Source: Nitratireductor basaltis
GTDB taxonomy: Bacteria; Pseudomonadota; Alphaproteobacteria; Rhizobiales; Rhizobiaceae
Direction: 5' to 3'
Length of the DNA: 64,000 nt
Assembly (NCBI RefSeq): GCF_000733725.1
Contig: NZ_JMQM01000001.1
Location: 1,922,001-1,986,000 of the forward strand
The translations under genes and the position numbers were made by a program. The notes below the pieces were generated by a model. The model was not told the origin of the DNA, did no database searches, and saw only the letters and a list, made by a program, of their open reading frames with translations. Positions 1-64,000 of this stretch are shown one piece after another. Every line of letters begins with the position of its first letter. Positions within the stretch are counted from its first letter, which is position 1.

Positions 1-157
1 TTTTCAGGGCACTGGCAAACTCGGGGTGAGCCTCCAGGATGGCTGGATCCAGTTCCGCATTCTGTGCATCCACGACGAGAATTGCCGTCTTCTCAGGCAC
101 CAGGTTGCGATCGCGCCCCTCATATCGGGCCAATGTGCCGCCGCTGCTGTCATTCAT
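1..157 (-). CDS. Isochorismatase-family cysteine hydrolase, N-terminal part (runs off left edge)
   Basis: Only the first 52 residues lie in the window; the gene continues beyond base 1. The peptide starts MNDSSGGTLARYEG and contains TAILVVDAQNAELDP, the first conserved strand of the isochorismatase-like cysteine hydrolase fold, whose Asp (in VDAQN) is a catalytic residue. The start ATG at 155-157 was read directly from the reverse strand. It lies downstream of the Liv solute-binding-protein gene on the same strand, separated by a terminator-like hairpin. A second family member sits at 3858-4496, so the locus carries two related amidase-type hydrolases. The substrate cannot be told from this fragment. 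Confidence 0.72.
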   Translation of the reverse strand, partial: MNDSSGGTLARYEGRDRNLVPEKTAILVVDAQNAELDPAILEAHPEFASALK

Positions 158-195
158 GTCTTGCTTGCTCCAAATCGACCATCAAGGCTTGTTCC

Positions 196-223
196 AAAAA
201 GAAGCAGGGCCGAAGCCCTGCTT
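196..223 (-). terminator. Intrinsic terminator/attenuator after the Liv solute-binding-protein gene
   Basis: A 9-bp perfect stem (202-210 with 215-223, CGAA loop on the plus strand) is followed on the minus strand by a run of five T. It lies 23 bp past the stop of the 247-1389 gene and before the next gene on that strand. It probably lets the binding-protein mRNA accumulate above the hydrolase message. Confidence 0.75.
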
Positions 224-246
224 GTACGTGTCGTTGAGCCTTTGGC

Positions 247-1389
247 TCAGTTCATTTCCGGCTTCCAGATCTCTTCGACCTCGAACTTCCCGCCCTGAAC
301 GCTGATGATGGATACAGGCTTCGGCGGCACCATGGTCTCACGCGTATAGCTGATCTCACCCGTGACCCCCTTGAACCCGCGGGTTTCGGCCAGCGCATCC
401 TTGATTGCAGCAGGTTCCGCGGAGTCCGCGCGGCGGATGGCGTCGGCGACGAGCATGATCGCGTCATAGCCGAGAGGCGCGAAGGCGTTTTCCGGCTCGA
501 TGCCATACTCGCCCTTGTAGTCCTCGATGAACTTCGTCACTTCCGGCCGATCATCAGCACGATAGGTGTGCGTGGAGAAATAGACATCGTTGGCCAGTTC
601 CGGCCCCGGTACGGTCGACACCAGCTCGGTATCAAAACCATCGCCGGAAACGATCGGCATGGTGATGCCCTGCTCGCGGATCTGCTTCACGGAGAGACCA
701 GCTTCAGAGGGAATCGCGGAAATGAACACCGCATCTGGCTGAGGGTCCATCGAAGCGAGGCGAGCAATCTGCGCGGAAAAGTCGGTATCGCCCATCATGA
801 AGGAATCGGTACCGATGATCTCGCCACCCTTCTCCTCGAAACGCTCGACGAAGAACTTGCTCAGCGCCTTGGTGAAGTCCATGGAGTTGTCGGTCCAGAC
901 GGCGACCTTGCGCGCGCCGAGATCATCGTAAGCGTAGTCTGCGATCGCGTAGGACTGGTCGTCATCCCCGAACGGGGTCATGAACATATAGTCGCCAACC
1001 CACTGCGGAAGCTCCGGGTGCGTCGCGCCTGAGGTGACGAATGGCACGCCTTCTTCCTGGAAGAGCGGTGCGCCTGCCATGACAAAGGTCGTGTCAGACT
1101 GGCCGATACCAGCGACCACACCTTCAGACAGAACGCGCTGGGCCGCCTTTGCGGTTTCCTGCTGATCCGTCTTGCCATCCGGCGCGATCAGCTCGATCTG
1201 CTTGCCGAGGAGGCCACCATCCGCGTTGAGCTGCTTTACAGCCAGCTGCGCACCTTTCAGTGACGGACCATCAAGCGAGGACATGCCGCCCGTCACGTTA
1301 TAGAGCGCACCAATCTTGATATTCTCCTGCGCTTGCGCAGCGCCGAGTGTCGTGGCGACAGCCACCGATGCGGCGATCAATCGTAACAT
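247..1389 (-). CDS. Branched-chain-amino-acid-type ABC transporter substrate-binding protein
   Basis: Periplasmic ligand-binding protein of the LivJ/Peripla_BP_6 family, 380 residues. The chosen ATG (1387-1389) is preceded by a GGAGA Shine-Dalgarno and gives a clean signal peptide, MLRLIAASVAVATTLGAAQA, cut before QENIKIGALYNVTGG, the usual family start (IKIG...TG). A longer open frame to 1437 adds a charged, unlikely leader. The core shows DGKTDQQETAKAAQRV and the FAPLGYDAIMLVADAI helix near the C-terminus, as expected. Its permeases and ATPases are at 4493-7933 on the same strand, so it is separated from them by the regulator, the ligase and one hydrolase. Ligand unknown; the neighbours suggest an amide, ureide or amino-acid derivative. 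Confidence 0.88.
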   Translation of the reverse strand: MLRLIAASVAVATTLGAAQAQENIKIGALYNVTGGMSSLDGPSLKGAQLAVKQLNADGGLLGKQIELIAPDGKTDQQETAKAAQRVLSEGVVAGIGQSDTTFVMAGAPLFQEEGVPFVTSGATHPELPQWVGDYMFMTPFGDDDQSYAIADYAYDDLGARKVAVWTDNSMDFTKALSKFFVERFEEKGGEIIGTDSFMMGDTDFSAQIARLASMDPQPDAVFISAIPSEAGLSVKQIREQGITMPIVSGDGFDTELVSTVPGPELANDVYFSTHTYRADDRPEVTKFIEDYKGEYGIEPENAFAPLGYDAIMLVADAIRRADSAEPAAIKDALAETRGFKGVTGEISYTRETMVPPKPVSIISVQGGKFEVEEIWKPEMN

Positions 1390-1486
1390 CACAGTCTCCG
1401 TTTTCTTCTTGTGTTCACCCTCTGGCGCACGAGGCATGCCCCAGTGCTACAAACAGCATGACTCTGGAAAGGGGAGGCGTCAATCG

Positions 1487-1499
1487 AATGATACATTTT
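1487..1499. promoter_or_regulatory. Candidate operator half-site (ATGATACA) for the adjacent RpiR regulator
   Basis: The divergent gap 1390-1570 contains AATGATACATTTT. The core GATACA recurs twice in the Liv/formylglutamase promoter gap (7994-8005 and, inverted, 8020-8031). The shared element in the two divergent promoters of one functional cluster suggests a binding site for the RpiR protein encoded at 1571. Short motif, so chance is possible. Confidence 0.35.
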
Positions 1500-1570
1500 T
1501 TCTTTATCTCGGGCATTTTGTCTGATTTCATACACGCCATGAGGGACGAAAGCCTGAGGGGCATCAGTCA

Positions 1571-2449
1571 ATGAGTGTGCTGGAACAGCTGCGCAGGGTA
1601 CTGCCCGAGCTGAGCACGCGTGAAGCGCGTGCGGCACGCCATTTGATGTCGAACTATCCGATGGCCGGGCTGACGACGGTTGCCGAGTTCGCCAAGCAGA
1701 GCGAAGTCAGCACCGCCACTGTCCTGCGCCTCGTCAAGCGCCTCGGCTTCCCCGTCTATTCCGAGTTTCAGAACGCGCTGCGCTCTCATATCGAGGAAAC
1801 ATTGCAATCGCCTCTGATGCGCCTTGGTGAGCGGCAGACACGCGATAGCCAGACAAGCGATACATTCTTCGCGCGCACCTGTGCCAGAATGGCGGGGCAT
1901 TTCCAGACGCTCCCCGAGGTACTGCCCGAGGAGGAGTTTAATCGCGCAGCGAAGTTACTGTCGGACCGCAAGCGCGATGTGCATCTTCTCGGCGGGCGGT
2001 ACTCGTCCAACATCGCGCACTATATGGGCGACCTGCTGACCGCCGTGCGCGGTCGCGTTCAGGTTATCTCTGGCCAGACGCAAAGCTGGCCGCAGCATAT
2101 TCTCGATATGGGGCGCAGCAGCATCCTCGTCGTCTTCGACGTGCGCCGCTACCAGGAAGACGTCGTCGCCTTCACCCATGCCGCGGCGAAACGTGGCGCG
2201 ACCGTCATCCTCCTCACCGATATCTGGCAATCGCCTGCTGCTCGATCAGCAAGCGTGGTGCTGCCTTTCCAGGTCGATGCGCCTTCCATCTTCGACGTAC
2301 TCACGGTCGGGCTCGGAGTTGCTGAGGGTCTGGTGGGTGCTGTTGCCAGCATGGCCGACGAGCAAGGCCGAAAGCGCATCGAAGCCTTGGAAACGGCTCG
2401 AGCGCAGCTCACCGAAGGCTACGGGACAGGCCGTGGCGAAGAACAATGA
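1571..2449 (+). CDS. MurR/RpiR-family transcriptional regulator (HTH + SIS)
   Basis: A 292-residue protein with an N-terminal HTH_6 domain (about residues 1-80; STREARAARHLMSNYPMAG, then the recognition-helix stretch SEVSTATVLRLVKRLGF) and a C-terminal SIS sugar-phosphate/effector-binding domain (about 125-260; VHLLGGRYSSNIAHYMGD, ILVVFDVRRYQEDVV). Family members repress or activate catabolic genes in response to a small effector. The ATG follows an AGGGG about ten bases upstream. It is transcribed divergently from the Liv binding-protein gene and 15 bp ahead of the glutamine-synthetase-like gene, with which it likely forms an operon. Effector unknown; it is probably the local regulator of the Liv cluster. 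Confidence 0.85.
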   Translation: MSVLEQLRRVLPELSTREARAARHLMSNYPMAGLTTVAEFAKQSEVSTATVLRLVKRLGFPVYSEFQNALRSHIEETLQSPLMRLGERQTRDSQTSDTFFARTCARMAGHFQTLPEVLPEEEFNRAAKLLSDRKRDVHLLGGRYSSNIAHYMGDLLTAVRGRVQVISGQTQSWPQHILDMGRSSILVVFDVRRYQEDVVAFTHAAAKRGATVILLTDIWQSPAARSASVVLPFQVDAPSIFDVLTVGLGVAEGLVGAVASMADEQGRKRIEALETARAQLTEGYGTGRGEEQ

Positions 2450-2464
2450 CCAATAGGGGAACTT

Positions 2465-3781
2465 ATGGATTCTGAAGAAATCATCATGATCTGCACATCG
2501 GATCTGGCAGGTCAGGTTCGAGGGAAAGGCTTTCCAGCGAGCGATCTGGAGAGCCGCCTTGTCAAAGGGATCGGCTGGACCCCGACCAACAGCATGATCA
2601 CCGCCCATGGTCCGATCGCGCCGTCCCCTTGGGGGCCATTCGGTGACACGGTTCTGAAGCCAGATCCGGACACGCGCGTGCGGGTGGATTTCGGACCCGA
2701 CGCTGCGGCGATGCACTATATGATGGCGGATATCGAGAATCTGGACGGCACGGCCTGGAATGTCTGCCCGCGCAGCTTCCTGAAGCGCATGCTCGATCAG
2801 CTTGAGGAGCGCCATGGGCTGAAAATCAAGGCGGCGTTCGAACATGAGTTCATGCTGGAATCCGTCGAAGAGCGCCCCAATGGCAGCTATGCCCTGGACG
2901 CGTTTCGCAGGCAGGGAAAGTTCGCTGAAACCTATCTGGCTGCACTTAAAGAGGCCGGGCTCGAACTCGATACCTTCATGCCCGAATTCGGACCAAAGCA
3001 GTATGAGGTCACGGTTGGACCCGCGACAGGCGTGACAGCTGCCGACCAGGCCATCGCCGTGCGCGAGATCGCACGCGCTGTCGCTCAACACTTCGGCTCC
3101 CGCGCCTGCTTTACACCGATCTCGCGCCCGGATGCGGTGGGCAATGGCGTGCATATGCATTTCAGCCTGATGGATGCCAAAGACGGCTCACCCGTCAATT
3201 ACGATGCGGACAATAAGGATGGCCTTTCGAGCACCGCCGCATCCTTCCTGGCAGGCGTGTTGTCACTGATGCCCGCCTTCACCGCGCTCACCGCAGCGGG
3301 AACCGTGTCCTATCTGCGCCTCACGCCAAACCGCTGGAGTGCGGCCTACAACAATCTGGGCGCACGGGATCGCGAAGCGGGCTTGCGCATCTGCCCGATA
3401 TTCCCGGGCGCTGGCGCGGCAGTGGAAAAGCAATTCCACTTCGAGTACCGGGCAGCTGATGCGACCGCGAGCCCCTATCTGGTTCTTGGCGCGCTGGTGG
3501 CTGCGGGACTGCATGGCCTGGACAGCAAGCTGCCCGCCCCTGCCGTCTGCCCCGGACCGCCGCAGGATCTACCCGAGGAGGAACTCGCGAAACTGAAGGT
3601 GCGGAAGCTCCCGGGATCCCTCAAGGAGGCTCTGGACCTGCTTGAGGAAAGCGAGGTCATGCGGGACAGCATGGGCGCTGAAATGCTCAACGCCTATGTC
3701 GCGCACAAGCGCTTCGAGAACCAGATGATGAACGAGCTCTCACCTGAGGAACAATGCGAACGGTACAGACAGGCCTATTAA
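2465..3781 (+). CDS. Glutamine synthetase family protein (gamma-glutamyl ligase type)
   Basis: A 438-residue GS-fold ligase. Seen: metal-binding glutamates in AAFEHEFM (E126, E128), EVTVGPATG (E181), the ATP/metal His in NGVHMHFS (H230, H232), the RLTPNRWSAAY loop and FEYRAADATASPYLVLGAL. GlnA-like proteins of this length outside the nitrogen-regulated glnA locus often attach glutamate to amines (PuuA, GlnA3, GMAS-like) rather than to ammonia. The canonical adenylylation motif near the C-terminus of GSI is not recognisable. ATG with GGGGA five bases upstream. It follows the RpiR gene and sits among Liv, isochorismatase and formylglutamase genes, which suggests a gamma-glutamyl intermediate in amine or amide breakdown; that role is inferred. 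Confidence 0.85.
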   Translation: MDSEEIIMICTSDLAGQVRGKGFPASDLESRLVKGIGWTPTNSMITAHGPIAPSPWGPFGDTVLKPDPDTRVRVDFGPDAAAMHYMMADIENLDGTAWNVCPRSFLKRMLDQLEERHGLKIKAAFEHEFMLESVEERPNGSYALDAFRRQGKFAETYLAALKEAGLELDTFMPEFGPKQYEVTVGPATGVTAADQAIAVREIARAVAQHFGSRACFTPISRPDAVGNGVHMHFSLMDAKDGSPVNYDADNKDGLSSTAASFLAGVLSLMPAFTALTAAGTVSYLRLTPNRWSAAYNNLGARDREAGLRICPIFPGAGAAVEKQFHFEYRAADATASPYLVLGALVAAGLHGLDSKLPAPAVCPGPPQDLPEEELAKLKVRKLPGSLKEALDLLEESEVMRDSMGAEMLNAYVAHKRFENQMMNELSPEEQCERYRQAY

Positions 3782-3790
3782 GCGTCGATC

Positions 3791-3821
3791 AGCAGCCAGG
3801 GCAAGAAAGGCTCTGGCTGCT
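3791..3821. terminator. Stem-loop between convergent genes
   Basis: A perfect 9-bp inverted repeat (3791-3799 with 3813-3821, AGCAGCCAG/CTGGCTGCT) lies ten bases after the ligase stop and ahead of the convergent hydrolase. It can fold on either transcript. There is no long T run, so it may be a weak bidirectional terminator. Confidence 0.45.
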
Positions 3822-3857
3822 CGCTTGATGGCAGAGAAGTGATGGAAGCACGCTGCC

Positions 3858-4496
3858 CTATTTGCAGCCTGATATAGCTTCAACAAGCGCTGCAGTTGTC
3901 TCGCTGCGGCAATAACCCTTGAAGGCTTTCAGCGCCGCTTCGTGGCGCGCTTTCGTATCCGTTGCGCATGCGTCCGTCGCGCAGATCATGTGGAAGCCCC
4001 GATCAGCGCCGTCCCGGATCGTGTGGTCCACGCATTGATCGGTCAGAAAGCCCGTCACGATGATCGTATCAAGGCCGATATTTCGGACGAGATACTCGAA
4101 ATTCGTGGAATTGAAGAGGCTCGAAGAGGTCTTGGGGATGACCATTTCGTCCCTTTGCGGAGCGAGCTCATCGATGACCTTCGCATCCCACGACCCTTTG
4201 GGGATGAAGAAGTTGGAAAGCTTGTAGTCCAGGCTCCTGTCACGTCCGTCTTCGGTGAAGTTTTCCATCACCGTGTAGATGACTTCAACGCCAGCCTTGC
4301 GCGACGCATCTGCCAGACGCGCCATGTTCGGTATGGCCGCTGTTCGCGCTGCCTCATAGAACTCGGGGCGCGGCTGGCGGTTTTTCTCATCCATCACCCA
4401 GTTCTGCGCATCGATGATCAGCAGCCCTGTGCGCCCGGCCACCAGTGGCTGGGCGCGTGTCTCGAAGATGTCCTGCGGCCGTGGCTTCATGGTCAT
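3858..4496 (-). CDS. Isochorismatase-family cysteine hydrolase
   Basis: A 212-residue single-domain hydrolase of the isochorismatase-like family (isochorismatase, nicotinamidase, N-carbamoylsarcosine amidase, RutB). The Asp-Lys-Cys triad is visible: D in GLLIIDAQNWVMD, K in MVIPKTSSSLF, and C in TGFLTDQCVDHTIRDG. The start ATG overlaps the upstream LivM stop by ATGA, so it is translationally coupled to the Liv permease and is the last gene of livG-livF-livH-livM-hydrolase. This position suggests it acts on the imported compound, releasing ammonia or a carbamoyl group. Related to the truncated protein at 1-157. Exact substrate not predictable. Confidence 0.87.
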   Translation of the reverse strand: MTMKPRPQDIFETRAQPLVAGRTGLLIIDAQNWVMDEKNRQPRPEFYEAARTAAIPNMARLADASRKAGVEVIYTVMENFTEDGRDRSLDYKLSNFFIPKGSWDAKVIDELAPQRDEMVIPKTSSSLFNSTNFEYLVRNIGLDTIIVTGFLTDQCVDHTIRDGADRGFHMICATDACATDTKARHEAALKAFKGYCRSETTAALVEAISGCK

Positions 4497-5539
4497 ACCC
4501 GCTGTCCAAAGAGTTTGCGCAGTGATCTGGGTTCATTGCTGCCAAAGAGGCCCGAAGGCTTGAGATATAGAACGATGATCAGGCAGAGCGCGACGATGAC
4601 TTGGCTCATACCGTATAGACCGATGCTTTCCTCAACAGGTCGCAGCGACTCCGACAGGATCGTGATGGCAGTAGCCGCCACGATTGCCCCGAAGATGCTG
4701 CCCGAGCCACCAATCACGACCATGACCACGATGTTGAAGGCCAGCAGCACGGAGTAGGTCTTCGGCGTTACCACGCTGATCAGATGAGACAGCAGCGCGC
4801 CTGCCATGGCGGCCATGATCGCGCCGATGACGAATGCAAGGATCTTCAGCCGGGAGGCGTTGATGCCGCTGCATTCCGCAGCCAGCTCATTCTCACGCAC
4901 TGCCATCATCGCTCGGCCCAGGGATGAGAACTTGATCCTCCAAGTGACGAACACCACTACCACGAGGAAGGCAAAAGCCCACCAGATGTCCACGTGGCGC
5001 GGCAGGCCACTGATGCCCGAGCCACCGCGTGTGATCCCGTCCCAGTTTGTCGCAAGGCCTTGCACAACGATGATGAGTCCTAGCGTGGCTACCGCCAGAT
5101 AATGGCCCTTGAGGCGGAGCACGGCACCACCAACGGCCAGCGCCACCAGGCCGCCAGCAATGCCTGCTATGAGCAGCGCGGGAAGCATGGAGAGTTCGGT
5201 CGTGGCGAGCCACTCCGGCAATGCGGGCAGCATGGAGCCCTTACGTCTGGCGGAGAAGGTCAGGATCGCCGCCACATAGGCACCAATGGTCATGAAAGCC
5301 GGATGGCCCAGAGAAAACAGACCCGTCAGTCCGTTTGTCAGGGTCAGCGACACAGCCAGCGCGGCATTAATAAACAGCAGCGCCAGCAGCGTGATTACGT
5401 AGCTGCTGAGCCCCTGCCCCGCGAGAAAAACCATCGAAGCGCCAAGCGCGATCACGCCGACAACCGCGATCGGCCCCTGCATATTCATCTTGCCGTCAGT
5501 TGAATGAGGCTGCATCTGCTCTGTCTTCACATCACTCAT
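4493..5539 (-). CDS. livM: Branched-chain-type ABC transporter permease LivM
   Basis: A 348-residue inner-membrane permease of the BPD_transp_2 family. A polar N-terminal leader of about 20 residues is followed by roughly nine hydrophobic segments. The family motif is present around NGLTGLFSLGHPAFMTIGAY and in AVRENELAAECSGINASRLK, the EAA-like coupling loop. It pairs with LivH (5540-6430): its ATG is directly adjacent to the livH stop, and its own stop overlaps the hydrolase start. It forms the translocation channel for the substrate delivered by the binding protein at 247-1389. The symbol denotes family, not proven leucine transport. Confidence 0.9.
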   Translation of the reverse strand: MSDVKTEQMQPHSTDGKMNMQGPIAVVGVIALGASMVFLAGQGLSSYVITLLALLFINAALAVSLTLTNGLTGLFSLGHPAFMTIGAYVAAILTFSARRKGSMLPALPEWLATTELSMLPALLIAGIAGGLVALAVGGAVLRLKGHYLAVATLGLIIVVQGLATNWDGITRGGSGISGLPRHVDIWWAFAFLVVVVFVTWRIKFSSLGRAMMAVRENELAAECSGINASRLKILAFVIGAIMAAMAGALLSHLISVVTPKTYSVLLAFNIVVMVVIGGSGSIFGAIVAATAITILSESLRPVEESIGLYGMSQVIVALCLIIVLYLKPSGLFGSNEPRSLRKLFGQRV

Positions 5540-6430
5540 TCAAGCACGCTCCCCTGACTGGCGGACAAACAGACCTGAGGGGCGAACCAGCAGGATGACG
5601 ATGAGAAGCAGGAACACGAAAGTATCCCGGTAGCCGGAATATTCCTGGGGCAACAGTCCGACGAAAAGTACTTCGGCGAGGCCAAGAATATAGCCCCCCA
5701 TCATGGCTCCACCGATCGAACCCACACCACCGATGACGCAGGCAACGAAGGCCTTGAGGCCCGGCACAAAGCCGAGCAGCGGATCGATCTGCCCGAACTT
5801 CCCGCCCCAGAAGAGGCCCGAAACTGCGGCAAGTGCACTGCCAATGGCGAAGGCTGCAAGGATCGTGCGGTTGACCGCGACACCCATGAGCCGGGCCGCA
5901 GTCAGGTTCTCAGCAGTGGCACGCATCGCTGTGCCGAGGCGCGTGCGATAGACGATGAGGAACAGGCCTGCGATCAGCAGAAGTGTGAGAACGATGATGA
6001 TGATGTCCGTCAGCGAGGCGCTAACGCCGCCGAGCTCAAGCCGCTGGCGCATATAGGCGGGAAACAGAAAGTTGCGTGGCTGTCCTGTCAGCACCATCAG
6101 AGCACTGTTCTGGATGGCGATGGAGACTGCCAGTGTCGCGATGAAGCCCGTCACCTGGCTGGAACCGCGCATCGGGCGGAAGACGACTGTCTCGATCATC
6201 ATGCCAGCCATGGCACCCACCGCGAGCACGAACAGCAGGATCAATGGCCAGGGTATCCCTGCCGCAACGAGTGCGAGGGTGGAAAAGGAGCCGATCATCA
6301 CCAGATCGCCATGAGCGAAATTGATCAGGCGGACAATGCCGTAGATCATCGAAAAGCCAATGGCGACCAGCGCATAAAGGCTGCCCAGCGCAAGGCCGTT
6401 GATGATCTGCTGGAAGAGATACTGGGTCAT
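5540..6430 (-). CDS. livH: Branched-chain-type ABC transporter permease LivH
   Basis: A 296-residue permease beginning MTQYLFQQIINGLALGSLYA, the characteristic LivH start, followed by ALVAIGFSMIYGIVRLINFAHG, a highly conserved family stretch. The coupling loop reads TRLGTAMRATAENLTAARLMG. About eight membrane segments. It starts within the last codons of livF (4-nt overlap) and abuts livM. Forms the heterodimeric channel with LivM. Confidence 0.91.
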   Translation of the reverse strand: MTQYLFQQIINGLALGSLYALVAIGFSMIYGIVRLINFAHGDLVMIGSFSTLALVAAGIPWPLILLFVLAVGAMAGMMIETVVFRPMRGSSQVTGFIATLAVSIAIQNSALMVLTGQPRNFLFPAYMRQRLELGGVSASLTDIIIIVLTLLLIAGLFLIVYRTRLGTAMRATAENLTAARLMGVAVNRTILAAFAIGSALAAVSGLFWGGKFGQIDPLLGFVPGLKAFVACVIGGVGSIGGAMMGGYILGLAEVLFVGLLPQEYSGYRDTFVFLLLIVILLVRPSGLFVRQSGERA

Positions 6431-7149
6431 GCTGCGCCTCCGAGATAGGATTGACGCACCCGGTCATTGGCGGCCAGTTCCGCGCCACTGCCCGACAGCA
6501 CGATCCGGCCGTTTTCCAGCACATGAGCGTGGTCCGCGATATCGAGTGCCATGGCCGCATTCTGTTCGATGAGCAAAATCGTCACGCCCGTTTCTTTAAG
6601 CTGTTCAATCACATCGAAGATCGTTTCCACGATTTGCGGGGCCAGGCCCAAAGACGGTTCATCCAGCAAGAGCATCTTTGGCTTGGCGAGCAGCGCGCGG
6701 CCGATTGCAAGCATCATCTGCTCTCCGCCCGACATCGAGCCTGCCGGGATGTCCGAACGTTCCGCCAGAATGGGGAAGAGGGTCAGGATACGCTCCATGT
6801 CCTTCTTCACCTGCCCCGGATCCTTTCGGGTATAGGCCCCCATCTCGAGATTTTCAGCGACAGTTAGCGATTGAAAAATCTGGCGACCTTCGGGGCAGTG
6901 AATGAGGCCGTGGCGTACGATCTTCTCGGATGAGGCGCGAGCGAGGTCGAGTTCACTGCCATCCGCCGTAAAGCGTATTTCGCCCGATTTTGGGCGCAGC
7001 AGACCAGACAGGGTGAGCAGCGTTGTCGACTTCCCCGCGCCATTTGCGCCGATCAGAGCCGTCAGCTCACCCTCACGCACCGTAAGGGAGACGTCCTTCA
7101 GCACATGCGTTGCACCGCGGACGACATTGAGGTTCCTGACCTCAAGCAT
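6427..7149 (-). CDS. livF: Branched-chain-type ABC transporter ATP-binding protein LivF
   Basis: A 240-residue ABC ATPase. Walker A is GANGAGKST, the signature is SGGEQMMLAIGRALL, Walker B is MLLLDEPSLGLAP, and the H-loop region is reduced to LLIEQN, which is typical of LivF (Gln in place of His). It overlaps the upstream livG by 8 nt and the downstream livH by 4 nt, so translation is coupled. With LivG it powers the importer. Confidence 0.92.
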   Translation of the reverse strand: MLEVRNLNVVRGATHVLKDVSLTVREGELTALIGANGAGKSTTLLTLSGLLRPKSGEIRFTADGSELDLARASSEKIVRHGLIHCPEGRQIFQSLTVAENLEMGAYTRKDPGQVKKDMERILTLFPILAERSDIPAGSMSGGEQMMLAIGRALLAKPKMLLLDEPSLGLAPQIVETIFDVIEQLKETGVTILLIEQNAAMALDIADHAHVLENGRIVLSGSGAELAANDRVRQSYLGGAA

Positions 7150-7933
7150 GGGCTTTCCCCTTCCGCCGCGTGCCTAGATAGGCTTCGATCACAGCATCAT
7201 TCTTCTGGATTTCTTTCGGTGTTCCCTCGGCAATGAGCTGACCACGGTTGAGCACCTGAACGCGCTCGCAAAGCCCCATCACCAGATGCATGTCATGTTC
7301 GACGACCAGGACGGCGATGCCAAACTCCTTGTTGATCTCGCGGATGAAGCTCACGAGTTCGGTTGTCTCGGACGGGTTCAGTCCAGCGGCTGGCTCGTCC
7401 AGCAGAAGAGCCTTCGGGCCGCCTGCGAGAGCACGGCCGATTTCCACCCGCCGCTGATCACCATAAGAGAGGTCACCTGCTCGCGATGCTGCGAATTTTC
7501 CCAAACCGATCCGCTCGAGAATATCTTCACTGACCTGCCTGAGCTGGTCTTCAGCGCGCCAGAATGAAGGCAGTTGCAGAAGGGTCGAGAATGTGGACGC
7601 GCTATAGCGCTCGTGACCGCCGCACATCACGTTCTCAAGCACGCTCAAGTCATCAAACAGACGGATGTTCTGGAAGGTTCTGGCGATCCCCTTGCGGGCC
7701 ATCTCATGAGGAGCGGCACCCGTCATGTCACGGCCATTGATGGCGATGGTGCCGGAGCTGCAAGGCAAGACACCTGTCAGCAAATTGAACGCGGTTGTTT
7801 TCCCCGCACCATTGGGTCCAATCAGCCCGACAAGATCACCGCTGTTCAGCGTCAGGCTGTAGCCATCCACCGCCAGCAGCCCCCCGAATCTCTTCGAAAG
7901 CGACCGCGCTTCTATAACTGCTTTTTCATTCAC
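7142..7933 (-). CDS. livG: Branched-chain-type ABC transporter ATP-binding protein LivG
   Basis: A 263-residue ATPase with Walker A GPNGAGKTT, the family-specific HEMARKGIARTFQNIRLF Q-loop stretch, signature LSYGDQRRVEIGRALA, Walker B ALLLDEPAAGLNP and VVEHDMHLVMGLCERV. The open frame extends up to 8107, but that extension covers the divergent promoter region and the neighbour's start. The GTG at 7931-7933 gives the expected family length and has GGGGAG about ten bases upstream. First gene of the livGFHM-hydrolase operon. It is divergent from the formylglutamase gene across a 125-bp gap with operator-like repeats. Confidence 0.9.
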   Translation of the reverse strand: MNEKAVIEARSLSKRFGGLLAVDGYSLTLNSGDLVGLIGPNGAGKTTAFNLLTGVLPCSSGTIAINGRDMTGAAPHEMARKGIARTFQNIRLFDDLSVLENVMCGGHERYSASTFSTLLQLPSFWRAEDQLRQVSEDILERIGLGKFAASRAGDLSYGDQRRVEIGRALAGGPKALLLDEPAAGLNPSETTELVSFIREINKEFGIAVLVVEHDMHLVMGLCERVQVLNRGQLIAEGTPKEIQKNDAVIEAYLGTRRKGKAHA

Positions 7934-7993
7934 GTTTTTGCGGCTCCCCTTTGCTGCCAAAGCTAACTGCGGGCGAATGTCCACGTCAACAAA

Positions 7994-8005
7994 AAGATAC
8001 ATATT
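7994..8005. promoter_or_regulatory. Candidate RpiR half-site (AGATACAT)
   Basis: AAGATACATATT in the livG/formylglutamase divergent gap resembles ATGATACATTTT at 1487-1499. It is one of three GATACA-cored copies found in the two divergent promoters of this cluster. Confidence 0.3.
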
Positions 8006-8021
8006 GCATGAAGCGTACGAT

Positions 8022-8041
8022 TTTGTATCATTTGGTACAAA
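8022..8041. promoter_or_regulatory. Inverted repeat operator TTTGTA-N8-TACAAA
   Basis: TTTGTA (8022-8027) and TACAAA (8036-8041) form a perfect inverted repeat with an 8-nt spacer. The left arm is part of a GTATCAT element shared, in inverse orientation, with 1487-1499. It sits immediately upstream of the formylglutamase Shine-Dalgarno and about 90 bp from the livG start, a suitable place for a repressor acting on both directions. Confidence 0.5.
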
Positions 8042-8058
8042 CGTTGGGAGGGATCGCC

Positions 8059-8838
8059 TTGACTGATTGGAACCAGACATCTCGGGAGACGAAACGCGTG
8101 CTGGCACCCCACGAGCCGCCGCCTCTTGAGGTCGTCAATGCTCAGGGCAAATCCGAATTCTTCCTCATCTGCGAGCATGCTGGAAACAGGATCCCCGAAG
8201 CGCTTGGCGACATGGGTCTGTCGGAAGAAGACCGCCAACGCCACATCGCCTGGGATATCGGCGCGCGCGCCGTAGCGCTCGAATTGTCAAAGATGCTGGA
8301 CGCGCCGCTCTACATGCAGCGCTATTCGCGTCTGGTTTGCGACTGCAACCGCCGTCCGGATGTGCCGAGTTTCGCGCCGGAAAAAAGCGAAGCGACGATC
8401 GTCCCGGCCAATCAGAATTTGAGCGCGGCCGATCGCGAGGCGCGCGCCAATGAAATCTTCTGGCCCTTCCACAATGCCGTGACCGAAGCACTTGATGCCC
8501 GCAACGCAGCAGGTCGAACCACCAAACTGGTTACTGTTCACTCTTTCACGCCTGTCTTCCACGGCGAGAAGCGCCCCTGGGAAATCGGTGTGCTCTTCAA
8601 TCGTGACCGCGACTTCGCTCCGCGCATCTATGAATGGCTCACCACCAACACCGACCGCGTTATCGGCTCGAATGAGCCCTACGCGGTTGGAGATGATTCC
8701 GACTATGCGATCCCGGTCCACGGCGAAAAGCGCGGAATCCCCTGCGTGGAGTTCGAAATCCGCAACGACCTGATCGCCGATCCTGCCAACGCTCCACGAT
8801 GGGCTGGGTATCTGAGGGATGCAGTGACGGGGGTTTGA
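8059..8838 (+). CDS. N-formylglutamate amidohydrolase-family protein
   Basis: A 259-residue FGase (HutG/Pfam FGase) homologue that hydrolyses N-formyl- or related N-acyl-glutamate. Recognised by LICEHAGNRIPEALG near the N-terminus, HIAWDIGARAVA, LVCDCNRRPDVP, VTVHSFTPVFHG and PCVEFEIRNDLI, which carry the acidic and His metal ligands of this zinc hydrolase fold. A TTG start at 8059 is chosen because GGGAGGG lies six bases upstream; the frame stays open to 7951, but that would include the operator. Divergent from livG. It probably processes a glutamyl product of the cluster, in line with the glutamine-synthetase-like ligase. Confidence 0.85.
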   Translation: MTDWNQTSRETKRVLAPHEPPPLEVVNAQGKSEFFLICEHAGNRIPEALGDMGLSEEDRQRHIAWDIGARAVALELSKMLDAPLYMQRYSRLVCDCNRRPDVPSFAPEKSEATIVPANQNLSAADREARANEIFWPFHNAVTEALDARNAAGRTTKLVTVHSFTPVFHGEKRPWEIGVLFNRDRDFAPRIYEWLTTNTDRVIGSNEPYAVGDDSDYAIPVHGEKRGIPCVEFEIRNDLIADPANAPRWAGYLRDAVTGV

Positions 8839-8844
8839 AAGCCG

Positions 8845-8963
8845 CTTCTCCCGCAGGTTTTCGGAGGCCGCATACTGTGAGGAGCTGCTGAGTAGTTGCT
8901 CCCGTCGATACCAGTGCTAAATACTTACAGAAAGATCACGGCGCAGGAGTGATGCGGGAGAAG
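8845..8963. repeat. Widely spaced 11-bp inverted repeat
   Basis: CTTCTCCCGCA (8845-8855) and its exact complement (8953-8963) bracket most of the 187-bp gap between the formylglutamase and the first glycosyltransferase. The spacing is about 97 bp. It lies at a change in base composition, but no target duplication or transposase accompanies it. Otherwise this gap holds nothing recognisable. Confidence 0.3.
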
Positions 8964-9025
8964 ATGCAATTAGCGCAGCGACCAGCACAGCAGCTAGCTC
9001 CGCGCATGCGTAGAGCCGCGAACAG

Positions 9026-10102
9026 ATGAGAGTATTGCTGCTTTGCAGGGGTGGTGAAATTGCTGGCTCACAACGGCAGGTGCTTTACCTTCTCAAGGCT
9101 GCCTCCAAACTTGACATCAAGTACCTCGTTGTCGTCGACGAACCAGGTGAGATGCTGCGAGAGGTTCGCAAGACTGATACCCCAGTGATCCTTTGCAACC
9201 AGCCCCCTTGGCGTAAAGGCAGGAACATCCTTTCACGATACGTAAAGCTCAAGCAGATCCAGAAGATCGCAGGAGACTTTGCTCCGTCGATAGTTCACGC
9301 GAATGATGTCTGGCGAAACGAATATGCGATGCGTTCGGCTCGAAAACAGGGTGTACCTTGGGTGGCACATCTTCGCGGGCCACTTCAGCTTCGGGACTAC
9401 GAAAAGCATAAGGTTCAGTATGCAGATGCTGTGATCTCGATCGCCGAGAGGTACAGCATCGACGCAATGAATGCGGGCATTTCTTCCGAAAAGATATTCA
9501 CAGTCGGCGATGCGGTAGACACAGAAACGTTCATATCTGGTCCTGCCCCCGCTCCTCACAAGCGACCGAAGTTTATGCTTGTAGGTCGAATTGAGCCGGA
9601 GAAGCGCGTCCTAGATGCGGTGAAGGTATTTGCACAACTCCCTCCAGAAGTCGGTTCTCTGCATATTTTTGGTAGCCCAACGGATCGCTCCTACGCAGAC
9701 GAGGTCGAGGAATACATTCGAGCTAACCATCTGGGTAATCGCGTCGCTCTCGAGGGACGTATTTCTCCTGACGGCATGCCTGCCGCATTGGCGGAACACG
9801 ATGTTCTGCTCTCTCTCTCAGGTGGCTCTGTGATGTTCGAAGCAATGGCTAGCGAGACGGCGGTGATCTCCGTGCGAGACGATGGACTTCACTCACATCA
9901 TACAATCGATGGGATGACCGCGATCTGCATTACTTGCTCAACGCCAGGGGAGATCGCCCACGAGATCCTTGCACGACAGCCTGAATGGATGAGCAAGGAG
10001 CTCAGGCTCAAAGCACGGTCCTATGTGGAGGAACAGCTTTCAGTGGATGCTATCGCAACGAAAACTCTTGCAGTCTATAGGGCTGCTTTGCGACGGTCGT
10101 AG
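9026..10102 (+). CDS. Glycosyltransferase family 4-type protein
   Basis: A 358-residue GT-B fold transferase. The N-terminal acceptor domain begins MRVLLLCRGGEIAGSQRQVL, with the glycine-rich loop replaced by GEIAGSQRQ. The C-terminal donor domain starts near residue 185 with FMLVGRIEPEKRVLDAVKVF, the usual GT4 R-x-E-x-x-K segment, and ends with GGSVMFEAMASETAVISV, the degenerate nucleotide-sugar loop. Such enzymes build lipopolysaccharide core or exopolysaccharide. By eye it has lower G+C and different codon use than flanking genes. No strong Shine-Dalgarno is seen. It ends inside the convergent second glycosyltransferase (28-bp overlap). Sugar and acceptor unknown. Confidence 0.83.
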   Translation: MRVLLLCRGGEIAGSQRQVLYLLKAASKLDIKYLVVVDEPGEMLREVRKTDTPVILCNQPPWRKGRNILSRYVKLKQIQKIAGDFAPSIVHANDVWRNEYAMRSARKQGVPWVAHLRGPLQLRDYEKHKVQYADAVISIAERYSIDAMNAGISSEKIFTVGDAVDTETFISGPAPAPHKRPKFMLVGRIEPEKRVLDAVKVFAQLPPEVGSLHIFGSPTDRSYADEVEEYIRANHLGNRVALEGRISPDGMPAALAEHDVLLSLSGGSVMFEAMASETAVISVRDDGLHSHHTIDGMTAICITCSTPGEIAHEILARQPEWMSKELRLKARSYVEEQLSVDAIATKTLAVYRAALRRS

Positions 10103-11172
10103 ACAGATAGGCTTTCCACTACCTCGTTTAGCCAAGCGCCCTTTATTTCCGCGAGCTCACCACCTTTCTTCAAGCTGCATTGGCGCATGTGGAGTAGGTG
10201 CTTAGCCTCGCGACCCTTCTCAAGCGCCTCGACTATTTGATCGATAGTTGGCTGCTGCGGCAGAACGATTCCAGCGCCATCACGCAGGAACTTTGCATAA
10301 CCACAGTTTTCCGTGGCTATAACGGGCACGCCTGCGAGAAGAGCTTCGGCAATGACAGTCCCCGTGTTTTCTAGGCGCGCCGGATGCAACAGTAAGTCGG
10401 CGTGCTGTAATTGCGCGAGGACATCACCGTAGTCCACGATGTCAACTCTTGGATCGCAGTTCAGCGACTGAGCTAGCGACCGCATGCGCTTCGCATCCTT
10501 TGACTTCAATCCGATTACGGTGAGCTGAGCATCCGGGCACCTCGCGATAGCCCGGATCGACAAGTCCACTCCCTTGTTCTCGGCAGCAGTGGCTATGCTC
10601 AGAAGCCTGACCCGTTCGCCATTCTCCGGCTTGGATTCCTGCGCAATTCTCCGAAGTTCGTCTGCACGATCCGCGTGAATGACGGGCGACAGAATACGGA
10701 ACCTCTCTTCCCGCAGATGATAAACTCTGGAGTATTCCAGTGCCTGTTGCTCTCCGAGGAAGAAAGAAAACTGGCGGGGGGACTCGAAAAGTCTCTGTGC
10801 AAGCCTCGACAATGTTGCATAGCGCGGCAGCAAGCGTTTTTGCCAGGACCACTCCTGATGAAGGTCAGCTGCGTAGTAAAAATCTGCTGGGCCGATCCTC
10901 TCAAACGTCAACACAATATCGGCCTTCCCGCTACGCTTCATGCCCTCCGCAGTTTTGGCAAGCGCGGCAAGCGCTGCATGGTTTGTGTGAGGCACTCTCT
11001 CGAGACAGATGATTGGGAGTTTTGCTGCAAGCTCCGGTGCCGCCGCACGGGTCAATATCTGGAATGGATGCCCCTCCTCCCCGAGCTTTCGAGCCACTGC
11101 CAGCGCGTCTCGCTCCTTGCCTCCAAGCTTTAGCAATTGCCCAACGACAATCAGTATCTGCAGCTTCGCCAC
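10075..11172 (-). CDS. WaaG-like glycosyltransferase family 4 protein
   Basis: A 365-residue GT-B glycosyltransferase resembling LPS core glucosyltransferase WaaG/RfaG. Diagnostic features: start MAKLQILIVVGQLLKLGGKERDA with the GG-K-E/D-R acceptor loop; LTFERIGPADFYYAADL; RLLSIATAAENKGVDLSIRAI beginning the donor domain; and a complete E-x7-E nucleotide-sugar motif in ENTGTVIAEALLAGVPVIA. It is convergent with the other glycosyltransferase and is the only other gene in this module; no flippase or polymerase genes are nearby. Probably cytoplasmic, membrane-associated LPS-core assembly, possibly acquired. Confidence 0.85.
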   Translation of the reverse strand: MAKLQILIVVGQLLKLGGKERDALAVARKLGEEGHPFQILTRAAAPELAAKLPIICLERVPHTNHAALAALAKTAEGMKRSGKADIVLTFERIGPADFYYAADLHQEWSWQKRLLPRYATLSRLAQRLFESPRQFSFFLGEQQALEYSRVYHLREERFRILSPVIHADRADELRRIAQESKPENGERVRLLSIATAAENKGVDLSIRAIARCPDAQLTVIGLKSKDAKRMRSLAQSLNCDPRVDIVDYGDVLAQLQHADLLLHPARLENTGTVIAEALLAGVPVIATENCGYAKFLRDGAGIVLPQQPTIDQIVEALEKGREAKHLLHMRQCSLKKGGELAEIKGAWLNEVVESLSVYDRRKAAL

Positions 11173-11645
11173 GCGGTGCCCTCCCGAATTTCCCTATCGG
11201 ATGGATATAGCTGCAATCGCCCCTAGTCGAGAAGCTCCGGTACCGACTCACGGCGGAAAGGCAACAAGCAGATGACAGCCGCACGTTCGACGAGTCACAG
11301 CGCTTTCGCTGCAGACGCGAGCATAGGAGCCTGCGTTCCATTCTCTTACGGCTTCAGAGTCTTGTCCGGGCCCCTTGACTGCAGCACAAATGTGATCCAC
11401 AAAACTGCTACACAGAGTGCCGTTCGGCGCTGCCAACCCCTTGGTCTTCCAAGCGGGCGGTGGATCACGTGCGTACACTGGCTTAGAATCCAGGTGTTCC
11501 AGCCGTCATCCTCCATCTCGGTCACGCGGATTGTTTGATTGCCCGGACCGTCCGGAAGTTGAGCACGGTCGCGTGCGCAAATCCCCAGAGACAAAGCGGG
11601 CAGTCATTATCCGACCCGGCCATCGCGGCAGAGGCCATCAGGCGA
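11173..11645. other. 473-bp stretch without a recognisable gene
   Basis: Short open frames exist on both strands, none with a convincing start, Shine-Dalgarno or family motif. The minus-strand frame ending at 11346 has a hydrophobic stretch (RTALCVAVLWITFVLQ) but nothing else in its favour. The region separates the glycosyltransferase pair from cysG and could hold decayed sequence. Confidence 0.5.
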
Positions 11646-13091
11646 TCATTGACCTGCGGCGGAAACTGCCCTTGGTGTTTGGTCAAACTGTCTTGCGGCG
11701 ACCGCCGCGAATACCGGGCCGATGCCGATGAGTACAGGCTCATCGTAGCCAGTGATGGCAATACCTTCGGGAAGGGAGCGAAGCGGCCCGGACCATAGTT
11801 CGAAGCCCTCGCGTGACACGGCCTTCGAGATGACCACGGGCGTGCCCGGGTCCATGCCAGCGGCAGCAAGCCTGACCGAGATTTCTGTGGCAGTGCGTCC
11901 AGCCATATAGAATATCGTGGTGGTTCGGGGATCAGCAATCCCGGCCCAGTCCATCTCTGCCGGCATTTCGCCATGACGGCTGTGACCGGTCGCGAATCGC
12001 ACTGACTGCGCGTGATCCCTGTGTGTCAGGGACACACCGAGTTCGGCAGCCATCGCGAGTGCGGAGGTTATCCCCGGAACCACGCAGACCGGTATGCCTT
12101 CCGCCTCCAGCCGGGCGATTTCCTCGCCCGCACGGCCGAAAATCATCGGATCACCGCCCTTCAGCCGCACCACGTGCTTGCCGGCCCTGGCAAGCTTCAC
12201 CATCATATCGTTGATGTCTTCCTGTCGGCAGCTGTCGCGGCCTCCGCGTTTCCCCACCAACATGCGCCGTGCCTCACGGCGGGCGAGTTCCAGAACGTCG
12301 CCCGAGACGAGATCGTCGAACAGGATGACGTCGGCGGCCTGAAGCGCGCGGACCGCCTTCAGTGTCAGCAGTTCCGCGTCACCCGGGCCCGCGCCGACCA
12401 GTGTTACCCTGCCGGTGCCCAAGGCCCTTTTCCGCTTCAGCGCCGCTGTGCCGGCGAACAGTTCCCTGACGGTTGTGGCGGTCGGCTGAGCGGCGAAGGC
12501 GTGATCGACGAAGGCTTCCCAGAAGACCCGGCGCTCACCGCCTGGAGCGAAGCGTTCATTGACCGCTGCGCGGATTGTCTGCGCGAGCTTTGCCCATGCT
12601 GCGACCGAGGGCGGAACCATGGTTTCTATACGGCGGCGGATCGCCTGTCCGAGGATCGGTGCTGCGCCATCGGTAGAAATCGCGATCACCGAGGGAGAAC
12701 GATTGACGATCGAGCCGAACTGGAACTCACAGAAGGCAGGCTTGTCGATCACGTTGACGGCGACGCCGGCAGCGCGAGCGGTGCAGTGGAAGGCCCTTGC
12801 CTCGCCATCGGTGGCAGCATCGCAGATGGCGACCTGCATGCCTTTGAAGCTGTCACAGGCCCAGGGTTGCCGGTGCCAGACATAGGCGCCGGCGCCGTCC
12901 GCAATCAGGTCGCTGAAGCCCGGGTCGAGTTCTTCGGCAAAAACATGCACCTCGGCACCTGCGGCGGCGAGCAGTTCAGCCTTCCAGGCGGCGGCTTCCG
13001 TTCCGCCCGCAATCAGCGCCTTGCGGCCATGAAGCTTGTAGAAAACCGGCAAGGTCGCGAGCGGCCCCACGCGCTCGCGTTTCTCGTTCAC
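11646..13091 (-). CDS. cysG: Siroheme synthase CysG (methyltransferase/dehydrogenase/ferrochelatase)
   Basis: A 481-residue fusion. Residues about 1-200 are the precorrin-2 dehydrogenase/sirohydrochlorin ferrochelatase half (LATLPVFYKLHGRKALIAGG, SPSVIAISTDGAAPILGQ-type dimer stretch). The rest is uroporphyrinogen-III C-methyltransferase (GRVTLVGAGPGDAELLTLKA, then VVRLKGGDPMIFGRAGEE). It makes siroheme, the cofactor of the NirB nitrite reductase encoded upstream. The GTG at 13089-13091 lies 10 bp after the nasA stop; the frame stays open to an ATG at 13130, overlapping nasA, so the start is uncertain. Last gene of the nitrate operon. Confidence 0.92.
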   Translation of the reverse strand: MNEKRERVGPLATLPVFYKLHGRKALIAGGTEAAAWKAELLAAAGAEVHVFAEELDPGFSDLIADGAGAYVWHRQPWACDSFKGMQVAICDAATDGEARAFHCTARAAGVAVNVIDKPAFCEFQFGSIVNRSPSVIAISTDGAAPILGQAIRRRIETMVPPSVAAWAKLAQTIRAAVNERFAPGGERRVFWEAFVDHAFAAQPTATTVRELFAGTAALKRKRALGTGRVTLVGAGPGDAELLTLKAVRALQAADVILFDDLVSGDVLELARREARRMLVGKRGGRDSCRQEDINDMMVKLARAGKHVVRLKGGDPMIFGRAGEEIARLEAEGIPVCVVPGITSALAMAAELGVSLTHRDHAQSVRFATGHSRHGEMPAEMDWAGIADPRTTTIFYMAGRTATEISVRLAAAGMDPGTPVVISKAVSREGFELWSGPLRSLPEGIAITGYDEPVLIGIGPVFAAVAARQFDQTPRAVSAAGQ

Positions 13092-13101
13092 GCGCCGTGC
13101 A

Positions 13102-15777
13102 TCATTCGGCTGCAATGATCTGATGCTCATCGAGGAGACCCTTGATTTCCGATTTGCAGGAGCCGCAATTGGTACCGGCGGTGGTGGCTTTCGAGATTGC
13201 GTCGACGCTCATGCAGCCGCCGCGGATCGCCCCGAGGATTTCATTGGCACCAACATTCATGCAGGCGCAGACAATCGCGCCCTTGTCAGGCATGTCATTT
13301 GCCGGCCGTCCGGCGATCACGCGCCAGCGCGATGACAGGTTCTCGAAATCCTGCCCCAACTGGTCAGCGGCCCAACTGCGCGAGACCTCCACCGGACGCT
13401 CCGAGAGGTAGACCGCTCCGGCCAGATGCACGCCGTCGAAGGCGGCATGGCGGGTCAGTCCACTCTGCGGATCAGTAAACGACAGAAGTGCGGTACCGCT
13501 ATCCAGCCCCAGAAGGTCGCAGGCGAGCACATGGCTGTCAGCCGGTGCGCCGACATGCGCGAACTCCGCACGCCAACCCTTCTGCGCTCGCGCCACCGCC
13601 CAGTAATCGAAGGTCTCGAGGGCAGGTTTCATCCGGCTGATGACGAACCCGTAAATGCTCGTCTCGAACTTTGTAAGCGTCACGGCTGTCTTCTTGAGCG
13701 CCGGCTGACCAGATACAGGATCCACCACCGGCGCGACCAGCCGATCGACGCGGGCGGAAGAGGCCCACTGGTCGGTCCAGTGCATCGGCACGAATATATT
13801 GCCCGGCTGCTGCCGCGGGGTGATCAGCGCACGCACGACAATCTCGCCGCGGTCATTGGCGACACGCACAAGACTGGCATCATCAATGCCAAGCTGCCTG
13901 GCGTCGCGGGGATTGATTTCGGCAAAGGCTTCAGCGATATGCGCGGAAAGCCTGGCGCTTTTGCCGGTTCGCGTCATCGTGTGCCAGTGATCGCGGACGC
14001 GACCGGTGTTGAGCGTAAAGCTCGCACCCGCCGCGGCAGTGTCCTTTATTGGCGGCGAAACAGACACGAAACAGGCGCGACGGTCGGCGGTGTAGTAGCC
14101 GCCCTCGGCAAAGAAGCGTGCCCTGCTGCGCGCATCGCCCTCCCCGACCGGCAACGGCCACTGGAATGGCGACAGCGCATCATAGCTTTCCCGGTTAATT
14201 TCAGCACAAGCACCAATGTCCAGGTCGCGGCTGCCATCGTTCTCGAATGCGGTCTGGGCGGCGTATTCCCGGAAAATCGCTGCCGCGTCGGTATAGTTGA
14301 AGGCCGCTTCATAGCCCATGCGCCGACCGACCTCTGCCATCTGCCACCAGTCGGCCCGCGCTTCGCCCGGAGCCGGAAGGAAGGGACGCTGGCGCGAGAT
14401 GCGGCGCTCGGAATTTGTCACCGTGCCGTCCTTCTCGCCCCAACCCAGCGAGGGCAGCTTCACATGCGCATGCCGGATCGTGTCGGTCTCGGCCACAATG
14501 TCGGAAACGACAACAAAGGGGCAGGCCTCAAGCGCGGCCTCGACCGCGTCGGCGTCCGGGAGCGAGTCCACCGGGTTGGTGGCCATGATCCAGAGTGCCT
14601 TGATGCGACCTTCGCTCACAGCCTTGAACAGATCGACAGCCTTCAGTCCCGGCCGATCGGCGATCACCGGCGATTTCCAGAAGCGTTGGACCAGCGCGCG
14701 GTGCTCCGGATTTTCTATGTCCATGTGGGCTGCGAGCATGTTGGCCAGCCCGCCGACTTCACGACCGCCCATTGCGTTGGGCTGGCCGGTCACCGAAAAC
14801 GGACCCGTTCCCGGTCGGCCAATGCGGCCGGTCGCAATATGGCAATTGATGATCGCGTTGACCTTGTCGGTGCCGGAGGCGGACTGGTTGACGCCCTGAC
14901 TGTAGACCGTGACGACCTTTTCCGCCGCTCCCCACATTCGGTAGAACGTGTCCAGTTCTGTCGCCGTCAGCCCGGTCTGCGCCGTCAGTTCGGAAAGCCC
15001 GACCGCGCGGGCCGCGGCAAGGGCGGTCTCAAAACCGCTGGTATGTGCCTCGACATAGGCCGCATCAACGAGACCTTGATCGTGGATATGGGCGAGGAGG
15101 CCGAGGAACAGGGCGACATCGCCATCCGGAGCGATCGGCAGATGCAGGTCGGCAATGTCGGCGGTCATGGTGCGGCGCGGGTCGATGAGCACCACCTTCA
15201 TGCCGGGTCGCGCTGCCTTGGCGGCGGCAATCCGCTGGTAGAGCACAGGATGGCACCAGGCGAGGTTCGATCCCGTCAGCACCACCAGATCGGCCAGTTC
15301 GAGGTCCTCGTAGGTCCCGGGAACCGTGTCACTGCCGAAGGCACGGCGGTGACCGGCAACCGAGGAAGCCATGCAAAGCCGTGAATTGGTGTCGATATTG
15401 GCCGAGCCGATGAAGCCTTTCATCAGCTTGTTGGCGACGTAATAGTCCTCCGTCAGGAGTTGACCGGAGACGTAGAATGCGACGCTGTCAGGCCCATGCT
15501 CGGCGATTGCGGAAGAGAAGCGCTTCGCGACCGTGTCGAGTGCCGCGTCCCAGGTGGCACGCTCACCCCGGATTTCCGGATAAAGCAGCCTTCCGTCCAG
15601 ATCGAGTGTCTCGGCGAGTGCCGACCCCTTCGAACAAAGTCGCCCGAAATTGGCGGGGTGCTCGGGATCGCCCCTGACCGCGACAACGCCTTGTCGGTTG
15701 CTGCTTGCAACTACACCGCAGCCGACCCCGCAATAGGGGCAGGTTGTGCGCACCTCCAGGCCCGGCTCGTCCCTCAT
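13102..15777 (-). CDS. nasA: Assimilatory nitrate reductase catalytic subunit NasA
   Basis: An 891-residue cytoplasmic Mo-bisMGD reductase converting nitrate to nitrite. The N-terminal [4Fe-4S] ligands are in TTCPYCGVGCGV and GRLCSKGSALAE. Molybdopterin oxidoreductase segments follow (TNSRLCMASSVAGHRRAFG, GQPNAMGGREVGGLANML), then the dinucleotide-binding domain (LNTGRVRDHWHTMTRTGK), and at the C-terminus a BFD-type [2Fe-2S] domain (IVCACMNVGANEI ... GTNCGSCKSEIKG). Start overlaps the nirD stop by 4 nt. No separate diaphorase subunit is encoded nearby, so the C-terminal cluster probably receives electrons from a reductase or ferredoxin encoded elsewhere. Confidence 0.95.
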   Translation of the reverse strand: MRDEPGLEVRTTCPYCGVGCGVVASSNRQGVVAVRGDPEHPANFGRLCSKGSALAETLDLDGRLLYPEIRGERATWDAALDTVAKRFSSAIAEHGPDSVAFYVSGQLLTEDYYVANKLMKGFIGSANIDTNSRLCMASSVAGHRRAFGSDTVPGTYEDLELADLVVLTGSNLAWCHPVLYQRIAAAKAARPGMKVVLIDPRRTMTADIADLHLPIAPDGDVALFLGLLAHIHDQGLVDAAYVEAHTSGFETALAAARAVGLSELTAQTGLTATELDTFYRMWGAAEKVVTVYSQGVNQSASGTDKVNAIINCHIATGRIGRPGTGPFSVTGQPNAMGGREVGGLANMLAAHMDIENPEHRALVQRFWKSPVIADRPGLKAVDLFKAVSEGRIKALWIMATNPVDSLPDADAVEAALEACPFVVVSDIVAETDTIRHAHVKLPSLGWGEKDGTVTNSERRISRQRPFLPAPGEARADWWQMAEVGRRMGYEAAFNYTDAAAIFREYAAQTAFENDGSRDLDIGACAEINRESYDALSPFQWPLPVGEGDARSRARFFAEGGYYTADRRACFVSVSPPIKDTAAAGASFTLNTGRVRDHWHTMTRTGKSARLSAHIAEAFAEINPRDARQLGIDDASLVRVANDRGEIVVRALITPRQQPGNIFVPMHWTDQWASSARVDRLVAPVVDPVSGQPALKKTAVTLTKFETSIYGFVISRMKPALETFDYWAVARAQKGWRAEFAHVGAPADSHVLACDLLGLDSGTALLSFTDPQSGLTRHAAFDGVHLAGAVYLSERPVEVSRSWAADQLGQDFENLSSRWRVIAGRPANDMPDKGAIVCACMNVGANEILGAIRGGCMSVDAISKATTAGTNCGSCKSEIKGLLDEHQIIAAE

Positions 15778-16106
15778 TTTTGCGTACCGAACGAGAGCAG
15801 GATGTCGTCGCCCTCGCGCTTGACGGGAAATGTTCTCGTCTGTCCTTCATCAGCGCCCTGGGCCAGCCCTGTTTCGAGACTGATCACCCAGTTGTGCAAG
15901 GGACAGGTCACGCAGCCGTCATGGATGATGCCCTGACTGAGCGGTCCGTTCCTGTGCGGGCACTTGTCCTCGAGCGCAAAGACGCGGTCATCGACGGTGC
16001 GGAACACGGCGATGCTCATTTTGGCGTTGCGGATGCATCGCGAGCCGCGCCGGGGAATGTCGTCCAGCTTGCCGATCCTGATCCAGGTCTGTGAGATCGC
16101 GTTCAT
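15774..16106 (-). CDS. nirD: Nitrite reductase small subunit NirD
   Basis: A 110-residue Rieske-like small subunit of NADH-dependent assimilatory nitrite reductase. Unlike many NirD proteins that have lost the cluster, both Rieske ligand pairs are present: C49-P-H51 (KCPHRNGPLSQG) and C68-P-L-H71 (CPLHNWVISLETG). It overlaps nirB and nasA by 4 nt each, so it is translationally coupled. Its large-subunit partner is interrupted by a stop codon (see nirB), so its function depends on whether NirB is made. Confidence 0.92.
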   Translation of the reverse strand: MNAISQTWIRIGKLDDIPRRGSRCIRNAKMSIAVFRTVDDRVFALEDKCPHRNGPLSQGIIHDGCVTCPLHNWVISLETGLAQGADEGQTRTFPVKREGDDILLSFGTQK

Positions 16107-17215
16107 TCCGCCGCCTCCAGGCCCAGTGTCGCCATCGGCTTGAATTCATGCTTGTCCTTGCCAGACACGCGCTCGGACCAAGGGTCGACCTGGGCAAATT
16201 TCTGCGAAAAGACGAAGCGGTCGTAATAGGCCTTGCGCTTGTCGGGCTGCTGCATGATCTGGCTGCGTATCTCATCAAGCCCCACGCGCTTTGCCCATTT
16301 GTAGATGCGTTCGAGATAGCGGCCCTGCTCGCGATACATCTGCGCCAGTGCCACGACATGCTCCATCACCTCCTCTTCGGTCCTCACGTGCCCGAGGATT
16401 TCGGTGCCCTTGATGTCGAGACCGGCAGCGCCGGCGAAATGGATCTCATAGCCACTGTCGACACAAATGATGCCGATGTCCTTGCAGGTGGCTTCGGCGC
16501 AGTTTCGCGGGCAGCCCGACACTGCCATCTTCAGTTTTGCCGGCGTCCATGAGCCCCACATGAACCGTTCCAGCTTGATACCAAGCCCGGTCGAATCCTG
16601 GGTGCCGAAACGACACCAGTCGGTGCCAACGCAGGTTTTCACGGTTCTCAGGCCCTTTGCGTAGGCCTGTCCGGAAACAAAGCCGGCCTTTCCAAGGTCA
16701 GCCCAAACAGCCGGCAGGTCCTCCTTGCGGATGCCGAGCAAGTCGATGCGCTGGCCGCCGGTGACCTTGACGGTCGGGATGGAAAACTTGTCGACCACAT
16801 CGGCGATGGCGCGCAGTTCCAGCGAAGAGGTAACACCGCCCCACATTCGCGGGACCACCGAATAGGTGCCGTCCTTCTGGATGTTGGCGTGCACGCGCTC
16901 ATTGATGAAGCGCGACTGGTAGTCATCGGCGTATTCGTCGGGCCAATCGCAAACGAGATAGTAATTGAGTGCAGGACGGCATTTGGCGCAGCCGCAGGAT
17001 GTCTTCCACTCGAGTTCCTGCATGATGGCGGGTATCGACTTCAGATGCTTGGCCTTGATCAGCCTGCGCACGTCGTCATGACCGAGGTCGGTGCAGCCGC
17101 ATATCGGCGTGACGGCCGCCGGATTGTAGGCTTCGCCAAGCGTGAGCACGAGCAATTGTTCGACCAGACCCGTACAGGTGCCGCAGGAGGCGGACGCCTT
17201 GGTGTGGGCGCGCAC
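16103..17215 (-). CDS. nirB: NirB C-terminal part (siroheme/[4Fe-4S] nitrite reductase domains)
   Basis: A 370-residue open frame from a possible GTG restart at 17213-17215, 22 bp past the TAG. It carries the second BFD cysteine pair (CGTCTGLVEQ), a second BFD-like segment (CGCAKCRPAL), the ferredoxin-like half-domain (GTYSVVPRMWGG) and the siroheme-[4Fe-4S] ligands C-x5-C (TCVGTDWCRFG) and C-x3-C (VSGCPRNCAEA). GGGG about ten bases before the GTG could permit re-initiation. As a separate chain it would lack the NADH/FAD domains. Six-electron reduction of nitrite to ammonium is the family reaction. Confidence 0.7.
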   Translation of the reverse strand: MRAHTKASASCGTCTGLVEQLLVLTLGEAYNPAAVTPICGCTDLGHDDVRRLIKAKHLKSIPAIMQELEWKTSCGCAKCRPALNYYLVCDWPDEYADDYQSRFINERVHANIQKDGTYSVVPRMWGGVTSSLELRAIADVVDKFSIPTVKVTGGQRIDLLGIRKEDLPAVWADLGKAGFVSGQAYAKGLRTVKTCVGTDWCRFGTQDSTGLGIKLERFMWGSWTPAKLKMAVSGCPRNCAEATCKDIGIICVDSGYEIHFAGAAGLDIKGTEILGHVRTEEEVMEHVVALAQMYREQGRYLERIYKWAKRVGLDEIRSQIMQQPDKRKAYYDRFVFSQKFAQVDPWSERVSGKDKHEFKPMATLGLEAAE

Positions 17216-17236
17216 GTCGTCCAGCCCCGTCAGGCC

Positions 17237-18556
17237 CTAGGACATAATTGTCGAAGTGATCTTCGACTTGCAGACGCCGTTGCAACCGCAGATTTCCGCA
17301 TCATCGGGCAAGGCTGCAACGGCTGCCAAAGGGTCCATCTGGGACCCTCCCTGATAGGCTTGGCCGAAAATAAGAGATTCCCGCATATCCGAGATGTCGG
17401 TCTGTTTCTTGAGATGATCAAAGAACCAGGCGCCATCGGCGGTTTCACCGTAAAGCACTGCCCCGATGATGCGGTTGTCCTTGAGCACCAGCCGCTTGTA
17501 GACGCCAGCGGCGGCGTCGCGCAGCACGATTTCCTCGCGGTCCTCTGCCTCGGCGAAATCGCCGACCGAGTAGAGATTGATGCCCGTGACCTTGAGCTTG
17601 GTCGCTGTCGAGGTCTCGACGAACCGCCTGCTCATGTCACCCGCAAGATGGGCGGCAGCCACCTCGGCCATCTGGTAGAGCGGCGCCACCAGCCCGTAGA
17701 CATTGCCGTTGACTTCCACGCATTCGCCTACCGAATAGATGTCGGGATCGCTGGTCTGCATGTGGTCGGAAACGACGATGCCGCGATTGACCGACAATCC
17801 GGCCTCCTTTGCCAGCGCGACATTGGGTCGGATACCGACTGCCATCACCACCAGCGTCGCAGGGATGATGGTCCCATCCTCAAGCTCGATGCTCTCGACA
17901 TGGGTTTCACCATGTATCTGCTTGGTGCTGGCCTTGGTGATGACCCTGATGCCGCGGCTTTCGAGTTCCTGCTCGAGAAGATAACCCGCAGCCGGGTCCA
18001 GCTGGCGCTCCATCAGCGTCGGCATCAAATGGATCACGGTGACATCCATGCCGCGCTCCTTGAGGCCTGCCGCAGCTTCAAGTCCGAGCAATCCGCCACC
18101 TATGACAACCGCCTTTCCGCGCGACTGCGCCGCAAGCAGCATCGCGTCGACATCGTCGAGATCGCGATAGGTCAGGACGCCGGGCAGCGTGTGACCCGGC
18201 ACCGGGATGATGAAGGGAGCCGAGCCGGTGGCAATGACCAGCTTGTCGTAGGCAGCGACCTCGCCATGCTCCGAGGCAACGGTCTTGGCCTCACGATCGA
18301 TCTCGACGACCTTGTGCCCCTTGTAGAGCATGACGCCGTGCTCGACGTACCAGCCGTCACCATGGATGATGATATCTTCGAAACTCTTCTCGCCAGAGAG
18401 AACCGGTGAAAGCATGATCCGGTCGTAATTCACACGCGGCTCGGCGTTGAAGATCGTAACCTGATAAGCATCCGGCGCCGCATCGAAGAGATGTTCGAGC
18501 ATCCGTCCCGGTGCCATTCCATTGCCGATGACGACAAGCTTTTGTTTCTCTGTCAT
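17237..18556 (-). CDS. nirB: NirB N-terminal part (FAD/NADH oxidoreductase domain)
   Basis: A 439-residue frame with the FAD-binding start KLVVIGNGMAPGRMLEHL, the second dinucleotide fold KAVVIGGGLLGLEAAAGL, and GIVVSDHMQTSDPDIYSVGE near the FAD C-terminal motif, ending just after the first BFD cysteine pair (CGCNGVCKSKI). The start lies 4 bp after the nrtCD stop. It would supply electrons from NAD(P)H to the siroheme half. The truncation removes the second cysteine pair needed for the [2Fe-2S] cluster. Confidence 0.78.
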   Translation of the reverse strand: MTEKQKLVVIGNGMAPGRMLEHLFDAAPDAYQVTIFNAEPRVNYDRIMLSPVLSGEKSFEDIIIHGDGWYVEHGVMLYKGHKVVEIDREAKTVASEHGEVAAYDKLVIATGSAPFIIPVPGHTLPGVLTYRDLDDVDAMLLAAQSRGKAVVIGGGLLGLEAAAGLKERGMDVTVIHLMPTLMERQLDPAAGYLLEQELESRGIRVITKASTKQIHGETHVESIELEDGTIIPATLVVMAVGIRPNVALAKEAGLSVNRGIVVSDHMQTSDPDIYSVGECVEVNGNVYGLVAPLYQMAEVAAAHLAGDMSRRFVETSTATKLKVTGINLYSVGDFAEAEDREEIVLRDAAAGVYKRLVLKDNRIIGAVLYGETADGAWFFDHLKKQTDISDMRESLIFGQAYQGGSQMDPLAAVAALPDDAEICGCNGVCKSKITSTIMS

Positions 18557-18560
18557 GAGC

Positions 18561-20321
18561 TTACTCCGCTGCGGTTAGGTTGGTCGCCGCGTTCTTCTGG
18601 CGGGCGATGCGTTCCGACCGTTTTCGAGAAATGGATTGCAGCTGCGCCTTTGTCGGATTGGCACCGCCTTCATAGGCTTCGAGGAATTCGAGCAGTTCTT
18701 CGCGATAGGCATAGTAGTCGGGGTGGCCAAGCAGCGCCTTGCGCGAGCGCGGACGCTCCAGGTCAACGTCCATGATGTTGCCGATCCGGGCATTGGGTCC
18801 GTTCGACATCATCACCACCCGGTCGGCCAGCAGAATGGCCTCGTCGACATCGTGGGTAACGCAAATGGCGGTGACCTGAGTACGCTTCCAGACATCCATC
18901 AGCACGTCCTGCAGCTCCCAGCGGGTCAGGCTGTCGAGCATGCCGAACGGCTCATCGAGCAGCAGCAGCTTGGGCGACAAGGCGAAAGCACGGGCGATAC
19001 CCACTCGCTGCTTCATGCCGTTCGACAGATCAGAAGCCACGCGGTGCATGGAATCGAGCAGGCCGACGCGCTGCAGATAGTATTCCGCCACGTCGTTGCG
19101 TTCCGCCTGGGTCGCGTTCGGGTACACCCGGTCGACACCGAGTGCGACATTCTCATAGGCCGTCAGCCATGGCATCAGCGATGGTGCCTGAAACACCACC
19201 GCCCGGTCGGGTCCTGCCTGGGTGATGTGCTTGCCGTCGAGGATGATCGCGCCTTCGGTGATCGGGTTGAGACCCGCCACCATCGACAACACCGTCGACT
19301 TGCCGCAGCCCGAATGACCGATGAGTGTGGCGAATTCGCCCTTCTTCATCTTCATCTCGAAACCGTCGACGACGGTCAGTGGCCCCTTCGGGGTCGGGTA
19401 CACCTTCTTCAGCTGGCTGAATTCAAGATATCTGTCGTCCTTCAGTGCTGTGGACGCCTCGACATAAGCCTTCGGCAGCTTTTCCTTGCCGAGTGAGATC
19501 GGCACGATGTCGGGCAGGCGGATGTCACGTTCCGCCTCGGCTCCGCGCTCGGCTCCAACTTCCATCAGATAGGTGGTGATCTCGCCGCGCAGTCGAATGA
19601 AGTCCGGGTCCGAGTTCATGTCGGCCCGATTGCGGGGCCGGGCTATGGTGACCGGAAAGTCGGGGCCAAGCGTCGCGTTCGGACCCGGCTTGAGCGGTAT
19701 GATCCTGTCGGCGAGAAGAATGGCTTCATCGACATCATTGGTGATGAGGATGATGGTCTTCTTCTCTTTCTGACAGATATCGGCGAACTCGTCCTGCAAC
19801 TTGGCGCGGGTGAGCGCATCGAGGGCGGAGAGCGGCTCGTCGAGCAACAGCACTTCAGGCTGCATGGCGAGCGCACGCGCAACTGCGACCCGCTGGCGCA
19901 TCCCGCCCGAGAGTTCCGAAGGCTTGCGATCCCGGGCATGGCTCAGCCCCACCATGTCGATATAGGTATCGGCAATGGCGGTCCGCTCGGTGCGGGACTT
20001 CTTCTTGAAGACGCTGTCGACGGCAAGGCTGACATTGCCGGCCACCGTCAGCCACGGCATCAGTGAGTATGACTGGAACACGACACCGCGCTCAGGCCCG
20101 GGCCCGTCGATTTCCGTTCCCTTGTAGATCACTCCGCCCTCATCGGGCTCGATCAGCCCGGCGAGCAGGGAGATCAGGGTTGTCTTGCCCGAGCCGGAGA
20201 AGCCGACAATGGCGATGAACTCGCCCGCTTCCACCTTCAGGTTGATGTTGCTCAACACATCCGTGCGCTTGGCACCTTCGCCATAGGACTTGGACAGCCC
20301 GGATATTTCCAGAATGGTCAT
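18561..20321 (-). CDS. Nitrate ABC transporter, tandem ATP-binding protein
   Basis: A 586-residue fusion of two NrtD/TauB-type ATPases. Half 1 has Walker [10 protein letters not shown], signature [15 protein letters not shown] and Walker [13 protein letters not shown]. Half 2 starts near residue 300 and has GHSGCGKST, the variant signature [15 protein letters not shown] and [12 protein letters not shown]. The first half ends its H-loop region LITNDVDEA (Asn for His), while the second keeps VTHDVDEA, so the two sites are probably unequal. Cyanobacterial NrtC joins an ATPase to an NrtA-like domain; here both halves are ATPases, so it combines the NrtC and NrtD roles. Ten bases after nrtB. Confidence 0.9.
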
Positions 20322-20331
20322 TGCGTCCCTC

Positions 20332-21399
20332 CTACCGGTTTGCCGAGAAGGTGAAGGCGCGCTGCAGGGCGAACATCAGCCGGTCGAGCATGAAGCCGAT
20401 AATGCCAATGGTCAGAACCGCGACCATGATCTTGGCGAGTGACTGGGACGAGCCGTTTTGAAATTCATCCCAGACGAATTTGCCCAGACCGGGGTTCTGC
20501 GCCAGCATTTCAGCCGCGATCAGCACCATCCAGCCTACCCCCAGCGATAGGCGCAGTCCGGTGAAGATCAGTGGCAAGGCCGACGGCAGCACCACCCGGG
20601 TTATGGTGCGCGAGGTTGGCAATTGCAGCACGCGCCCGACATTCATCAGGTCCTTGTCGACCGAAGCCACGCCGAGTGCCGTGTTGATCAGCGTCGGCCA
20701 CATCGAGCAAAGCGTGACGGTTACCGCCGAGATCAGCAGCGACTTTGGCATCCAGTCATAGGGCGTGGCATATGTGGCCGAGATGATCATGGTCACGATT
20801 GGCAGCCAGGCCAGCGGCGACACCGGCTTGAAGATCTGGATCAGCGGATTTATCGCGCCATTGAAGGTTTTCGACAGGCCCGAGCCGATTCCCAGCGGAA
20901 CCGCGATCAGGGTGGCGATGCCAAAACCGAGACCAACAGTCAGCAGCGATGTGACGATCTGGTCGAGATAGGTTGGCTTGCCGGTGTAAGTGCGGAATTT
21001 CGGCTCCTTTCCGGCGGCAACCAGCTTCTCGTTGCGCTGGTCCTGGCGCTCGTAGAAAGCCGCAGCTTTCTCGCGTTCACGGGTGTGGTCGTCCCAGAGA
21101 TTGCCGGCCTGTTCCCAGACTTCCACCGGACCGGGGACAGCACCAAGGGAGGTCTCCACCTTCGGGGCGAGAACGCCCCATGCAAGGAGGAAGGCCAGGA
21201 TGCCCAGAAGCGGGACAAGCAACACCCGCTTGAGTTCAGCCAACTGTGCCCGCGGGCTGTCACCAGCGATCATGCGCAGGATCGGAACCAGCCATGAAAA
21301 GCCGAGTGCATCGAGCCAGCCGCTTGCTTTGCTGATGACGGAGAAGACCTTTTCGCGGCCGCTGAGGGCAATTGGTGCGGTATCGGTGGCATTTGCCAT
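20332..21399 (-). CDS. nrtB: Nitrate ABC transporter permease NrtB
   Basis: A 355-residue BPD_transp_1 permease. The ATG at 21397-21399 has AAGGA about ten bases upstream; the frame extends to 21459, but that extension covers an intergenic hairpin. It has an N-terminal hydrophobic segment ([14 protein letters not shown]), a periplasmic loop of about 70 charged residues, then five to six membrane segments with the coupling loop [19 protein letters not shown] and [19 protein letters not shown]. Partner of the tandem ATPase and of NrtA. Confidence 0.9.
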
Positions 21400-21434
21400 C
21401 GTTTCAGATCCTTCTGAAAAGACATTCCGGGGTG

Positions 21435-21454
21435 GAGTGCCCCGCAGGGCGCTC
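21435..21454 (-). other. Stem-loop between nrtA and nrtB
   Basis: An 8-bp stem with one G-T pair (21435-21442 with 21447-21454) and a 4-nt loop lies 19 bp after the nrtA stop, without a following T run. It probably protects the nrtA message or partly terminates, giving more binding protein than permease. Confidence 0.5.
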
Positions 21455-21473
21455 CGCATGGTTGCTGCAGGCC

Positions 21474-22847
21474 TCAGCCGCCTACGACTTCCTCGCCCTT
21501 GAGACCGATGGTCAGGCTGTCGAGATAGTCGTTTGGCGCCTTGCCGTCATAGGCGATGCCATCAATGATGTCGGCGGCAGGTGTAGGCGCGCGGTAGCCG
21601 TCCGTGTCCCAGGGGAAGTCGGCTTCGGCCACATGGCCTTCGTCGACCAGCATGCGGGCAGCTTTCAGATAGATGTCCGGCAGGTAGACCGACTTGGCAG
21701 TCTCGTGGAACCACTCATCCGACTTGGCCTCCGGGATCTGGCCCCAGCGGCGCATCTGGGTCAGATACCAGACCGCGTCGGAATAATAGGGATAGGTGGC
21801 GTAGTAGCGGTAGAAGACGTTGAAGTCCGGCACCGCGCGCTTGTCGCCCTTCTCGTATTCGAACGTGCCGGTCATCGAGTTGGCGATCACTTCGGCATCG
21901 GCACCTACATATTCCGAACGCGCCAGGATCTCGACGGCTTCTGCCCGGTTGGCATTGTCGTTCTCGTCAAGCCATTTTGCCGCGCGGATCAGCGCCTTCG
22001 TGAGCGCGAGCGTGGTGTTGGGATTCTCCTCGGTAAACTCCTTGGTCAGACCGAAGACCTTTTCCGGGTTGTTCTTCCAGATTTCGTAGTCGGTGATCAC
22101 CGGCACGCCGATGCCCTTGAACACGGCGGCCTGGTTCCACGGTTCGCCGACGCAATAGCCGTCGATCGTGCCTGCCTCCAGCGTGGCCGGCATTTGCGGC
22201 GGAGGCGTCACCGACAGAAGCGCATCGGCGCCGATCTGGCCGGAAACATCCGATGGCGAATAGTAGCCGGGATGGATGCCGCCCGATGCAAGCCAGTAGC
22301 GCAGTTCATAATTGTGGGTGGAGACCGGGAACACCATGCCCATGTTGAACGGGCGGCCCTGCGCCTTGAACCCGTCGACAACCTTTTTCAGCGCATCGGC
22401 CTTGATCGGATGCACCGGCTTGCCGTCGGGCCCTTTTTCAAGGTGCGGCTTCATCAGCTCCCATACCTCGTTCGACACGGTGATGCCGTTGCCGTTGAGA
22501 TCCATGGAAAACGGGGTGACGATGTGCGCCTTGGTGCCGAAGCCGATGGTCGCAGCAAGCGGCTGGCCCGCCAGCATATGAGCACCATCAAGCTCTCCCG
22601 TGATGACACGATCGAGCAGCACCTTCCAGTTGGCTTGCGGCTCAAGCGTGACGAACAGGCCCTCGTCCTCGAAGTAGCCCTTCTCATAGGCGATGGCCAA
22701 GGGCGCCATGTCCGTGAGCTTGATGAAACCGAATTTCAACTCGTCCTTCTCGACGTCGAGCATCTCGGCCTGGCCGGGTGTCAGCATGCTCGCGGACGCC
22801 AGGGCGAGCGTGCTTAGTGCAAGGGCGGTACGCCGTGTGAAATTCAT
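21474..22847 (-). CDS. nrtA: Nitrate ABC transporter substrate-binding protein NrtA
   Basis: A 457-residue CmpA/NrtA-family periplasmic protein. The ATG at 22845-22847 follows AGGGAG. The leader [20 protein letters not shown] has a twin-arginine-like RR and a hydrophobic core ending near GQA. The mature protein shows [32 protein letters not shown], the ligand-site stretch [17 protein letters not shown] and [16 protein letters not shown]. First structural gene of the nitrate operon, preceded by a sigma-54 promoter and an attenuator. Confidence 0.92.
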
Positions 22848-22891
22848 GATCACTCCCTGTCTCCTCTGGCGGCCGTGTGTGTGACCGCGAT

Positions 22892-22953
22892 AAAAAAAAG
22901 CCGCCAAATCGAGAGTCCCCGCGGAAGGATGCGGAAAACTTCGATTTGGCGGC
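22892..22953 (-). terminator. Leader attenuator (intrinsic terminator) of the nitrate operon
   Basis: A perfect 13-bp stem (22941-22953 with 22900-22912) enclosing a smaller GC hairpin is followed on the minus strand by eight T (22892-22899). It lies about 45 bp before the nrtA start and after the promoter, so it would stop transcription before any structural gene unless antitermination occurs. NasT-type ANTAR proteins are known to act on such leaders. Confidence 0.88.
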
Positions 22954-22965
22954 GTTGCCTAGATA

Positions 22966-22981
22966 GATCCCTCGTTGGACC
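22966..22981 (-). promoter_or_regulatory. ANTAR (NasT) target hairpin in the nitrate leader RNA
   Basis: On the minus strand GGTCC-AACGAG-GGATC forms a 5-bp stem (one G-U) with a six-base loop. The loop has A at position 1 and G at position 4, the known requirement for ANTAR-domain RNA binding. It lies 12 bases upstream of the terminator stem. The second hairpin expected upstream is not clear; a weaker stem around 22990-23003 lacks the A1/G4 loop. Confidence 0.7.
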
Positions 22982-23013
22982 CTATGTCAGCCTTGTAAAG
23001 CTACTCCAAGCCA

Positions 23014-23029
23014 TGCAACGGGCATGCCA
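23014..23029 (-). promoter_or_regulatory. Sigma-54 promoter of the nitrate operon
   Basis: On the minus strand TGGCATG-CCCG-TTGCA fits the -24/-12 consensus TGGCACG-N4-TTGCW, with the invariant GG and GC dinucleotides at the right spacing. The predicted start is near 23003, giving a leader of about 155 nt that includes the ANTAR hairpin and the attenuator. This implies control by RpoN and an NtrC-type activator under nitrogen limitation. Confidence 0.82.
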
Positions 23030-23076
23030 CTTTCAGAAAAAATTCTTTTTTCGTTTGATATCATGCACTTGCTTTT

Positions 23077-23095
23077 CTGCTCAATTTACGAGCAG
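23077..23095. promoter_or_regulatory. Inverted repeat upstream of the sigma-54 promoter
   Basis: CTGCTC-N7-GAGCAG (23077-23082 with 23090-23095) is a perfect 6-bp inverted repeat about 50 bp upstream of the -24 element, a usual distance for an enhancer-binding-protein site. It does not match the textbook NtrC site closely. It could also act as a terminator hairpin for nasS. Confidence 0.4.
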
Positions 23096-23178
23096 ATTTA
23101 TTTTCTGCGCACATATTATGCAAATCAGATAGGGCAAAGACTAAAAAACAGCCAACCTGCCCTGTTTCACCGGACAGT

Positions 23179-24393
23179 TCAGTCTGCCTGACGTGCGATA
23201 TAGGCATCCAGCCCGTCGGGATCGAAGATCGTTCCGTCGAAGAACCCGTCCGGGCCGAGATACAGGAATTGGGAGGAGGCACCGACAGCAGTCGTCTCCC
23301 TCAACGCCCCTTCCACCTTGGAGTTTGCAGACGGCACGGGAACGTCAATCCCGGTCAATGCAGCGCGGTAGATGTCCGGTCGGTAGCTCTTGCGCACCAT
23401 TTCCGCATGTTCTGCAGAATGGCCGACATAGCCACAGCGCACCATCTGGGAATAGAACCACAAGGCATGGCTCTGCCAGGGGAAGGTTGCAGCACGGGCA
23501 TGCGGCTGAAAGAAATCCCGCCCCTCATTGGGTGCAGACATTCCTAAAATGGAGCCGTCAAGCGCCGGCAGGATGAACTCGACAGGTTGGTCGAGATAGG
23601 AAGAAGAGCCAAGAAGCGACGCCAGTTCGAAGTGGTTTGCGGACTGGCCGCACCACTCGGCCGCGCGATAGAGCGCGCGCAGGAGGGCGTGAAGTGTTTC
23701 GGTATTCTCACCCGCCCAGTCTTCCCGTACCGCCAGCACCTTTTCAGGACTTGAAGCCCAGATCGAGGATTTGGTGGTGATGATCTGCCCGGCGCCCCGG
23801 GCCACACCCACCGAATTCCAGGGTTCGCCGACGCAATAGCCGTCGATCTGACCCGATGCCAGCGCATCGGCCATAAGCGACGGCGGCAGGATGACGATCT
23901 CGATATCGCGGTCGGGGTTGATCCCGGAGGCGCTGAGCCAGTAGCGCAATTCGAAGTTATGTCCGGAGAAAGGATGGACGACACCGAATTGCAGCGGTTT
24001 TTCGCCGCTTGATCTGCCTTCCGCAACGACATCGGCAAGGGCCCGTCCCGCCACTGCGGCATCCAGCCCACTAAACCCGCTGCCCTCCTGCATCCGAGCC
24101 AGCAGCGCATTGCTGACAGTGATCGCATTGCCGCCCAAACCAAGCGCCATCGGCGCGATGAGCCGCGTGTCGAAGGGCGTCAGCCCCAAATTGGCGGCGA
24201 TGGGCATCGGTGCCAGAGCATGGGAAATCTCGAACTGGCCCACCGCAAGCTTGTCACGAATATTGGCCCAGGAAGTTTCGCGCACCAGATTGAGCGCGAT
24301 GCCCTCGGCTTCGGCAAAGCCACGTTCCTTCGCGGCAATCAGGATGGCACTGTCGGTCAGGGGCAGAAACCCGGCACTGAGTTCCGTGATCAT
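23179..24393 (-). CDS. nasS: Nitrate/nitrite sensor protein NasS
   Basis: A 404-residue NrtA/CmpA-family protein without a signal peptide (starts MITELSAGFLPLTDSAIL), which marks it as the cytoplasmic sensor rather than a transporter component. The ligand-site motif [20 protein letters not shown] parallels NrtA ([12 protein letters not shown]), as does FELRYWLSASGINPDRD. Known NasS proteins hold NasT inactive until nitrate or nitrite binds. Its ATG directly follows the nasT stop. Confidence 0.9.
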   Translation of the reverse strand: MITELSAGFLPLTDSAILIAAKERGFAEAEGIALNLVRETSWANIRDKLAVGQFEISHALAPMPIAANLGLTPFDTRLIAPMALGLGGNAITVSNALLARMQEGSGFSGLDAAVAGRALADVVAEGRSSGEKPLQFGVVHPFSGHNFELRYWLSASGINPDRDIEIVILPPSLMADALASGQIDGYCVGEPWNSVGVARGAGQIITTKSSIWASSPEKVLAVREDWAGENTETLHALLRALYRAAEWCGQSANHFELASLLGSSSYLDQPVEFILPALDGSILGMSAPNEGRDFFQPHARAATFPWQSHALWFYSQMVRCGYVGHSAEHAEMVRKSYRPDIYRAALTGIDVPVPSANSKVEGALRETTAVGASSQFLYLGPDGFFDGTIFDPDGLDAYIARQAD

Positions 24394-24993
24394 CTAGCTG
24401 CCCTCGTCCCCAAGCAACCGCGCCGACATGACGAGGCTTTCCGCCACATCCACGATCTTGCGGTTTCCGTTCATTGCTGCCTTGCGCAGCAGTTTGTAGG
24501 CGGTGTCTTCATCGACCCCGCGCGACTTCATGATCAGCCCTTTTGCCTGGTCGATCACCTTGCGTTGCTCGAGTGCTCCGCGGGCTTCCTCGAGTTCCCG
24601 CTCCAAACGGGAGAACGCGTTGAAGCGGCTGATCGCCATGTCGAGAATGCTCTTGACGCGCTCCTGCCGCAAACCGTCCACGACATAGGCTGAGACGCCC
24701 GCGTCAATCGCCGATTGCATGGCTTCCTTGTCGGAGCGGTCGACAAACATCGCAATCGGTCGCTTCACAGCGCGTGACAGCTGGAAGATGCTTTCGAGCA
24801 TGTCCCGGTTCGGGTTCTCCAGATCAATGACGATCACATCCGGCTCATGCAGCGCAATCTTGGCCGCTATGCCGCGCATCTCGTTTATCACTGTCACCTG
24901 GTTGTGCCCGGCAGCCGCCAGCCCCGCCTCGATGATCGAAGCGCGGGTTGCGTTCTCATCAATGATCAGCACTGACGGCAGCCCTTCACCCAT
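24394..24993 (-). CDS. nasT: ANTAR-domain antiterminator NasT
   Basis: A 199-residue response-regulator-like protein. The receiver-like domain (SVLIIDENATRASIIEAG, DVIVIDLENPNRD) lacks a full phosphorylation quartet. It is followed by a coiled coil (about residues 125-145) and a C-terminal ANTAR RNA-binding domain (RKVIDQAKGLIMKSRGVDED, AYKLLRKAAMN). When released from NasS it binds leader hairpins and prevents termination; a matching leader lies ahead of nrtA. The ATG at 24991-24993 is chosen over an upstream frame to 25032. It abuts nasS. Confidence 0.92.
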   Translation of the reverse strand: MGEGLPSVLIIDENATRASIIEAGLAAAGHNQVTVINEMRGIAAKIALHEPDVIVIDLENPNRDMLESIFQLSRAVKRPIAMFVDRSDKEAMQSAIDAGVSAYVVDGLRQERVKSILDMAISRFNAFSRLERELEEARGALEQRKVIDQAKGLIMKSRGVDEDTAYKLLRKAAMNGNRKIVDVAESLVMSARLLGDEGS

Positions 24994-25270
24994 ATGGCCA
25001 CTTTGCGCAGTTCTCGAGCGCGTGCAATGCACAATTTTTCAAAATGACCGGCTTGCGAAGTTCGAAGCCGAAGGCATGCAGAGTGTCCGAACTCCCATTG
25101 GCGATGCGCTCCAGACGATCGAGGCCGCATCGGTGCGGCTTGGCTGTGCCGCAATCATGCGATCGCTTTTCCCGGCGACGCAGGTGCCCTTTTACACTTC
25201 AAAAGCGCCCGTGCATCCAATTGCCTTCTCCCTTATAACGCTCCGACGACAGTCAGCGGGAGGGCCTCGC
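24994..25270. other. Divergent promoter region nasT / tetR
   Basis: This 277-bp gap holds the start regions of nasT (minus) and the first TetR gene (plus). The perfect palindrome GTGCA-A-TGCAC at 25022-25032 lies 29 bp upstream of the nasT ATG and could be an operator. No consensus promoter was clear, and the copy of the operator found at 29831 and 30785 is absent here. Confidence 0.4.
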
Positions 25271-25930
25271 GTGGGGCGTGAGAGGGTTTTGGAAAGCGAA
25301 AAGGGCCGGCGCAGGGCGACGCGGGATCCGGAGCGGACGCAGGCGCTGATCCTGGAGGCGGCGACGGCGGAGTTTGCCGAGAAGGGCATTGCTGGCGCGC
25401 GGGTCGACACGATTGCCGAGCGTGCGGGCACAAACAAGCGCATGCTCTACCACTATTTCGGCGACAAGACCGGGTTATATGTTGCGGTACTTGAAGCGGC
25501 CTATGCCTCCATCCGCTTGGCCGAGCGGGAGCTGGATATTGCTCACAAGCCGCCCGTTGCCGCCCTGTCGGAGCTGACACGCTTCACCTGGCATTATTTT
25601 CTCGAACATCCTGAGTTCATCAGCCTCCTGAACACGGAAAATCTGTGCAAGGCCGAGCATCTCAAGGGCTCGCAGCGCATTACGGACATGCATTCGCATT
25701 TCGTGAGCGAGTTGGAGGACGTCCTGAAGCGGGGGCGCGAGGAAGGCATCTTTCGGCCCGGCATAGACCCGGTGCATGTCTATCTGACCATTGCAGGCCT
25801 TGGATATTTCTACCTGTCGAACCGGCATACCTTGTCGGCGATATTCGGTCGTGAACTGTCCCGGGAAGAAGAACTGTCCCAATGGGAAACGCGCATGGTC
25901 GAAACGGTGCTGGCCAGCGTCAGGCTTTGA
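25271..25930 (+). CDS. TetR-family transcriptional regulator
   Basis: A 219-residue repressor-type protein. The HTH (about 20-66) reads ILEAATAEFAEKGIAGARVD, TIAERAGTNKRMLYHYFG. The GTG at 25271 has GGGAGGG six bases upstream; the frame stays open far upstream over nasT antisense, which is not used. The C-terminal effector domain contains YLTIAGLGYFYLSNRHTLSA. It is paralogous to the convergent regulator at 25920-26600 (shared NKRMLYHYFG and GYFY-SN segments) and resembles RutR/TetR_C members that sense pyrimidine- or acid-type ligands. Likely controls the neighbouring tct/catabolic genes together with its paralogue. Confidence 0.83.
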   Translation: MGRERVLESEKGRRRATRDPERTQALILEAATAEFAEKGIAGARVDTIAERAGTNKRMLYHYFGDKTGLYVAVLEAAYASIRLAERELDIAHKPPVAALSELTRFTWHYFLEHPEFISLLNTENLCKAEHLKGSQRITDMHSHFVSELEDVLKRGREEGIFRPGIDPVHVYLTIAGLGYFYLSNRHTLSAIFGRELSREEELSQWETRMVETVLASVRL

Positions 25931-26600
25931 TGCGCAGGTGATCGAGGACCATTTCGACGGCATGGTCTTCACGCTGCCTCACCTCGGTTTCCTGCGCCAG
26001 GTCCTTCTCGAAAATCACCGACAGGGTGGCGTTGTTCGAGAAGTAGAAATAGCCGAGTGCGGCGATGGAAATGTAAAGCTGCACCGGGTCGACATCATCG
26101 CGAAACACACCCGACCTGCGGCCACGCGTGATCAGCTTGCGCAACTGATCGACCAGGGGCGAATGAAGGCCGTGCATTTCCGGCAGGGTGCGCAGATAGC
26201 GCGCCTGCAGCAGGTTCTCGTTGGTCAGGATGGCGATGAACCAGGGGCATTGGCGGAAATGGCGAAGGGTGAAGCGGACCAAACGTTCCACCGCCTCCAC
26301 CGGCTCATATTGGTCGAGTTCCAACGCCTGTTCGCCCTCACGGATCTCGCGATAGGCTTCCGACAGAACCGCGCAGTACAGCGCGTCCTTGTTGCCGAAA
26401 TAATGATAGAGCATGCGCTTGTTGGTCTCGGCGCGATCGGCGATCGCATCAATGCGCGCGCCTTCCAGCCCCTTCTCGGCAAATTCTGCCCGCGCAGCGG
26501 CCAGAATGCTGCTTTGGGTGCGCGCGGCATCGCGCACCCTCGCCCGAGGCTTTCGCCGCCGTTCAGCTGGCGCCGTTCGGGCTGAAACGCTTGAAGACAT
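25920..26600 (-). CDS. TetR-family transcriptional regulator (paralogue)
   Basis: A 226-residue protein with a basic N-terminal arm (APAERRRKPRARVRDAARTQ), a HTH (ILAAARAEFAEKGLEGARID, AIADRAETNKRMLYHYFG) and an all-helical ligand domain ending YISIAALGYFYFSNNATLSV. The ATG has GGGGAG seven bases upstream and lies inside the tctA 3' end (38-bp overlap), so the gene is probably co-transcribed at the end of tctCBA. The 3' end overlaps the convergent paralogue by 11 bp. Best candidate to bind the repeated GTAACT-N4-AGTTAC operator. Confidence 0.85.
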   Translation of the reverse strand: MSSSVSARTAPAERRRKPRARVRDAARTQSSILAAARAEFAEKGLEGARIDAIADRAETNKRMLYHYFGNKDALYCAVLSEAYREIREGEQALELDQYEPVEAVERLVRFTLRHFRQCPWFIAILTNENLLQARYLRTLPEMHGLHSPLVDQLRKLITRGRRSGVFRDDVDPVQLYISIAALGYFYFSNNATLSVIFEKDLAQETEVRQREDHAVEMVLDHLRIKA

Positions 26601-28083
26601 TTGCCACTCCCCGATTTACCGCCGGCATGCTCATGAGAACCGTGATCATGATCACCGCGAACAGAACCGCACTGATCGGGCGGGTGAAGAAAGGCGTGAC
26701 ATCGCCATCTGAAATCAGCAGTCCCCTGCGCAGATTGACGTCCAGCAGATCACCCAGGATGATACCAAGAACGAGCGGTGCCATGGGATAGCGCATCTGG
26801 CGCAACACGAAGCCGATCAGGCCGAATGCCACCATCACATAGACGTCGAACATGCGCTGCGTGATGGCGAAGGAGCCGACGACGCAAAGAACATAGACGA
26901 CAGGCATCAGCTTCTCGCGCGGCACCAGAAGCACGCGCACGAGCAGCTTGGTGAGCGACAGGCCATAAATGGTGATCGCAATCGTGGACAGAAGCAGTAT
27001 GCCGACGATCTGATAGAGGAATTGCGGGTTTTCCTGCATCAGCATGGGGCCCGGCCTGATGCCGTGGATGAACATGGCTGCGATCAGGACGGCGGCGGAT
27101 GCCGAACCGGGCAGTGCCAGTGTCAGGGTCGGGATCATGGCACCGGGGATCACGGCCGAATTGCCTGTCTCGGCTGCGACCAGACCTTCCACGGACCCCT
27201 TGCCGAACTGGTCTGCTTCCTTGCTCTTGCGCCGGGCTGCGGCGTAGGAGGCCCAGGAGCCGATGTCTTCGCCGACGCCGGGAATGATACCGGCGATGGT
27301 TCCGATAATGCCGGATCGGATGGTGGTGCGCCAATAGCGGGTAAGGTCGCTCAGGCGTGGAAGAACCCGATCGTCACTGGTGACGAGTTTCGGCGTGATC
27401 CGGTCCTTCATCACGCCCAGGATTTCGGCGAAGCCGAAAGCGCCAACCATGGCGGGGATCAGGTCGACACCACCGCCGAGGCTGGGAATGCCGAAGGTGA
27501 AACGCTGGAAAGCGTGCAGGCCTTCCATGCCGATCATGGCCACCAAGAGGCCCAGAATACCCGCGACATATCCCTTGAGCGGGTCGTCAATGGCGGTAAG
27601 GCGGCCGGAAATCAGCACACCGAACAGCGCAAGCCAGAAGAACTCATAGGAACCGAAGCGCAGGGCGAACTCCGCCAGAAGCGGGGCGATGAGCGAGAGG
27701 AATGCTATGCCCACCAATGTTCCAAGCGCGGAGGAGGTGGTGGCAATCCCCATGGCCATGCCGGCCTTGCCCGCGCGGGCCAGCGGATAGCCGTCGAGAG
27801 TGGTCGCGGCACTCGCAGGTGTGCCAGGGATGGCCAGCAGGATAGCAGAGCGGCTGCCGCCATAGATTGCGCCCACATAGAGCGCCATGAGACACAGGAT
27901 CGCCTGGTCCGGCGGCATCTTGTAGGTAAGCGTGACGAGAAGAGCGACACCCATTGTTGCCGTCAGTCCCGGCAGCGCGCCGATCACGACGCCCAGCAGG
28001 CTTGCCCAGGCGAGGTTGAACAGTCCCTCGGGCGTCATGAAATGCGCGATACCGGCGCCGAGCAGTGTGAAACCTTCAAACAT
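26563..28083 (-). CDS. tctA: Tripartite tricarboxylate transporter large permease TctA
   Basis: A 506-residue membrane protein of the TctA family (about 11-12 membrane segments). Diagnostic segments: GALPGLTATMGVALLVTLTY, YGGSRSAILLAIPGTPASAA and GEDIGSWASYAAARRKSKE, the latter two containing the family's conserved P-G-x-x-x and G-x-D-x-x-S features. ATG at 28081-28083 with CGGAG nine bases upstream; a TTG at 28089 is the alternative. It couples proton or sodium gradients to import of a carboxylate caught by TctC. Confidence 0.92.
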   Translation of the reverse strand: MFEGFTLLGAGIAHFMTPEGLFNLAWASLLGVVIGALPGLTATMGVALLVTLTYKMPPDQAILCLMALYVGAIYGGSRSAILLAIPGTPASAATTLDGYPLARAGKAGMAMGIATTSSALGTLVGIAFLSLIAPLLAEFALRFGSYEFFWLALFGVLISGRLTAIDDPLKGYVAGILGLLVAMIGMEGLHAFQRFTFGIPSLGGGVDLIPAMVGAFGFAEILGVMKDRITPKLVTSDDRVLPRLSDLTRYWRTTIRSGIIGTIAGIIPGVGEDIGSWASYAAARRKSKEADQFGKGSVEGLVAAETGNSAVIPGAMIPTLTLALPGSASAAVLIAAMFIHGIRPGPMLMQENPQFLYQIVGILLLSTIAITIYGLSLTKLLVRVLLVPREKLMPVVYVLCVVGSFAITQRMFDVYVMVAFGLIGFVLRQMRYPMAPLVLGIILGDLLDVNLRRGLLISDGDVTPFFTRPISAVLFAVIMITVLMSMPAVNRGVANVFKRFSPNGAS

Positions 28084-28098
28084 TTGCAATTGCTCCGG

Positions 28099-28632
28099 CT
28101 ATGGCAGGCGAACGAGGAAGCCGTCTTCGAAAACGACCGTCACAAGACCGGCCACGATCACGGCCTGCACCAGCGCCCACAATGCGGCACGCGGGAGCGG
28201 CTTCGGATTTGTTGAGGCCCATGTCTCGAAAACGAATATGAAGCTGAAGACGAAGAGCGCGGTCGCAAGCCAGAACGGGATAAGCCCCACCAGAACCAGC
28301 GCATAAATCAGTGCGAGCGCGACGACGATCAGGAAGCGCCCGGCTTCAGGCTCCTTGAAGACGGAGAAGAAATCGGCGAATCGTGCGCCCTGGCTGTTTG
28401 CCACGGCACGCCATGCCAAAACCGCGCCGCACAGAGCCAAAGCCAATCCGAGCAGTCCAGGAACCAGACCCGGAACGGTAGCAGGGTGAATGCCGCGCAC
28501 TTCCAGTCGCGGCATGATCCACGACCAATAGGCGATAGCCGATCCAAGCAGAGTGAACACAATGCCCGTCAGCAGGTCGGCACGGTTCATCCGACGTTCG
28601 ACCAGTGGTTCTTCCGGTGCCATATCGCTCAT
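28099..28632 (-). CDS. tctB: Tripartite tricarboxylate transporter small permease TctB
   Basis: A 177-residue protein with four predicted membrane segments (LLTGIVFTLLGSAIAYW; VPGLLGLALALCGAVLAW; FLIVVALALIYALVLVGLI; ATALFVFSFIFVFE) and a short C-terminal pair, as usual in TctB. The start follows GGGAGGGACGACG. It lies 15 bp upstream of tctA and follows tctC after a hairpin-bearing gap. Low sequence conservation is normal; identity rests on topology and position. Confidence 0.86.
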   Translation of the reverse strand: MSDMAPEEPLVERRMNRADLLTGIVFTLLGSAIAYWSWIMPRLEVRGIHPATVPGLVPGLLGLALALCGAVLAWRAVANSQGARFADFFSVFKEPEAGRFLIVVALALIYALVLVGLIPFWLATALFVFSFIFVFETWASTNPKPLPRAALWALVQAVIVAGLVTVVFEDGFLVRLP

Positions 28633-28655
28633 CGTCGTCCCTCCCCGGACGCAGA

Positions 28656-28683
28656 AGCCGACATCTGCGTAGAGATGTCGGCT
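28656..28683 (-). other. Stem-loop between tctC and tctB
   Basis: A perfect 11-bp inverted repeat (28656-28666 with 28673-28683) with a 6-nt loop sits 24 bp after the tctC stop. No T run follows on the minus strand, so it is more likely an mRNA-stabilising or processing hairpin that favours binding-protein synthesis than a terminator. Confidence 0.6.
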
Positions 28684-28707
28684 CCAGTTCTCAGCAGGCC
28701 CTAAGCC

Positions 28708-29736
28708 TTACATTTCGCTCTTGGTGTCGCAATCGATGCCAATGGTTGAGGGGTCATTGACCATGGTGCCGCGCTCTTCTGCCGAGCAGGCTTCCTCGAT
28801 CACAACCGGCATGGCGCGCTTGCGTGCCTCCTCACCATAGGACGGAGCGAAGACCGCGCCGTTCTTCTCCGCATATTCGCGAAGAGCGTCGGAATTCATG
28901 ACCTTCTCTTCCCAGATGCGGTTCATGGTCGTGACCACTTCCTCCGGAACGCCGTTGGGAATGAAGATGCCGAAATAATCGGCTGCGATCGGGAAGTCCG
29001 GCAGGAAATCGGTGATGGGCGGGATCGGATCGGCACCCTCGATCTGCAGCGGCTGGTCGGACAGAACAGCAAGAGCACGCAGACGGCCACCACGGATCAG
29101 TTCGGCCTGCTCGACGGCAAGCTGTGTGGTGACCATTGCCTCGCCGGATGCAGTGGCGATTGCAGCAGGTCCGCCGCCATCATAGGCAACCATGCGATAT
29201 TCGAAGTCGCCCTCGTGACCCAGGCCGGCAATCGCCATGCCGCCGGACGACGTCACGCCAGCGGTGCCGACTGTAATCTCCGTACCGCGCTCCTTGAAAG
29301 CTGCCAGAAGTTCGTTGAAGTCCTTGAACTCGCTGTCTGCGGGAACGGATACGACGGGAACATTGGCGACCGACAGATAGATGTGCCAGTCGTCGATTTT
29401 CGTGTCGGGGATGAGGCCCGTCACCGTGTAAGTCGCGTTGTTGGCGATGGCATTCGCCGTCCAGGTGTAGCCATCCTTCGGTGCATTGAGCACTTCCTGC
29501 GTGCCGACAGCACCGGATGCGCCGGGCTGGTTGACGACAACGATCGGCTGGCCGAGCGCCTCGGAGATGATCGGTGCGGTGACGCGGGTCACCTGGTCGG
29601 TCGAACCGCCAGCGCCCCATGGCACGATAATGTTGATCGGACGGTCCGGCTGCCACTCCTGGGCAAGCGCCGGTGCAGCAGAAATCGCATAAGCAGATAC
29701 AGCCGCAGCAAGCGCGGCTTTGGTCATGAGACCCAT
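28708..29736 (-). CDS. tctC: Tripartite tricarboxylate transporter substrate-binding protein TctC
   Basis: A 342-residue Bug-family periplasmic protein. The ATG at 29734-29736 follows AGGGAGG; the leader MGLMTKAALAAAVSAYAISA is cut near PALAQ. The mature start EWQPDRPINIIVPWGAGGST is the Bug hallmark, followed by VVNQPGASGAVGTQEVLNA. These proteins bind carboxylates through two water-bridged contacts. The operator copy at 29831-29846 lies about 95 bp upstream. Ligand probably an organic or sugar acid used by the divergent catabolic genes. Confidence 0.93.
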   Translation of the reverse strand: MGLMTKAALAAAVSAYAISAAPALAQEWQPDRPINIIVPWGAGGSTDQVTRVTAPIISEALGQPIVVVNQPGASGAVGTQEVLNAPKDGYTWTANAIANNATYTVTGLIPDTKIDDWHIYLSVANVPVVSVPADSEFKDFNELLAAFKERGTEITVGTAGVTSSGGMAIAGLGHEGDFEYRMVAYDGGGPAAIATASGEAMVTTQLAVEQAELIRGGRLRALAVLSDQPLQIEGADPIPPITDFLPDFPIAADYFGIFIPNGVPEEVVTTMNRIWEEKVMNSDALREYAEKNGAVFAPSYGEEARKRAMPVVIEEACSAEERGTMVNDPSTIGIDCDTKSEM

Positions 29737-29830
29737 GTCTTCCTCCCTGAAGATATCTCTCCCCGGAACCCCTCCTTCAGGCCCCGACGATGCCTCAACT
29801 GTGCGACCAGTCGGCGCGACTGTCAAGTAA

Positions 29831-29846
29831 GTAACTGGTTAGTTCT
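29831..29846. promoter_or_regulatory. TetR-type operator, copy 1 (tctCBA promoter)
   Basis: GTAACTGGTTAGTTCT matches 14 of 16 bases of the perfect palindrome at 30785-30800; upstream flanks also agree (TCAAGTAA versus TCAAATAA). It lies between the tctC start and the epimerase stop, where it can control tctCBA. Confidence 0.75.
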
Positions 29847-29857
29847 TTTATTGCAGA

Positions 29858-30697
29858 TCATGCCAGAGCGTCGAGGACACCTAGGACATAGCCGATTGCC
29901 CGGGCGGCTGACGCGCGTCCATCGGGGCGATATTCGAACGGCTCCATGGCCAATGCGCCCGTATAGCCACCCGCCTTCAAAACCCGGAGAAACGGAGGGA
30001 TCGCGTCCCGTTTTGCCGGATCATCAGATTGACCGGGCCCTTGCCGGTTTATGGCGTTGAGCTGCACATGAGCGAGCCTGTTCTGGCTCAACAGATGCTG
30101 CGCGACCCTACAAAGCCCTTCGGGCTCTTCCTGGGAGGCATGGCTCACATCGAGCATCAGCTGCAGCCCTTCGCTGTCGGCCTCCTCCACGATGGACCGG
30201 GCATCTTCGATGCGGTTGATGAAGTTGCATTCCCTGCTGTTGATCGCCTCGATACAATAGGCAATCCCCGCCTTTCGTGCGTGCTCACCGGCAGCCTTGA
30301 AGTGCTGAATGGCCTGTGCGCGCTGTGCTGGGGGGTTAACATCGATACGGCGCTGTTGCGGCGATCCGTGGACCATCACTTTGGCACCAAGTGCCTCAGC
30401 CAGATCGACCAGACGCAGCAGCGAATCGCGGGTGAATGACACTGTCTCTTCATCAAGCGCGGTAATGTTGATGCCGGGCGGCGCCAAGGTGATGTAGTGG
30501 AGGCTTGTGACTTCCAGCCCTTCCCCTTCAACTGTCCTGCGAATCTCGTGCAACTCAGCCGAAGTGAGCGCCAACGGATTCTGTGCCAGCGTCATGGGGG
30601 CGATCTCGAGCCCGTCATAGCCAAGCGATTTGGCGAAAGCACATTGCTCCGCCAAAGGCATGGGCTGCAGCACCTCGTTGCAAATTGCCAGTTTCAT
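29858..30697 (-). CDS. Sugar phosphate isomerase/epimerase-family TIM barrel
   Basis: A 279-residue AP-endonuclease-2/xylose-isomerase-like barrel starting MKLAICNEVLQPMPLAEQCA after GGGAGGG. Candidate metal ligands are E in IAYCIEAINSRECNFINRI, D in LQLMLDVSHASQE, H in LAHVQLNAI and E in LAMEPFEYRPDG. Family members isomerise or epimerise keto-sugars, or act on keto-glycosides. Divergent from the dehydrogenase at 30822 and followed on the same strand by tctCBA. Reaction not assignable. Confidence 0.82.
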   Translation of the reverse strand: MKLAICNEVLQPMPLAEQCAFAKSLGYDGLEIAPMTLAQNPLALTSAELHEIRRTVEGEGLEVTSLHYITLAPPGINITALDEETVSFTRDSLLRLVDLAEALGAKVMVHGSPQQRRIDVNPPAQRAQAIQHFKAAGEHARKAGIAYCIEAINSRECNFINRIEDARSIVEEADSEGLQLMLDVSHASQEEPEGLCRVAQHLLSQNRLAHVQLNAINRQGPGQSDDPAKRDAIPPFLRVLKAGGYTGALAMEPFEYRPDGRASAARAIGYVLGVLDALA

Positions 30698-30784
30698 GAA
30701 ATCCCTCCCGTCACACACATCTCCTGCCCGTATCCACGCAATCAGTCAGATCATCGCTTGACAGGCAGCACAAGCATCAAATAA

Positions 30785-30800
30785 GTAACTGGTTAGTTAC
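30785..30800. promoter_or_regulatory. TetR-type operator, copy 2 (catabolic operon promoter)
   Basis: GTAACT-GGTT-AGTTAC is a perfect 6-bp inverted repeat ten bases ahead of the GGGAGG of the dehydrogenase gene and about 90 bp from the divergent epimerase start. It recurs at 29831. Bound repressor would block the catabolic operon and perhaps the divergent gene. Confidence 0.78.
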
Positions 30801-30821
30801 ATATTGCCAAGGGAGGAAACA

Positions 30822-31973
30822 TTGGCCACACGTCGTATAGGCATCATCATGCACGGCATTACCGGGCGCATGGGCTATAACCAGCATCTGGTGCGTTCAG
30901 TGCTTGCGATCCGCGATCAGGGCGGTGTTCAGCTCTCCAATGGCGATACGCTGCAGGTCGACCCGATCCTTGTCGGGCGCAATCTGGAAAAGGTGAAGGC
31001 GGTCGCGGAGAAACACGGCGTTGCCCGCTATTCCGACGATCTGGACGGCGCACTGGCCAATCCGGAAGACGAGATTTTCTTCGATGCAGGCGCCACGAAA
31101 ATCCGCGCCGGTCTGCTTGAGAAGGCGCTGGCTGCGGGCAAGCATGTCTATTGCGAAAAGCCGACTTCGGATGATCTGGAAATCGCCATTGATATTGCCA
31201 AGAAGGCGCGCGCTTCCGGTCTCAAGCACGGCGTCGTGCAGGACAAGCTCTATCTGCCGGGCCTCATGAAGCTGAAGATGCTGCGCGACAGCGGCTTTTT
31301 CGGCGAAATCCTCTCGGTGCGCGGCGAGTTCGGCTACTGGGTCTTCGAAGGCGACTGGCAGAAGGCACAGCGTCCGTCCTGGAACTACCGCAAGGAGGAT
31401 GGCGGCGGCATCATCATCGATATGCTGTGCCACTGGCGCTATGTGCTCGACCACACTTTCGCACCGGTCAAATCCGTCTCCTGCCTTGGCGCAACGCATA
31501 TCCCGACGCGCGTTGACGAAAACGGGAAGACCTACAAGGCCGATGCCGACGATGCGGCCTATGCAACCTTCGAGCTGGAAGGCGGCATCATTGCGCAGGT
31601 CAATTCAAGCTGGGCAGTGCGGGTGCGCCGTGACGATCTCGTCACCTTCCAGGTGGATGGCACGCATGGCTCCGCCGTTGCCGGTCTGCACAAATGCTGG
31701 ACCCAGCACCGCGTGAACACGCCAAAGCCGGTCTGGAACCCCGACCAGCCGCAGACCATGGACTTTTTCGACGACTGGGAGGAAGTGCCGGACAACTGGC
31801 CTGCCGACAACGGCTTCAAGGTTCAGTGGGAAGAGTTCCTGCGCCATGTCGCCGAAGACGCGCCCTGGGAATTCGGTCTGGAAGCGGGCGCGCGCGGTGT
31901 CCAGCTTGCCGAGCTCGGCCTCAAATCCTGGGAAGAGCGCCGCTGGCTCGATGTTCCTGAACTGAAATTCTAA
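30822..31973 (+). CDS. Gfo/Idh/MocA-family dehydrogenase
   Basis: A 383-residue NAD(P)-dependent oxidoreductase. The TTG at 30822 has GGGAGG five bases upstream. The Rossmann start is atypical (RRIGIIMHGITGRMGYNQHL, G-x-T-G-x-x-G). The catalytic Lys lies in HVYCEKPTSDDLEIA (the EKP motif), and the C-terminal domain shows GGGIIIDMLCHWRYVL with the usual D-x-x-x-H pair. First gene of a four-gene operon (gap of 13 bp to the DUF993 gene). Probably oxidises a hydroxyl of a sugar or sugar acid. Confidence 0.87.
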   Translation: MATRRIGIIMHGITGRMGYNQHLVRSVLAIRDQGGVQLSNGDTLQVDPILVGRNLEKVKAVAEKHGVARYSDDLDGALANPEDEIFFDAGATKIRAGLLEKALAAGKHVYCEKPTSDDLEIAIDIAKKARASGLKHGVVQDKLYLPGLMKLKMLRDSGFFGEILSVRGEFGYWVFEGDWQKAQRPSWNYRKEDGGGIIIDMLCHWRYVLDHTFAPVKSVSCLGATHIPTRVDENGKTYKADADDAAYATFELEGGIIAQVNSSWAVRVRRDDLVTFQVDGTHGSAVAGLHKCWTQHRVNTPKPVWNPDQPQTMDFFDDWEEVPDNWPADNGFKVQWEEFLRHVAEDAPWEFGLEAGARGVQLAELGLKSWEERRWLDVPELKF

Positions 31974-31986
31974 GGGAGCGGCAACA

Positions 31987-33153
31987 ATGCTGAACCTTCC
32001 CAATCCCGACGGCAGTGTTTCGGCCTACAGGCTGAAAAACACGCCGGTTCAACTGGAAAAGCGTGATGCGGCTGGTTTCAGCCGCATCGCCTATGCCGCC
32101 GCCCATGTGGTGGCCGACCCGCTTGCCAACAATGATCCTTGGGTGAACCCGGCGATCGACTGGGAGCGGACGCTGGCCTTCCGCCATCACCTCTGGGACC
32201 TTGGCCTTGGCGTGGCCGAGGCCATGGACACCGCACAGCGCGGCATGGGCCTTGGCTGGCCGGAAGCACGCGAGCTTATTGAGCGAGCGCTCAAGGAAGC
32301 CAGGTCACGTCCCGGCGCTGTGATCGCCTGCGGTGCGGGAACCGACCATCTCGCACCCGGCCCCGATGTGACGATCGACCAGATCATCGCGGCCTATGAG
32401 GAACAGATCGAGGCGGTGGAAGCCCATGGCGGACGCATCATCCTCATGGCCAGCCGCGCGCTGGCGGCAGCGGCAAAAAGTCCGGACGACTATGCCCGCG
32501 TCTATGACCGCATTCTTTCCCAGGTGAAGGAGCCGGTCATCATCCATTGGCTGGGCGAGATGTTCGATCCGGCCTTGGAAGGCTATTGGGGCGAAAACGA
32601 CCATATGGCCGCCATGGATGTGGCGCTTGGCGTGATTGCGGCCAATGAAGACAAGGTCGACGGCATCAAGATTTCGCTTCTCTCCAAGGAAAAGGAAATC
32701 ACGATGCGCCGCAAGCTGCCCCAGTCGGTGCGCATGTATACCGGCGATGACTTCAACTATGCGGAACTGATCTCGGGCGACGCGGAAGGCCATTCCGATG
32801 CGCTTCTGGGCATTTTCGATGCCATCGCGCCTGTCGCGTCCTCCGCGTTGGAAGCACTTGGAAAGGGTGAGGAGAAAAAGTTCTTCGACCTGCTCGACCC
32901 GACGGTGCCCCTCTCGCGTCACATCTTCAAGGCCCCTACCCGCTTCTACAAGACGGGCGTGGTGTTCCTTGCATGGCTGAACGGCCTGCAGGACCATTTC
33001 ACCATGATCGGCGGCCAGGAATCGACGCGGACCACCCAGCATCTGGCGGAGTTGTTCCGCCTTGCCGATGATGCGCGTGTCCTGCTTCAACCCGACCTTG
33101 CGGTTGAGCGCATGCGTGCCCTGATGGCCGTGCGCGGTGTGGAGCAAGGCTAG
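31987..33153 (+). CDS. DUF993 family protein, DHDPS-like aldolase candidate
   Basis: A 388-residue protein of the DUF993 family, whose members have a dihydrodipicolinate-synthase-like TIM barrel. K228 in KVDGIKISLLSKEKEI aligns with the Schiff-base Lys segment (G-I/V-K) of that superfamily; GPDVTIDQIIAAYEEQIEAV and PVIIHWLGEMFDPALEGYWG are other strongly featured segments. No biochemical function can be stated from sequence. The neighbours (dehydrogenase, enolase-superfamily protein, epimerases, carboxylate importer) favour a lyase or aldolase step on a keto sugar acid. ATG preceded by AAGGGAGCGG. Confidence 0.85.
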   Translation: MLNLPNPDGSVSAYRLKNTPVQLEKRDAAGFSRIAYAAAHVVADPLANNDPWVNPAIDWERTLAFRHHLWDLGLGVAEAMDTAQRGMGLGWPEARELIERALKEARSRPGAVIACGAGTDHLAPGPDVTIDQIIAAYEEQIEAVEAHGGRIILMASRALAAAAKSPDDYARVYDRILSQVKEPVIIHWLGEMFDPALEGYWGENDHMAAMDVALGVIAANEDKVDGIKISLLSKEKEITMRRKLPQSVRMYTGDDFNYAELISGDAEGHSDALLGIFDAIAPVASSALEALGKGEEKKFFDLLDPTVPLSRHIFKAPTRFYKTGVVFLAWLNGLQDHFTMIGGQESTRTTQHLAELFRLADDARVLLQPDLAVERMRALMAVRGVEQG

Positions 33154-33185
33154 GCTGCGCCAGCCGCTGAACAGGGGAGAGCAAA

Positions 33186-34619
33186 ATGACGTCCTGCCCA
33201 CGCATCCGCGTTGTTGAAGCAGAACTCTTCGAGCGGGACGTCCCTTTCCGCTTTGCCTTTCGGTTTGGTGCGGCCGAAGTGAAATCGGCGCGCCAGGCCT
33301 TTGTTCGGGTGCGGCTTGTCGACGAGGCGGGTGGCGTCGCGCGGGGTTGGTCCGCGGAGATGATGATGCCGAAATGGTTCGACAAGAACCCGGCACTGTC
33401 TCCGCAGGACAATGCCGAACAGCTTCGCCGCTCACTGCACCTTGCCATGCAGGCTTGTCTGAATGCGGGCAGCGGCACGGCGTTCGACCTGCACACAGCC
33501 GTCGAAGCAGAACTCCATGCAGCCTGCGAAAGCGAAGGCCTTGGTGGCCTGATCGCCTCTTTCGGACTGGCGCTGGTAGACAGGGCCATCATTGACGGCA
33601 TCTGCCGCCATGTCGGATTGCCTGTCGAACGGGTTGTGCAGAAGAACCTGCTTGGAATTGATGCGCGCACCGCTCCTGATCTGGCCGGCTTCCCCCTGGA
33701 CACTTTTCTCTCACGACGTCGGATCCACGCAGACATCGCGGTGCGGCACACGGTAGGTCTAGGTGATGCGCTGGACGCATCAGACCTTGAGCAACAACTC
33801 GATGATGGTCTGCCGCAGACATTGGCGCAGGTAATCGCCGCCTATGGTCACCGCTGGTTCAAGCTGAAAATCGGCGGAGATGTCGAAGCAGACCTGGCGC
33901 GGCTGGAACGCGTTGCCGCAATACTCGAACGCGAGCAGCCGGATTACCGCGCCACGCTTGACGGCAATGAGCAGTATCGCGACGAAGATCATGTGCTGGA
34001 GCTGTTGGACGGACTGGAGCGCAATGCACGGCTCGCAAAGCTGCGCGAACACATCGTCTTCCTCGAACAGCCGATCGCACGTGCAAGGGCGCTTGAGGCT
34101 CCCATCGGAAAACTGGCCACGCGCATATCCGTGGAAGTCGACGAGTCGGACGCTTCCATGGATGCCTTTGTGCGGGGCAAGGCGCTTGGCTATTCCGGAG
34201 TTTCCTCGAAATCCTGCAAGGGTTTCTACCGCGCATTGTTGAATCGCGCGCGGGTCGAACTCTGGAACAATGCAGCCGGGCGCAAACTGTTCTTCATGTC
34301 GGCGGAAGATTTGACCACACAGGCAGGCCTTGGCCTGCAGCAGGATCTTGCCCTGGCCGGTCTTATCGGAACCGAGCATGTGGAGCGCAACGGTCATCAC
34401 TTCGTGCGCGGCATGCCAGGTGTTCCCGAAACGGAACTGCGGCAATGGGCGCAGGCGCATGGCGATCTTTATCGGCCGCTTGGCCAGAGCCTGCAGCTTG
34501 ATATTCGCGACGGACGCATCTCGCTGAAAAGCGTTGGCGCGGCCACCGGGCTGGGCGCGTCCGTGGAGCCCTATTGGGCCGCAATGGAATCGATGAAACG
34601 GGAGGAAACAGCAATATGA
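33186..34619 (+). CDS. Enolase-superfamily (mandelate racemase/MLE-like) dehydratase
   Basis: A 477-residue protein, longer than usual MR/MLE members (about 380-400). Seen in the barrel: K-x-K (K226, K228 in WFKLKIGGD), the three acidic metal ligands D259 (TLDGNEQY), E294 (VFLEQPI) and D319 or E320 (VEVDESD), and Lys 342/345 in VSSKSCKGFYRAL, the position of the second-side catalytic base. Such enzymes abstract the alpha-proton of a carboxylate and often dehydrate sugar acids. Its stop overlaps the next gene (ATGA). The C-terminal extra 80 residues have no assigned role. Confidence 0.83.
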   Translation: MTSCPRIRVVEAELFERDVPFRFAFRFGAAEVKSARQAFVRVRLVDEAGGVARGWSAEMMMPKWFDKNPALSPQDNAEQLRRSLHLAMQACLNAGSGTAFDLHTAVEAELHAACESEGLGGLIASFGLALVDRAIIDGICRHVGLPVERVVQKNLLGIDARTAPDLAGFPLDTFLSRRRIHADIAVRHTVGLGDALDASDLEQQLDDGLPQTLAQVIAAYGHRWFKLKIGGDVEADLARLERVAAILEREQPDYRATLDGNEQYRDEDHVLELLDGLERNARLAKLREHIVFLEQPIARARALEAPIGKLATRISVEVDESDASMDAFVRGKALGYSGVSSKSCKGFYRALLNRARVELWNNAAGRKLFFMSAEDLTTQAGLGLQQDLALAGLIGTEHVERNGHHFVRGMPGVPETELRQWAQAHGDLYRPLGQSLQLDIRDGRISLKSVGAATGLGASVEPYWAAMESMKREETAI

Positions 34620-35443
34620 GCCTGAAGGGCCGACTATCCATAAACCTCGCCACAACGCGCGGAAGCTGGGGCTTCAAGGACGCCGTCGAAGGCTGTCTGC
34701 GCCACGGTATCACAGCCATTGCGCCCTGGCGCGATCAGATCGCGGAGATCGGTCTTGCCGAGGCCGCACGCATCGTGAAGGAGAACGACCTTCAGGTGAC
34801 AGGTCTATGTCGCGGCGGCATGTTTCCCGCGGTGGACAAGGCGGGACTGCAGGCCAATATCGACGACAACAAGCGTGCAATCGACGAAGCGGTCGCGCTC
34901 AACGCAGACTGCCTCGTTCTCGTCGTTGGCGGTCTGCCCGGCTCCTCGAAAGACATTGTCGAGGCGCGCAAGATGGTGACGGACGGGATCGCTGCCATTC
35001 TGCCTTATGCGCGCGAGAACAACATGCCGCTCGCCATCGAACCGCTGCACCCGATGTATGCCGCCGACCGCGCCTGCGTGAACACGCTGGGCCAGGCGCT
35101 GGACATCTGTGTGGAACTCGGCTCAGGCATTGGCGTCGCGATCGATGTCTATCATGTCTGGTGGGATCCGCAGCTTGAGGAGCAGATCGCGCGTGCAGGA
35201 CAGATGGACGCGATCCTCGCACATCATATCTGCGACTGGCTGGTACCGACCCAGGACTTGCTTCTGGATCGCGGCATGATGGGTGACGGCGTCATCGATC
35301 TGCCGGCCATTCGCCGCATGATCGAACAGGCAGGCTTTCACGGCCCGCAGGAAGTGGAAATCTTCTCCCGGGACAACTGGTGGAAGAAGTCCGGGGACGA
35401 AGTGCTTCGGACTTGCGTGGAGCGGTTCGAAAGCGTCTGCTGA
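34616..35443 (+). CDS. Sugar phosphate isomerase/epimerase-family TIM barrel
   Basis: A 275-residue AP-endonuclease-2-like barrel starting MSLKGRLSINLATTRGSWGF, coupled to the enolase-like gene by an ATGA overlap with GGGAGG upstream. Candidate metal ligands: E in PLAIEPLHPMYAADRA, D in GVAIDVYHVWWDP, H in AILAHHICDWLVP and E in QEVEIFSRDNWW. Last gene of the operon that begins at 30822. Second epimerase-like protein of the cluster, only distantly similar to that at 29858-30697. Confidence 0.84.
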   Translation: MSLKGRLSINLATTRGSWGFKDAVEGCLRHGITAIAPWRDQIAEIGLAEAARIVKENDLQVTGLCRGGMFPAVDKAGLQANIDDNKRAIDEAVALNADCLVLVVGGLPGSSKDIVEARKMVTDGIAAILPYARENNMPLAIEPLHPMYAADRACVNTLGQALDICVELGSGIGVAIDVYHVWWDPQLEEQIARAGQMDAILAHHICDWLVPTQDLLLDRGMMGDGVIDLPAIRRMIEQAGFHGPQEVEIFSRDNWWKKSGDEVLRTCVERFESVC

Positions 35444-35453
35444 TCGCGCCTGC

Positions 35454-35475
35454 GCGTCGCCTCATCAGGCGACGC
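35454..35475. terminator. Bidirectional terminator stem between convergent genes
   Basis: A perfect 9-bp stem (35454-35462 with 35467-35475) with a CATC loop lies 11 bp after the epimerase stop and includes the stop codon region of the convergent GGDEF-EAL gene (stop at 35465-35467). No long T run. Confidence 0.6.
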
Positions 35476-37459
35476 GTTGCGTCCAGGTGCGGTTTCCGAA
35501 AAGCCGCAGCATCTCGCTTTCGGGGACCGGCTTGCTGAAGAGATAGCCTTGCGCCTCGTCACAGCCGCTATCACCCACGAGCTGCAGCTGATCCCATGTC
35601 TCGACACCTTCGGCGACTGACACGACGCCCAGCGCATCGGTCAAGCCGATGATCGCGTCGATGATGGCGCGATGGGCCGGGTTCGATTCCATGTCCGTCA
35701 GGAAGGAGCGGTCGATCTTGATCTTGTCGAAGGTGAACTTGCGCAAATAGGCAAGCGAGGAGTAGCCGGTACCAAAGTCGTCCAGCGAGACCCGGATGCC
35801 GAGTGCGCGCAGCTTGCGCAGAGCGCGATGTACGTCGGAATTCTCTTCCAGCAACAGCGTCTCGGTAACTTCCAGCTCAAGACGATGCGGCTCCAGCCCG
35901 GTTTCCCTGAGCACCTTGGTCACGGTGTCCACGATATCGGACCGCTGGAACTGCACGGCCGAAACGTTGACGGCGATATTCACCGATGACGGCAGGCGGC
36001 TGGCGGTCTTGCAGGCCTTCTTCAAGAGCCAGGCACCGAGCGAAACGATCACGCCGGTCTGCTCGGCAAGGGGGATGAATTCATCGGGCGGGACATTGCC
36101 CAAGGGCGTATGCGGCCAACGCAGCAGCACTTCCATCGTCGTGATCTTCTTCGAGTTGAGGTTCACGATCGGCTGGTAGTGCAGCGCGAAATCCTTTTCG
36201 TAATCAGCGGTACGCAGCGCAAGCTCGAGCAGACGTTTTCTTTGCAGACGCACGTCCATTTCCGGTTCGAAGAAGCGGTAGCTTCCACGCCCTGCCGCCT
36301 TTGCGCTGTACAGCGCGGAATCGGCACTGCTGAGCAGCGTGTCCCAGTCGGCCTCGTTACTTTTGGTCTGTGCAAGCCCGACGCTGACACCAATCGCCAC
36401 GTCATGGCCATCGATCATGTAGGGCCAGCTGATCGATTCGATGAGTTCTTCAGCGAGGACCGAAGACGCTTCGACATCCAGGTCTTTCAGGACGACGATG
36501 AATTCGTCGCCGCCCAGACGCGCGATGATGCCCTTGTCATCGACGGATTTCTTGATGCGGCTCGCGACTTCCTGGAGCAGTGCGTCGCCCACGGGATGTC
36601 CCAGCGTGTCATTGACATGCTTGAAGTCATCGAGGTCGAGGCACATCACCGTCGTGTCCTGCGCCACGCGGTCGCCCTCGATCACGCCGTCCTCGAGAAA
36701 TTCGCGCAGAAGACGACGGTTGGGCAGTCCGGTCAGAAGATCATGACGCGCCATATGGGCAAGATCGGTCGCAGCACGCTTCAGATCCTTGTTGGCGTCA
36801 GTCAAACGCGACTGCGTTTTGGCCAGGGTGCGGTTCTGAAATGCAAGCACGGCCGCCAGGGCGAGGCCGAACAGAATGAAGCCCAGCGCCGTGGCCATGA
36901 AGGTGCGGTGCACCTGGAGCAGGTCCTGCTCATATTCCGAGATTTTCACGCTGGTGAAATAGGCTGCTTCCGAAGACAGTCTGATCAGATCAGGCTCGAG
37001 CGGGGCCATGAGCGCCATGATGGCAGAGGCATGGCCCGGCTCGTCCAGATCAGCGACAAGCCCTTCCATCTCTTCAACGGCTTTGGCAACGCGCACGATC
37101 ACGTCTTCGCGGAAACTCTCACCAGCCGTGAAGTCCGCGAAAAAGCCGCTTTCAAAGACATTTACCCGCCCCTTCAGGATCTCATAGCGCAGCTGAATGT
37201 CTTCGATACGCTCCTGCGTGCGCATGTTCTGGAATGCGGTGATACGCTGATAGAGGCGGATGAACTCGTTGACGCCCTGGCTGGCGCTCCAGGCCACATC
37301 GTAACGCGAGACGTGGCTGAGCGGCTTTTGCTGCTGGAATATCAGGAGCGACAGGTAACCAGCAGCGACAGCAAAGGCCAGGGTGGTCGCGATGAGACCA
37401 CCCTTGAGGTACCGAAACACCGCCGAAACTCGGCTTCTGGAAGGGCCTGAGCTCTTCAT
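35465..37459 (-). CDS. Membrane GGDEF-EAL cyclic-di-GMP protein
   Basis: A 664-residue inner-membrane protein. Two membrane segments (about 20-42 and 188-210) enclose a helical periplasmic sensor of about 145 residues. A GGDEF domain follows (motif RLGGDEF, 316-320), then an EAL domain whose signature reads EVL (443-445), with DDFGTG (560-565) and ETLLLEEN intact. Both cyclase and phosphodiesterase sites look usable, so the net activity cannot be told. It lies 11 bp after the gene for a secreted molybdopterin-fold protein, which probably works with its periplasmic domain. Confidence 0.9.
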   Translation of the reverse strand: MKSSGPSRSRVSAVFRYLKGGLIATTLAFAVAAGYLSLLIFQQQKPLSHVSRYDVAWSASQGVNEFIRLYQRITAFQNMRTQERIEDIQLRYEILKGRVNVFESGFFADFTAGESFREDVIVRVAKAVEEMEGLVADLDEPGHASAIMALMAPLEPDLIRLSSEAAYFTSVKISEYEQDLLQVHRTFMATALGFILFGLALAAVLAFQNRTLAKTQSRLTDANKDLKRAATDLAHMARHDLLTGLPNRRLLREFLEDGVIEGDRVAQDTTVMCLDLDDFKHVNDTLGHPVGDALLQEVASRIKKSVDDKGIIARLGGDEFIVVLKDLDVEASSVLAEELIESISWPYMIDGHDVAIGVSVGLAQTKSNEADWDTLLSSADSALYSAKAAGRGSYRFFEPEMDVRLQRKRLLELALRTADYEKDFALHYQPIVNLNSKKITTMEVLLRWPHTPLGNVPPDEFIPLAEQTGVIVSLGAWLLKKACKTASRLPSSVNIAVNVSAVQFQRSDIVDTVTKVLRETGLEPHRLELEVTETLLLEENSDVHRALRKLRALGIRVSLDDFGTGYSSLAYLRKFTFDKIKIDRSFLTDMESNPAHRAIIDAIIGLTDALGVVSVAEGVETWDQLQLVGDSGCDEAQGYLFSKPVPESEMLRLFGNRTWTQRVA

Positions 37460-37470
37460 CGAGTCAGCCT

Positions 37471-37998
37471 TCAGCGAACGACCAGGCGTGCGACTTGCCA
37501 GGCTGAGCGGGCATAATATTGCTGGCTGTGAAGGTTCTCACCATCATAGGGATAGACGATGAAGAGCGGCCCCTTGTCGCTGATCTCCATGTACTCGCCA
37601 TCTCGCTTGAGCGCGAGAATGACGTCATGGTCGTAGAAGTCGCTGATCGGGATCACGGTGCTGTAGTCATTGAGTGCGCGAGCGACAAGCTCCTCGCCTT
37701 CTGAACCGACGCGTTCCAGCAAGACGCGCATCGGCACACCTTCGAAAGTGACGTCACCATCATACCAGGGCGTAGTCGTCTTTACCGTCTTTACGCCCAG
37801 CTCTTCCAGCATGGCGCGGTCAAAAACCGCTTCGCTGCCGGAATTTGTGACGGAGATCTCACCCTCGATGGTGAGAATGGTCTTGCCTTCTGGCTTGGAC
37901 AGGGTCGCGTCCTGTGAATAGGCCTGACTGGCGGCAACAGCAAATAGAGCCATCGCCAGTGCTTGAACACGGCGCCCTGTTGGCAGAAACATTCCCAT
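37471..37998 (-). CDS. Secreted molybdopterin-fold (SUOX-like) protein
   Basis: A 175-residue protein with a signal peptide (VQALAMALFAVAASQAYSQ). The mature part has LTIEGEISVTNSGSEAVFD, WYDGDVTFEGVPMRVLLERV and PYDGENLHSQQYYARSAWQV, typical of the small oxidoreductase-molybdopterin-binding-like domain often paired with GGDEF/EAL genes. The conserved Cys that binds Mo in sulfite-oxidase proteins is absent, so it is likely a ligand-binding or sensory module. First gene of a two-gene operon with the GGDEF-EAL protein. Confidence 0.72.
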   Translation of the reverse strand: MGMFLPTGRRVQALAMALFAVAASQAYSQDATLSKPEGKTILTIEGEISVTNSGSEAVFDRAMLEELGVKTVKTTTPWYDGDVTFEGVPMRVLLERVGSEGEELVARALNDYSTVIPISDFYDHDVILALKRDGEYMEISDKGPLFIVYPYDGENLHSQQYYARSAWQVARLVVR

Positions 37999-38216
37999 TT
38001 CACCGCTCCCGCTGAACGTGTTGCCGGTCAGGCCGACGACAGTATTTCCAACATCGTTGCATGGGAACGTTCACATGATGTTACCATTGCGCAGTTTGTC
38101 CCATCATCGCCCCGCAATCAGGTTCAGCTTGTCGCTTGCCGGCTCACCCAACAGGTCAAATATGCTGTAGCATGGTGGAATCAGCAGCCTGAAATTGCAT
38201 GAGGGGGATGCAAGCG

Positions 38217-38915
38217 GTGACGCTTACTGTTCATGGCGTATTGGTTCCGATCGAACCTTCTGAAGTATCGCCGGTCATCTGGGAGGCGCTTGTCTCCGGA
38301 AGCTATGAGGCAAAGGAAGCGCGCTGGATCGCCAAATGCGTCCAGCCTGACGACCGCGTGCTGGAGCTTGGAAGTGGTGTCGGCATCGTGACGGCGCTGA
38401 TCGCGCGGGTGGACAATGTGCATGTCTGGGCGTTCGAAGCCAATCCGCTGACAGCAGCGCTTGCACGCAGGGTGTTAAACGCAAATCAGATCGAGAATGT
38501 ATCGCTGTCCCAGGGCGTCCTTACCGCCGGGGCGGCGCAGGAGCTGAAGTTCTATATTCGCAGCGACCTCTGGATGTCCTCGATGGACGAACAGCAGGGA
38601 CCGTATTTGCGCGTCATCGAGCTTGCGTCTCAGGATATCGATGCCTTCATCGCGCGCCACGACATCAATGTCCTTGTCATGGATATCGAAGGTGCTGAGC
38701 GCGATCTGCTTTCCAAGGCCGAGTTGCCGGGCGTGGAGCGGATCTTCCTCGAGCTTCACGACCATCTCTACGGGCTGGACGGCATCCGCGATATCACGCG
38801 AGCTCTGGTTTCCAAGGGCTTTGGCTATGACCCCCGAGGCTCGAGCGGGCCATGTGTGCTGTTTTCCCGCGATGACAAGCCGCGGGTCTATCAGGAAGAG
38901 GCCGAATGGGCCTGA
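38217..38915 (+). CDS. FkbM-family methyltransferase
   Basis: A 232-residue SAM-dependent methyltransferase. Motif I is DRVLELGSGVGIVTALIA, followed by VWAFEANPLTAALARR (acidic residue after strand 2) and INVLVMDIEGAERDLLS, the FkbM hallmark. A GTG at 38217 is favoured because GAGGGGG lies about nine bases upstream; in-frame ATGs at 38199 and 38208 lie before or on that sequence. Such enzymes methylate sugars or small metabolites. It stands alone, convergent with the sugar kinase. Confidence 0.82.
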   Translation: MTLTVHGVLVPIEPSEVSPVIWEALVSGSYEAKEARWIAKCVQPDDRVLELGSGVGIVTALIARVDNVHVWAFEANPLTAALARRVLNANQIENVSLSQGVLTAGAAQELKFYIRSDLWMSSMDEQQGPYLRVIELASQDIDAFIARHDINVLVMDIEGAERDLLSKAELPGVERIFLELHDHLYGLDGIRDITRALVSKGFGYDPRGSSGPCVLFSRDDKPRVYQEEAEWA

Positions 38916-38934
38916 TTGCGGGAAAGAGGCCTGC

Positions 38935-39861
38935 TCAGGCCGCTTCCTCTCCCAGCGCCTTCAAAACATCATCGCGCATGGGCATGGGTGCCACAGCACC
39001 AAAGCCCTGTGTTGAAAGCGCTGCGGCGGCATTGGCGTAGCGTGCAGCCTTGAACGGATCCTGAACGCGAAGATATTCCGCCAGGAAGTTGCCGTCGAAG
39101 GTGTCACCGGCACCGGTCGCATCGACTGCATTCACGCGGATGCCGGGCACCTTGCGTCGCTCATCGGGGGTGGCGATCAGGCAGCCTTCGGCACCAAGCG
39201 TCAGCGCAACCACCTTCGCGCCGTCCTTGAGATAGTGATCCGCGATCGCATCCGGATCGCTCAGACCGGTCAGTTGCTCGGCATCCTCCAGTCCCGGCAA
39301 GGCAATGTCCGTCATCGCCATCGCCGCACCCGTCATCGCGCGGGCGCGTTCAAGCGGCCAGAGCTTGAGCCGCAGATTCGTGTCGAAGGAGACAAGCGTT
39401 CCGTTTTCGCGCGCGATCGAGATGGCTTCAAGAACGGCGTCCGCTGCACTTGTGCTGATGGCCATGGAAATGCCCGACATATGCAGGATCTCCGCACCGG
39501 CGATATAATCGCGCGGCAGGTCTGCCGGCGTGACGCGGCTGGAGGCAGAACCTGCGCGCAGATATGAGAAGACATGACCGTTCTTGCCGTGGCTGACGAA
39601 ATAGACGCCTGTATGGGCGTCCGACTTGCGCAACACCCGTGAGGCGTCGACATTGTTGTCCGCCCAGAGCCTGGTGATGCTGTCGCCGAATTCGTCGTCG
39701 CCCAGCGCGGTGAAGTAACCGACATCAGCGCCTGCCCGTGCGGCTGCTATCGCGCAGTTGGACGTGTCACCGCCGTGGCCGAAAAGGTAGCGTCCCGAAT
39801 CGTCGACCTGGTTGAACTCGATGAGCGGCTCGCCCATGCATACGATACGCGGACTGGTCAT
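38935..39861 (-). CDS. PfkB-family sugar kinase (2-keto-3-deoxygluconate kinase-like)
   Basis: A 308-residue ribokinase-fold enzyme. The substrate loop is LFGHGGDTSNCAIAAARAGA near the N-terminus; the ATP/catalytic motif AVDATGAGDTFDGNFLAEYL contains the base Asp. LIEFNQVDDSGRYLFGHGGD resembles KdgK. It phosphorylates a keto-deoxy sugar acid in the likely pathway. It is not in an operon, but dehydratases and aldolases of sugar acids occur at 30822-35443, so a link is plausible. Confidence 0.85.
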   Translation of the reverse strand: MTSPRIVCMGEPLIEFNQVDDSGRYLFGHGGDTSNCAIAAARAGADVGYFTALGDDEFGDSITRLWADNNVDASRVLRKSDAHTGVYFVSHGKNGHVFSYLRAGSASSRVTPADLPRDYIAGAEILHMSGISMAISTSAADAVLEAISIARENGTLVSFDTNLRLKLWPLERARAMTGAAMAMTDIALPGLEDAEQLTGLSDPDAIADHYLKDGAKVVALTLGAEGCLIATPDERRKVPGIRVNAVDATGAGDTFDGNFLAEYLRVQDPFKAARYANAAAALSTQGFGAVAPMPMRDDVLKALGEEAA

Positions 39862-40014
39862 TGACTTCTCCCTTCTGGCAAGGCGGCGGCTCCACCTTCA
39901 ATTCCGCCTCTTTCAAGTCGATTTGAAGCGGAACGGCAAGCGCCAGCGGGCGATAACCGTACGATTTCGCTTGAAAAGCTGTCGCAACTAGAGATGCATC
40001 CTCACAAATGCGCG

Positions 40015-40800
40015 TCAGATATACATGCTTCCGGGTGCAGCACCGGGATTTCCCGGGGTCGGCGCGGGACCTATGAGCTCCGAGAGCCTGCTGCCGGGGT
40101 AGAATGCCGCGTGGTATGAGGGGCGCCTGCGCATCCTCTGGAACCATTCACGCGCATATTGGTGGGACGGATCGTCAAGGAGGTCGAGCCCTAGATCTTC
40201 AGCGCGATCAAGCGAGGGCGCCATGAACAGATCGGCCAGGGTCACGCGACCACCCATGATCCACTCACGGCCATCGGACAAAGCAAGATCAAGCTGCTGC
40301 ACCGCGCAGCGCAATTCAGCCAGGGCGAATTCGATTTCCTCCGCGCGGATGGAGCGCCCACGCATCCGCGCCATGAAGGCACCGCGCGATGGCTGCAATT
40401 CTCCACGCAGAACCGTCGACGCCCGTGCAGCCTCTGCAGGTGCATTGAAGACGCGCTGCGCAGAGGGATATTGCACAGCAGGCATGACCAGATTTTCAAC
40501 GAAGCGCAGCCAGCTGCGCATCCTGGCGCGTTCATCCGGACGCCATGGAACCAATGGCGGCTCCGGGAAAACCTCGTCCAGATATTCGGCAATGGAGGAT
40601 GAACCTGCGATCCGGTTTGACCCGTGGACCAGGGTCGGCACCATGCTTGTTACCGGGGCCGAATAATCGAGGCTGGTGGGAAGATCATCGGACCCGGACG
40701 AAATCTGGATGTCCTGATAGTGAAGCCCCTTTTCCTCCAGAACGAGACGCACTTTCTGACTGCAGGTAGAGTGGGCACTGTTGTAAAGAACGAGTTCCAT
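40015..40800 (-). CDS. Glutathione S-transferase family protein
   Basis: A 261-residue two-domain protein. The N-terminal thioredoxin-fold domain begins MELVLYNSAHSTCSQKVRLV, with S/C near the usual catalytic position, and carries the cis-Pro and E-S equivalent region TSMVPTLVHGSNRIAGSSSI. The helical C-domain includes WIMGGRVTLADLFMAPSLDR, the typical N-capping box region. The C-terminus ends in a Gly/Pro-rich tail. Stands alone; substrate unknown. Confidence 0.83.
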   Translation of the reverse strand: MELVLYNSAHSTCSQKVRLVLEEKGLHYQDIQISSGSDDLPTSLDYSAPVTSMVPTLVHGSNRIAGSSSIAEYLDEVFPEPPLVPWRPDERARMRSWLRFVENLVMPAVQYPSAQRVFNAPAEAARASTVLRGELQPSRGAFMARMRGRSIRAEEIEFALAELRCAVQQLDLALSDGREWIMGGRVTLADLFMAPSLDRAEDLGLDLLDDPSHQYAREWFQRMRRRPSYHAAFYPGSRLSELIGPAPTPGNPGAAPGSMYI

Positions 40801-40886
40801 GTCTCTGCTCCGGGCATACCTGTTCCAAGTGTTGCCGCTCTTCCTCTCGCCACGCGGAACAAAGCTTGCTGGAAGCTGTTTCGCGC

Positions 40887-41573
40887 CTAGGTTTTCCTCG
40901 TGCCGGCAGCCTCTCGAAACCCTCCCAGAAGGAAGGCCTTCAGCTGCTGCATCAGCTTGTCCATGTTGTCGGGCGACACCTGCTCGCGCGTGACATACTG
41001 AATCCGCCCGACGCCACCAGCATCAGACACACCCAGAAGCACCGCCCCGATCATGAAGAAGTAGCGCCACGCCAGATCGGCTTCATCGAGATTCGGCACC
41101 ACCTGTTTCAGCGTCCGGATGATGCGCTCGGCAAACGGGTTGAAATGCTTGGACAGAAGCTGGTTGGTGACCTCGTTGGGGGTCGTGCGGCTGTTCAGGA
41201 TCAGCTTCAGCAGCAAATGACCGTATTCGCGCGTGCCGGGGCTGGCATAGGGCTCGATGAAGATATCAATCACCTCTTCGAGCGTGATCGCTTTCCCGCC
41301 CGCCTGCATGCGAGCTTCCGCCTCATCGAGAAGCATGTGGCGGCGGCTGTTGATCCTCTCCGCCATTCGGTCGAGTACGGCGAAAACCAGTTGTTCCTTC
41401 GAGCCGTAATAGTAGTTCACCGCAGCGATATTCACATCCGCTGCAGTGGTGATCTGGCGCAGCGACGCCTGCTCTATGCCGTGCTCGGCAAAAGTACGCT
41501 CTGCCGCGTCAAGAATACGGTCGCGCGGTGAAGGCTGGCTGGTGCCCGAGGGGCTGTCGCTATCAAAACCCAT
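40887..41573 (-). CDS. TetR-family transcriptional regulator
   Basis: A 228-residue regulator with the HTH ILDAAERTFAEHGIEQASLR, QITTAADVNIAAVNYYYG and a TetR_C-type domain (DLAWRYFFMIGAVLLGVSD). The ATG at 41571-41573 is chosen; the frame stays open to 41726 across the purU promoter. A near-perfect 18-bp palindrome begins three bases before the start codon and is probably its own operator. Divergent from purU. Confidence 0.85.
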   Translation of the reverse strand: MGFDSDSPSGTSQPSPRDRILDAAERTFAEHGIEQASLRQITTAADVNIAAVNYYYGSKEQLVFAVLDRMAERINSRRHMLLDEAEARMQAGGKAITLEEVIDIFIEPYASPGTREYGHLLLKLILNSRTTPNEVTNQLLSKHFNPFAERIIRTLKQVVPNLDEADLAWRYFFMIGAVLLGVSDAGGVGRIQYVTREQVSPDNMDKLMQQLKAFLLGGFREAAGTRKT

Positions 41574-41575
41574 GA

Positions 41576-41593
41576 TTGAAACAGTTGTTTGAA
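41576..41593. promoter_or_regulatory. 18-bp palindromic operator upstream of tetR
   Basis: TTGAAACA-GT-TGTTTGAA has 7 of 8 paired arm positions and lies directly upstream of the TetR start codon, where autorepression is expected. Confidence 0.6.
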
Positions 41594-41746
41594 TTTCCCG
41601 TTCTGTCAAGAGACGAGATGTAATGCCTTGTATTATTTTTGTATATTCATGGCTGAGTACCGGATCGAGAAGAGCCGGTTTGCGCAAATCACATTCATCT
41701 GCAAAAAGCGCGTGGGTTTCCACCATCTGCAGAAGCTGAAGCGCTC

Positions 41747-42601
41747 ATGAAGTATTTCGATATCACCCTGTCCTGCGAAGATCGCCCCGGTATCGTTGCT
41801 GCTGTTACAGCACGACTGGCGGGTCTTGGGGCGAATATCGCGGAATCAAACCAGTTCTGGGATCGCCAGACCAATCGGTTCTTCATGCGCATCTCATTCA
41901 CAGCGCCTGCTGAGGCTGCCGCTTCCGGAATCGAGGAAGAACTGGCCCCGGTCGTCTCCGAGTTCAATATGGAAACGGCGCTGATCGATCGCAGCCGCAA
42001 GCCGAAGATCGTGGCAATGGTTTCCCGCTTCGACCACGCGCTCTTGCACCTGCTCTACCAGATCCGGGTCGGTTGGCTTGATGCGGAGGTCGTCGCTATC
42101 GTTTCAAACCATGAAGATTCCCGTCGCACTGCAGAGATAGAGGGCATTCCCTATCACTACTGGCCGGTCACGAAGGCAAACAAGGCGGAGCAGGAAGCCA
42201 AGCTTCTCGATCTGGTCGAAGAGACTGGTGCCGACCTCGTCGTGCTCGCCCGCTACATGCAGGTGCTATCCGATAATCTCTCAAACAGGCTGTTCGGGCG
42301 CGTCATCAACATCCACCACTCCTTCCTGCCAAGCTTCAAGGGCGCGCGTCCCTATCAGCAGGCATTCGAGCGAGGCGTGAAGGTTATTGGCGCAACCGCG
42401 CATTACGTGACTGCCGATCTCGACGAAGGCCCGATCATCGAGCAGGAGACGGAACGGGTAACCCATGCGATGAGCGTGGAAGACCTCGTTCACACCGGCC
42501 GCGACATCGAATCACGCGTACTGGCCCGTGCGGTGAAACTGCATCTGGAAAGCCGCGTCATGCTCAATGGACGCAAGACGGTGGTCTTCGCCAAGGGCTG
42601 A
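41747..42601 (+). CDS. purU: Formyltetrahydrofolate deformylase PurU
   Basis: A 284-residue enzyme that releases formate from 10-formyl-THF. The N-terminal ACT domain (FDITLSCEDRPGIVAAVTAR) is followed by a formyltransferase fold (KIVAMVSRFDHALLHLLY) with the catalytic N-H-D set in RVINIHHSFLPSFKGARPY and DEGPIIEQE. No strong Shine-Dalgarno. Divergent from the TetR gene and convergent with galM (9-bp gap). It balances one-carbon pools and may link to demethylation of methylated compounds. Confidence 0.94.
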   Translation: MKYFDITLSCEDRPGIVAAVTARLAGLGANIAESNQFWDRQTNRFFMRISFTAPAEAAASGIEEELAPVVSEFNMETALIDRSRKPKIVAMVSRFDHALLHLLYQIRVGWLDAEVVAIVSNHEDSRRTAEIEGIPYHYWPVTKANKAEQEAKLLDLVEETGADLVVLARYMQVLSDNLSNRLFGRVINIHHSFLPSFKGARPYQQAFERGVKVIGATAHYVTADLDEGPIIEQETERVTHAMSVEDLVHTGRDIESRVLARAVKLHLESRVMLNGRKTVVFAKG

Positions 42602-42610
42602 GCGGATTCC

Positions 42611-43624
42611 TCACGCGATCTCGATCTCGCACCAGTGGCGATAAGGCGCATCGGGCGTCACGATCGTGTTCGGAAAATGCGGATTGTTCACTGCATCGGG
42701 GAATTTCTGATCCTCGAGGCAAAGCCCGGCGTGACGTCCGTAGCGCACGCCATTCAGGCCCGGCACCGGCACGTCGAGTTTTGACCCGTTATAGAGTTGC
42801 AGACCCGGCTGATCCGTGAAGAGTTTCAGGGTGAGACTGTCGTCGGGTGCGACGAGAATGACGGCGGGATCCTCTGCCGTGCGGCCGGTATCAAGCACGA
42901 GATTGTGGTCGAACTCCTGCGCGATTCCGGCTGCATCGCGCATCACGCGTGGATTGCGGAAGTCGAATTTCCTGTTTGAGACAGGCGTGATTTCGCCGGT
43001 CGGAATCAAGGTCTCGTCAACCGGCGTATAGGCATTGGCGCGCAGGAAGAGGCGATGGTCGAGAACATCGCCCCCTCCCATCAGGTTGAAATAGTTGTGC
43101 TGCACGAGATTGACGGGGGTCGCCTCGCTCGCCATCGCCTCGAACTCGATGCGCAGGCGGTTCCCGTCGAGCCGATATTCGACAACGATATCAAGGCTTC
43201 CGGGATAGCCCATCTCGCCATCCGCGCTCGTATAGGTCAGGCGAACACCGTTTTCGGCCAGCGGCTCCATGAGCCAGATCTGCTTGCCGATACCGGCACT
43301 TCCGCCATGCAGATGATTATCGCCCTGGTTCTGATCGAGCTGGTATTCGCGTCCATTGAGCGTGAACCGGCCACCGGCGACGCGGTTGGCGACACGCCCG
43401 GCGATGGCACCGAAATAGCGGCTATGGGCGGGATAGTGTTCGAATTCCTCGAAGCCCAGCACGACGGAGCGCATTCCACCTGCAACGGGCACCTGCCAGT
43501 CGCGAATGAGCGCGCCGTAGCTCAGCACTGAAATGCGCGTGCCGCTTTCGCTCTCGATGACGGCCTGAAGCACGTCCTTGCCTTCATGTTCCGCGAAGCG
43601 TGAAATTTCGACTGCCACTGCCAT
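42611..43624 (-). CDS. galM: Aldose 1-epimerase (galactose mutarotase)
   Basis: A 337-residue GalM-fold enzyme interconverting alpha and beta anomers. Catalytic His residues lie in NQGDNHLHGGSAGIGKQIW and VNLVQHNYFNLMG; the catalytic Glu is expected in AGLCLEDQKFPDAVNNPHF. Start uncertain: ATG at 43624 sits immediately after GGAGGGG, so the GTG two codons later (43618) has better spacing. It lies 66 bp downstream of the oxidoreductase gene, at the end of the sugar-use run on the minus strand. Confidence 0.92.
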   Translation of the reverse strand: MAVAVEISRFAEHEGKDVLQAVIESESGTRISVLSYGALIRDWQVPVAGGMRSVVLGFEEFEHYPAHSRYFGAIAGRVANRVAGGRFTLNGREYQLDQNQGDNHLHGGSAGIGKQIWLMEPLAENGVRLTYTSADGEMGYPGSLDIVVEYRLDGNRLRIEFEAMASEATPVNLVQHNYFNLMGGGDVLDHRLFLRANAYTPVDETLIPTGEITPVSNRKFDFRNPRVMRDAAGIAQEFDHNLVLDTGRTAEDPAVILVAPDDSLTLKLFTDQPGLQLYNGSKLDVPVPGLNGVRYGRHAGLCLEDQKFPDAVNNPHFPNTIVTPDAPYRHWCEIEIA

Positions 43625-43699
43625 CCCCTCCAAATCCGGAAAGGAGATGTGCGGCAGAGCGGCGGCGGCGTCAAGCGCCGCCGCCCGTCATGCCAGACC

Positions 43700-44890
43700 T
43701 TAAAGACTGTCCAGTCGTGTCCAGGCGGCGTCGGCCTGCGAAGACTTCACGCATGCCTCGACGAAGCGCAGCCCGTCCACGCCATCGGAAACATCCGGCA
43801 GATGCAAACGTTCGGGCCTGCTGCCGCCACCACGCATTGCGCGAATAGCGCCTGCGGCTTCCGTATAGAGCGTGGCGAAGGCTTCGAGATAGCCTTCTGG
43901 ATGGCCCGGCGGGATGCGGGTCACGCTTGCTGCCGCCTCTCCCGTTCCCGGTCCGCCGCGCGTGAGGATACGCGTTGGCTCACCGAATGGCGTGTAATGG
44001 AGATAGTTCGGGTTCTCCTGCTCCCATTCGAGCCCGCCCTTCGTGCCATAGATGCGCAGCTTCAGCCCGTTTTCGTTGCCGGGGGCGACCTGACTGACCC
44101 AGATCATACCCTTGGCGCGACGGCCATTCCTTTCGCCGTAACGCAGCATGACATGGGCGTTGTCGTCGAGCTTTCGGCCGTCCACGAAATGATCGAGGTC
44201 GGCGGCCACGCTCTCGGCTTTCAGTCCGGAGACAAAAGAGCCGAGCTGATAGGCATGGGTGCCGATATCGCCAATGGCGCCGCCTGCGCCCGACTGCTTG
44301 GGGTCGGTGCGCCAGGAAGCCTGCTTCTGTCCTTCCGCCTCTATCGGCTCGGTCAGCCAGTCCTGCGGATATTCCGCCTGTATCAGCGTGATCTCGCCGA
44401 GCACACCATCCACCACCATCTGGCGGGCCTGCCGGATCATCGGATAGCCGGAATAGTTGTGCGTGAGCACGAACAGGCACCCGCTCTTTTCCGCGATCTC
44501 GGCCAGCGTATTGGCGTCGTCCAGATTGGAAGTCATCGGCTTGTCGCAGATGACATGGATGCCCGCTTCAAGAAAGGCCTTGGCTGCGGGAAAATGCATA
44601 TGGTTCGGCGTGACGATGGAGACGGCCTCGATACCATCTTCCCGCGCGCTTTCGGCCTTGGCCATTTCCTCGAAACTGCCATAGGAGCGGTCGGGCGAAA
44701 GGCCGAGTTCCGCCGCGGAAGCCTTGGCCCTCTCCCGATTGGATGAGAGCGCGCCGGCGACGAGTTGGTAATGACCGTCCAGCCGCGAGGCCATGCGGTG
44801 CACGCCGCCGATGAAGGCACCCTGCCCGCCGCCGACCATTCCAAGCCGGATGGGCGTGGTCATGTCGTCCTGTTTGCCTGCAGAGACCAT
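43700..44890 (-). CDS. Gfo/Idh/MocA-family dehydrogenase
   Basis: A 396-residue oxidoreductase. Rossmann motif IRLGMVGGGQGAFIGGVHR, catalytic HVICDKPMTSNLDDANTLA (DKP in place of EKP) and GGAIGDIGTHAYQLGSFVSG with the catalytic D-x-x-x-H. The ATG at 44888-44890 follows GGAGGG and begins one base after the upstream epimerase stop, so the two are coupled. Likely oxidises a sugar hydroxyl; partner of the epimerase-like barrel. Confidence 0.88.
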   Translation of the reverse strand: MVSAGKQDDMTTPIRLGMVGGGQGAFIGGVHRMASRLDGHYQLVAGALSSNRERAKASAAELGLSPDRSYGSFEEMAKAESAREDGIEAVSIVTPNHMHFPAAKAFLEAGIHVICDKPMTSNLDDANTLAEIAEKSGCLFVLTHNYSGYPMIRQARQMVVDGVLGEITLIQAEYPQDWLTEPIEAEGQKQASWRTDPKQSGAGGAIGDIGTHAYQLGSFVSGLKAESVAADLDHFVDGRKLDDNAHVMLRYGERNGRRAKGMIWVSQVAPGNENGLKLRIYGTKGGLEWEQENPNYLHYTPFGEPTRILTRGGPGTGEAAASVTRIPPGHPEGYLEAFATLYTEAAGAIRAMRGGGSRPERLHLPDVSDGVDGLRFVEACVKSSQADAAWTRLDSL

Positions 44891-44891
44891 G

Positions 44892-45956
44892 TCAGCCCTC
44901 CCCGATGCCAAGCATGGCACGCAGCTTCGCGCGGTCGGTGGAACCACCGGCGAAATCGTCGAATGCTTTTTCGGTCACGCGGATGATGTGATTTTCGATG
45001 AAGGGCGCGCCTTCTGCCGCACCGTCTTCGGGGTGCTTCAGGCAACACTCCCATTCGAGCACGGCCCAGCCGTCATAGTCATACTGCGCGAGCTTGGAGA
45101 AGATGCCGGTGAAATCGACCTGACCGTCGCCAAGAGAGCGGAAGCGGCCGGCCCGGTTCATCCAGCCCTGATAGCCGGAATAGACACCCTGTCGCCCATC
45201 CGGATTGAACTCCGCATCCTTCACATGGAAGGCCTTGATGCGCTCGTGATAGATGTCGATGAAGGCCAGATAATCGAGCTGCTGCAGCAGGAAATGCGAG
45301 GGGTCGTAATTGATCGTGCAGCGCTTGTGACCATCGAGCTTTTCGAGAAACATCTCGAATGTCGCGCCGTCAAACACGTCTTCACCCGGATGCAACTCAT
45401 AGGCGACATCAACGCCTTCACTCTCGTAAGCGTCGAGAATGGGCTTCCAGCGTTTTGCAAGTTCGGTGAAGGCTTCGTCGATCAGGCCTTCGGGGCGCTG
45501 TGGCCATGGGTAGAGATAGGGGAAAGCAAGCGCGCCGGTGAAAGATACCGATACGTCCAGCCCCATATTTCGTGAAGCCTTGGCGGCGTGCAGCATCTGC
45601 TGAACCGCCCATTCCTGCCGGGCCTTCGGATTGTTGTGCACCTTCTCCGGTGCAAAACCATCAAATGGCACATCATAGGCCGGGTGAACGGCAACAAGCT
45701 GGCCAAGCAGATGTGTCGAAAGCTCGGTCACTTCCACACCGGCTTCAGCGCAGATGCCCTTCACCTCGTCGCAATAATCCTTGGAACTGGCCGCCTTTTC
45801 CAGATCAAACAACCGCCCGTCCCAGGCCGGGATCTGGATGCCGCCATAGCCGTGGCCTGCGGCCCATTTGGCAATGGATGGCAATGTGTTGAACGGCGCT
45901 TCATCGCCCGCAAACTGGGCCAGGAAGATGCCTGCCCCCTTCATGGTGCTAGCCAT
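44892..45956 (-). CDS. Sugar phosphate isomerase/epimerase-family TIM barrel
   Basis: A 354-residue barrel, longer than the other three in the window. Putative metal ligands: E in VDVAYELHPGEDVFDG, D and H in CTINYDPSHFLLQQ, H in IKAFHVKDAEFNPDG and E in GWAVLEWECCLKHPEDG. Translationally adjacent to the Gfo/Idh gene at 43700-44890, a pair seen in pathways that oxidise and rearrange or cleave glycosides and inositols. Confidence 0.85.
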   Translation of the reverse strand: MASTMKGAGIFLAQFAGDEAPFNTLPSIAKWAAGHGYGGIQIPAWDGRLFDLEKAASSKDYCDEVKGICAEAGVEVTELSTHLLGQLVAVHPAYDVPFDGFAPEKVHNNPKARQEWAVQQMLHAAKASRNMGLDVSVSFTGALAFPYLYPWPQRPEGLIDEAFTELAKRWKPILDAYESEGVDVAYELHPGEDVFDGATFEMFLEKLDGHKRCTINYDPSHFLLQQLDYLAFIDIYHERIKAFHVKDAEFNPDGRQGVYSGYQGWMNRAGRFRSLGDGQVDFTGIFSKLAQYDYDGWAVLEWECCLKHPEDGAAEGAPFIENHIIRVTEKAFDDFAGGSTDRAKLRAMLGIGEG

Positions 45957-45975
45957 GATCTCCTCCTTGTTTTAA

Positions 45976-46803
45976 TCATGTCCGCGCGTAGCGGACATAG
46001 GCGATACTTCCCGAATCCGGTGACCAGCACGGCACATTGATCGTGCCCTGCCCGCCAAAAAGAGAGATGAGTGTGCGCGGCGCGCCTCCTTCAGCCGGCA
46101 TCAACCGCAGCTCGACCTCACGGTCGGCGGGATGGCCTTCTGTGCCTTCCTCGTAGGCAAGGTAAAGGACCTGTTTCCCGTCCGGAGAGGGATGGGGGAA
46201 CCAGTTCACGCGCTCATCATCGGTCATTTTCTGCAGGTCCGAGCCATCGGGGCGCACGCGCCAAAGCTGCATGCCGCCCTCGCGGTCGGAGTTGAACCAT
46301 ATCCATTGGCCGTCGGGTGTATAATCCGGCCCATCATAGTGCCCGCCGCCTCCGACAACCTGTATTTCGTTCCCGCCATCGACCGCACATGTGCAGATCA
46401 TGAATGTGCCGTCACGGACCGCCGTGTAGGCATGGCGACTGCCATCCGGCGACCAGCCATGCCACCAGGATGGCACTTCTTCGGTTACCCGCTGCGGCGT
46501 TCCGCCATCGATTGGCAGGGTGTAGATGCAGGACTTTCCAGTCTCCGTCTTGTCGGAGATGACAAGAAGCAATCCGTCGGGCGAAATGCCGTGATCATTG
46601 TTGCAGCCCGTGGCAAAGCCGGTGTCGATACGCACCGGCTGCGCATCCTCGGACAGATCGAGCCGGTAGATCAGGCCTGAGCCATTGAACACCAGAAAGC
46701 TGCCATCAGGCGACCAGTTGGGCGCTTCCACGTGATCGGGAGTCTGCCAGACCGTGCGGCTTGTCTGCGTCCCGAAGTCGTAGATTTCGAGGAAACTCTT
46801 CAT
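45976..46803 (-). CDS. TolB-like beta-propeller protein (cytoplasmic)
   Basis: A 275-residue protein with about five WD40-like PD40 repeats, each with a W/T-P-DG-x segment (APNWSPDGSFLVFNG, HGISPDGLLLVISD, WHGWSPDGSRHAYTA, GPDYTPDGQWIWFNS, WFPHPSPDGKQVLYL). No signal peptide. Its start overlaps the GH43 stop (ATGA). Related propellers occur in oligogalacturonide lyases and as non-catalytic partners in carbohydrate loci. Function unknown. Confidence 0.78.
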   Translation of the reverse strand: MKSFLEIYDFGTQTSRTVWQTPDHVEAPNWSPDGSFLVFNGSGLIYRLDLSEDAQPVRIDTGFATGCNNDHGISPDGLLLVISDKTETGKSCIYTLPIDGGTPQRVTEEVPSWWHGWSPDGSRHAYTAVRDGTFMICTCAVDGGNEIQVVGGGGHYDGPDYTPDGQWIWFNSDREGGMQLWRVRPDGSDLQKMTDDERVNWFPHPSPDGKQVLYLAYEEGTEGHPADREVELRLMPAEGGAPRTLISLFGGQGTINVPCWSPDSGSIAYVRYART

Positions 46804-48410
46804 GCCCCCTCTCCGGGTGCATAGGAGAATTTAGTGAAATCGGCGGGGATGGCGCTGCCGCTCGTATCAAAGGCGGCCATGCCGATGAAGGCACCGGTGA
46901 AGGAGGCATGCTCGCCCCGCCCGCCTTCGTCGGAGATAACGCTGGCATCCAGGACAGGGCCGATTGCCTGCCAATCCTCATCGCCGTTGCGGAAGTAAAA
47001 CTGCAGCTCGGCCTCATTGACCTCGGCGGCCAGTTCAACCGGGCCATCCGGCAGCTTCACCGGCTTTGCCAGCGGAAATGACAGGCGCCCGTCCGGCCAT
47101 TCGCCGGGGCAGCTCAGGATCGTCAGAACGCGGCCCTGATCTGCATTCCAGGTGACGCCAAGAAAGTGGAATTTGTGGCGGTTATAGTAGTGCGTGATGC
47201 CAGCCATCTGCTGGTAATTGGCTGGCGCGAATTCCAGCCGCGTTTCAGCGCGGAAGGTGAAATGCTCCTGCCTGCGCGCCACCAGCGCCTGCTCGAACCA
47301 GCTGCCAATGGATTCGCGTGCATGGAGGCGAAGCGCGCTGCCGGTCAGCGTGAAGATGCGGTCGGGTTCGGGTGTACGCAGCCACTGGAAATCGCGCGGA
47401 AGCGTGGTGTCGGTGAAGTCGTATCGAATGGGCTCGGGCCGTTGAGGCTCCGCCGCACCTTCCGGTGCAGGCACTTCGACCGAGGGCACGACACCGCCCT
47501 GTTCCAGATAAAGCCAGCCATCATCTTTCCAGACGCATTTCTGGATCGCCGTCTCCCGCCCCAGAGGCGAGCGGCGGGTGCCCGGCAGCGGGCGCGAGCA
47601 CAGATGCGTGTGATAGACCTCGCCCGAAGGCGTCTCGACCATCTGGCCGTGGCCGGCACGCTGCAATGGTGCTTCGGGATCATCCTTCGCGGTGATCAGA
47701 TGCGCATCGGGATGAAGCTCATATGGCCCATCGATCTGGCGCGAGCGCGCCATGGTAACCGCATGGTCGTAACCGGTGCCGCCCTCCGCAACGGTCAGAT
47801 AATACCAGCCATCGCGCTTGAAGAGATGCGGGCCTTCGGTCAGACCGTGCGGACTGCCGGCGAAGATATTCTTCACCTCGCCCACCAGCTTGCCGGCTTT
47901 CGCATCATATTCTTGCAGCAGGATACCACCGAAGGCCGGATGCTTGGGATTGCCGCCAACGGATTCCGTCAGGTGGTTCCAGACCAGGTTGAGGAACCAT
48001 TTGCGCCCGTCTTCATCATGAAAAAGCGAGGGGTCAAAGCCGGAAGAATTCACATAGACCGGATCGGACCAGGGGCCTTCTATTGTTGGCGACGTGACGA
48101 TGTAATTGTGCGCGTCCTTGAAGTTGCCGTCGATGCGTTTCACATCGGTGTAGACCAGCCAGAACAGCCCGTCGGCGTAAGACAGGCACGGCGCCCAGAT
48201 ACCACCGGAATCGGGATTGCCGCGCATGTCGAGCTGGGACTTGCGCGCCAGCGGGCGTTTGGCGAGCCGCCAGTTCACCAGATCCTTCGAGTGGTGGATC
48301 TGGACACCCGGATACCACTCGAAGGTTGATGTCGCGATATAGTAGTCGTCCCCCACCCTGCAGATGGACGGATCAGGATTGAAGCCGGGCAGGATGGGGT
48401 TGACGATCAT
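46800..48410 (-). CDS. GH43-family beta-xylosidase
   Basis: A 536-residue five-bladed propeller hydrolase with a C-terminal beta-sandwich (about 330-536). The catalytic base is in ILPGFNPDPSICRVGDDYY, the pKa-modulating Asp in NSSGFDPSLFHDEDG and the acid Glu in GLTEGPHLFKRDGWYYL, as in GH43_11 xylosidase/arabinofuranosidases. No signal peptide, so it acts inside the cell on imported oligosaccharides. The ATG overlaps the AKR stop by ATGA. Confidence 0.92.
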   Translation of the reverse strand: MIVNPILPGFNPDPSICRVGDDYYIATSTFEWYPGVQIHHSKDLVNWRLAKRPLARKSQLDMRGNPDSGGIWAPCLSYADGLFWLVYTDVKRIDGNFKDAHNYIVTSPTIEGPWSDPVYVNSSGFDPSLFHDEDGRKWFLNLVWNHLTESVGGNPKHPAFGGILLQEYDAKAGKLVGEVKNIFAGSPHGLTEGPHLFKRDGWYYLTVAEGGTGYDHAVTMARSRQIDGPYELHPDAHLITAKDDPEAPLQRAGHGQMVETPSGEVYHTHLCSRPLPGTRRSPLGRETAIQKCVWKDDGWLYLEQGGVVPSVEVPAPEGAAEPQRPEPIRYDFTDTTLPRDFQWLRTPEPDRIFTLTGSALRLHARESIGSWFEQALVARRQEHFTFRAETRLEFAPANYQQMAGITHYYNRHKFHFLGVTWNADQGRVLTILSCPGEWPDGRLSFPLAKPVKLPDGPVELAAEVNEAELQFYFRNGDEDWQAIGPVLDASVISDEGGRGEHASFTGAFIGMAAFDTSGSAIPADFTKFSYAPGEGA

Positions 48411-49453
48411 TTGCGTTTTGGACCCTTTCGTTCGGCCGACGCGGCCCACAGATTGATGTCGGCATCGCGGGCGAAGGTGTCGATCTCGGCCAGCTCAGCA
48501 TCGGTGAAATCGAGATTGCCGAGTGCACCGACGCAGTCTTCCACCTGTGAGGGCTTGGATGCACCGATAAGCGCCGTGGTTACGCGGCCACCGCGCAGTG
48601 CCCAGGCCAGCGCCATCTGCGCCAGCGTCTGACCGCGCTTCTTTGCGATCTCGTTCAGGCCGCGGATATTGTTGATGTTGCGCTCGTTCAGGAACTCGTT
48701 GCGAAGCGACTTGCCCTGTGCCGCACGGCTCTCCTCCGGGATGCCGTTCAGATATTTGTCGGTCAGCATGCCCTGCGCCAGCGGCGAGAAGACGATGGAG
48801 CCGATGCCAAGATCGTCCAGCGCATCCAGAAGCCCGTCATCCTCGACCCAGCGATTGATCATGGAATAGCTCGGCTGATGGATCAGGCACGGCGTGCCAA
48901 GCTCCTTCAGAATGGCGGCTGCCTCGCGGGTGCGCTGTGCGTTGTAGGACGAGATGCCGACATAGAGCGCGCGGCCGGAACGCACGATATGGTCGAGCGC
49001 CATCATCGTCTCTTCAAGCGGCGTTTCGGGGTCGAAGCGGTGGGAGTAGAAGATGTCGACATAGTCGAGGCCCATGCGCTTCAGGCTCTGGTCGCAGCTC
49101 GCGATCAGATATTTGCGGCTGCCCCACTCGCCGTAAGGTCCAGGCCACATGTCGTAGCCGGCCTTTGACGAGATGATGAGCTGGTCGCGATAACCTGCAA
49201 AATCGGTCCGCAGGATCTCGCCGAAAGCCACCTCCGCGGAACCGGGAGGCGGGCCGTAATTGTTGGCCAGATCGAAATGGGTGATGCCCAGGTCGAATGC
49301 CTTGCGGCAGATGGCGCGCTTGTTAGCGTGGGTCGCGTCTTCTCCGAAATTGTGCCACAGGCCAAGCGAAATCGCCGGCAGCTTGAGGCCCGAACGGCCA
49401 CAGCGGCGATAGACCATGTTGTCGTAGCGGTTTTCGGCGGGTTGCCAGGTCAT
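48407..49453 (-). CDS. Aldo/keto reductase (YghZ/Gpr-like)
   Basis: A 348-residue AKR with the full tetrad: D and Y in THFDLANNYGPPPGSAEVAF, K in LIISSKAGYDMWPGPYG and H in VDIFYSHRFDPETPLEE. The motif YGPPPGSAE is typical of L-glyceraldehyde-3-phosphate reductase homologues. ATG at 49451-49453 overlaps the upstream oxidoreductase stop (ATGA). NADPH-dependent reduction of a sugar aldehyde is likely. Confidence 0.9.
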   Translation of the reverse strand: MTWQPAENRYDNMVYRRCGRSGLKLPAISLGLWHNFGEDATHANKRAICRKAFDLGITHFDLANNYGPPPGSAEVAFGEILRTDFAGYRDQLIISSKAGYDMWPGPYGEWGSRKYLIASCDQSLKRMGLDYVDIFYSHRFDPETPLEETMMALDHIVRSGRALYVGISSYNAQRTREAAAILKELGTPCLIHQPSYSMINRWVEDDGLLDALDDLGIGSIVFSPLAQGMLTDKYLNGIPEESRAAQGKSLRNEFLNERNINNIRGLNEIAKKRGQTLAQMALAWALRGGRVTTALIGASKPSQVEDCVGALGNLDFTDAELAEIDTFARDADINLWAASAERKGPKRK

Positions 49454-50601
49454 GCGAGTTCCTTTTCTGCGAGCAGGTTCCCTGCCGCATCCACGCCGAG
49501 CGCCGCTGGGCGTTCGCATGTGGTCTGCAGCGTGACGAAGCTGCCCGTTTCACCTGATTTGAGGATGGACGTCATCACGTCGATGGCGTGAAGCGACATT
49601 TCCAGTGAACAGCGATGTGGCCGGCCCTCCAGTATGGCTTGCGCCATGTCGGCCAAACCGGCTGCGCGATAATTGGCCAGCGGACGGCCTTCTTCAAGCC
49701 CCTGATTGGGCACAGCGAAGGGGTGCGGCCAATCTGGCAGTTCATCCAGAAGATTTCCTTCCTCGGTCACCGCGAGATCGCCACCGAAGAAATTCGGGTC
49801 GGGCACATGCAAGGAGCCCTTCTCGCCATAGAGCTCCATGTTGGAATGCTTGTGGTGCCAGACATCCCAGCTTGCGCCGAGCGTGATGATCGCACCACTC
49901 TCGAATTCCAACACCGCATGAATGGTCGTCGGCGTCTCGACAGGAATTTTCTCGCCCTTGCGCGGCTCGGAAAGAATGGTGCGCTCCTTCGCCGGGATCG
50001 AAGACAGCGCACCTACCCGCCTCACCGGCCCGATGAGCTGGATAAGGTTGGTGACGTAATAGGGTCCGACATCAAGCACGGGACCGGCTCCGGGCAGGAA
50101 GAAGAAGTCCGGATTTGGATGCCAGTGCTCCATGCCGTGGCTCATCACATGGCAGGTGCCGCTGACGATCTTGCCGATCTGGCCGCTGTCGACGATGTGG
50201 CGGGCCAGCTGATGCGCGCCACCAAGGAAGGTGTCGGGTGCCGAACCAACGCGAACGCCCTTCTCCTCGGCAGCCTTTGCAAGCGCCTGCCCCTCCTCCA
50301 CCGAAAGCACGAAGGGCTTTTCGGAGTAGACATGCTTGCCCGCCTCGATGGCGCGCCGCGAGATTTCGTAATGTGCGGAGGGGATGGTGAGATTGACGAT
50401 GATATCGATATCATCGGATGCCAAAAGCCCGTCCACCGTCTCCTGACGCAGCTTGAACTCCTCTGCGCGCGCCTTGGCCGCTTCCGGGTTCACGTCTGCG
50501 CAGGCGCGAACCTCGATGCCGCGGAAAAGCGGCGAGAGTTTCATATAGGCCGCCGAAATATTGCCGCATCCGATGATGCCGACGCCGAGTGTCTTCGTCA
50601 T
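49450..50601 (-). CDS. Gfo/Idh/MocA-family dehydrogenase
   Basis: A 383-residue oxidoreductase with Rossmann motif GVGIIGCGNISAAYMKLSPL, catalytic HVYSEKPFVLSVEEGQALA and AGPVLDVGPYYVTNLIQLIG, where the usual D-x-x-x-H reads D-V-G-P-Y-Y: the His is replaced by Tyr. ATG at 50599-50601; the frame runs open to 50790 over the neighbouring epimerase. It lies 10 bp after the epimerase stop. Forms the second Gfo/Idh-epimerase pair of the locus. Confidence 0.88.
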   Translation of the reverse strand: MTKTLGVGIIGCGNISAAYMKLSPLFRGIEVRACADVNPEAAKARAEEFKLRQETVDGLLASDDIDIIVNLTIPSAHYEISRRAIEAGKHVYSEKPFVLSVEEGQALAKAAEEKGVRVGSAPDTFLGGAHQLARHIVDSGQIGKIVSGTCHVMSHGMEHWHPNPDFFFLPGAGPVLDVGPYYVTNLIQLIGPVRRVGALSSIPAKERTILSEPRKGEKIPVETPTTIHAVLEFESGAIITLGASWDVWHHKHSNMELYGEKGSLHVPDPNFFGGDLAVTEEGNLLDELPDWPHPFAVPNQGLEEGRPLANYRAAGLADMAQAILEGRPHRCSLEMSLHAIDVMTSILKSGETGSFVTLQTTCERPAALGVDAAGNLLAEKELA

Positions 50602-50611
50602 GATGGGCTCC

Positions 50612-51364
50612 TCAATATTGCTTGGCGTTTTCGATCGAGCGGCGCGCAAAGCGCTCGTGATCATTCGGCTTGTCATGCTCCATGACGAAGAAGCGGGTGT
50701 TGGTGCGCGTGCGCACGGCATCCATGATGGCTTTCCAGTCCATGGTGCCGGTGCCGACATCGGCCCAGCCGTCTTCATCCTCGCACTCACCTTCAGGCGC
50801 TATATCCTTCACGTGAATGGCGATGATGCGATCACCGTGCTTCTCGATCCACTCGAGCGGATCGCCACCGCCGCGCACGATCCAGGCAATATCGGCTTCC
50901 CAGGGCAGATCCGGCCCGCCGCGGAACATCTCTTCCTGTGGGATGGAGCCATCGGGCAGCGCGCGAAACTCGAAATCGTGATTGTGCCAGCCAAAGGAGA
51001 GACCGCCTTCCTTCAACCTCTCGCCAGCCTTTTGCAGCCGCTCACCGAAGCGGGCGTAGCCTGCGGCATCTTGCGGGCGCTGATCGGGCGTCAGGAACGG
51101 GCAAAAGACGGCTTTCATGCCGACGGTGTTGGCGATATCCAGCACCTTTTCCGGCTCCCCCTCGATCATGTCGAGGCCGAAATGGCCGGTGGTCATTTTC
51201 AGACCCGTCGCGTCAAGCGCGGCCTTGAGAGCCGGGAGATCGGAATAGACGCCGCCATAGCCTTCAACCTGGCCATAGCCCAGCGATTTCAACAGCTTCA
51301 GCGTGTCTGCAAGCGGCGGAAACTCACGGGAAGAGTAAAGCTGGTAGGAAAAATCGATCATCAT
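50612..51364 (-). CDS. Sugar phosphate isomerase/epimerase-family TIM barrel
   Basis: A 250-residue barrel beginning MMIDFSYQLYSSREFPPLAD. Metal/catalytic candidates: H in KMTTGHFGLDMIEG and GLSFGWHNHDFEFRALPDG (the family W-H-N-H-x-x-E/D motif), D in DLPWEADIAWIVRGGGDP, H in IIAIHVKDIAPEG and E in FFVMEHDKPNDHE. First metabolic gene downstream of the ABC importer genes. Confidence 0.88.
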   Translation of the reverse strand: MMIDFSYQLYSSREFPPLADTLKLLKSLGYGQVEGYGGVYSDLPALKAALDATGLKMTTGHFGLDMIEGEPEKVLDIANTVGMKAVFCPFLTPDQRPQDAAGYARFGERLQKAGERLKEGGLSFGWHNHDFEFRALPDGSIPQEEMFRGGPDLPWEADIAWIVRGGGDPLEWIEKHGDRIIAIHVKDIAPEGECEDEDGWADVGTGTMDWKAIMDAVRTRTNTRFFVMEHDKPNDHERFARRSIENAKQY

Positions 51365-51430
51365 TCAACTCCGCACAGAGGCGGCCGAAAAGGGCACGCC
51401 AGTTGGTTCAATTGGATTGTCCGGAAGGCG

Positions 51431-52519
51431 CTAGAGCCGCGCCTCCGTGTTTGCGTCAAAGATCGAGGCGCGTGCAGGATCGAAACCGATCGGCACCACC
51501 TCGCCTTTCAAAAGCGAGGTCTGGCCGTCCACCCGGAAGCGCAATTCGTGGCCGTGAAGCCGTGACCAGACGAGCGTATCCGCGCCCATGGGCTCGATCA
51601 CCTCAACGGTCGTCTCTGCCTGGTAGGGAAGTCCTTCGGCAGCACGTCCCATGAAGACATGTTCGGGGCGAATACCGAAGCTTGCCTTGCCGCCCTCGGG
51701 GCCATTTCCGGCAAATTCGTAGCGTTCCAGCGGCACTTCGAAGCCACCGGCCTTGAAATAGGGTACGCCGTTGGGATGCACTTCCCCCTCGACGAAATTG
51801 ATGCTGGGCGAGCCGATGAAGCCCGCGACATATTTGTTGACCGGCTTGTTGTAGATGGTCGCCGGATCGGCCAGCTGCTGGATGGCACCGCCGCGCATGA
51901 TGGCGATGCGATCGGCCAGCGTCATGGCTTCGATCTGGTCGTGGGTGACATAGATCATGGTCGTGTTCTCAAGCTGCTGATGGAGCCGCTTGATTTCCAC
52001 GCGCAGTTCCGCACGCAACTTGGCATCAAGGTTCGACAGCGGTTCGTCGAAAAGGAAGACATCCACATCGCGCACCAGCGCCCGCCCGATGGCCACGCGC
52101 TGGCGCTGGCCGCCGGAAAGCTGGGCGGGCTTGCGCTTCAACAGCGGCTCGATATGCAGGATTTCGGCTGCGCGTGCGATGCGCTTGGCAATCTCGTCCT
52201 TGGGCAGACCCGCATTCTTCAGGCCGAAGGCGAGGTTTCCCTCCACCGTCATCTGCGGATAGAGCGCATAGGACTGGAACACCATGCCTATGCCGCGATC
52301 CTTGGGCTGCTCCCAGGTGACATTGCGGCCATTGATGAAGATCTGCCCGTCGGTGATGTCGAGCAGTCCGGCGATGCAGTTGAGCAAGGTGGACTTGCCG
52401 CAGCCGGACGATCCCAGAAGCACCAGAAACTCGCCCTTGCCGATCTCCAGATCGAGGTTCTGAAGAACGCTGACCTCGCCGAAGGAGAGAGACAGATCAT
52501 TGATGAGTACGCTGGACAT
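51431..52519 (-). CDS. Carbohydrate ABC transporter ATP-binding protein (UgpC/MsmK type)
   Basis: A 362-residue ATPase: Walker A GSSGCGKST, Q-loop RGIGMVFQSYALYPQMTV, signature LSGGQRQRVAIGRALV, Walker B VFLFDEPLSNLD, H-loop TMIYVTHDQIEAMTL, then the C-terminal OB-type regulatory domain (about 240-362; ASFGIRPEHVF). This CUT1 type serves the MalFG-like permeases immediately upstream. Confidence 0.93.
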   Translation of the reverse strand: MSSVLINDLSLSFGEVSVLQNLDLEIGKGEFLVLLGSSGCGKSTLLNCIAGLLDITDGQIFINGRNVTWEQPKDRGIGMVFQSYALYPQMTVEGNLAFGLKNAGLPKDEIAKRIARAAEILHIEPLLKRKPAQLSGGQRQRVAIGRALVRDVDVFLFDEPLSNLDAKLRAELRVEIKRLHQQLENTTMIYVTHDQIEAMTLADRIAIMRGGAIQQLADPATIYNKPVNKYVAGFIGSPSINFVEGEVHPNGVPYFKAGGFEVPLERYEFAGNGPEGGKASFGIRPEHVFMGRAAEGLPYQAETTVEVIEPMGADTLVWSRLHGHELRFRVDGQTSLLKGEVVPIGFDPARASIFDANTEARL

Positions 52520-52522
52520 GCC

Positions 52523-53464
52523 CTACCCTTTCACCGCGCCTGCGGCGATGCCGCGGACGAAGAGTTTTCCGGATGCGAAATAGACGATCAGCGGCACGAG
52601 CCCCGTGATGATGGTGGCCGCCATATTGACGTTGTATTCCTTCACGCCCTGGACCGAATTGACGATATTGTTGAGCTGAACCGTCATCGGATAGAGGTCG
52701 GGCTTGGTGTAGACGACACCGAAAAGGAAGTCGTTCCAGATGCCGGTGATCTGGATGATCATGGCGACCACGAAGATCGGCAGGCTCATGGGCAGCATGA
52801 TCTTGAAATAGATGCCCCAGAAACCGGCACCATCGACGCGGGCGGCCTTGAAAAGCTCCTCCGGCACGGAGGTGAAATAGTTGCGGAAGAGCAGCGTCAG
52901 GATCGGCATGCCGAAGACCGAATGCACGAGAACAAGGCCGGTAAGGCTGCCGTAAAGGCCCATTTCACGCAGGATGATGACCAGCGGATAGAGCATCACC
53001 TGATAGGGGATGAAGGCGCCGACGATCAGGATCGTGAAGAACAGGTTCGCGCCCTTGAAGCGCCAATTGGCGAGTGCGTAGCCGTTGATCGACGCAATGG
53101 CTATGGAAAGGAACACCGAGGGAACGGTGATGCGCACCGAGTTCCAGAAGCCGCGGGACAAACCTTCGCAGTTCAGCCCCGTGCAGGCTGTTGCCCAGGC
53201 CTTCACCCAAGGTTCGAAGGTGATCTCCATGGGCGGGGCAAAGATGTTGCCCATACGGATTTCCGGCATGCCCTTAAGCGACGTCACCATCATCACGTAA
53301 AGCGGCAGCAGGTAGTAGAGCGAGACGACCGCCAGCGTGCCATAGATCATGATGTTGCGACCGGAGAGCGCGCGCTTCGGGCGTGCCCCGCGGGGACCGG
53401 CCAGGTCGTGCGCGGCAGCATCAGCGCCGGCGGCCGCGATGTTCAATGCGCCGGTATTAGACAT
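52523..53464 (-). CDS. Carbohydrate ABC transporter permease (MalG type)
   Basis: A 313-residue CUT1 permease with six membrane segments and the coupling motif EELFKAARVDGAGFWGIYFK (EAA loop). A variable cytoplasmic N-terminal stretch of about 40 residues is rich in Ala. It overlaps the MalF-type gene by 8 nt and precedes the ATPase gene by 3 bp. Confidence 0.93.
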   Translation of the reverse strand: MSNTGALNIAAAGADAAAHDLAGPRGARPKRALSGRNIMIYGTLAVVSLYYLLPLYVMMVTSLKGMPEIRMGNIFAPPMEITFEPWVKAWATACTGLNCEGLSRGFWNSVRITVPSVFLSIAIASINGYALANWRFKGANLFFTILIVGAFIPYQVMLYPLVIILREMGLYGSLTGLVLVHSVFGMPILTLLFRNYFTSVPEELFKAARVDGAGFWGIYFKIMLPMSLPIFVVAMIIQITGIWNDFLFGVVYTKPDLYPMTVQLNNIVNSVQGVKEYNVNMAATIITGLVPLIVYFASGKLFVRGIAAGAVKG

Positions 53465-54353
53465 GACGCTTCCTCCCGCCGAATTCGAGATAGGCCCAGG
53501 GCACGATCACGATGATCACGGCCAGAAGCATCATGGTGGAGCCGGCAAAGCCCTGCCCGAGATTCTGCGACAGGAACATCGCGTCATAGACATATTTCGC
53601 GGGAACTTCTGACGAGATGCCGGGTCCGCCTGAGGTTTGCGCCACCACCAGGTCGTAGACCCGCACGATGCCCGAAGCGATGATGACAAGCGTGGTGATG
53701 AAGACAGGCCTCATCATCGGGATGACGATGAACAGATAGGTCTTCCACATCGGGATCCCGTCGATGCGAGCGGCTTTCCAGATGTCCTCGTCGATACCGC
53801 GAAGGCCAGCCAGCATCAGGCACATGATGAGACCCGTGGACTGCCAGAGGCCAGCGATGAGGATGCCGTAAATCACGATGTCGGGGTTATAGAGCGGATC
53901 GAATGAAAAGCTTTCAAAGCCCAGCGAACGCACTACGGCCTGGATGCCGAATTGCGGGTTGAGGATCCACTGCCACACCAGTCCCGTCACGATGAAGGAC
54001 AGCGCGAAGGGATAGAGCAGGATCGTGCGGAACGTGTTTTCGAAGCGGATTTTCTGGTCGAGAAGGGCTGCCAGAACGAAGCCGATGATAAGCGAGAGAA
54101 CCAGCGAGCAAATGCCGTAGATGAACAGGTTCTCGATGGAGATCAGCCATTTGTTGCTCGACCAGAGCCGCTCATACTGATCCAGACCGACAAATTTCTC
54201 GCGCGGCAGCAGGCGCGAATTGGTGAAGGAATAGACGACAGTCCAGGCTGTTCCGCCCACAAAGACGACTAGAGCAGTCAGGATCATCGGTATTGCCGCG
54301 ATCTTGGCGTTCAGGTTCCTGAACAAAGTCGGCGGCCTGCGCGTCGCAGCCAT
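53457..54353 (-). CDS. Carbohydrate ABC transporter permease (MalF type)
   Basis: A 298-residue CUT1 permease, six membrane segments, EAA loop DIWKAARIDGIPMWKTYLFI, and the periplasmic FTNSRLLPREKFVGLDQYER stretch usual after the first segment. It follows the binding-protein gene across an 80-bp gap containing a strong hairpin. Confidence 0.93.
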   Translation of the reverse strand: MAATRRPPTLFRNLNAKIAAIPMILTALVVFVGGTAWTVVYSFTNSRLLPREKFVGLDQYERLWSSNKWLISIENLFIYGICSLVLSLIIGFVLAALLDQKIRFENTFRTILLYPFALSFIVTGLVWQWILNPQFGIQAVVRSLGFESFSFDPLYNPDIVIYGILIAGLWQSTGLIMCLMLAGLRGIDEDIWKAARIDGIPMWKTYLFIVIPMMRPVFITTLVIIASGIVRVYDLVVAQTSGGPGISSEVPAKYVYDAMFLSQNLGQGFAGSTMMLLAVIIVIVPWAYLEFGGRKRHV

Positions 54354-54395
54354 GCCCGCACCTCAATGCTTGGAATTCTTGAAGACAGGAGAAGC

Positions 54396-54422
54396 TGGCC
54401 GGCGCGCAAGTCACGCCGGCCA
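54396..54422 (-). other. Stem-loop between sugar-binding-protein and permease genes
   Basis: A perfect 9-bp GC-rich stem (54396-54404 with 54414-54422) with a 9-nt loop starts 11 bp after the binding-protein stop. No T run follows, so partial termination or message protection is likely. Confidence 0.6.
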
Positions 54423-54433
54423 AGTTCAGACGA

Positions 54434-55669
54434 TCAGTCGGCGTTGGCGATCAGATCGGCGAAACGCTTCTGTGCATCTTCAGCGCTCATGTCCGGCGAA
54501 TTGAAGAACTCGACGAACAGGTCGTTGACCTGGGTGAGCGAGTCCGCGGACATGAGCTGGTCGGGCGCCTGGATGATGTTGCCCTTGGCAAGGATGTCGA
54601 GGCCCTTGCGCATGCAGTCATTGGCAGCTTCAAGATCGACATCGCCACGCACCGGCAGCGAACCCTTCTTGAGGTTGAAGGCGACCTGGGTGTCGGGTGA
54701 CATCATGACCGATGCCAGCTCAAGCTGGGCTGCAGCAACCTCTTCATCATCCACCACGGGGAAATAGAAGGCATCGCCACCGGTCTGGATGACCTCGTTC
54801 ACGCCGAGGCCCGGCAGGCAGGTATAGTCCTCACCGGCTGTCTGGCCGGCCACCTGGAACTCACCCTGCGCCCAGTCGCCCATGATCTGGCCGCCGGCCT
54901 CGCCATTGATGACCATGCTGGTTGCCTGGTTCCACTCCTGGATATTCGACTTGGCCGACATTTCACGCGCCTTTGCGGCGGCCTCGAAGACCTTGGCGAG
55001 TTCTTCGCCGCCGGCGAATTCGGCGTCCTTGTCGCCAAAGATGCGGGTATAGGCATCCGGCCCGGCCAGCGCCGTCAGGAGAACCTGAAAGGCGAGCGTG
55101 GTCTGCCAGGGCTGCTGGCCCATGGCGAGCGGGATCTTGCCTGCTTCCTCAAGTGCCGGCGCGGCTGCAACGAATTCTTCCCAATTGGTCGGCACATCAA
55201 CACCGGCATCCGCGAACGCCTTGTGCGAGAGCCAGAGCCACTGCTGGGAGTGGATGTTCACCGGTACGCAGTAGATCTTTCCATCAAGCGTACAGCTGTC
55301 GAGCAGGCTCGACGGCTTGACGACATCCTTCCAACCTTCCTTTTCCGCGATCTCGGTGAGGTCGCGCATCAGGCCAGCCTCAACCAGCTCCTCGGCCTGG
55401 CGGCCGTGGTTGAACTGCGTGGCACCCATGGGATCGCCGCCGGTGATGCGGCTGATCATGATCGGGCGAGCCGTACCACCGGAACCGGCGATGGCACCAT
55501 CCACCCATTTGTGATCAGTCTTTTCCTCGAACGCCTTGGCGAACTCGGCCACGGCAGCAGCTTCACCGCCGGACGTCCACCAATGGGTGACCTCCACATC
55601 GGCGGCATTGACGGCGGTTGCGGCTGCAAGCATCGTGGATGCAGCCAGAAGCGACTTTACAGATTTCAT
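54434..55669 (-). CDS. Carbohydrate ABC transporter substrate-binding protein
   Basis: A 411-residue family-1 extracellular binding protein. Signal peptide MKSVKSLLAASTMLAAATAV ends near NAADVEVTHWWTSGGEAAAV, the hallmark mature start (THWWTSGGE). Other segments: LLDSCTLDGKIYCVPVNIHS and GEFQVAGQTAGEDYTCLPG. First gene of the importer operon and divergent from lacI. Two LacI-type operators lie upstream. The GH43 enzyme in the operon suggests a xyloside or arabinoxylo-oligosaccharide ligand. Confidence 0.92.
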   Translation of the reverse strand: MKSVKSLLAASTMLAAATAVNAADVEVTHWWTSGGEAAAVAEFAKAFEEKTDHKWVDGAIAGSGGTARPIMISRITGGDPMGATQFNHGRQAEELVEAGLMRDLTEIAEKEGWKDVVKPSSLLDSCTLDGKIYCVPVNIHSQQWLWLSHKAFADAGVDVPTNWEEFVAAAPALEEAGKIPLAMGQQPWQTTLAFQVLLTALAGPDAYTRIFGDKDAEFAGGEELAKVFEAAAKAREMSAKSNIQEWNQATSMVINGEAGGQIMGDWAQGEFQVAGQTAGEDYTCLPGLGVNEVIQTGGDAFYFPVVDDEEVAAAQLELASVMMSPDTQVAFNLKKGSLPVRGDVDLEAANDCMRKGLDILAKGNIIQAPDQLMSADSLTQVNDLFVEFFNSPDMSAEDAQKRFADLIANAD

Positions 55670-55719
55670 TCCATCCTCCCAGAAGGGTGTGAAAACCCGA
55701 AAACACCGGCCTCCTACCG

Positions 55720-55735
55720 ATGTAATCGATTGAAA
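55720..55735. promoter_or_regulatory. LacI-type operator, copy 1
   Basis: ATGTAATCGATTGAAA has the central CG and pseudo-palindromic half sites typical of LacI/GalR operators. It matches the complement of copy 2 (ATGTAATCGATTGCAA) at 15 of 16 positions. Confidence 0.78.
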
Positions 55736-55751
55736 CGCCCGTTTACGCGTC

Positions 55752-55767
55752 TTGCAATCGATTACAT
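55752..55767. promoter_or_regulatory. LacI-type operator, copy 2
   Basis: TTGCAATCGATTACAT, inverse to copy 1 with 32-bp centre spacing (about three helical turns), lies in the divergent gap between the importer operon and lacI. This arrangement allows two dimers on one face or a tetramer loop. Confidence 0.78.
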
Positions 55768-55858
55768 GGCAGCTTGATTTGTCGTCAGGAAAGTGTCAAG
55801 CACTTTTCAGAAACAGGCGCGAATGCCGGTGTGGCCGCGCTGCAGACCAGGCAAAATC

Positions 55859-56884
55859 TTGGACAGAAAAACCGTAACCATTCAGGATGTTGCGCTTGCC
55901 GCGGGTGTATCCACAGCCACTGTCAGTCGCGCGATAAGCAGCCCCGAGAAAGTGTCTGACGCAACGCGCAACACGGTTTTGGAAGCCATCCGGTCCACCG
56001 GCTATCAGGTAAACGTGACTGCCAGCAATCTGCGCCGGCAGCGTACCGGTGCCATCATGGTGCTGGTTCCCGACCTTGGAAATCCGTTCTTCTCGCGCAT
56101 ACTTGCAGGCATCGAGAACGCCACGGCCGCGCGCGGCTATTCCGTGCTCTTCGTCGACACGAAGCAGCCCGGGATGGAGCCAGAGCGCATCGTGATGCAT
56201 CTGAATGGCACGCGGGCGGACGGTTTCATCTCGCTCGACGGGGCGCTTGCAGGTGACTTTCTGTCGCGCCACCGCCCGGGCGGCGGACAACCACCCCTTG
56301 TCTTTGCCTGCGAGTGGGCCGATGGATCCGACCTGCCTCATGTCGCGATCAACAACCAGTCAGGCGCTTGTCTGGCCGTGCAGCATCTGGTTGCGCTGGG
56401 CCACCGCAGAATCGGGCATGTCGCTGGGCCGGATGGAAATGTGCTTACCACCACGCGGCTTGAAGGCACACGCAAGAGCCTGAATGCGCTTGAGCTGCCC
56501 ATTCGCGATGACTGGTTCTTCCAGGGCGACTTCTCGCTCCAGTCAGGCGCTGAAGCCGCGGAGAAATGGCTGAAGCTCAAGGAACGGCCAAGTGCCGTTT
56601 TCTGCGCCAGCGACCAGATGGCATTCGGCTTCATCTCGCAGCTCAGCCTGCACGGTCTGAGCGTGCCGCAGGATGTATCCGTCGTCGGCTTCGACGACAT
56701 CGACATTGCCCGTTACTACATCCCGCCGCTCACGACCATTCATCAGCCACGCCACAAGCTTGGCACGAAGGCTGCCGAATTGCTGCTTTCACAGATCGAG
56801 AAGCAAAGTCCGGCGGTTGGGGACGAAATTCTCGAGGTTGAACTCATCGTCAGAAAAAGCACGGCCGCGCCAGCAGGAAACTGA
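55859..56884 (+). CDS. LacI/GalR-family transcriptional regulator
   Basis: A 341-residue repressor. The HTH (TVTIQDVALAAGVSTATVSR) and hinge helix (NVTASNLRRQRTGAIMV) precede a periplasmic-binding-protein-like effector domain (VLVPDLGNPFFSRILAGIE; DQMAFGFISQL; VVGFDDIDIARYYIPPLTT). The TTG at 55859 gives the normal length and has AGG seven bases upstream; an ATG at 55823 and a GTG at 55793 are alternatives. Likely senses the imported sugar and controls the divergent operon through the two operators. Confidence 0.88.
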   Translation: MDRKTVTIQDVALAAGVSTATVSRAISSPEKVSDATRNTVLEAIRSTGYQVNVTASNLRRQRTGAIMVLVPDLGNPFFSRILAGIENATAARGYSVLFVDTKQPGMEPERIVMHLNGTRADGFISLDGALAGDFLSRHRPGGGQPPLVFACEWADGSDLPHVAINNQSGACLAVQHLVALGHRRIGHVAGPDGNVLTTTRLEGTRKSLNALELPIRDDWFFQGDFSLQSGAEAAEKWLKLKERPSAVFCASDQMAFGFISQLSLHGLSVPQDVSVVGFDDIDIARYYIPPLTTIHQPRHKLGTKAAELLLSQIEKQSPAVGDEILEVELIVRKSTAAPAGN

Positions 56885-56919
56885 CGCGGCCGGATGATCC
56901 GTAATAGAGCGCTTATCCC

Positions 56920-57345
56920 CTATCGGACGACCAAAACCGATATCTGTGCGTGGCGCACGACGCGGGCGGCATTGGGGCCCAGAAGATAATCTTCCGGCCC
57001 CGGCCTCTTGGCCGACAGCACGATCAGGTCGGCCTTGATCTTCTCGCTGTATTTCAGGATCTCGCGATAGATCGAGCCGTGGCCGACGATGTGGCGATGC
57101 TTCACCTCGGCCGGCACGTGCTTCTTCGTGAACTCGTGAAGAGCCGCATTCGTGGAGTCGATCGCCTTCTGCTCATGCTCCTTGGGAAAGAAGCCGCCCA
57201 CGATCGACATGCCGTAATCGGGCACCACCGTCATGATGTGCAGGCGACTTCCGAAACTGCGCGCATATTCGACCGCGGTCTCCAATGCGCGCATTTCGGT
57301 TTCGGCATTTCCAAGATCTAGCGATACCAGGATGTCCTTGTACAT
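56920..57345 (-). CDS. Universal stress protein (TeaD-like) linked to TRAP transporter
   Basis: A 141-residue UspA-fold protein starting MYKDILVSLDLGNAETEMRA. The C-terminal nucleotide loop reads LSAKRPGPEDYLLGPNAARV, only partly matching the canonical G-x2-G-x9-G-S/T pattern. It lies 11 bp downstream of the TRAP permease gene and has GAGGAG ahead of its ATG. Small UspA proteins in this position (TeaD of the ectoine TRAP system) modulate transporter activity. Confidence 0.85.
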   Translation of the reverse strand: MYKDILVSLDLGNAETEMRALETAVEYARSFGSRLHIMTVVPDYGMSIVGGFFPKEHEQKAIDSTNAALHEFTKKHVPAEVKHRHIVGHGSIYREILKYSEKIKADLIVLSAKRPGPEDYLLGPNAARVVRHAQISVLVVR

Positions 57346-57356
57346 CAGGGCTCTCC

Positions 57357-60032
57357 TCAAGCAGTGGCCGGACGGGGATTGCCGGCAAGGGTGCCCCCAC
57401 GACGGCGTTGCAGGAAGACCACCAGGCCAAGCAGCAGAAGTGCCGGGATGTAGAAAACTTCACGCGGCATGCGCTCCGCGCTCACTTCCACGGCAGTAAT
57501 CTGCACGGGCTCATCCATGTAGAAGTCCATGTTCGACAGGGTCTTGCCTGCAAGACTGTTCATGTCCATGGGCTCATCCAGAATGACAATACCGTTCTCG
57601 ATGCGCACCGGCAGACCAATCGCCTGTTCGAAGCGGGCCTGCCCGTCTGTACCTGCCTCACCAAGGCCAAATGCCATGGTGCGATCTATCATCTGGTCGG
57701 GATTTTCGAAACTTGGCCCCTGGATGACGAGCCGGATCTCGCCATTGTCCGGCTCGGCTTCGACCGCCTCGAAGATCTGCTGCGGCTCGACCTGATTGTA
57801 CGGGTCCTGCACCAGGTCGAGGAAGAAGCCCGGACGCAGAAGCATGAAGGTGACGAGCAGCAGAGCTGCCGATTCCCACAGACGGTTCTTCACCATGAAG
57901 AAGCCCTGGGTTGCGGCTGCGAATATGAGCATGGCCACGGTTGCCAGGCAGAATATCCAGATTGCGCCCAGCCAGCTCACATCGATCAACAACAGGTCCG
58001 TGTTGAAGACGAAGATGAAGGGCAGCAGCACCGTGCGCAACGAGTAGAAGAAGGCGGTAAAGCCCGTCTTCAGCGGATCACCGCCCGACACGGCGGCTGC
58101 CGCAAAGGAGGCGAGCCCCACCGGTGGCGTCACGTCGGCCATGATGCCGAAATAGAAGACGAACATGTGAGCCGCGATGAGCGGGATCAGCACACCGTTG
58201 GCTGCACCGAGTTGCACGATGACCGGCGCCATGAGCGAGGAGACCACGATGTAGTTTGCCGTGGTCGGCAGGCCCATGCCCAGTACCAGCGAGATAAGTG
58301 CGGTGAAGACCAGGATCAGGAAGATGTTGCCGCCGGAGAGGAACTCCACGAACTCGGCCATGACCTGCCCGATGCCCGTCAGCGTGACGGTGCCGACAAT
58401 GATGCCGGCAGCAGCCGTTGCACAGGCGATGCCGATCATGTTGCGCGCACCGGTGATGAGACCTGCGACAAGGTCCTCGAAGCCTTCGCGGAAGGCAGCG
58501 ACCTGTTGCGATGACTGCAGGCCGCGGAAAAGCGCCTTGAGCGGCTTCTGGGTCAGGATGATGACGATCAGGAGCAGGACTGCGTAGAAGGCGGAAAGCC
58601 CGGGCGAAGAACGCTCGATCATGAGGAACCAGACCAGCACGACGAGCGGCAGCAGGTAGTGCAGGCCGGTACGCAGCACTTCCGTGGCGATGGGCAGTTC
58701 CACCACTGGTGCGTTGGGATCATCCAGTTCGAGATCGGGCGTTTGCGCCGCGTACCACACCAGCGCCACGTAGATACCGAGCAGCGCGAGAATGAGGACC
58801 GGCGCTGAGATGCCCGGCATTACGTAACGCACGGCGGCAATCGCGTAGTAGATTGCGCCGGCGAGGATGACGATGGAGGCGATGGTGATGCCCGCACGCA
58901 GCAGTGCAACGGTTGCCGGATGCGTCTGGCGCTTCTCCAGCATCGGCATGTCGTTTTTCACGGCTTCCAGATGCACGAGATAAAGCAGGGCAATATATGA
59001 GATCACTGCAGGCAGGAAGGCATGCTTGATGACCTGCAGGTAGGAAATACCCACATATTCAACCATCAGGAATGCGGCTGCACCCATGACCGGCGGCATG
59101 ATCTGGCCGTTCACCGAACTTGCCACCTCGACCGAACCCGCACGCTCCGGCTTGAAGCCGACGCGTTTCATGAGCGGGATGGTGAAGGTGCCAGTGGTCA
59201 CCACATTGGCGATGGAGGAACCGGAGATCAGGCCGGTCATCATCGAGGCCAGAACCGCGGCCTTGGCGGGTCCACCGCGCAGGTGACCGAGCAGAGCGAA
59301 AGCCAGCTTGATGAAGAAATTGCCAGCCCCTGCCCGATCGAGCATCGAGCCGAACAGGACGAACAGGAAAACGAAGGCCGACGATACACCCAGCGCGACA
59401 CCAAAGACACCATTGGGCGACAGCCACATCTGGTCCATGGCGCGGCTGAAGGAAGCGCCGCCCCAGCGGATGATATCGGGCACAATGGGTGACGAGCCGA
59501 AGAAGACGTATAGCAGGAAAATCACTGCAACGATGACGAGCGGCGGGCCAAGCGCGCGGCGGGTGGCCTCAAGCAGGAGAAGCATCCCCATCCCTGCCAC
59601 GATCAGGTCCTGCGTGATGGGCAGGCCGGGCCGCTGGGCCAGGTCACGGTAGAAGACGAAAATGTAGAGCGCGGAACAGGCCGCCAGAATCGCCAGCACC
59701 CAATCCTGTACGGGGATGCGGTCACGCGGGCTGGACGAGAGCGCGGGGAAAGCCATGTAGGCCAGGAACAGGCCGAATGCGAGGTGAATTGCGCGCGTCT
59801 GCGCGTCGTTCAGGACAAGAGACAGACCCGTCAGGCTCGACAGCATGAAAGGCAGTGGAGAGGCGATATAGAGCTGAAAAAGCGACCAGCAAAGTGCGAC
59901 GCCAGCAATGACATATCCTGCAGATCCCACCGGGCTGCGTGCGCCCGTATCGCTGGAGGCGACAAGATCCTGCAGATCGTCATTGGAGAGTGGTCCGCCG
60001 GTGCCTTCCGTGTTTTTCTGATTGTCGGCCAT
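57357..60032 (-). CDS. TRAP transporter permease, fused 4TM-12TM (TAXI type)
   Basis: An 891-residue membrane protein joining DctQ- and DctM-like parts, typical of TAXI systems. Conserved DctM segments: SSIANVVTTGTFTIPLMKRV, SVNGQIMPPVMGAAAFLMVE, GLPTTANYIVVSSLMAPVIV and MADVTPPVGLASFAAAAVSG. The C-terminal roughly 150 residues (EPDNGEIRLVIQGPSFENPD) form a soluble DUF3394-type domain followed by a final membrane helix. Na+-coupled import of an organic acid is the family role. Confidence 0.93.
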   Translation of the reverse strand: MADNQKNTEGTGGPLSNDDLQDLVASSDTGARSPVGSAGYVIAGVALCWSLFQLYIASPLPFMLSSLTGLSLVLNDAQTRAIHLAFGLFLAYMAFPALSSSPRDRIPVQDWVLAILAACSALYIFVFYRDLAQRPGLPITQDLIVAGMGMLLLLEATRRALGPPLVIVAVIFLLYVFFGSSPIVPDIIRWGGASFSRAMDQMWLSPNGVFGVALGVSSAFVFLFVLFGSMLDRAGAGNFFIKLAFALLGHLRGGPAKAAVLASMMTGLISGSSIANVVTTGTFTIPLMKRVGFKPERAGSVEVASSVNGQIMPPVMGAAAFLMVEYVGISYLQVIKHAFLPAVISYIALLYLVHLEAVKNDMPMLEKRQTHPATVALLRAGITIASIVILAGAIYYAIAAVRYVMPGISAPVLILALLGIYVALVWYAAQTPDLELDDPNAPVVELPIATEVLRTGLHYLLPLVVLVWFLMIERSSPGLSAFYAVLLLIVIILTQKPLKALFRGLQSSQQVAAFREGFEDLVAGLITGARNMIGIACATAAAGIIVGTVTLTGIGQVMAEFVEFLSGGNIFLILVFTALISLVLGMGLPTTANYIVVSSLMAPVIVQLGAANGVLIPLIAAHMFVFYFGIMADVTPPVGLASFAAAAVSGGDPLKTGFTAFFYSLRTVLLPFIFVFNTDLLLIDVSWLGAIWIFCLATVAMLIFAAATQGFFMVKNRLWESAALLLVTFMLLRPGFFLDLVQDPYNQVEPQQIFEAVEAEPDNGEIRLVIQGPSFENPDQMIDRTMAFGLGEAGTDGQARFEQAIGLPVRIENGIVILDEPMDMNSLAGKTLSNMDFYMDEPVQITAVEVSAERMPREVFYIPALLLLGLVVFLQRRRGGTLAGNPRPATA

Positions 60033-60094
60033 CTGATGTCCCCGTCAGAACTGTATCTGGTGTTTGCTCCGCCTCACCCCCTGAGGCCAGAGCG

Positions 60095-60120
60095 AAAAAG
60101 GGCGCCCCGAAAGGGCGCCC
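60095..60120 (-). terminator. Intrinsic terminator/attenuator between TAXI binding protein and permease
   Basis: Two copies of the self-complementary GGGCGCCC (60100-60107, 60113-60120) form an 8-bp stem with a 5-nt loop, followed by five T on the minus strand. It lies 14 bp after the binding-protein stop and should reduce read-through into the permease gene. Confidence 0.75.
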
Positions 60121-60133
60121 CAAGGTCAGGCTA

Positions 60134-61111
60134 TCAGAGCCAGCCCTTTTCCTTGTAGTACTTCTCGGCACCCGGATGCACCGGAGCGGAGTTACCCTGG
60201 CCGACCATCTGCTCAGGCGTCAGATTTGCCAGTGCGGGATGCAGGCTCTTGAAGGAGTCGAAGTTCTCGAAAACGGACTGCACGAAGGTGTAGACAACGT
60301 CTTCCGGAACATCTGCAGAGGTGACGAGGGTCGCACCCACACCAAAGGTGTTCACGTCTTCATCCGTACCCTTGTACATGCCGCCCGGAATGGTGGCCTT
60401 GAAATAGTAAGGGTTGTTCTCGACGAGCTTGTCGACGTCTGCACCTTCAACCGAGACGATAACGCTGTCGCAGGTCGTGGTTGCTTCCTCGATGGCACCT
60501 GCCGGATGGCCAACCGTATAGGCGAATGCGTCGATATTGTTGTCGCAAAGCGCGGAAGCCTGCTCGGCGGGAGCAAGTTCAGCCGCCAGCGAGAAATCGC
60601 CATTCGTCCAGCCCTTCTCGGCGATGAGAAGGTCCATGAGTGCACGCTGGCCGGAGCCCGGATTGCCGATATTGACGCGCTTGCCCTTCAGATCGTCGAA
60701 GGCAGAGACATCAGCGTCAGCGCGTGCAACAACGGTCAGCGGCTCAGCGTGAAGCGAGAAGACCGAACGGAGGTTTTCGTGCGCGCCACCGTCGGCAAAA
60801 GCAGCTTCACCATTATAGGCGTTGTACTGCACGTCGGACTGCACGACACCAAACTCAAGGTCGCCGCCCTTGATGGCATTGACGTTGAAGACCGATCCAC
60901 CCGTGGATTCGACCGAGCAGCGGATGCCGTGCTCGCGGCGGGTCTGGTTCATGAGGCGGCAGATTGCACCACCGACCGGGTAGTAGACGCCGGTCACACC
61001 ACCGGTGCCAACTGACACGAAGCGCTGGTCCTGTGCCGAGGCCACGCCTGCAGAGAGCGTGCCGAACAGTGCCGCGGCGACGCCGAGACCAAGAAACCGG
61101 TTAGCTTTCAT
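60134..61111 (-). CDS. TAXI-family TRAP transporter solute-binding protein
   Basis: A 325-residue periplasmic protein. The signal peptide [20 protein letters not shown] ends near VASAQ; then [20 protein letters not shown], the TAXI hallmark (S-x-G-T-G-G-x-x-G-x-Y-Y), and [20 protein letters not shown]. The C-terminus carries the usual YKEKGWL ending. Delivers ligand to the fused permease downstream. Confidence 0.94.
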
Positions 61112-61330
61112 GTTTATCTCCCTATCTGACTTGCACGTCGAAGTTGGGGTTGTCCTTGAACGGACAGATTGCCGACCCTGTCAGAAACCCGCGTGCAGGG
61201 ATATCTGGCCGGCGGCGGCACCCTGAAAGAAGAAAGGTGTCCCGCGGAGCGACTTTAGTCAACGCTGATCCCTTCCACGTCTCAATTTGCCGCGCTTTCT
61301 GATACGGAATAAGGTCGGCTCAAAACCGAA
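61112..61330. other. Promoter gap upstream of the TAXI operon
   Basis: A 219-bp gap upstream of the TAXI binding-protein gene and downstream of the aminotransferase. It should hold the TAXI promoter, but no clear consensus promoter, operator or terminator was seen. Confidence 0.35.
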
Positions 61331-62671
61331 CTAACCCGTTGAGGAAGCTGCACTTACAGCAGCCGAGAGGGCACCGTCCAGTCGACTGACGATCTCATCG
61401 GCGATTTCCCTGTTGATGATGAATGGCGGTGCCAGAAGGATATGGTCGCCACGCCTGCCGTCGATCGTTCCGCCGCCCGGATAAACCATCAGGCCGCGCG
61501 CCATCGCCTCGCGTTTGACGGCAGCATGAAGCTTGAGGGCGGGTGCGAACGGTTCCTTGGTCTCGCGATCCGAAACCAGCTCGATGCCGATGAACAGCCC
61601 ACGTCCGCGAATATCGCCGATCACTGGATTCTGGCCGAAGCGCTCATGGAGCTTCTGGCGCAGATATTCACCCATATCGCGCACATTCTGCAGGAGATTA
61701 TCGCGCTCCATGACCTTCTGCACGGCCAGCGCGGCTGCGCATGCCGTCGGATGACCGATATAGGTATGGCCATGCTGGAAGAAGCCCGAACCATGTGCGA
61801 AGGCGTCATGGATCTTCTGTGAGAGAAGCGCAGCGCCTATCGGCTGATAGCCGCCACCGAGCCCTTTCGCGATGGTCACGATGTCCGGCGCCACATCATC
61901 CTCTTCGCAAGCGAAAAGCGTTCCTGTGCGCCCCATTCCGCACATGACTTCGTCCAGGATCAGAAGAACTCCGTACTGATCGCAAATCTCGCGGACGCGC
62001 TTCAGATATCCTTTTACTGCCGGAACCGCACCGGCCGTTGCACCCACCACCGGTTCTGCCAGGAAAGCCATGACACTGTCTGCGCCCAGCTCGAGGATCT
62101 TTGTCTCCAGCTCATTGGCCGCGCGCAGACCGTATTCTTCCTCGCCTTCGCCCGGCTTCTGGTAGCGATAGGCATAGCAGGGGCCGATGTGGTGCGTTTC
62201 GACAAGAAGCGGCGCAAACTGCGCGCGGCGCCACTCATTGCCGCCTGCTGCCAGTGCACCAAGCGTGTTGCCGTGGTAGCTCTGACGCCGTGCAATGATC
62301 TTGCTGCGCTGCGGCTCGCCCTTCTCCACGAAATATTGCCGCGCCATCTTCAAGGCCGCCTCATTGGCTTCGGACCCGCCGGAGACGAAATAGGCATGGC
62401 TGATGCCGGAGGGTGCCTTCTCAACCAGCAGGGCCGCAAGTTCCTCCGCCGGTTCATTGGTGAAGAATCCGGTATGGGCATAGGCCATCTTCGCGGCCTG
62501 GCTGCTGATGGCTGCGATGATGTCGGGATGGCCGTGCCCCAGGCACGAAACCGCCGCGCCGCCGCAGGCATCGATGTAACGCCGTCCGTCCTGGTCGATG
62601 ATCTCCACGCCCTGGCCGCCTACAGCAATGGGCAGTTTTCCACCAATCTGGCGATGAAGTATGCGCGTCAT
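61331..62671 (-). CDS. Class III PLP-dependent aminotransferase
   Basis: A 446-residue fold-type I aminotransferase. The PLP Lys is in DIVTIAKGLGGGYQPIGAAL, the PLP-ring Asp in VLLILDEVMCGMGRTG; YFVSGGSEANEAALKMARQY and ARRQSYHGNTLGALAAGGN are family hallmarks. The ATG at 62669-62671 follows GGGGAG; the frame runs open to 63298 across the divergent gene, which is not used. Related enzymes transaminate beta-alanine, GABA, taurine or similar omega-amino acids. It is divergent from a BKACE gene and probably feeds it a beta- or gamma-keto acid. Confidence 0.9.
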   Translation of the reverse strand: MTRILHRQIGGKLPIAVGGQGVEIIDQDGRRYIDACGGAAVSCLGHGHPDIIAAISSQAAKMAYAHTGFFTNEPAEELAALLVEKAPSGISHAYFVSGGSEANEAALKMARQYFVEKGEPQRSKIIARRQSYHGNTLGALAAGGNEWRRAQFAPLLVETHHIGPCYAYRYQKPGEGEEEYGLRAANELETKILELGADSVMAFLAEPVVGATAGAVPAVKGYLKRVREICDQYGVLLILDEVMCGMGRTGTLFACEEDDVAPDIVTIAKGLGGGYQPIGAALLSQKIHDAFAHGSGFFQHGHTYIGHPTACAAALAVQKVMERDNLLQNVRDMGEYLRQKLHERFGQNPVIGDIRGRGLFIGIELVSDRETKEPFAPALKLHAAVKREAMARGLMVYPGGGTIDGRRGDHILLAPPFIINREIADEIVSRLDGALSAAVSAASSTG

Positions 62672-62815
62672 GAGCGACTCCCCAAGGCTCGGCAGAGCCC
62701 CTGATTTTCTCCCGCGTTCGACGCATTGCGCCAGCGGGCAAGCGCGAATAGACGAGTGTATCAGATGATGCAACGTGGCAACCGCCCGATGACTGATGCA
62801 GAAGGGGACAAGTCT

Positions 62816-63658
62816 TTGCGCCTGAACGAGAAGAAGCAGGCAGCCATCGCCGTTGCACCCAATGGCGGACGGCTGGCCAAGACCCGACACCCGGGCGTTC
62901 CGATCACACCGGAGGAACTCGCAGCCTGTGCATCGGCATGTCTGGATGCAGGTGCCGCCATGTTCCACATCCATGTGCGCGACCGGGACCAAAGGCACCT
63001 GCTTGATGCGGACGCCTATCGCGAAGCCCTCCGCGCAATTCGAGCTTCCGTCGGCGACAGATTGGTCCTTCAGATCACCACCGAGGCGCTGGGCATTTAC
63101 GAGCCTGAGTTTCAAGCCGAGATCGTGCGGCAGGTTCGGCCTGAAGCAGCGTCTCTCGCGCTGCGTGAATTCGTGCCGGATGCCGGCCACGAGAAGAGCT
63201 TTGCAGATCTGCTCGCATTCATGGCGCGGGAGAAAATCACGCCCCAGATCATTCTCTACAGCCCAGAGGAGGCTGTTCACCTGCAAGCCCTGATTCAACG
63301 CGGCGTCGTGCCGTTCAATGACCTGCCGGTTCTATACGTGCTCGGTCGCTATACGCAGGGGCAACGCTCGGCGCCAATTGACCTTCTGCCATTTCTTGGC
63401 GAACGGCAGCCAGACTTTTCGAACTTCATGGTTTGCGCCTTCGGACCGCAGGAAGCAGCTTGCGTTACATCGGCGGCCTTGCTGGGCGGGCACGTGCGCG
63501 TCGGCTTCGAAAACAACACGCTGTTGCCGGATGGCAGCGTCGCCGAGAGCAATGCACAGACAACGATGGTGGTAGCCGACACGCTTGAAAGCCTCGCCAT
63601 CGCAACCTGCTCCGCAGACGCGCTTCGCAGTGATTGGCAAAAACTGCTGCAGCCTTGA
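62816..63658 (+). CDS. BKACE-family (DUF849) beta-keto acid cleavage enzyme
   Basis: A 280-residue TIM barrel of the Kce/BKACE family, which condenses a beta-keto acid with acetyl-CoA and splits it to acetoacetate and a new acyl-CoA. The zinc-binding H-x-H lies in AAMFHIHVRDRDQRHLLDAD; the barrel continues LVLQITTEALGIYEPEFQAE and HVRVGFENNTLLPDGSVAES with the E-N pair typical near the C-terminus. A TTG at 62816 is favoured by AAGGGGA eight bases upstream; in-frame ATGs at 62765-62789 lack such a site. Divergent from the aminotransferase. Confidence 0.85.
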   Translation: MRLNEKKQAAIAVAPNGGRLAKTRHPGVPITPEELAACASACLDAGAAMFHIHVRDRDQRHLLDADAYREALRAIRASVGDRLVLQITTEALGIYEPEFQAEIVRQVRPEAASLALREFVPDAGHEKSFADLLAFMAREKITPQIILYSPEEAVHLQALIQRGVVPFNDLPVLYVLGRYTQGQRSAPIDLLPFLGERQPDFSNFMVCAFGPQEAACVTSAALLGGHVRVGFENNTLLPDGSVAESNAQTTMVVADTLESLAIATCSADALRSDWQKLLQP

Positions 63659-63678
63659 TGAGCGTGCGGGTACCGGAA

Positions 63679-63714
63679 CAGGGCACGCGACCTCTGTCGA
63701 GGCCGCATGCCCTG
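63679..63714. terminator. Terminator-like hairpin between convergent genes
   Basis: A 7-bp outer stem (63679-63685 with 63708-63714) with an inner CCTC-TGTC-GAGG hairpin lies 20 bp after the BKACE stop and before the convergent partial gene. T runs are weak on both sides. Confidence 0.45.
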
Positions 63715-63740
63715 CCATTTCTGCTTCGGGAGAAAGTGGA

Positions 63741-64000
63741 TCAGCTTATCAGGGTCTGCTGCTCCACCCAGAGCGTGGCCGATCCCGAAGTGTAGACATC
63801 ATAGGTGCTGTCTCCAACCACCTGATCCGATCCCGTATCGGTGAAGCCTGCGGCATGAACCTGATCTCCGGTATTGCCGTCGATCCGCAACAGCCCGTTG
63901 TCGGACATGTCCAGCACATCCTGCTCGGTAATAGTCAGCTCATTGTTGCCCGACCCCGTTAGGTCCACGACATCGATACCCAATATGCTGAACTCGTCCA
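63741..64000 (-). CDS. C-terminal fragment of a large repetitive surface-type protein (runs off right edge)
   Basis: The last 86 codons of a gene that continues past base 64000. Reading from the edge gives DEFSILGIDVVDLTGSGNNE, then LTITEQDVLDMSDNGLLRID and a polar, Asp/Gly/Asn/Thr-rich, Lys/Cys-free end. This composition and the IDVVDLTGSGNN type of repeat are seen at the C-termini of very large cadherin-like or RTX-type adhesins. No real start lies inside the window. Function beyond that class is not supported. Confidence 0.6.
   Translation of the reverse strand, partial: DEFSILGIDVVDLTGSGNNELTITEQDVLDMSDNGLLRIDGNTGDQVHAAGFTDTGSDQVVGDSTYDVYTSGSATLWVEQQTLIS

Follow-up and report, generated by a model that had tools for sequence, protein, structure and literature searches.

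The nas operon and its interrupted nirB

The window, that is, the whole stretch of 64,000 nucleotides of the Nitratireductor basaltis genome analyzed here, carries on its minus strand a nas operon in which nirB contains an in-frame amber codon. The features of the locus, given in coordinates of the window, are listed below.

11646–13130, minus strand: presumably a cysG-like gene, open and conserved (alignment)
13102–15777, minus strand: nasA/narB, assimilatory nitrate reductase, open, with its own C-terminal BFD domain (Pfam, alignment)
15774–16106, minus strand: nirD, small subunit, intact (open by translation; ends counted by hand)
16103–17236, minus strand: nirB 3' piece, comprising the end of BFD domain 1, BFD domain 2, NIR_SIR_ferr and NIR_SIR (Pfam; dN/dS)
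16103–17215, minus strand: possible re-initiation ORF from a GTG, 370 aa (ORF; ribosome-site score ordinary)
17237–17239, minus strand: in-frame TAG, nirB codon 440 (sequence and alignment of related loci)
17237–18556, minus strand: nirB 5' piece, comprising the 439-aa NADH/FAD flavoprotein half and the first half of BFD domain 1 (Pfam; Flp-like)
18561–20321, minus strand: presumably an nrtC-like ABC transporter ATPase, open (alignment)
20332–21459, minus strand: presumably an nrtB-like permease, open (alignment)
21474–22907, minus strand: presumably an nrtA-like nitrate-binding protein, open, start uncertain (alignment)
23179–24393, minus strand: presumably an nrtA/nasS-like protein, open (alignment)
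24394–25032, minus strand: nasT-like ANTAR regulator, open, with an ordinary TAG at the conserved C-terminus (alignment)

The name nasA/narB rests on the place of the gene and on likeness, as the best NCBIfam models stay below their cut-offs. The nrtA, nrtB, nrtC, nasA, cysG and nasS-like genes align with those of relatives over most of their length, some of the related loci ending earlier. Of the nasT-like gene these loci cover just the last part, in which the alignment with most relatives extends to residue 211 of 212; the nas cluster of Sinorhizobium medicae has an annotated ANTAR regulator. As an earlier note on this DNA had claimed, the remainder of the operon is intact in that all other genes are open.

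The nirB gene runs from 18556 to 16103, ends with a TGA (16105–16103) that overlaps the ATG of nirD, and has a single in-frame TAG at 17239–17237 (codon 440), in the minus-strand context ATT ATG TCC TAG GGC CTG ACG. Read through, it encodes 817 residues with the stop counted as residue 440, that is, 439 codons before the TAG and 377 after it. The read-through product scores 896 bits with the model TIGR02374 (cut-off 578) and contains FAD/NAD, BFD and NIR_SIR domains; taken singly, the two pieces score 498 and 377 bits, both below the cut-off, and the TAG at codon 440 breaks what would be one uninterrupted chain. The alignment with eleven close relatives, all of them stop-free, has no gaps. As the frame is conserved over 817 codons, a TAG inside it is no chance feature of an ORF, and the stop is a real feature of the assembly. 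This bears out the earlier proposal of an amber codon within nirB, with the same conserved frame on both sides, produced by one substitution without a frameshift. The Ser-Lys-Gly-Leu proposed as the normal reading is found in six of the eight nearest Hoeflea-type loci, the two others having Ser-Arg-Gly-Leu and Ala-Lys-Gly-Leu. A genome search shows nirB in a single copy, with no second copy found, the assembly consisting of five contigs and being rated 100% complete.

According to Pfam, both Pyr_redox_2 (residues 6–291) and Rubredoxin_C (318–385) are complete in the 5' piece. Instead of the single BFD-like cluster described before, the read-through product has two BFD-type stretches; the better one (485–534) lies entirely within the 3' piece, and no BFD match is found by Pfam in the 5' piece alone. 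The cluster motifs, counted by hand, are CxCxxxC (C423, C425, C429) followed by CxxC (C458, C461), and we take the ligands to be the CxC and CxxC pairs. The stop indeed cuts BFD domain 1 between its two motifs, the first of which is CxCxxxC and not CxxxxC as had been stated.

Codon 440 among relatives, read-through, and the age of the stop

Of 97 related loci compared, 95 are aligned at codon 440, with lysine in 48, a gap in three, other residues in 44, and a stop in none. Among the ten nearest nirB loci, which are 87.5–93% identical (L070, L071, L106, L072, L103, L073, L075, L076, L074, L077), nine have lysine and one has arginine. Comparison with close relatives, suggested beforehand as a check, agrees with a lesion private to this strain at that codon. 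Two separate ORFs cut at codon 440 and common to relatives are found in none of the 95 aligned loci, and nirB is uninterrupted in L070, the nearest locus; a split gene conserved as two cistrons is thus rejected.

In a first draw of 297 genomes from the family, 154 match nirB with an E value of at most 1e-100, and in-frame stops are present just in N. basaltis (G000) and in G262 among about 150 of the 154 matches listed (down to about 1069 bits); G133, G222 and G316 stand outside this listing and were examined separately, and G278 was left out. A second draw of 393 genomes from the family, of which 215 match nirB, yields a stop in G262 alone among the matches listed (down to about 1486 bits; N. 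basaltis is not among them), and a draw from the order (397 genomes, 141 nirB matches at 1e-200) yields one in N. basaltis alone. The three draws share genomes.

The operon could still function if read-through, recoding or re-initiation yielded one or two working NirB chains, and conservation of the 3' half would fit this. The possible suppression raised earlier gains no support: a tRNA family search of the genome gives 44 tRNA genes, with an anticodon assigned to each by ARAGORN, and the amber-suppressing CTA is found in none of the 44, a list from which tRNA-Ile(GAT) and tRNA-Ala(TGC) are missing. Two tRNA-Met genes are located near contig ends of the assembly and, given these and the two missing tRNAs, the rRNA operons have probably been broken or collapsed at contig ends. 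A tRNA-Leu with anticodon TAG in L063 was considered as a suppressor and rejected, since it reads CUA. Reassignment of TAG is rejected as well, because TAG is an ordinary terminator: in 464 kb of the genome, 46 of 228 long ORFs end with it when nirB is set aside (47 of 229 with the nirB 5' frame; long ORFs were selected by their codon-position G+C pattern). A codon-score scan for interrupted genes reports 30 stop sites, the known nirB site not being among them, and hence has no power to find such genes.

As to re-initiation, the GTG mentioned in the earlier note is present, starting at 17215, 21 and not 22 bases from the TAG. Its anti-Shine–Dalgarno energy is –5.0 kcal/mol, which is ordinary among nirB codon positions (5% point –7.2, 25% point –4.6), and in this respect the proposed restart is not substantiated. 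Among the presumed starts in the operon the energies are –10.7 (nrtC), –9.3 (nirD), –6.1 (nirB), –3.8 (cysG) and –3.0 kcal/mol (nasA); the GTG thus scores better than the starts of nasA and cysG, whose values show that a start can have a low score. The GTG is unremarkable as a ribosome site, yet a possible start. Moreover, the break falls within one BFD domain, and no aligned relative has TAG at codon 440. Recoding, suppression or designed re-initiation is unlikely, and we consider it highly improbable that working NirB is made in any of these ways.

Strong conservation persists in the 3' half, which points to a recent lesion, or else to a base error. Relative to L070, dN/dS is 0.059 for the 5' half of nirB and 0.069 for its 3' half. 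Of the comparisons with the eight Hoeflea-type loci, six show the 3' half evolving faster than the 5' half and two (L103, L073) show it evolving more slowly; in four pairs of relatives it is slower every time (0.045–0.067 vs. 0.067–0.099). Changes private to N. basaltis comprise 24 synonymous and two non-synonymous in the 5' half, and 27 and 12, respectively, in the 3' half (Fisher P = 0.033; the same contrast gives P = 0.10 when counted by changed residues and P = 0.095 by private residues). The 3'/5' branch ratio is 1.63, with a bootstrap range of 0.87–3.15 and 5.5% of 200 replicates at or below 1; it is higher in three of the eleven relatives (2.14 in L103, 1.94 in L075, 1.82 in L074) and equals 1.59 in L070. 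The signal of relaxation in the 3' half is weak, and no second lesion is found in N. basaltis nirB.

By these comparisons, the lesion would be either young or not real. A base error in the assembly, leaving nirB of the strain intact, would account for a single substitution with everything else open and a 3' half under purifying selection, and a single wrong base would appear identical to a true lesion; in-frame nirB stops are also rare, being seen in two genomes among the approximately 150 of 154 matches listed. On the other hand, the assembly is complete and in few contigs, replacements in the 3' half are slightly in excess, and the substitution sits away from long homopolymers. A substitution in such a place is an unusual kind of assembly error. 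On balance we regard the error as unlikely, although it has to be taken seriously. A literature search for broken nirB genes led to PMC3856593, whose passages deal with a silent change in nirB, not a stop.

The nas cluster probably has a history different from that of its genome. NirB of N. basaltis is 91–93% identical to NirBs of seven Hoeflea loci, compared to 75–83% for nine genus-mates (a nirB match by DNA is found in 13 of 15 genus-mates), and the region 11707–24561 of the window aligns with Hoeflea sp. NORP7 at 82%, to the edge of that locus. For sucC, the 15 genus-mates are the closer ones (88–94%), with 84–89% in nine of ten named genomes of Hoeflea, Ahrensia and Oricola (84–88% in Hoeflea) and no sucC match in L072. 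As nirB and sucC give different nearest relatives, the cluster was probably acquired horizontally from a Hoeflea-like donor, the contrast being with one housekeeping gene.

Shortened nirB genes and stand-alone flavoproteins

The stop in G262, also a TAG, is independent of that in N. basaltis and falls at codon 421 in window numbering, two codons ahead of the first cysteine of the cluster (L155, 3571–3573); three genomes of the same genus (G332, G356, G420) have nirB without a stop.

In G316, NirB is matched just once at E 1e-20, up to residue 402. This N-terminal half has 404 codons from the start of the match and ends with a TGA, the ATG of nasA following five bases on (L200, 3724–9001), and the next ORF after nasA is of the NirA family (759 bits vs. 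cut-off 523, with 500 residues read). In a tree of 81 sequences it is nested in full-length NirBs, with support of 0.995 for the grouping with Aureimonas-type sequences and then 0.983, and therefore the C-terminal half was lost in the G316 line or in that of its donor. Two genomes of the same genus, G421 and G204, have full-length NirB without a stop, and since the G421 gene (L189) groups elsewhere in the tree, the N-terminal half in G316 may have been gained by transfer. From its gene order, G316 seems to be a case of natural swap of NirBD for NirA.

In total, six changes that shorten or break NirB are found among the 154 genomes (G278 left out), at codons 440, 421, about 386, 404, 641 and about 119. 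In addition to N. basaltis, G262 and G316, these are a frameshift at about codon 386 with a TGA close behind (G133), a frameshift at codon 641 (G033), and replacement of the first 119 residues by an unrelated open frame (G244; L201, about 5304, minus strand), the latter presumably reflecting misassembly or rearrangement. Four of the six lie within 55 codons (scan P = 0.014) and five of the six after codon 385 (P = 0.14), both calculated post hoc. As a lead, lesions may gather at the seam of NirB, some of them perhaps being assembly faults. The count excludes two genomes seen in the second family draw only, G391 and G334, whose frameshifts near codon 402, at a GGGGG run (L197, about 3941, minus strand; L198, about 4499), are possible sequencing errors, or else a possible hot spot or slippage site; both assemblies have five contigs, and in G334 the gene is broken once more near codon 120. 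G222 was rejected as a lesion, its pieces stopping at contig ends, that is, at a contig break.

Thirteen loci, selected for a second, shorter NirB-like match (L109–L113, L115–L117, L119, L120, L124, L140, L141), encode, immediately in front of nasA, a stand-alone protein that matches NirB from residue 1 to about 400, and each also has a separate two-half NirB. They come mostly from Gammaproteobacteria, two being labelled Burkholderiales or Bordetella; L019 (frameshift) and L146 (from an actinobacterium, with one more short match) also have two matches and were left out. We call the stand-alone proteins Flp-type by likeness. Eleven of them have 399–443 codons from the start of the match, and the three scanned with Pfam contain Pyr_redox_2 and Rubredoxin_C.

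The N-terminal half of N. basaltis NirB is 43–56% identical to the stand-alone proteins, compared to 37–41% for the N-terminal halves of the other NirBs of the same loci. In a tree of 57 N-terminal halves, full-length NirBs of Alphaproteobacteria fall together with the stand-alone proteins at a support of 0.987, with inner nodes at 0.83 and 0.975, and are separate from the other full-length NirBs; the joint group is also present in the 81-sequence tree (0.956). The root was set by midpoint, which allows either direction, fusion or fission. The 439-aa 5' ORF of N. basaltis agrees with the Flp-type proteins in size (approximately 400–440 aa), in having Pyr_redox_2 and Rubredoxin_C, and in lacking a siroheme domain; it is not located directly before nasA, as the remainder of nirB and nirD intervene.

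Consequences for nitrite and nitrate, and comparison with known systems

The siroheme domain PF01077 is present in N. basaltis in nirB and in one 608-codon frame (two half-matches), and nowhere else. This other siroheme protein, encoded at L069 1408–3180 on the minus strand, reaches no NCBIfam cut-off, scoring 231 and 224 bits with nitrite reductase models (cut-offs 594 and 523) and 111 bits with the CysI model (cut-off 757). It adjoins a gene for cysH, phosphoadenylyl-sulfate reductase (268 bits, cut-off 154), and has counterparts of 60–74% identity in all four relatives checked (G332, G262, G316, G204), of which G332 and G204 also have stop-free NirB. Coexistence of the counterparts with stop-free NirB and the adjoining cysH argue that it is no replacement for NirB; it looks like a sulfite reductase, which may have some side activity on nitrite. 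A search of the genome for a copper nitrite reductase gives three weak matches, all below the cut-off. For these two reasons nitrite assimilation should fail in the strain.

The earlier note had predicted that, without read-through, nitrate could be reduced and nitrite would build up. By the siroheme census, the second part, loss of nitrite reduction, is likely; the first is less straightforward because the nitrate step would depend on NirB itself, since the NirB homologue NasB of Paracoccus passes electrons from NADH to nitrate reductase, according to the part of PMC5424462 that was available. In Bradyrhizobium japonicum, as described in an excerpt of PMC4724949, Flp is required for growth on nitrate and not on nitrite, a nirA mutant accumulates nitrite from nitrate, and mutants led to the proposal that Flp is the NADH electron donor to the assimilatory nitrate reductase. 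Passages of two further papers report that growth on nitrate is barely seen in a Sinorhizobium meliloti nirBD–narB deletion strain (PMC6616083), and that NarB of Rhizobium etli converts nitrate to nitrite (PMC6514139). By analogy, it is plausible that NirB cut after its flavoprotein half still reduces nitrate with NasA.

The amber codon might then convert bifunctional NirB to an Flp-type flavoprotein serving nitrate reductase alone, a change that would be adaptive or tolerated. Such a conversion would agree with the occurrence of stand-alone proteins directly before nasA in the 13 loci (selected for the short match), the clustering of alphaproteobacterial N-terminal halves with these proteins, the clean 404-codon version in G316 followed by nasA and a NirA-family gene, and the independent TAG of G262. 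However, no NirA-family gene over the cut-off is found in N. basaltis, so this is not a clean swap as in G316, and the clustering of lesions was noticed post hoc; we find the conversion quite improbable. A broader scheme, which we put forward tentatively and hold to be unlikely as a whole, is that alphaproteobacterial NirB would consist of an Flp-type flavoprotein with a nitrite reductase attached, and that nonsense or clean truncation just beyond residue 400 would repeatedly undo the join, leaving a nitrate-only electron donor for NasA. In G316 the process would be complete, with NirA taking the nitrite, and N. basaltis and G262 would be young, nitrite-excreting amber intermediates.

The reading that we favor, with moderate confidence, is that a young nonsense substitution ended nirB at codon 440, so that the nitrite step is lost and nitrate reduction may continue. 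Translation would stop at the TAG, given that no suppressor tRNA was found among the 44 and TAG is an ordinary stop. The product would be a 439-residue NADH/FAD flavoprotein without the siroheme centre, in an operon whose other genes are open. Reduction of nitrite to ammonium by NirB would be lost, and nitrite would be expected to build up when nitrate is present. Nitrate reduction may well continue, because the surviving half is built like the stand-alone Flp-type proteins found before NasA.

Taken alone, this amounts to a recent loss of function in one gene of nitrogen assimilation, or to a base error there. What gives the stop weight is its position at the seam where the NADH flavoprotein of NirB meets the nitrite reductase, and what is new here is the anatomy, as the stop would leave a complete NADH/FAD flavoprotein resembling the stand-alone Flp-type proteins. 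If truncated NirB still feeds NasA, such strains would excrete nitrite made from nitrate, which neighbours could use. If true, the seam would also explain how a nas operon exchanges NirBD for NirA, as G316 seems to show.

Compared with known systems, the read-through product is alike NirB/NasB as modelled by TIGR02374, differing by one in-frame TAG. The 5' piece is like Flp of Bradyrhizobium, as far as the latter is described in the available part of PMC4724949, in having FAD and NADH domains without a siroheme domain and a gene close to nasA, this likeness being one of domains and gene place taken from the description of Flp and not from its sequence. It differs from Flp by about 40 extra residues with half a BFD domain, and by the remainder of nirB and nirD standing between it and nasA. 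Finally, with its single stop and no further decay, nirB of N. basaltis is like a young nonsense pseudogene; unlike an ordinary one, it leaves a complete module that is found as a stand-alone protein elsewhere.
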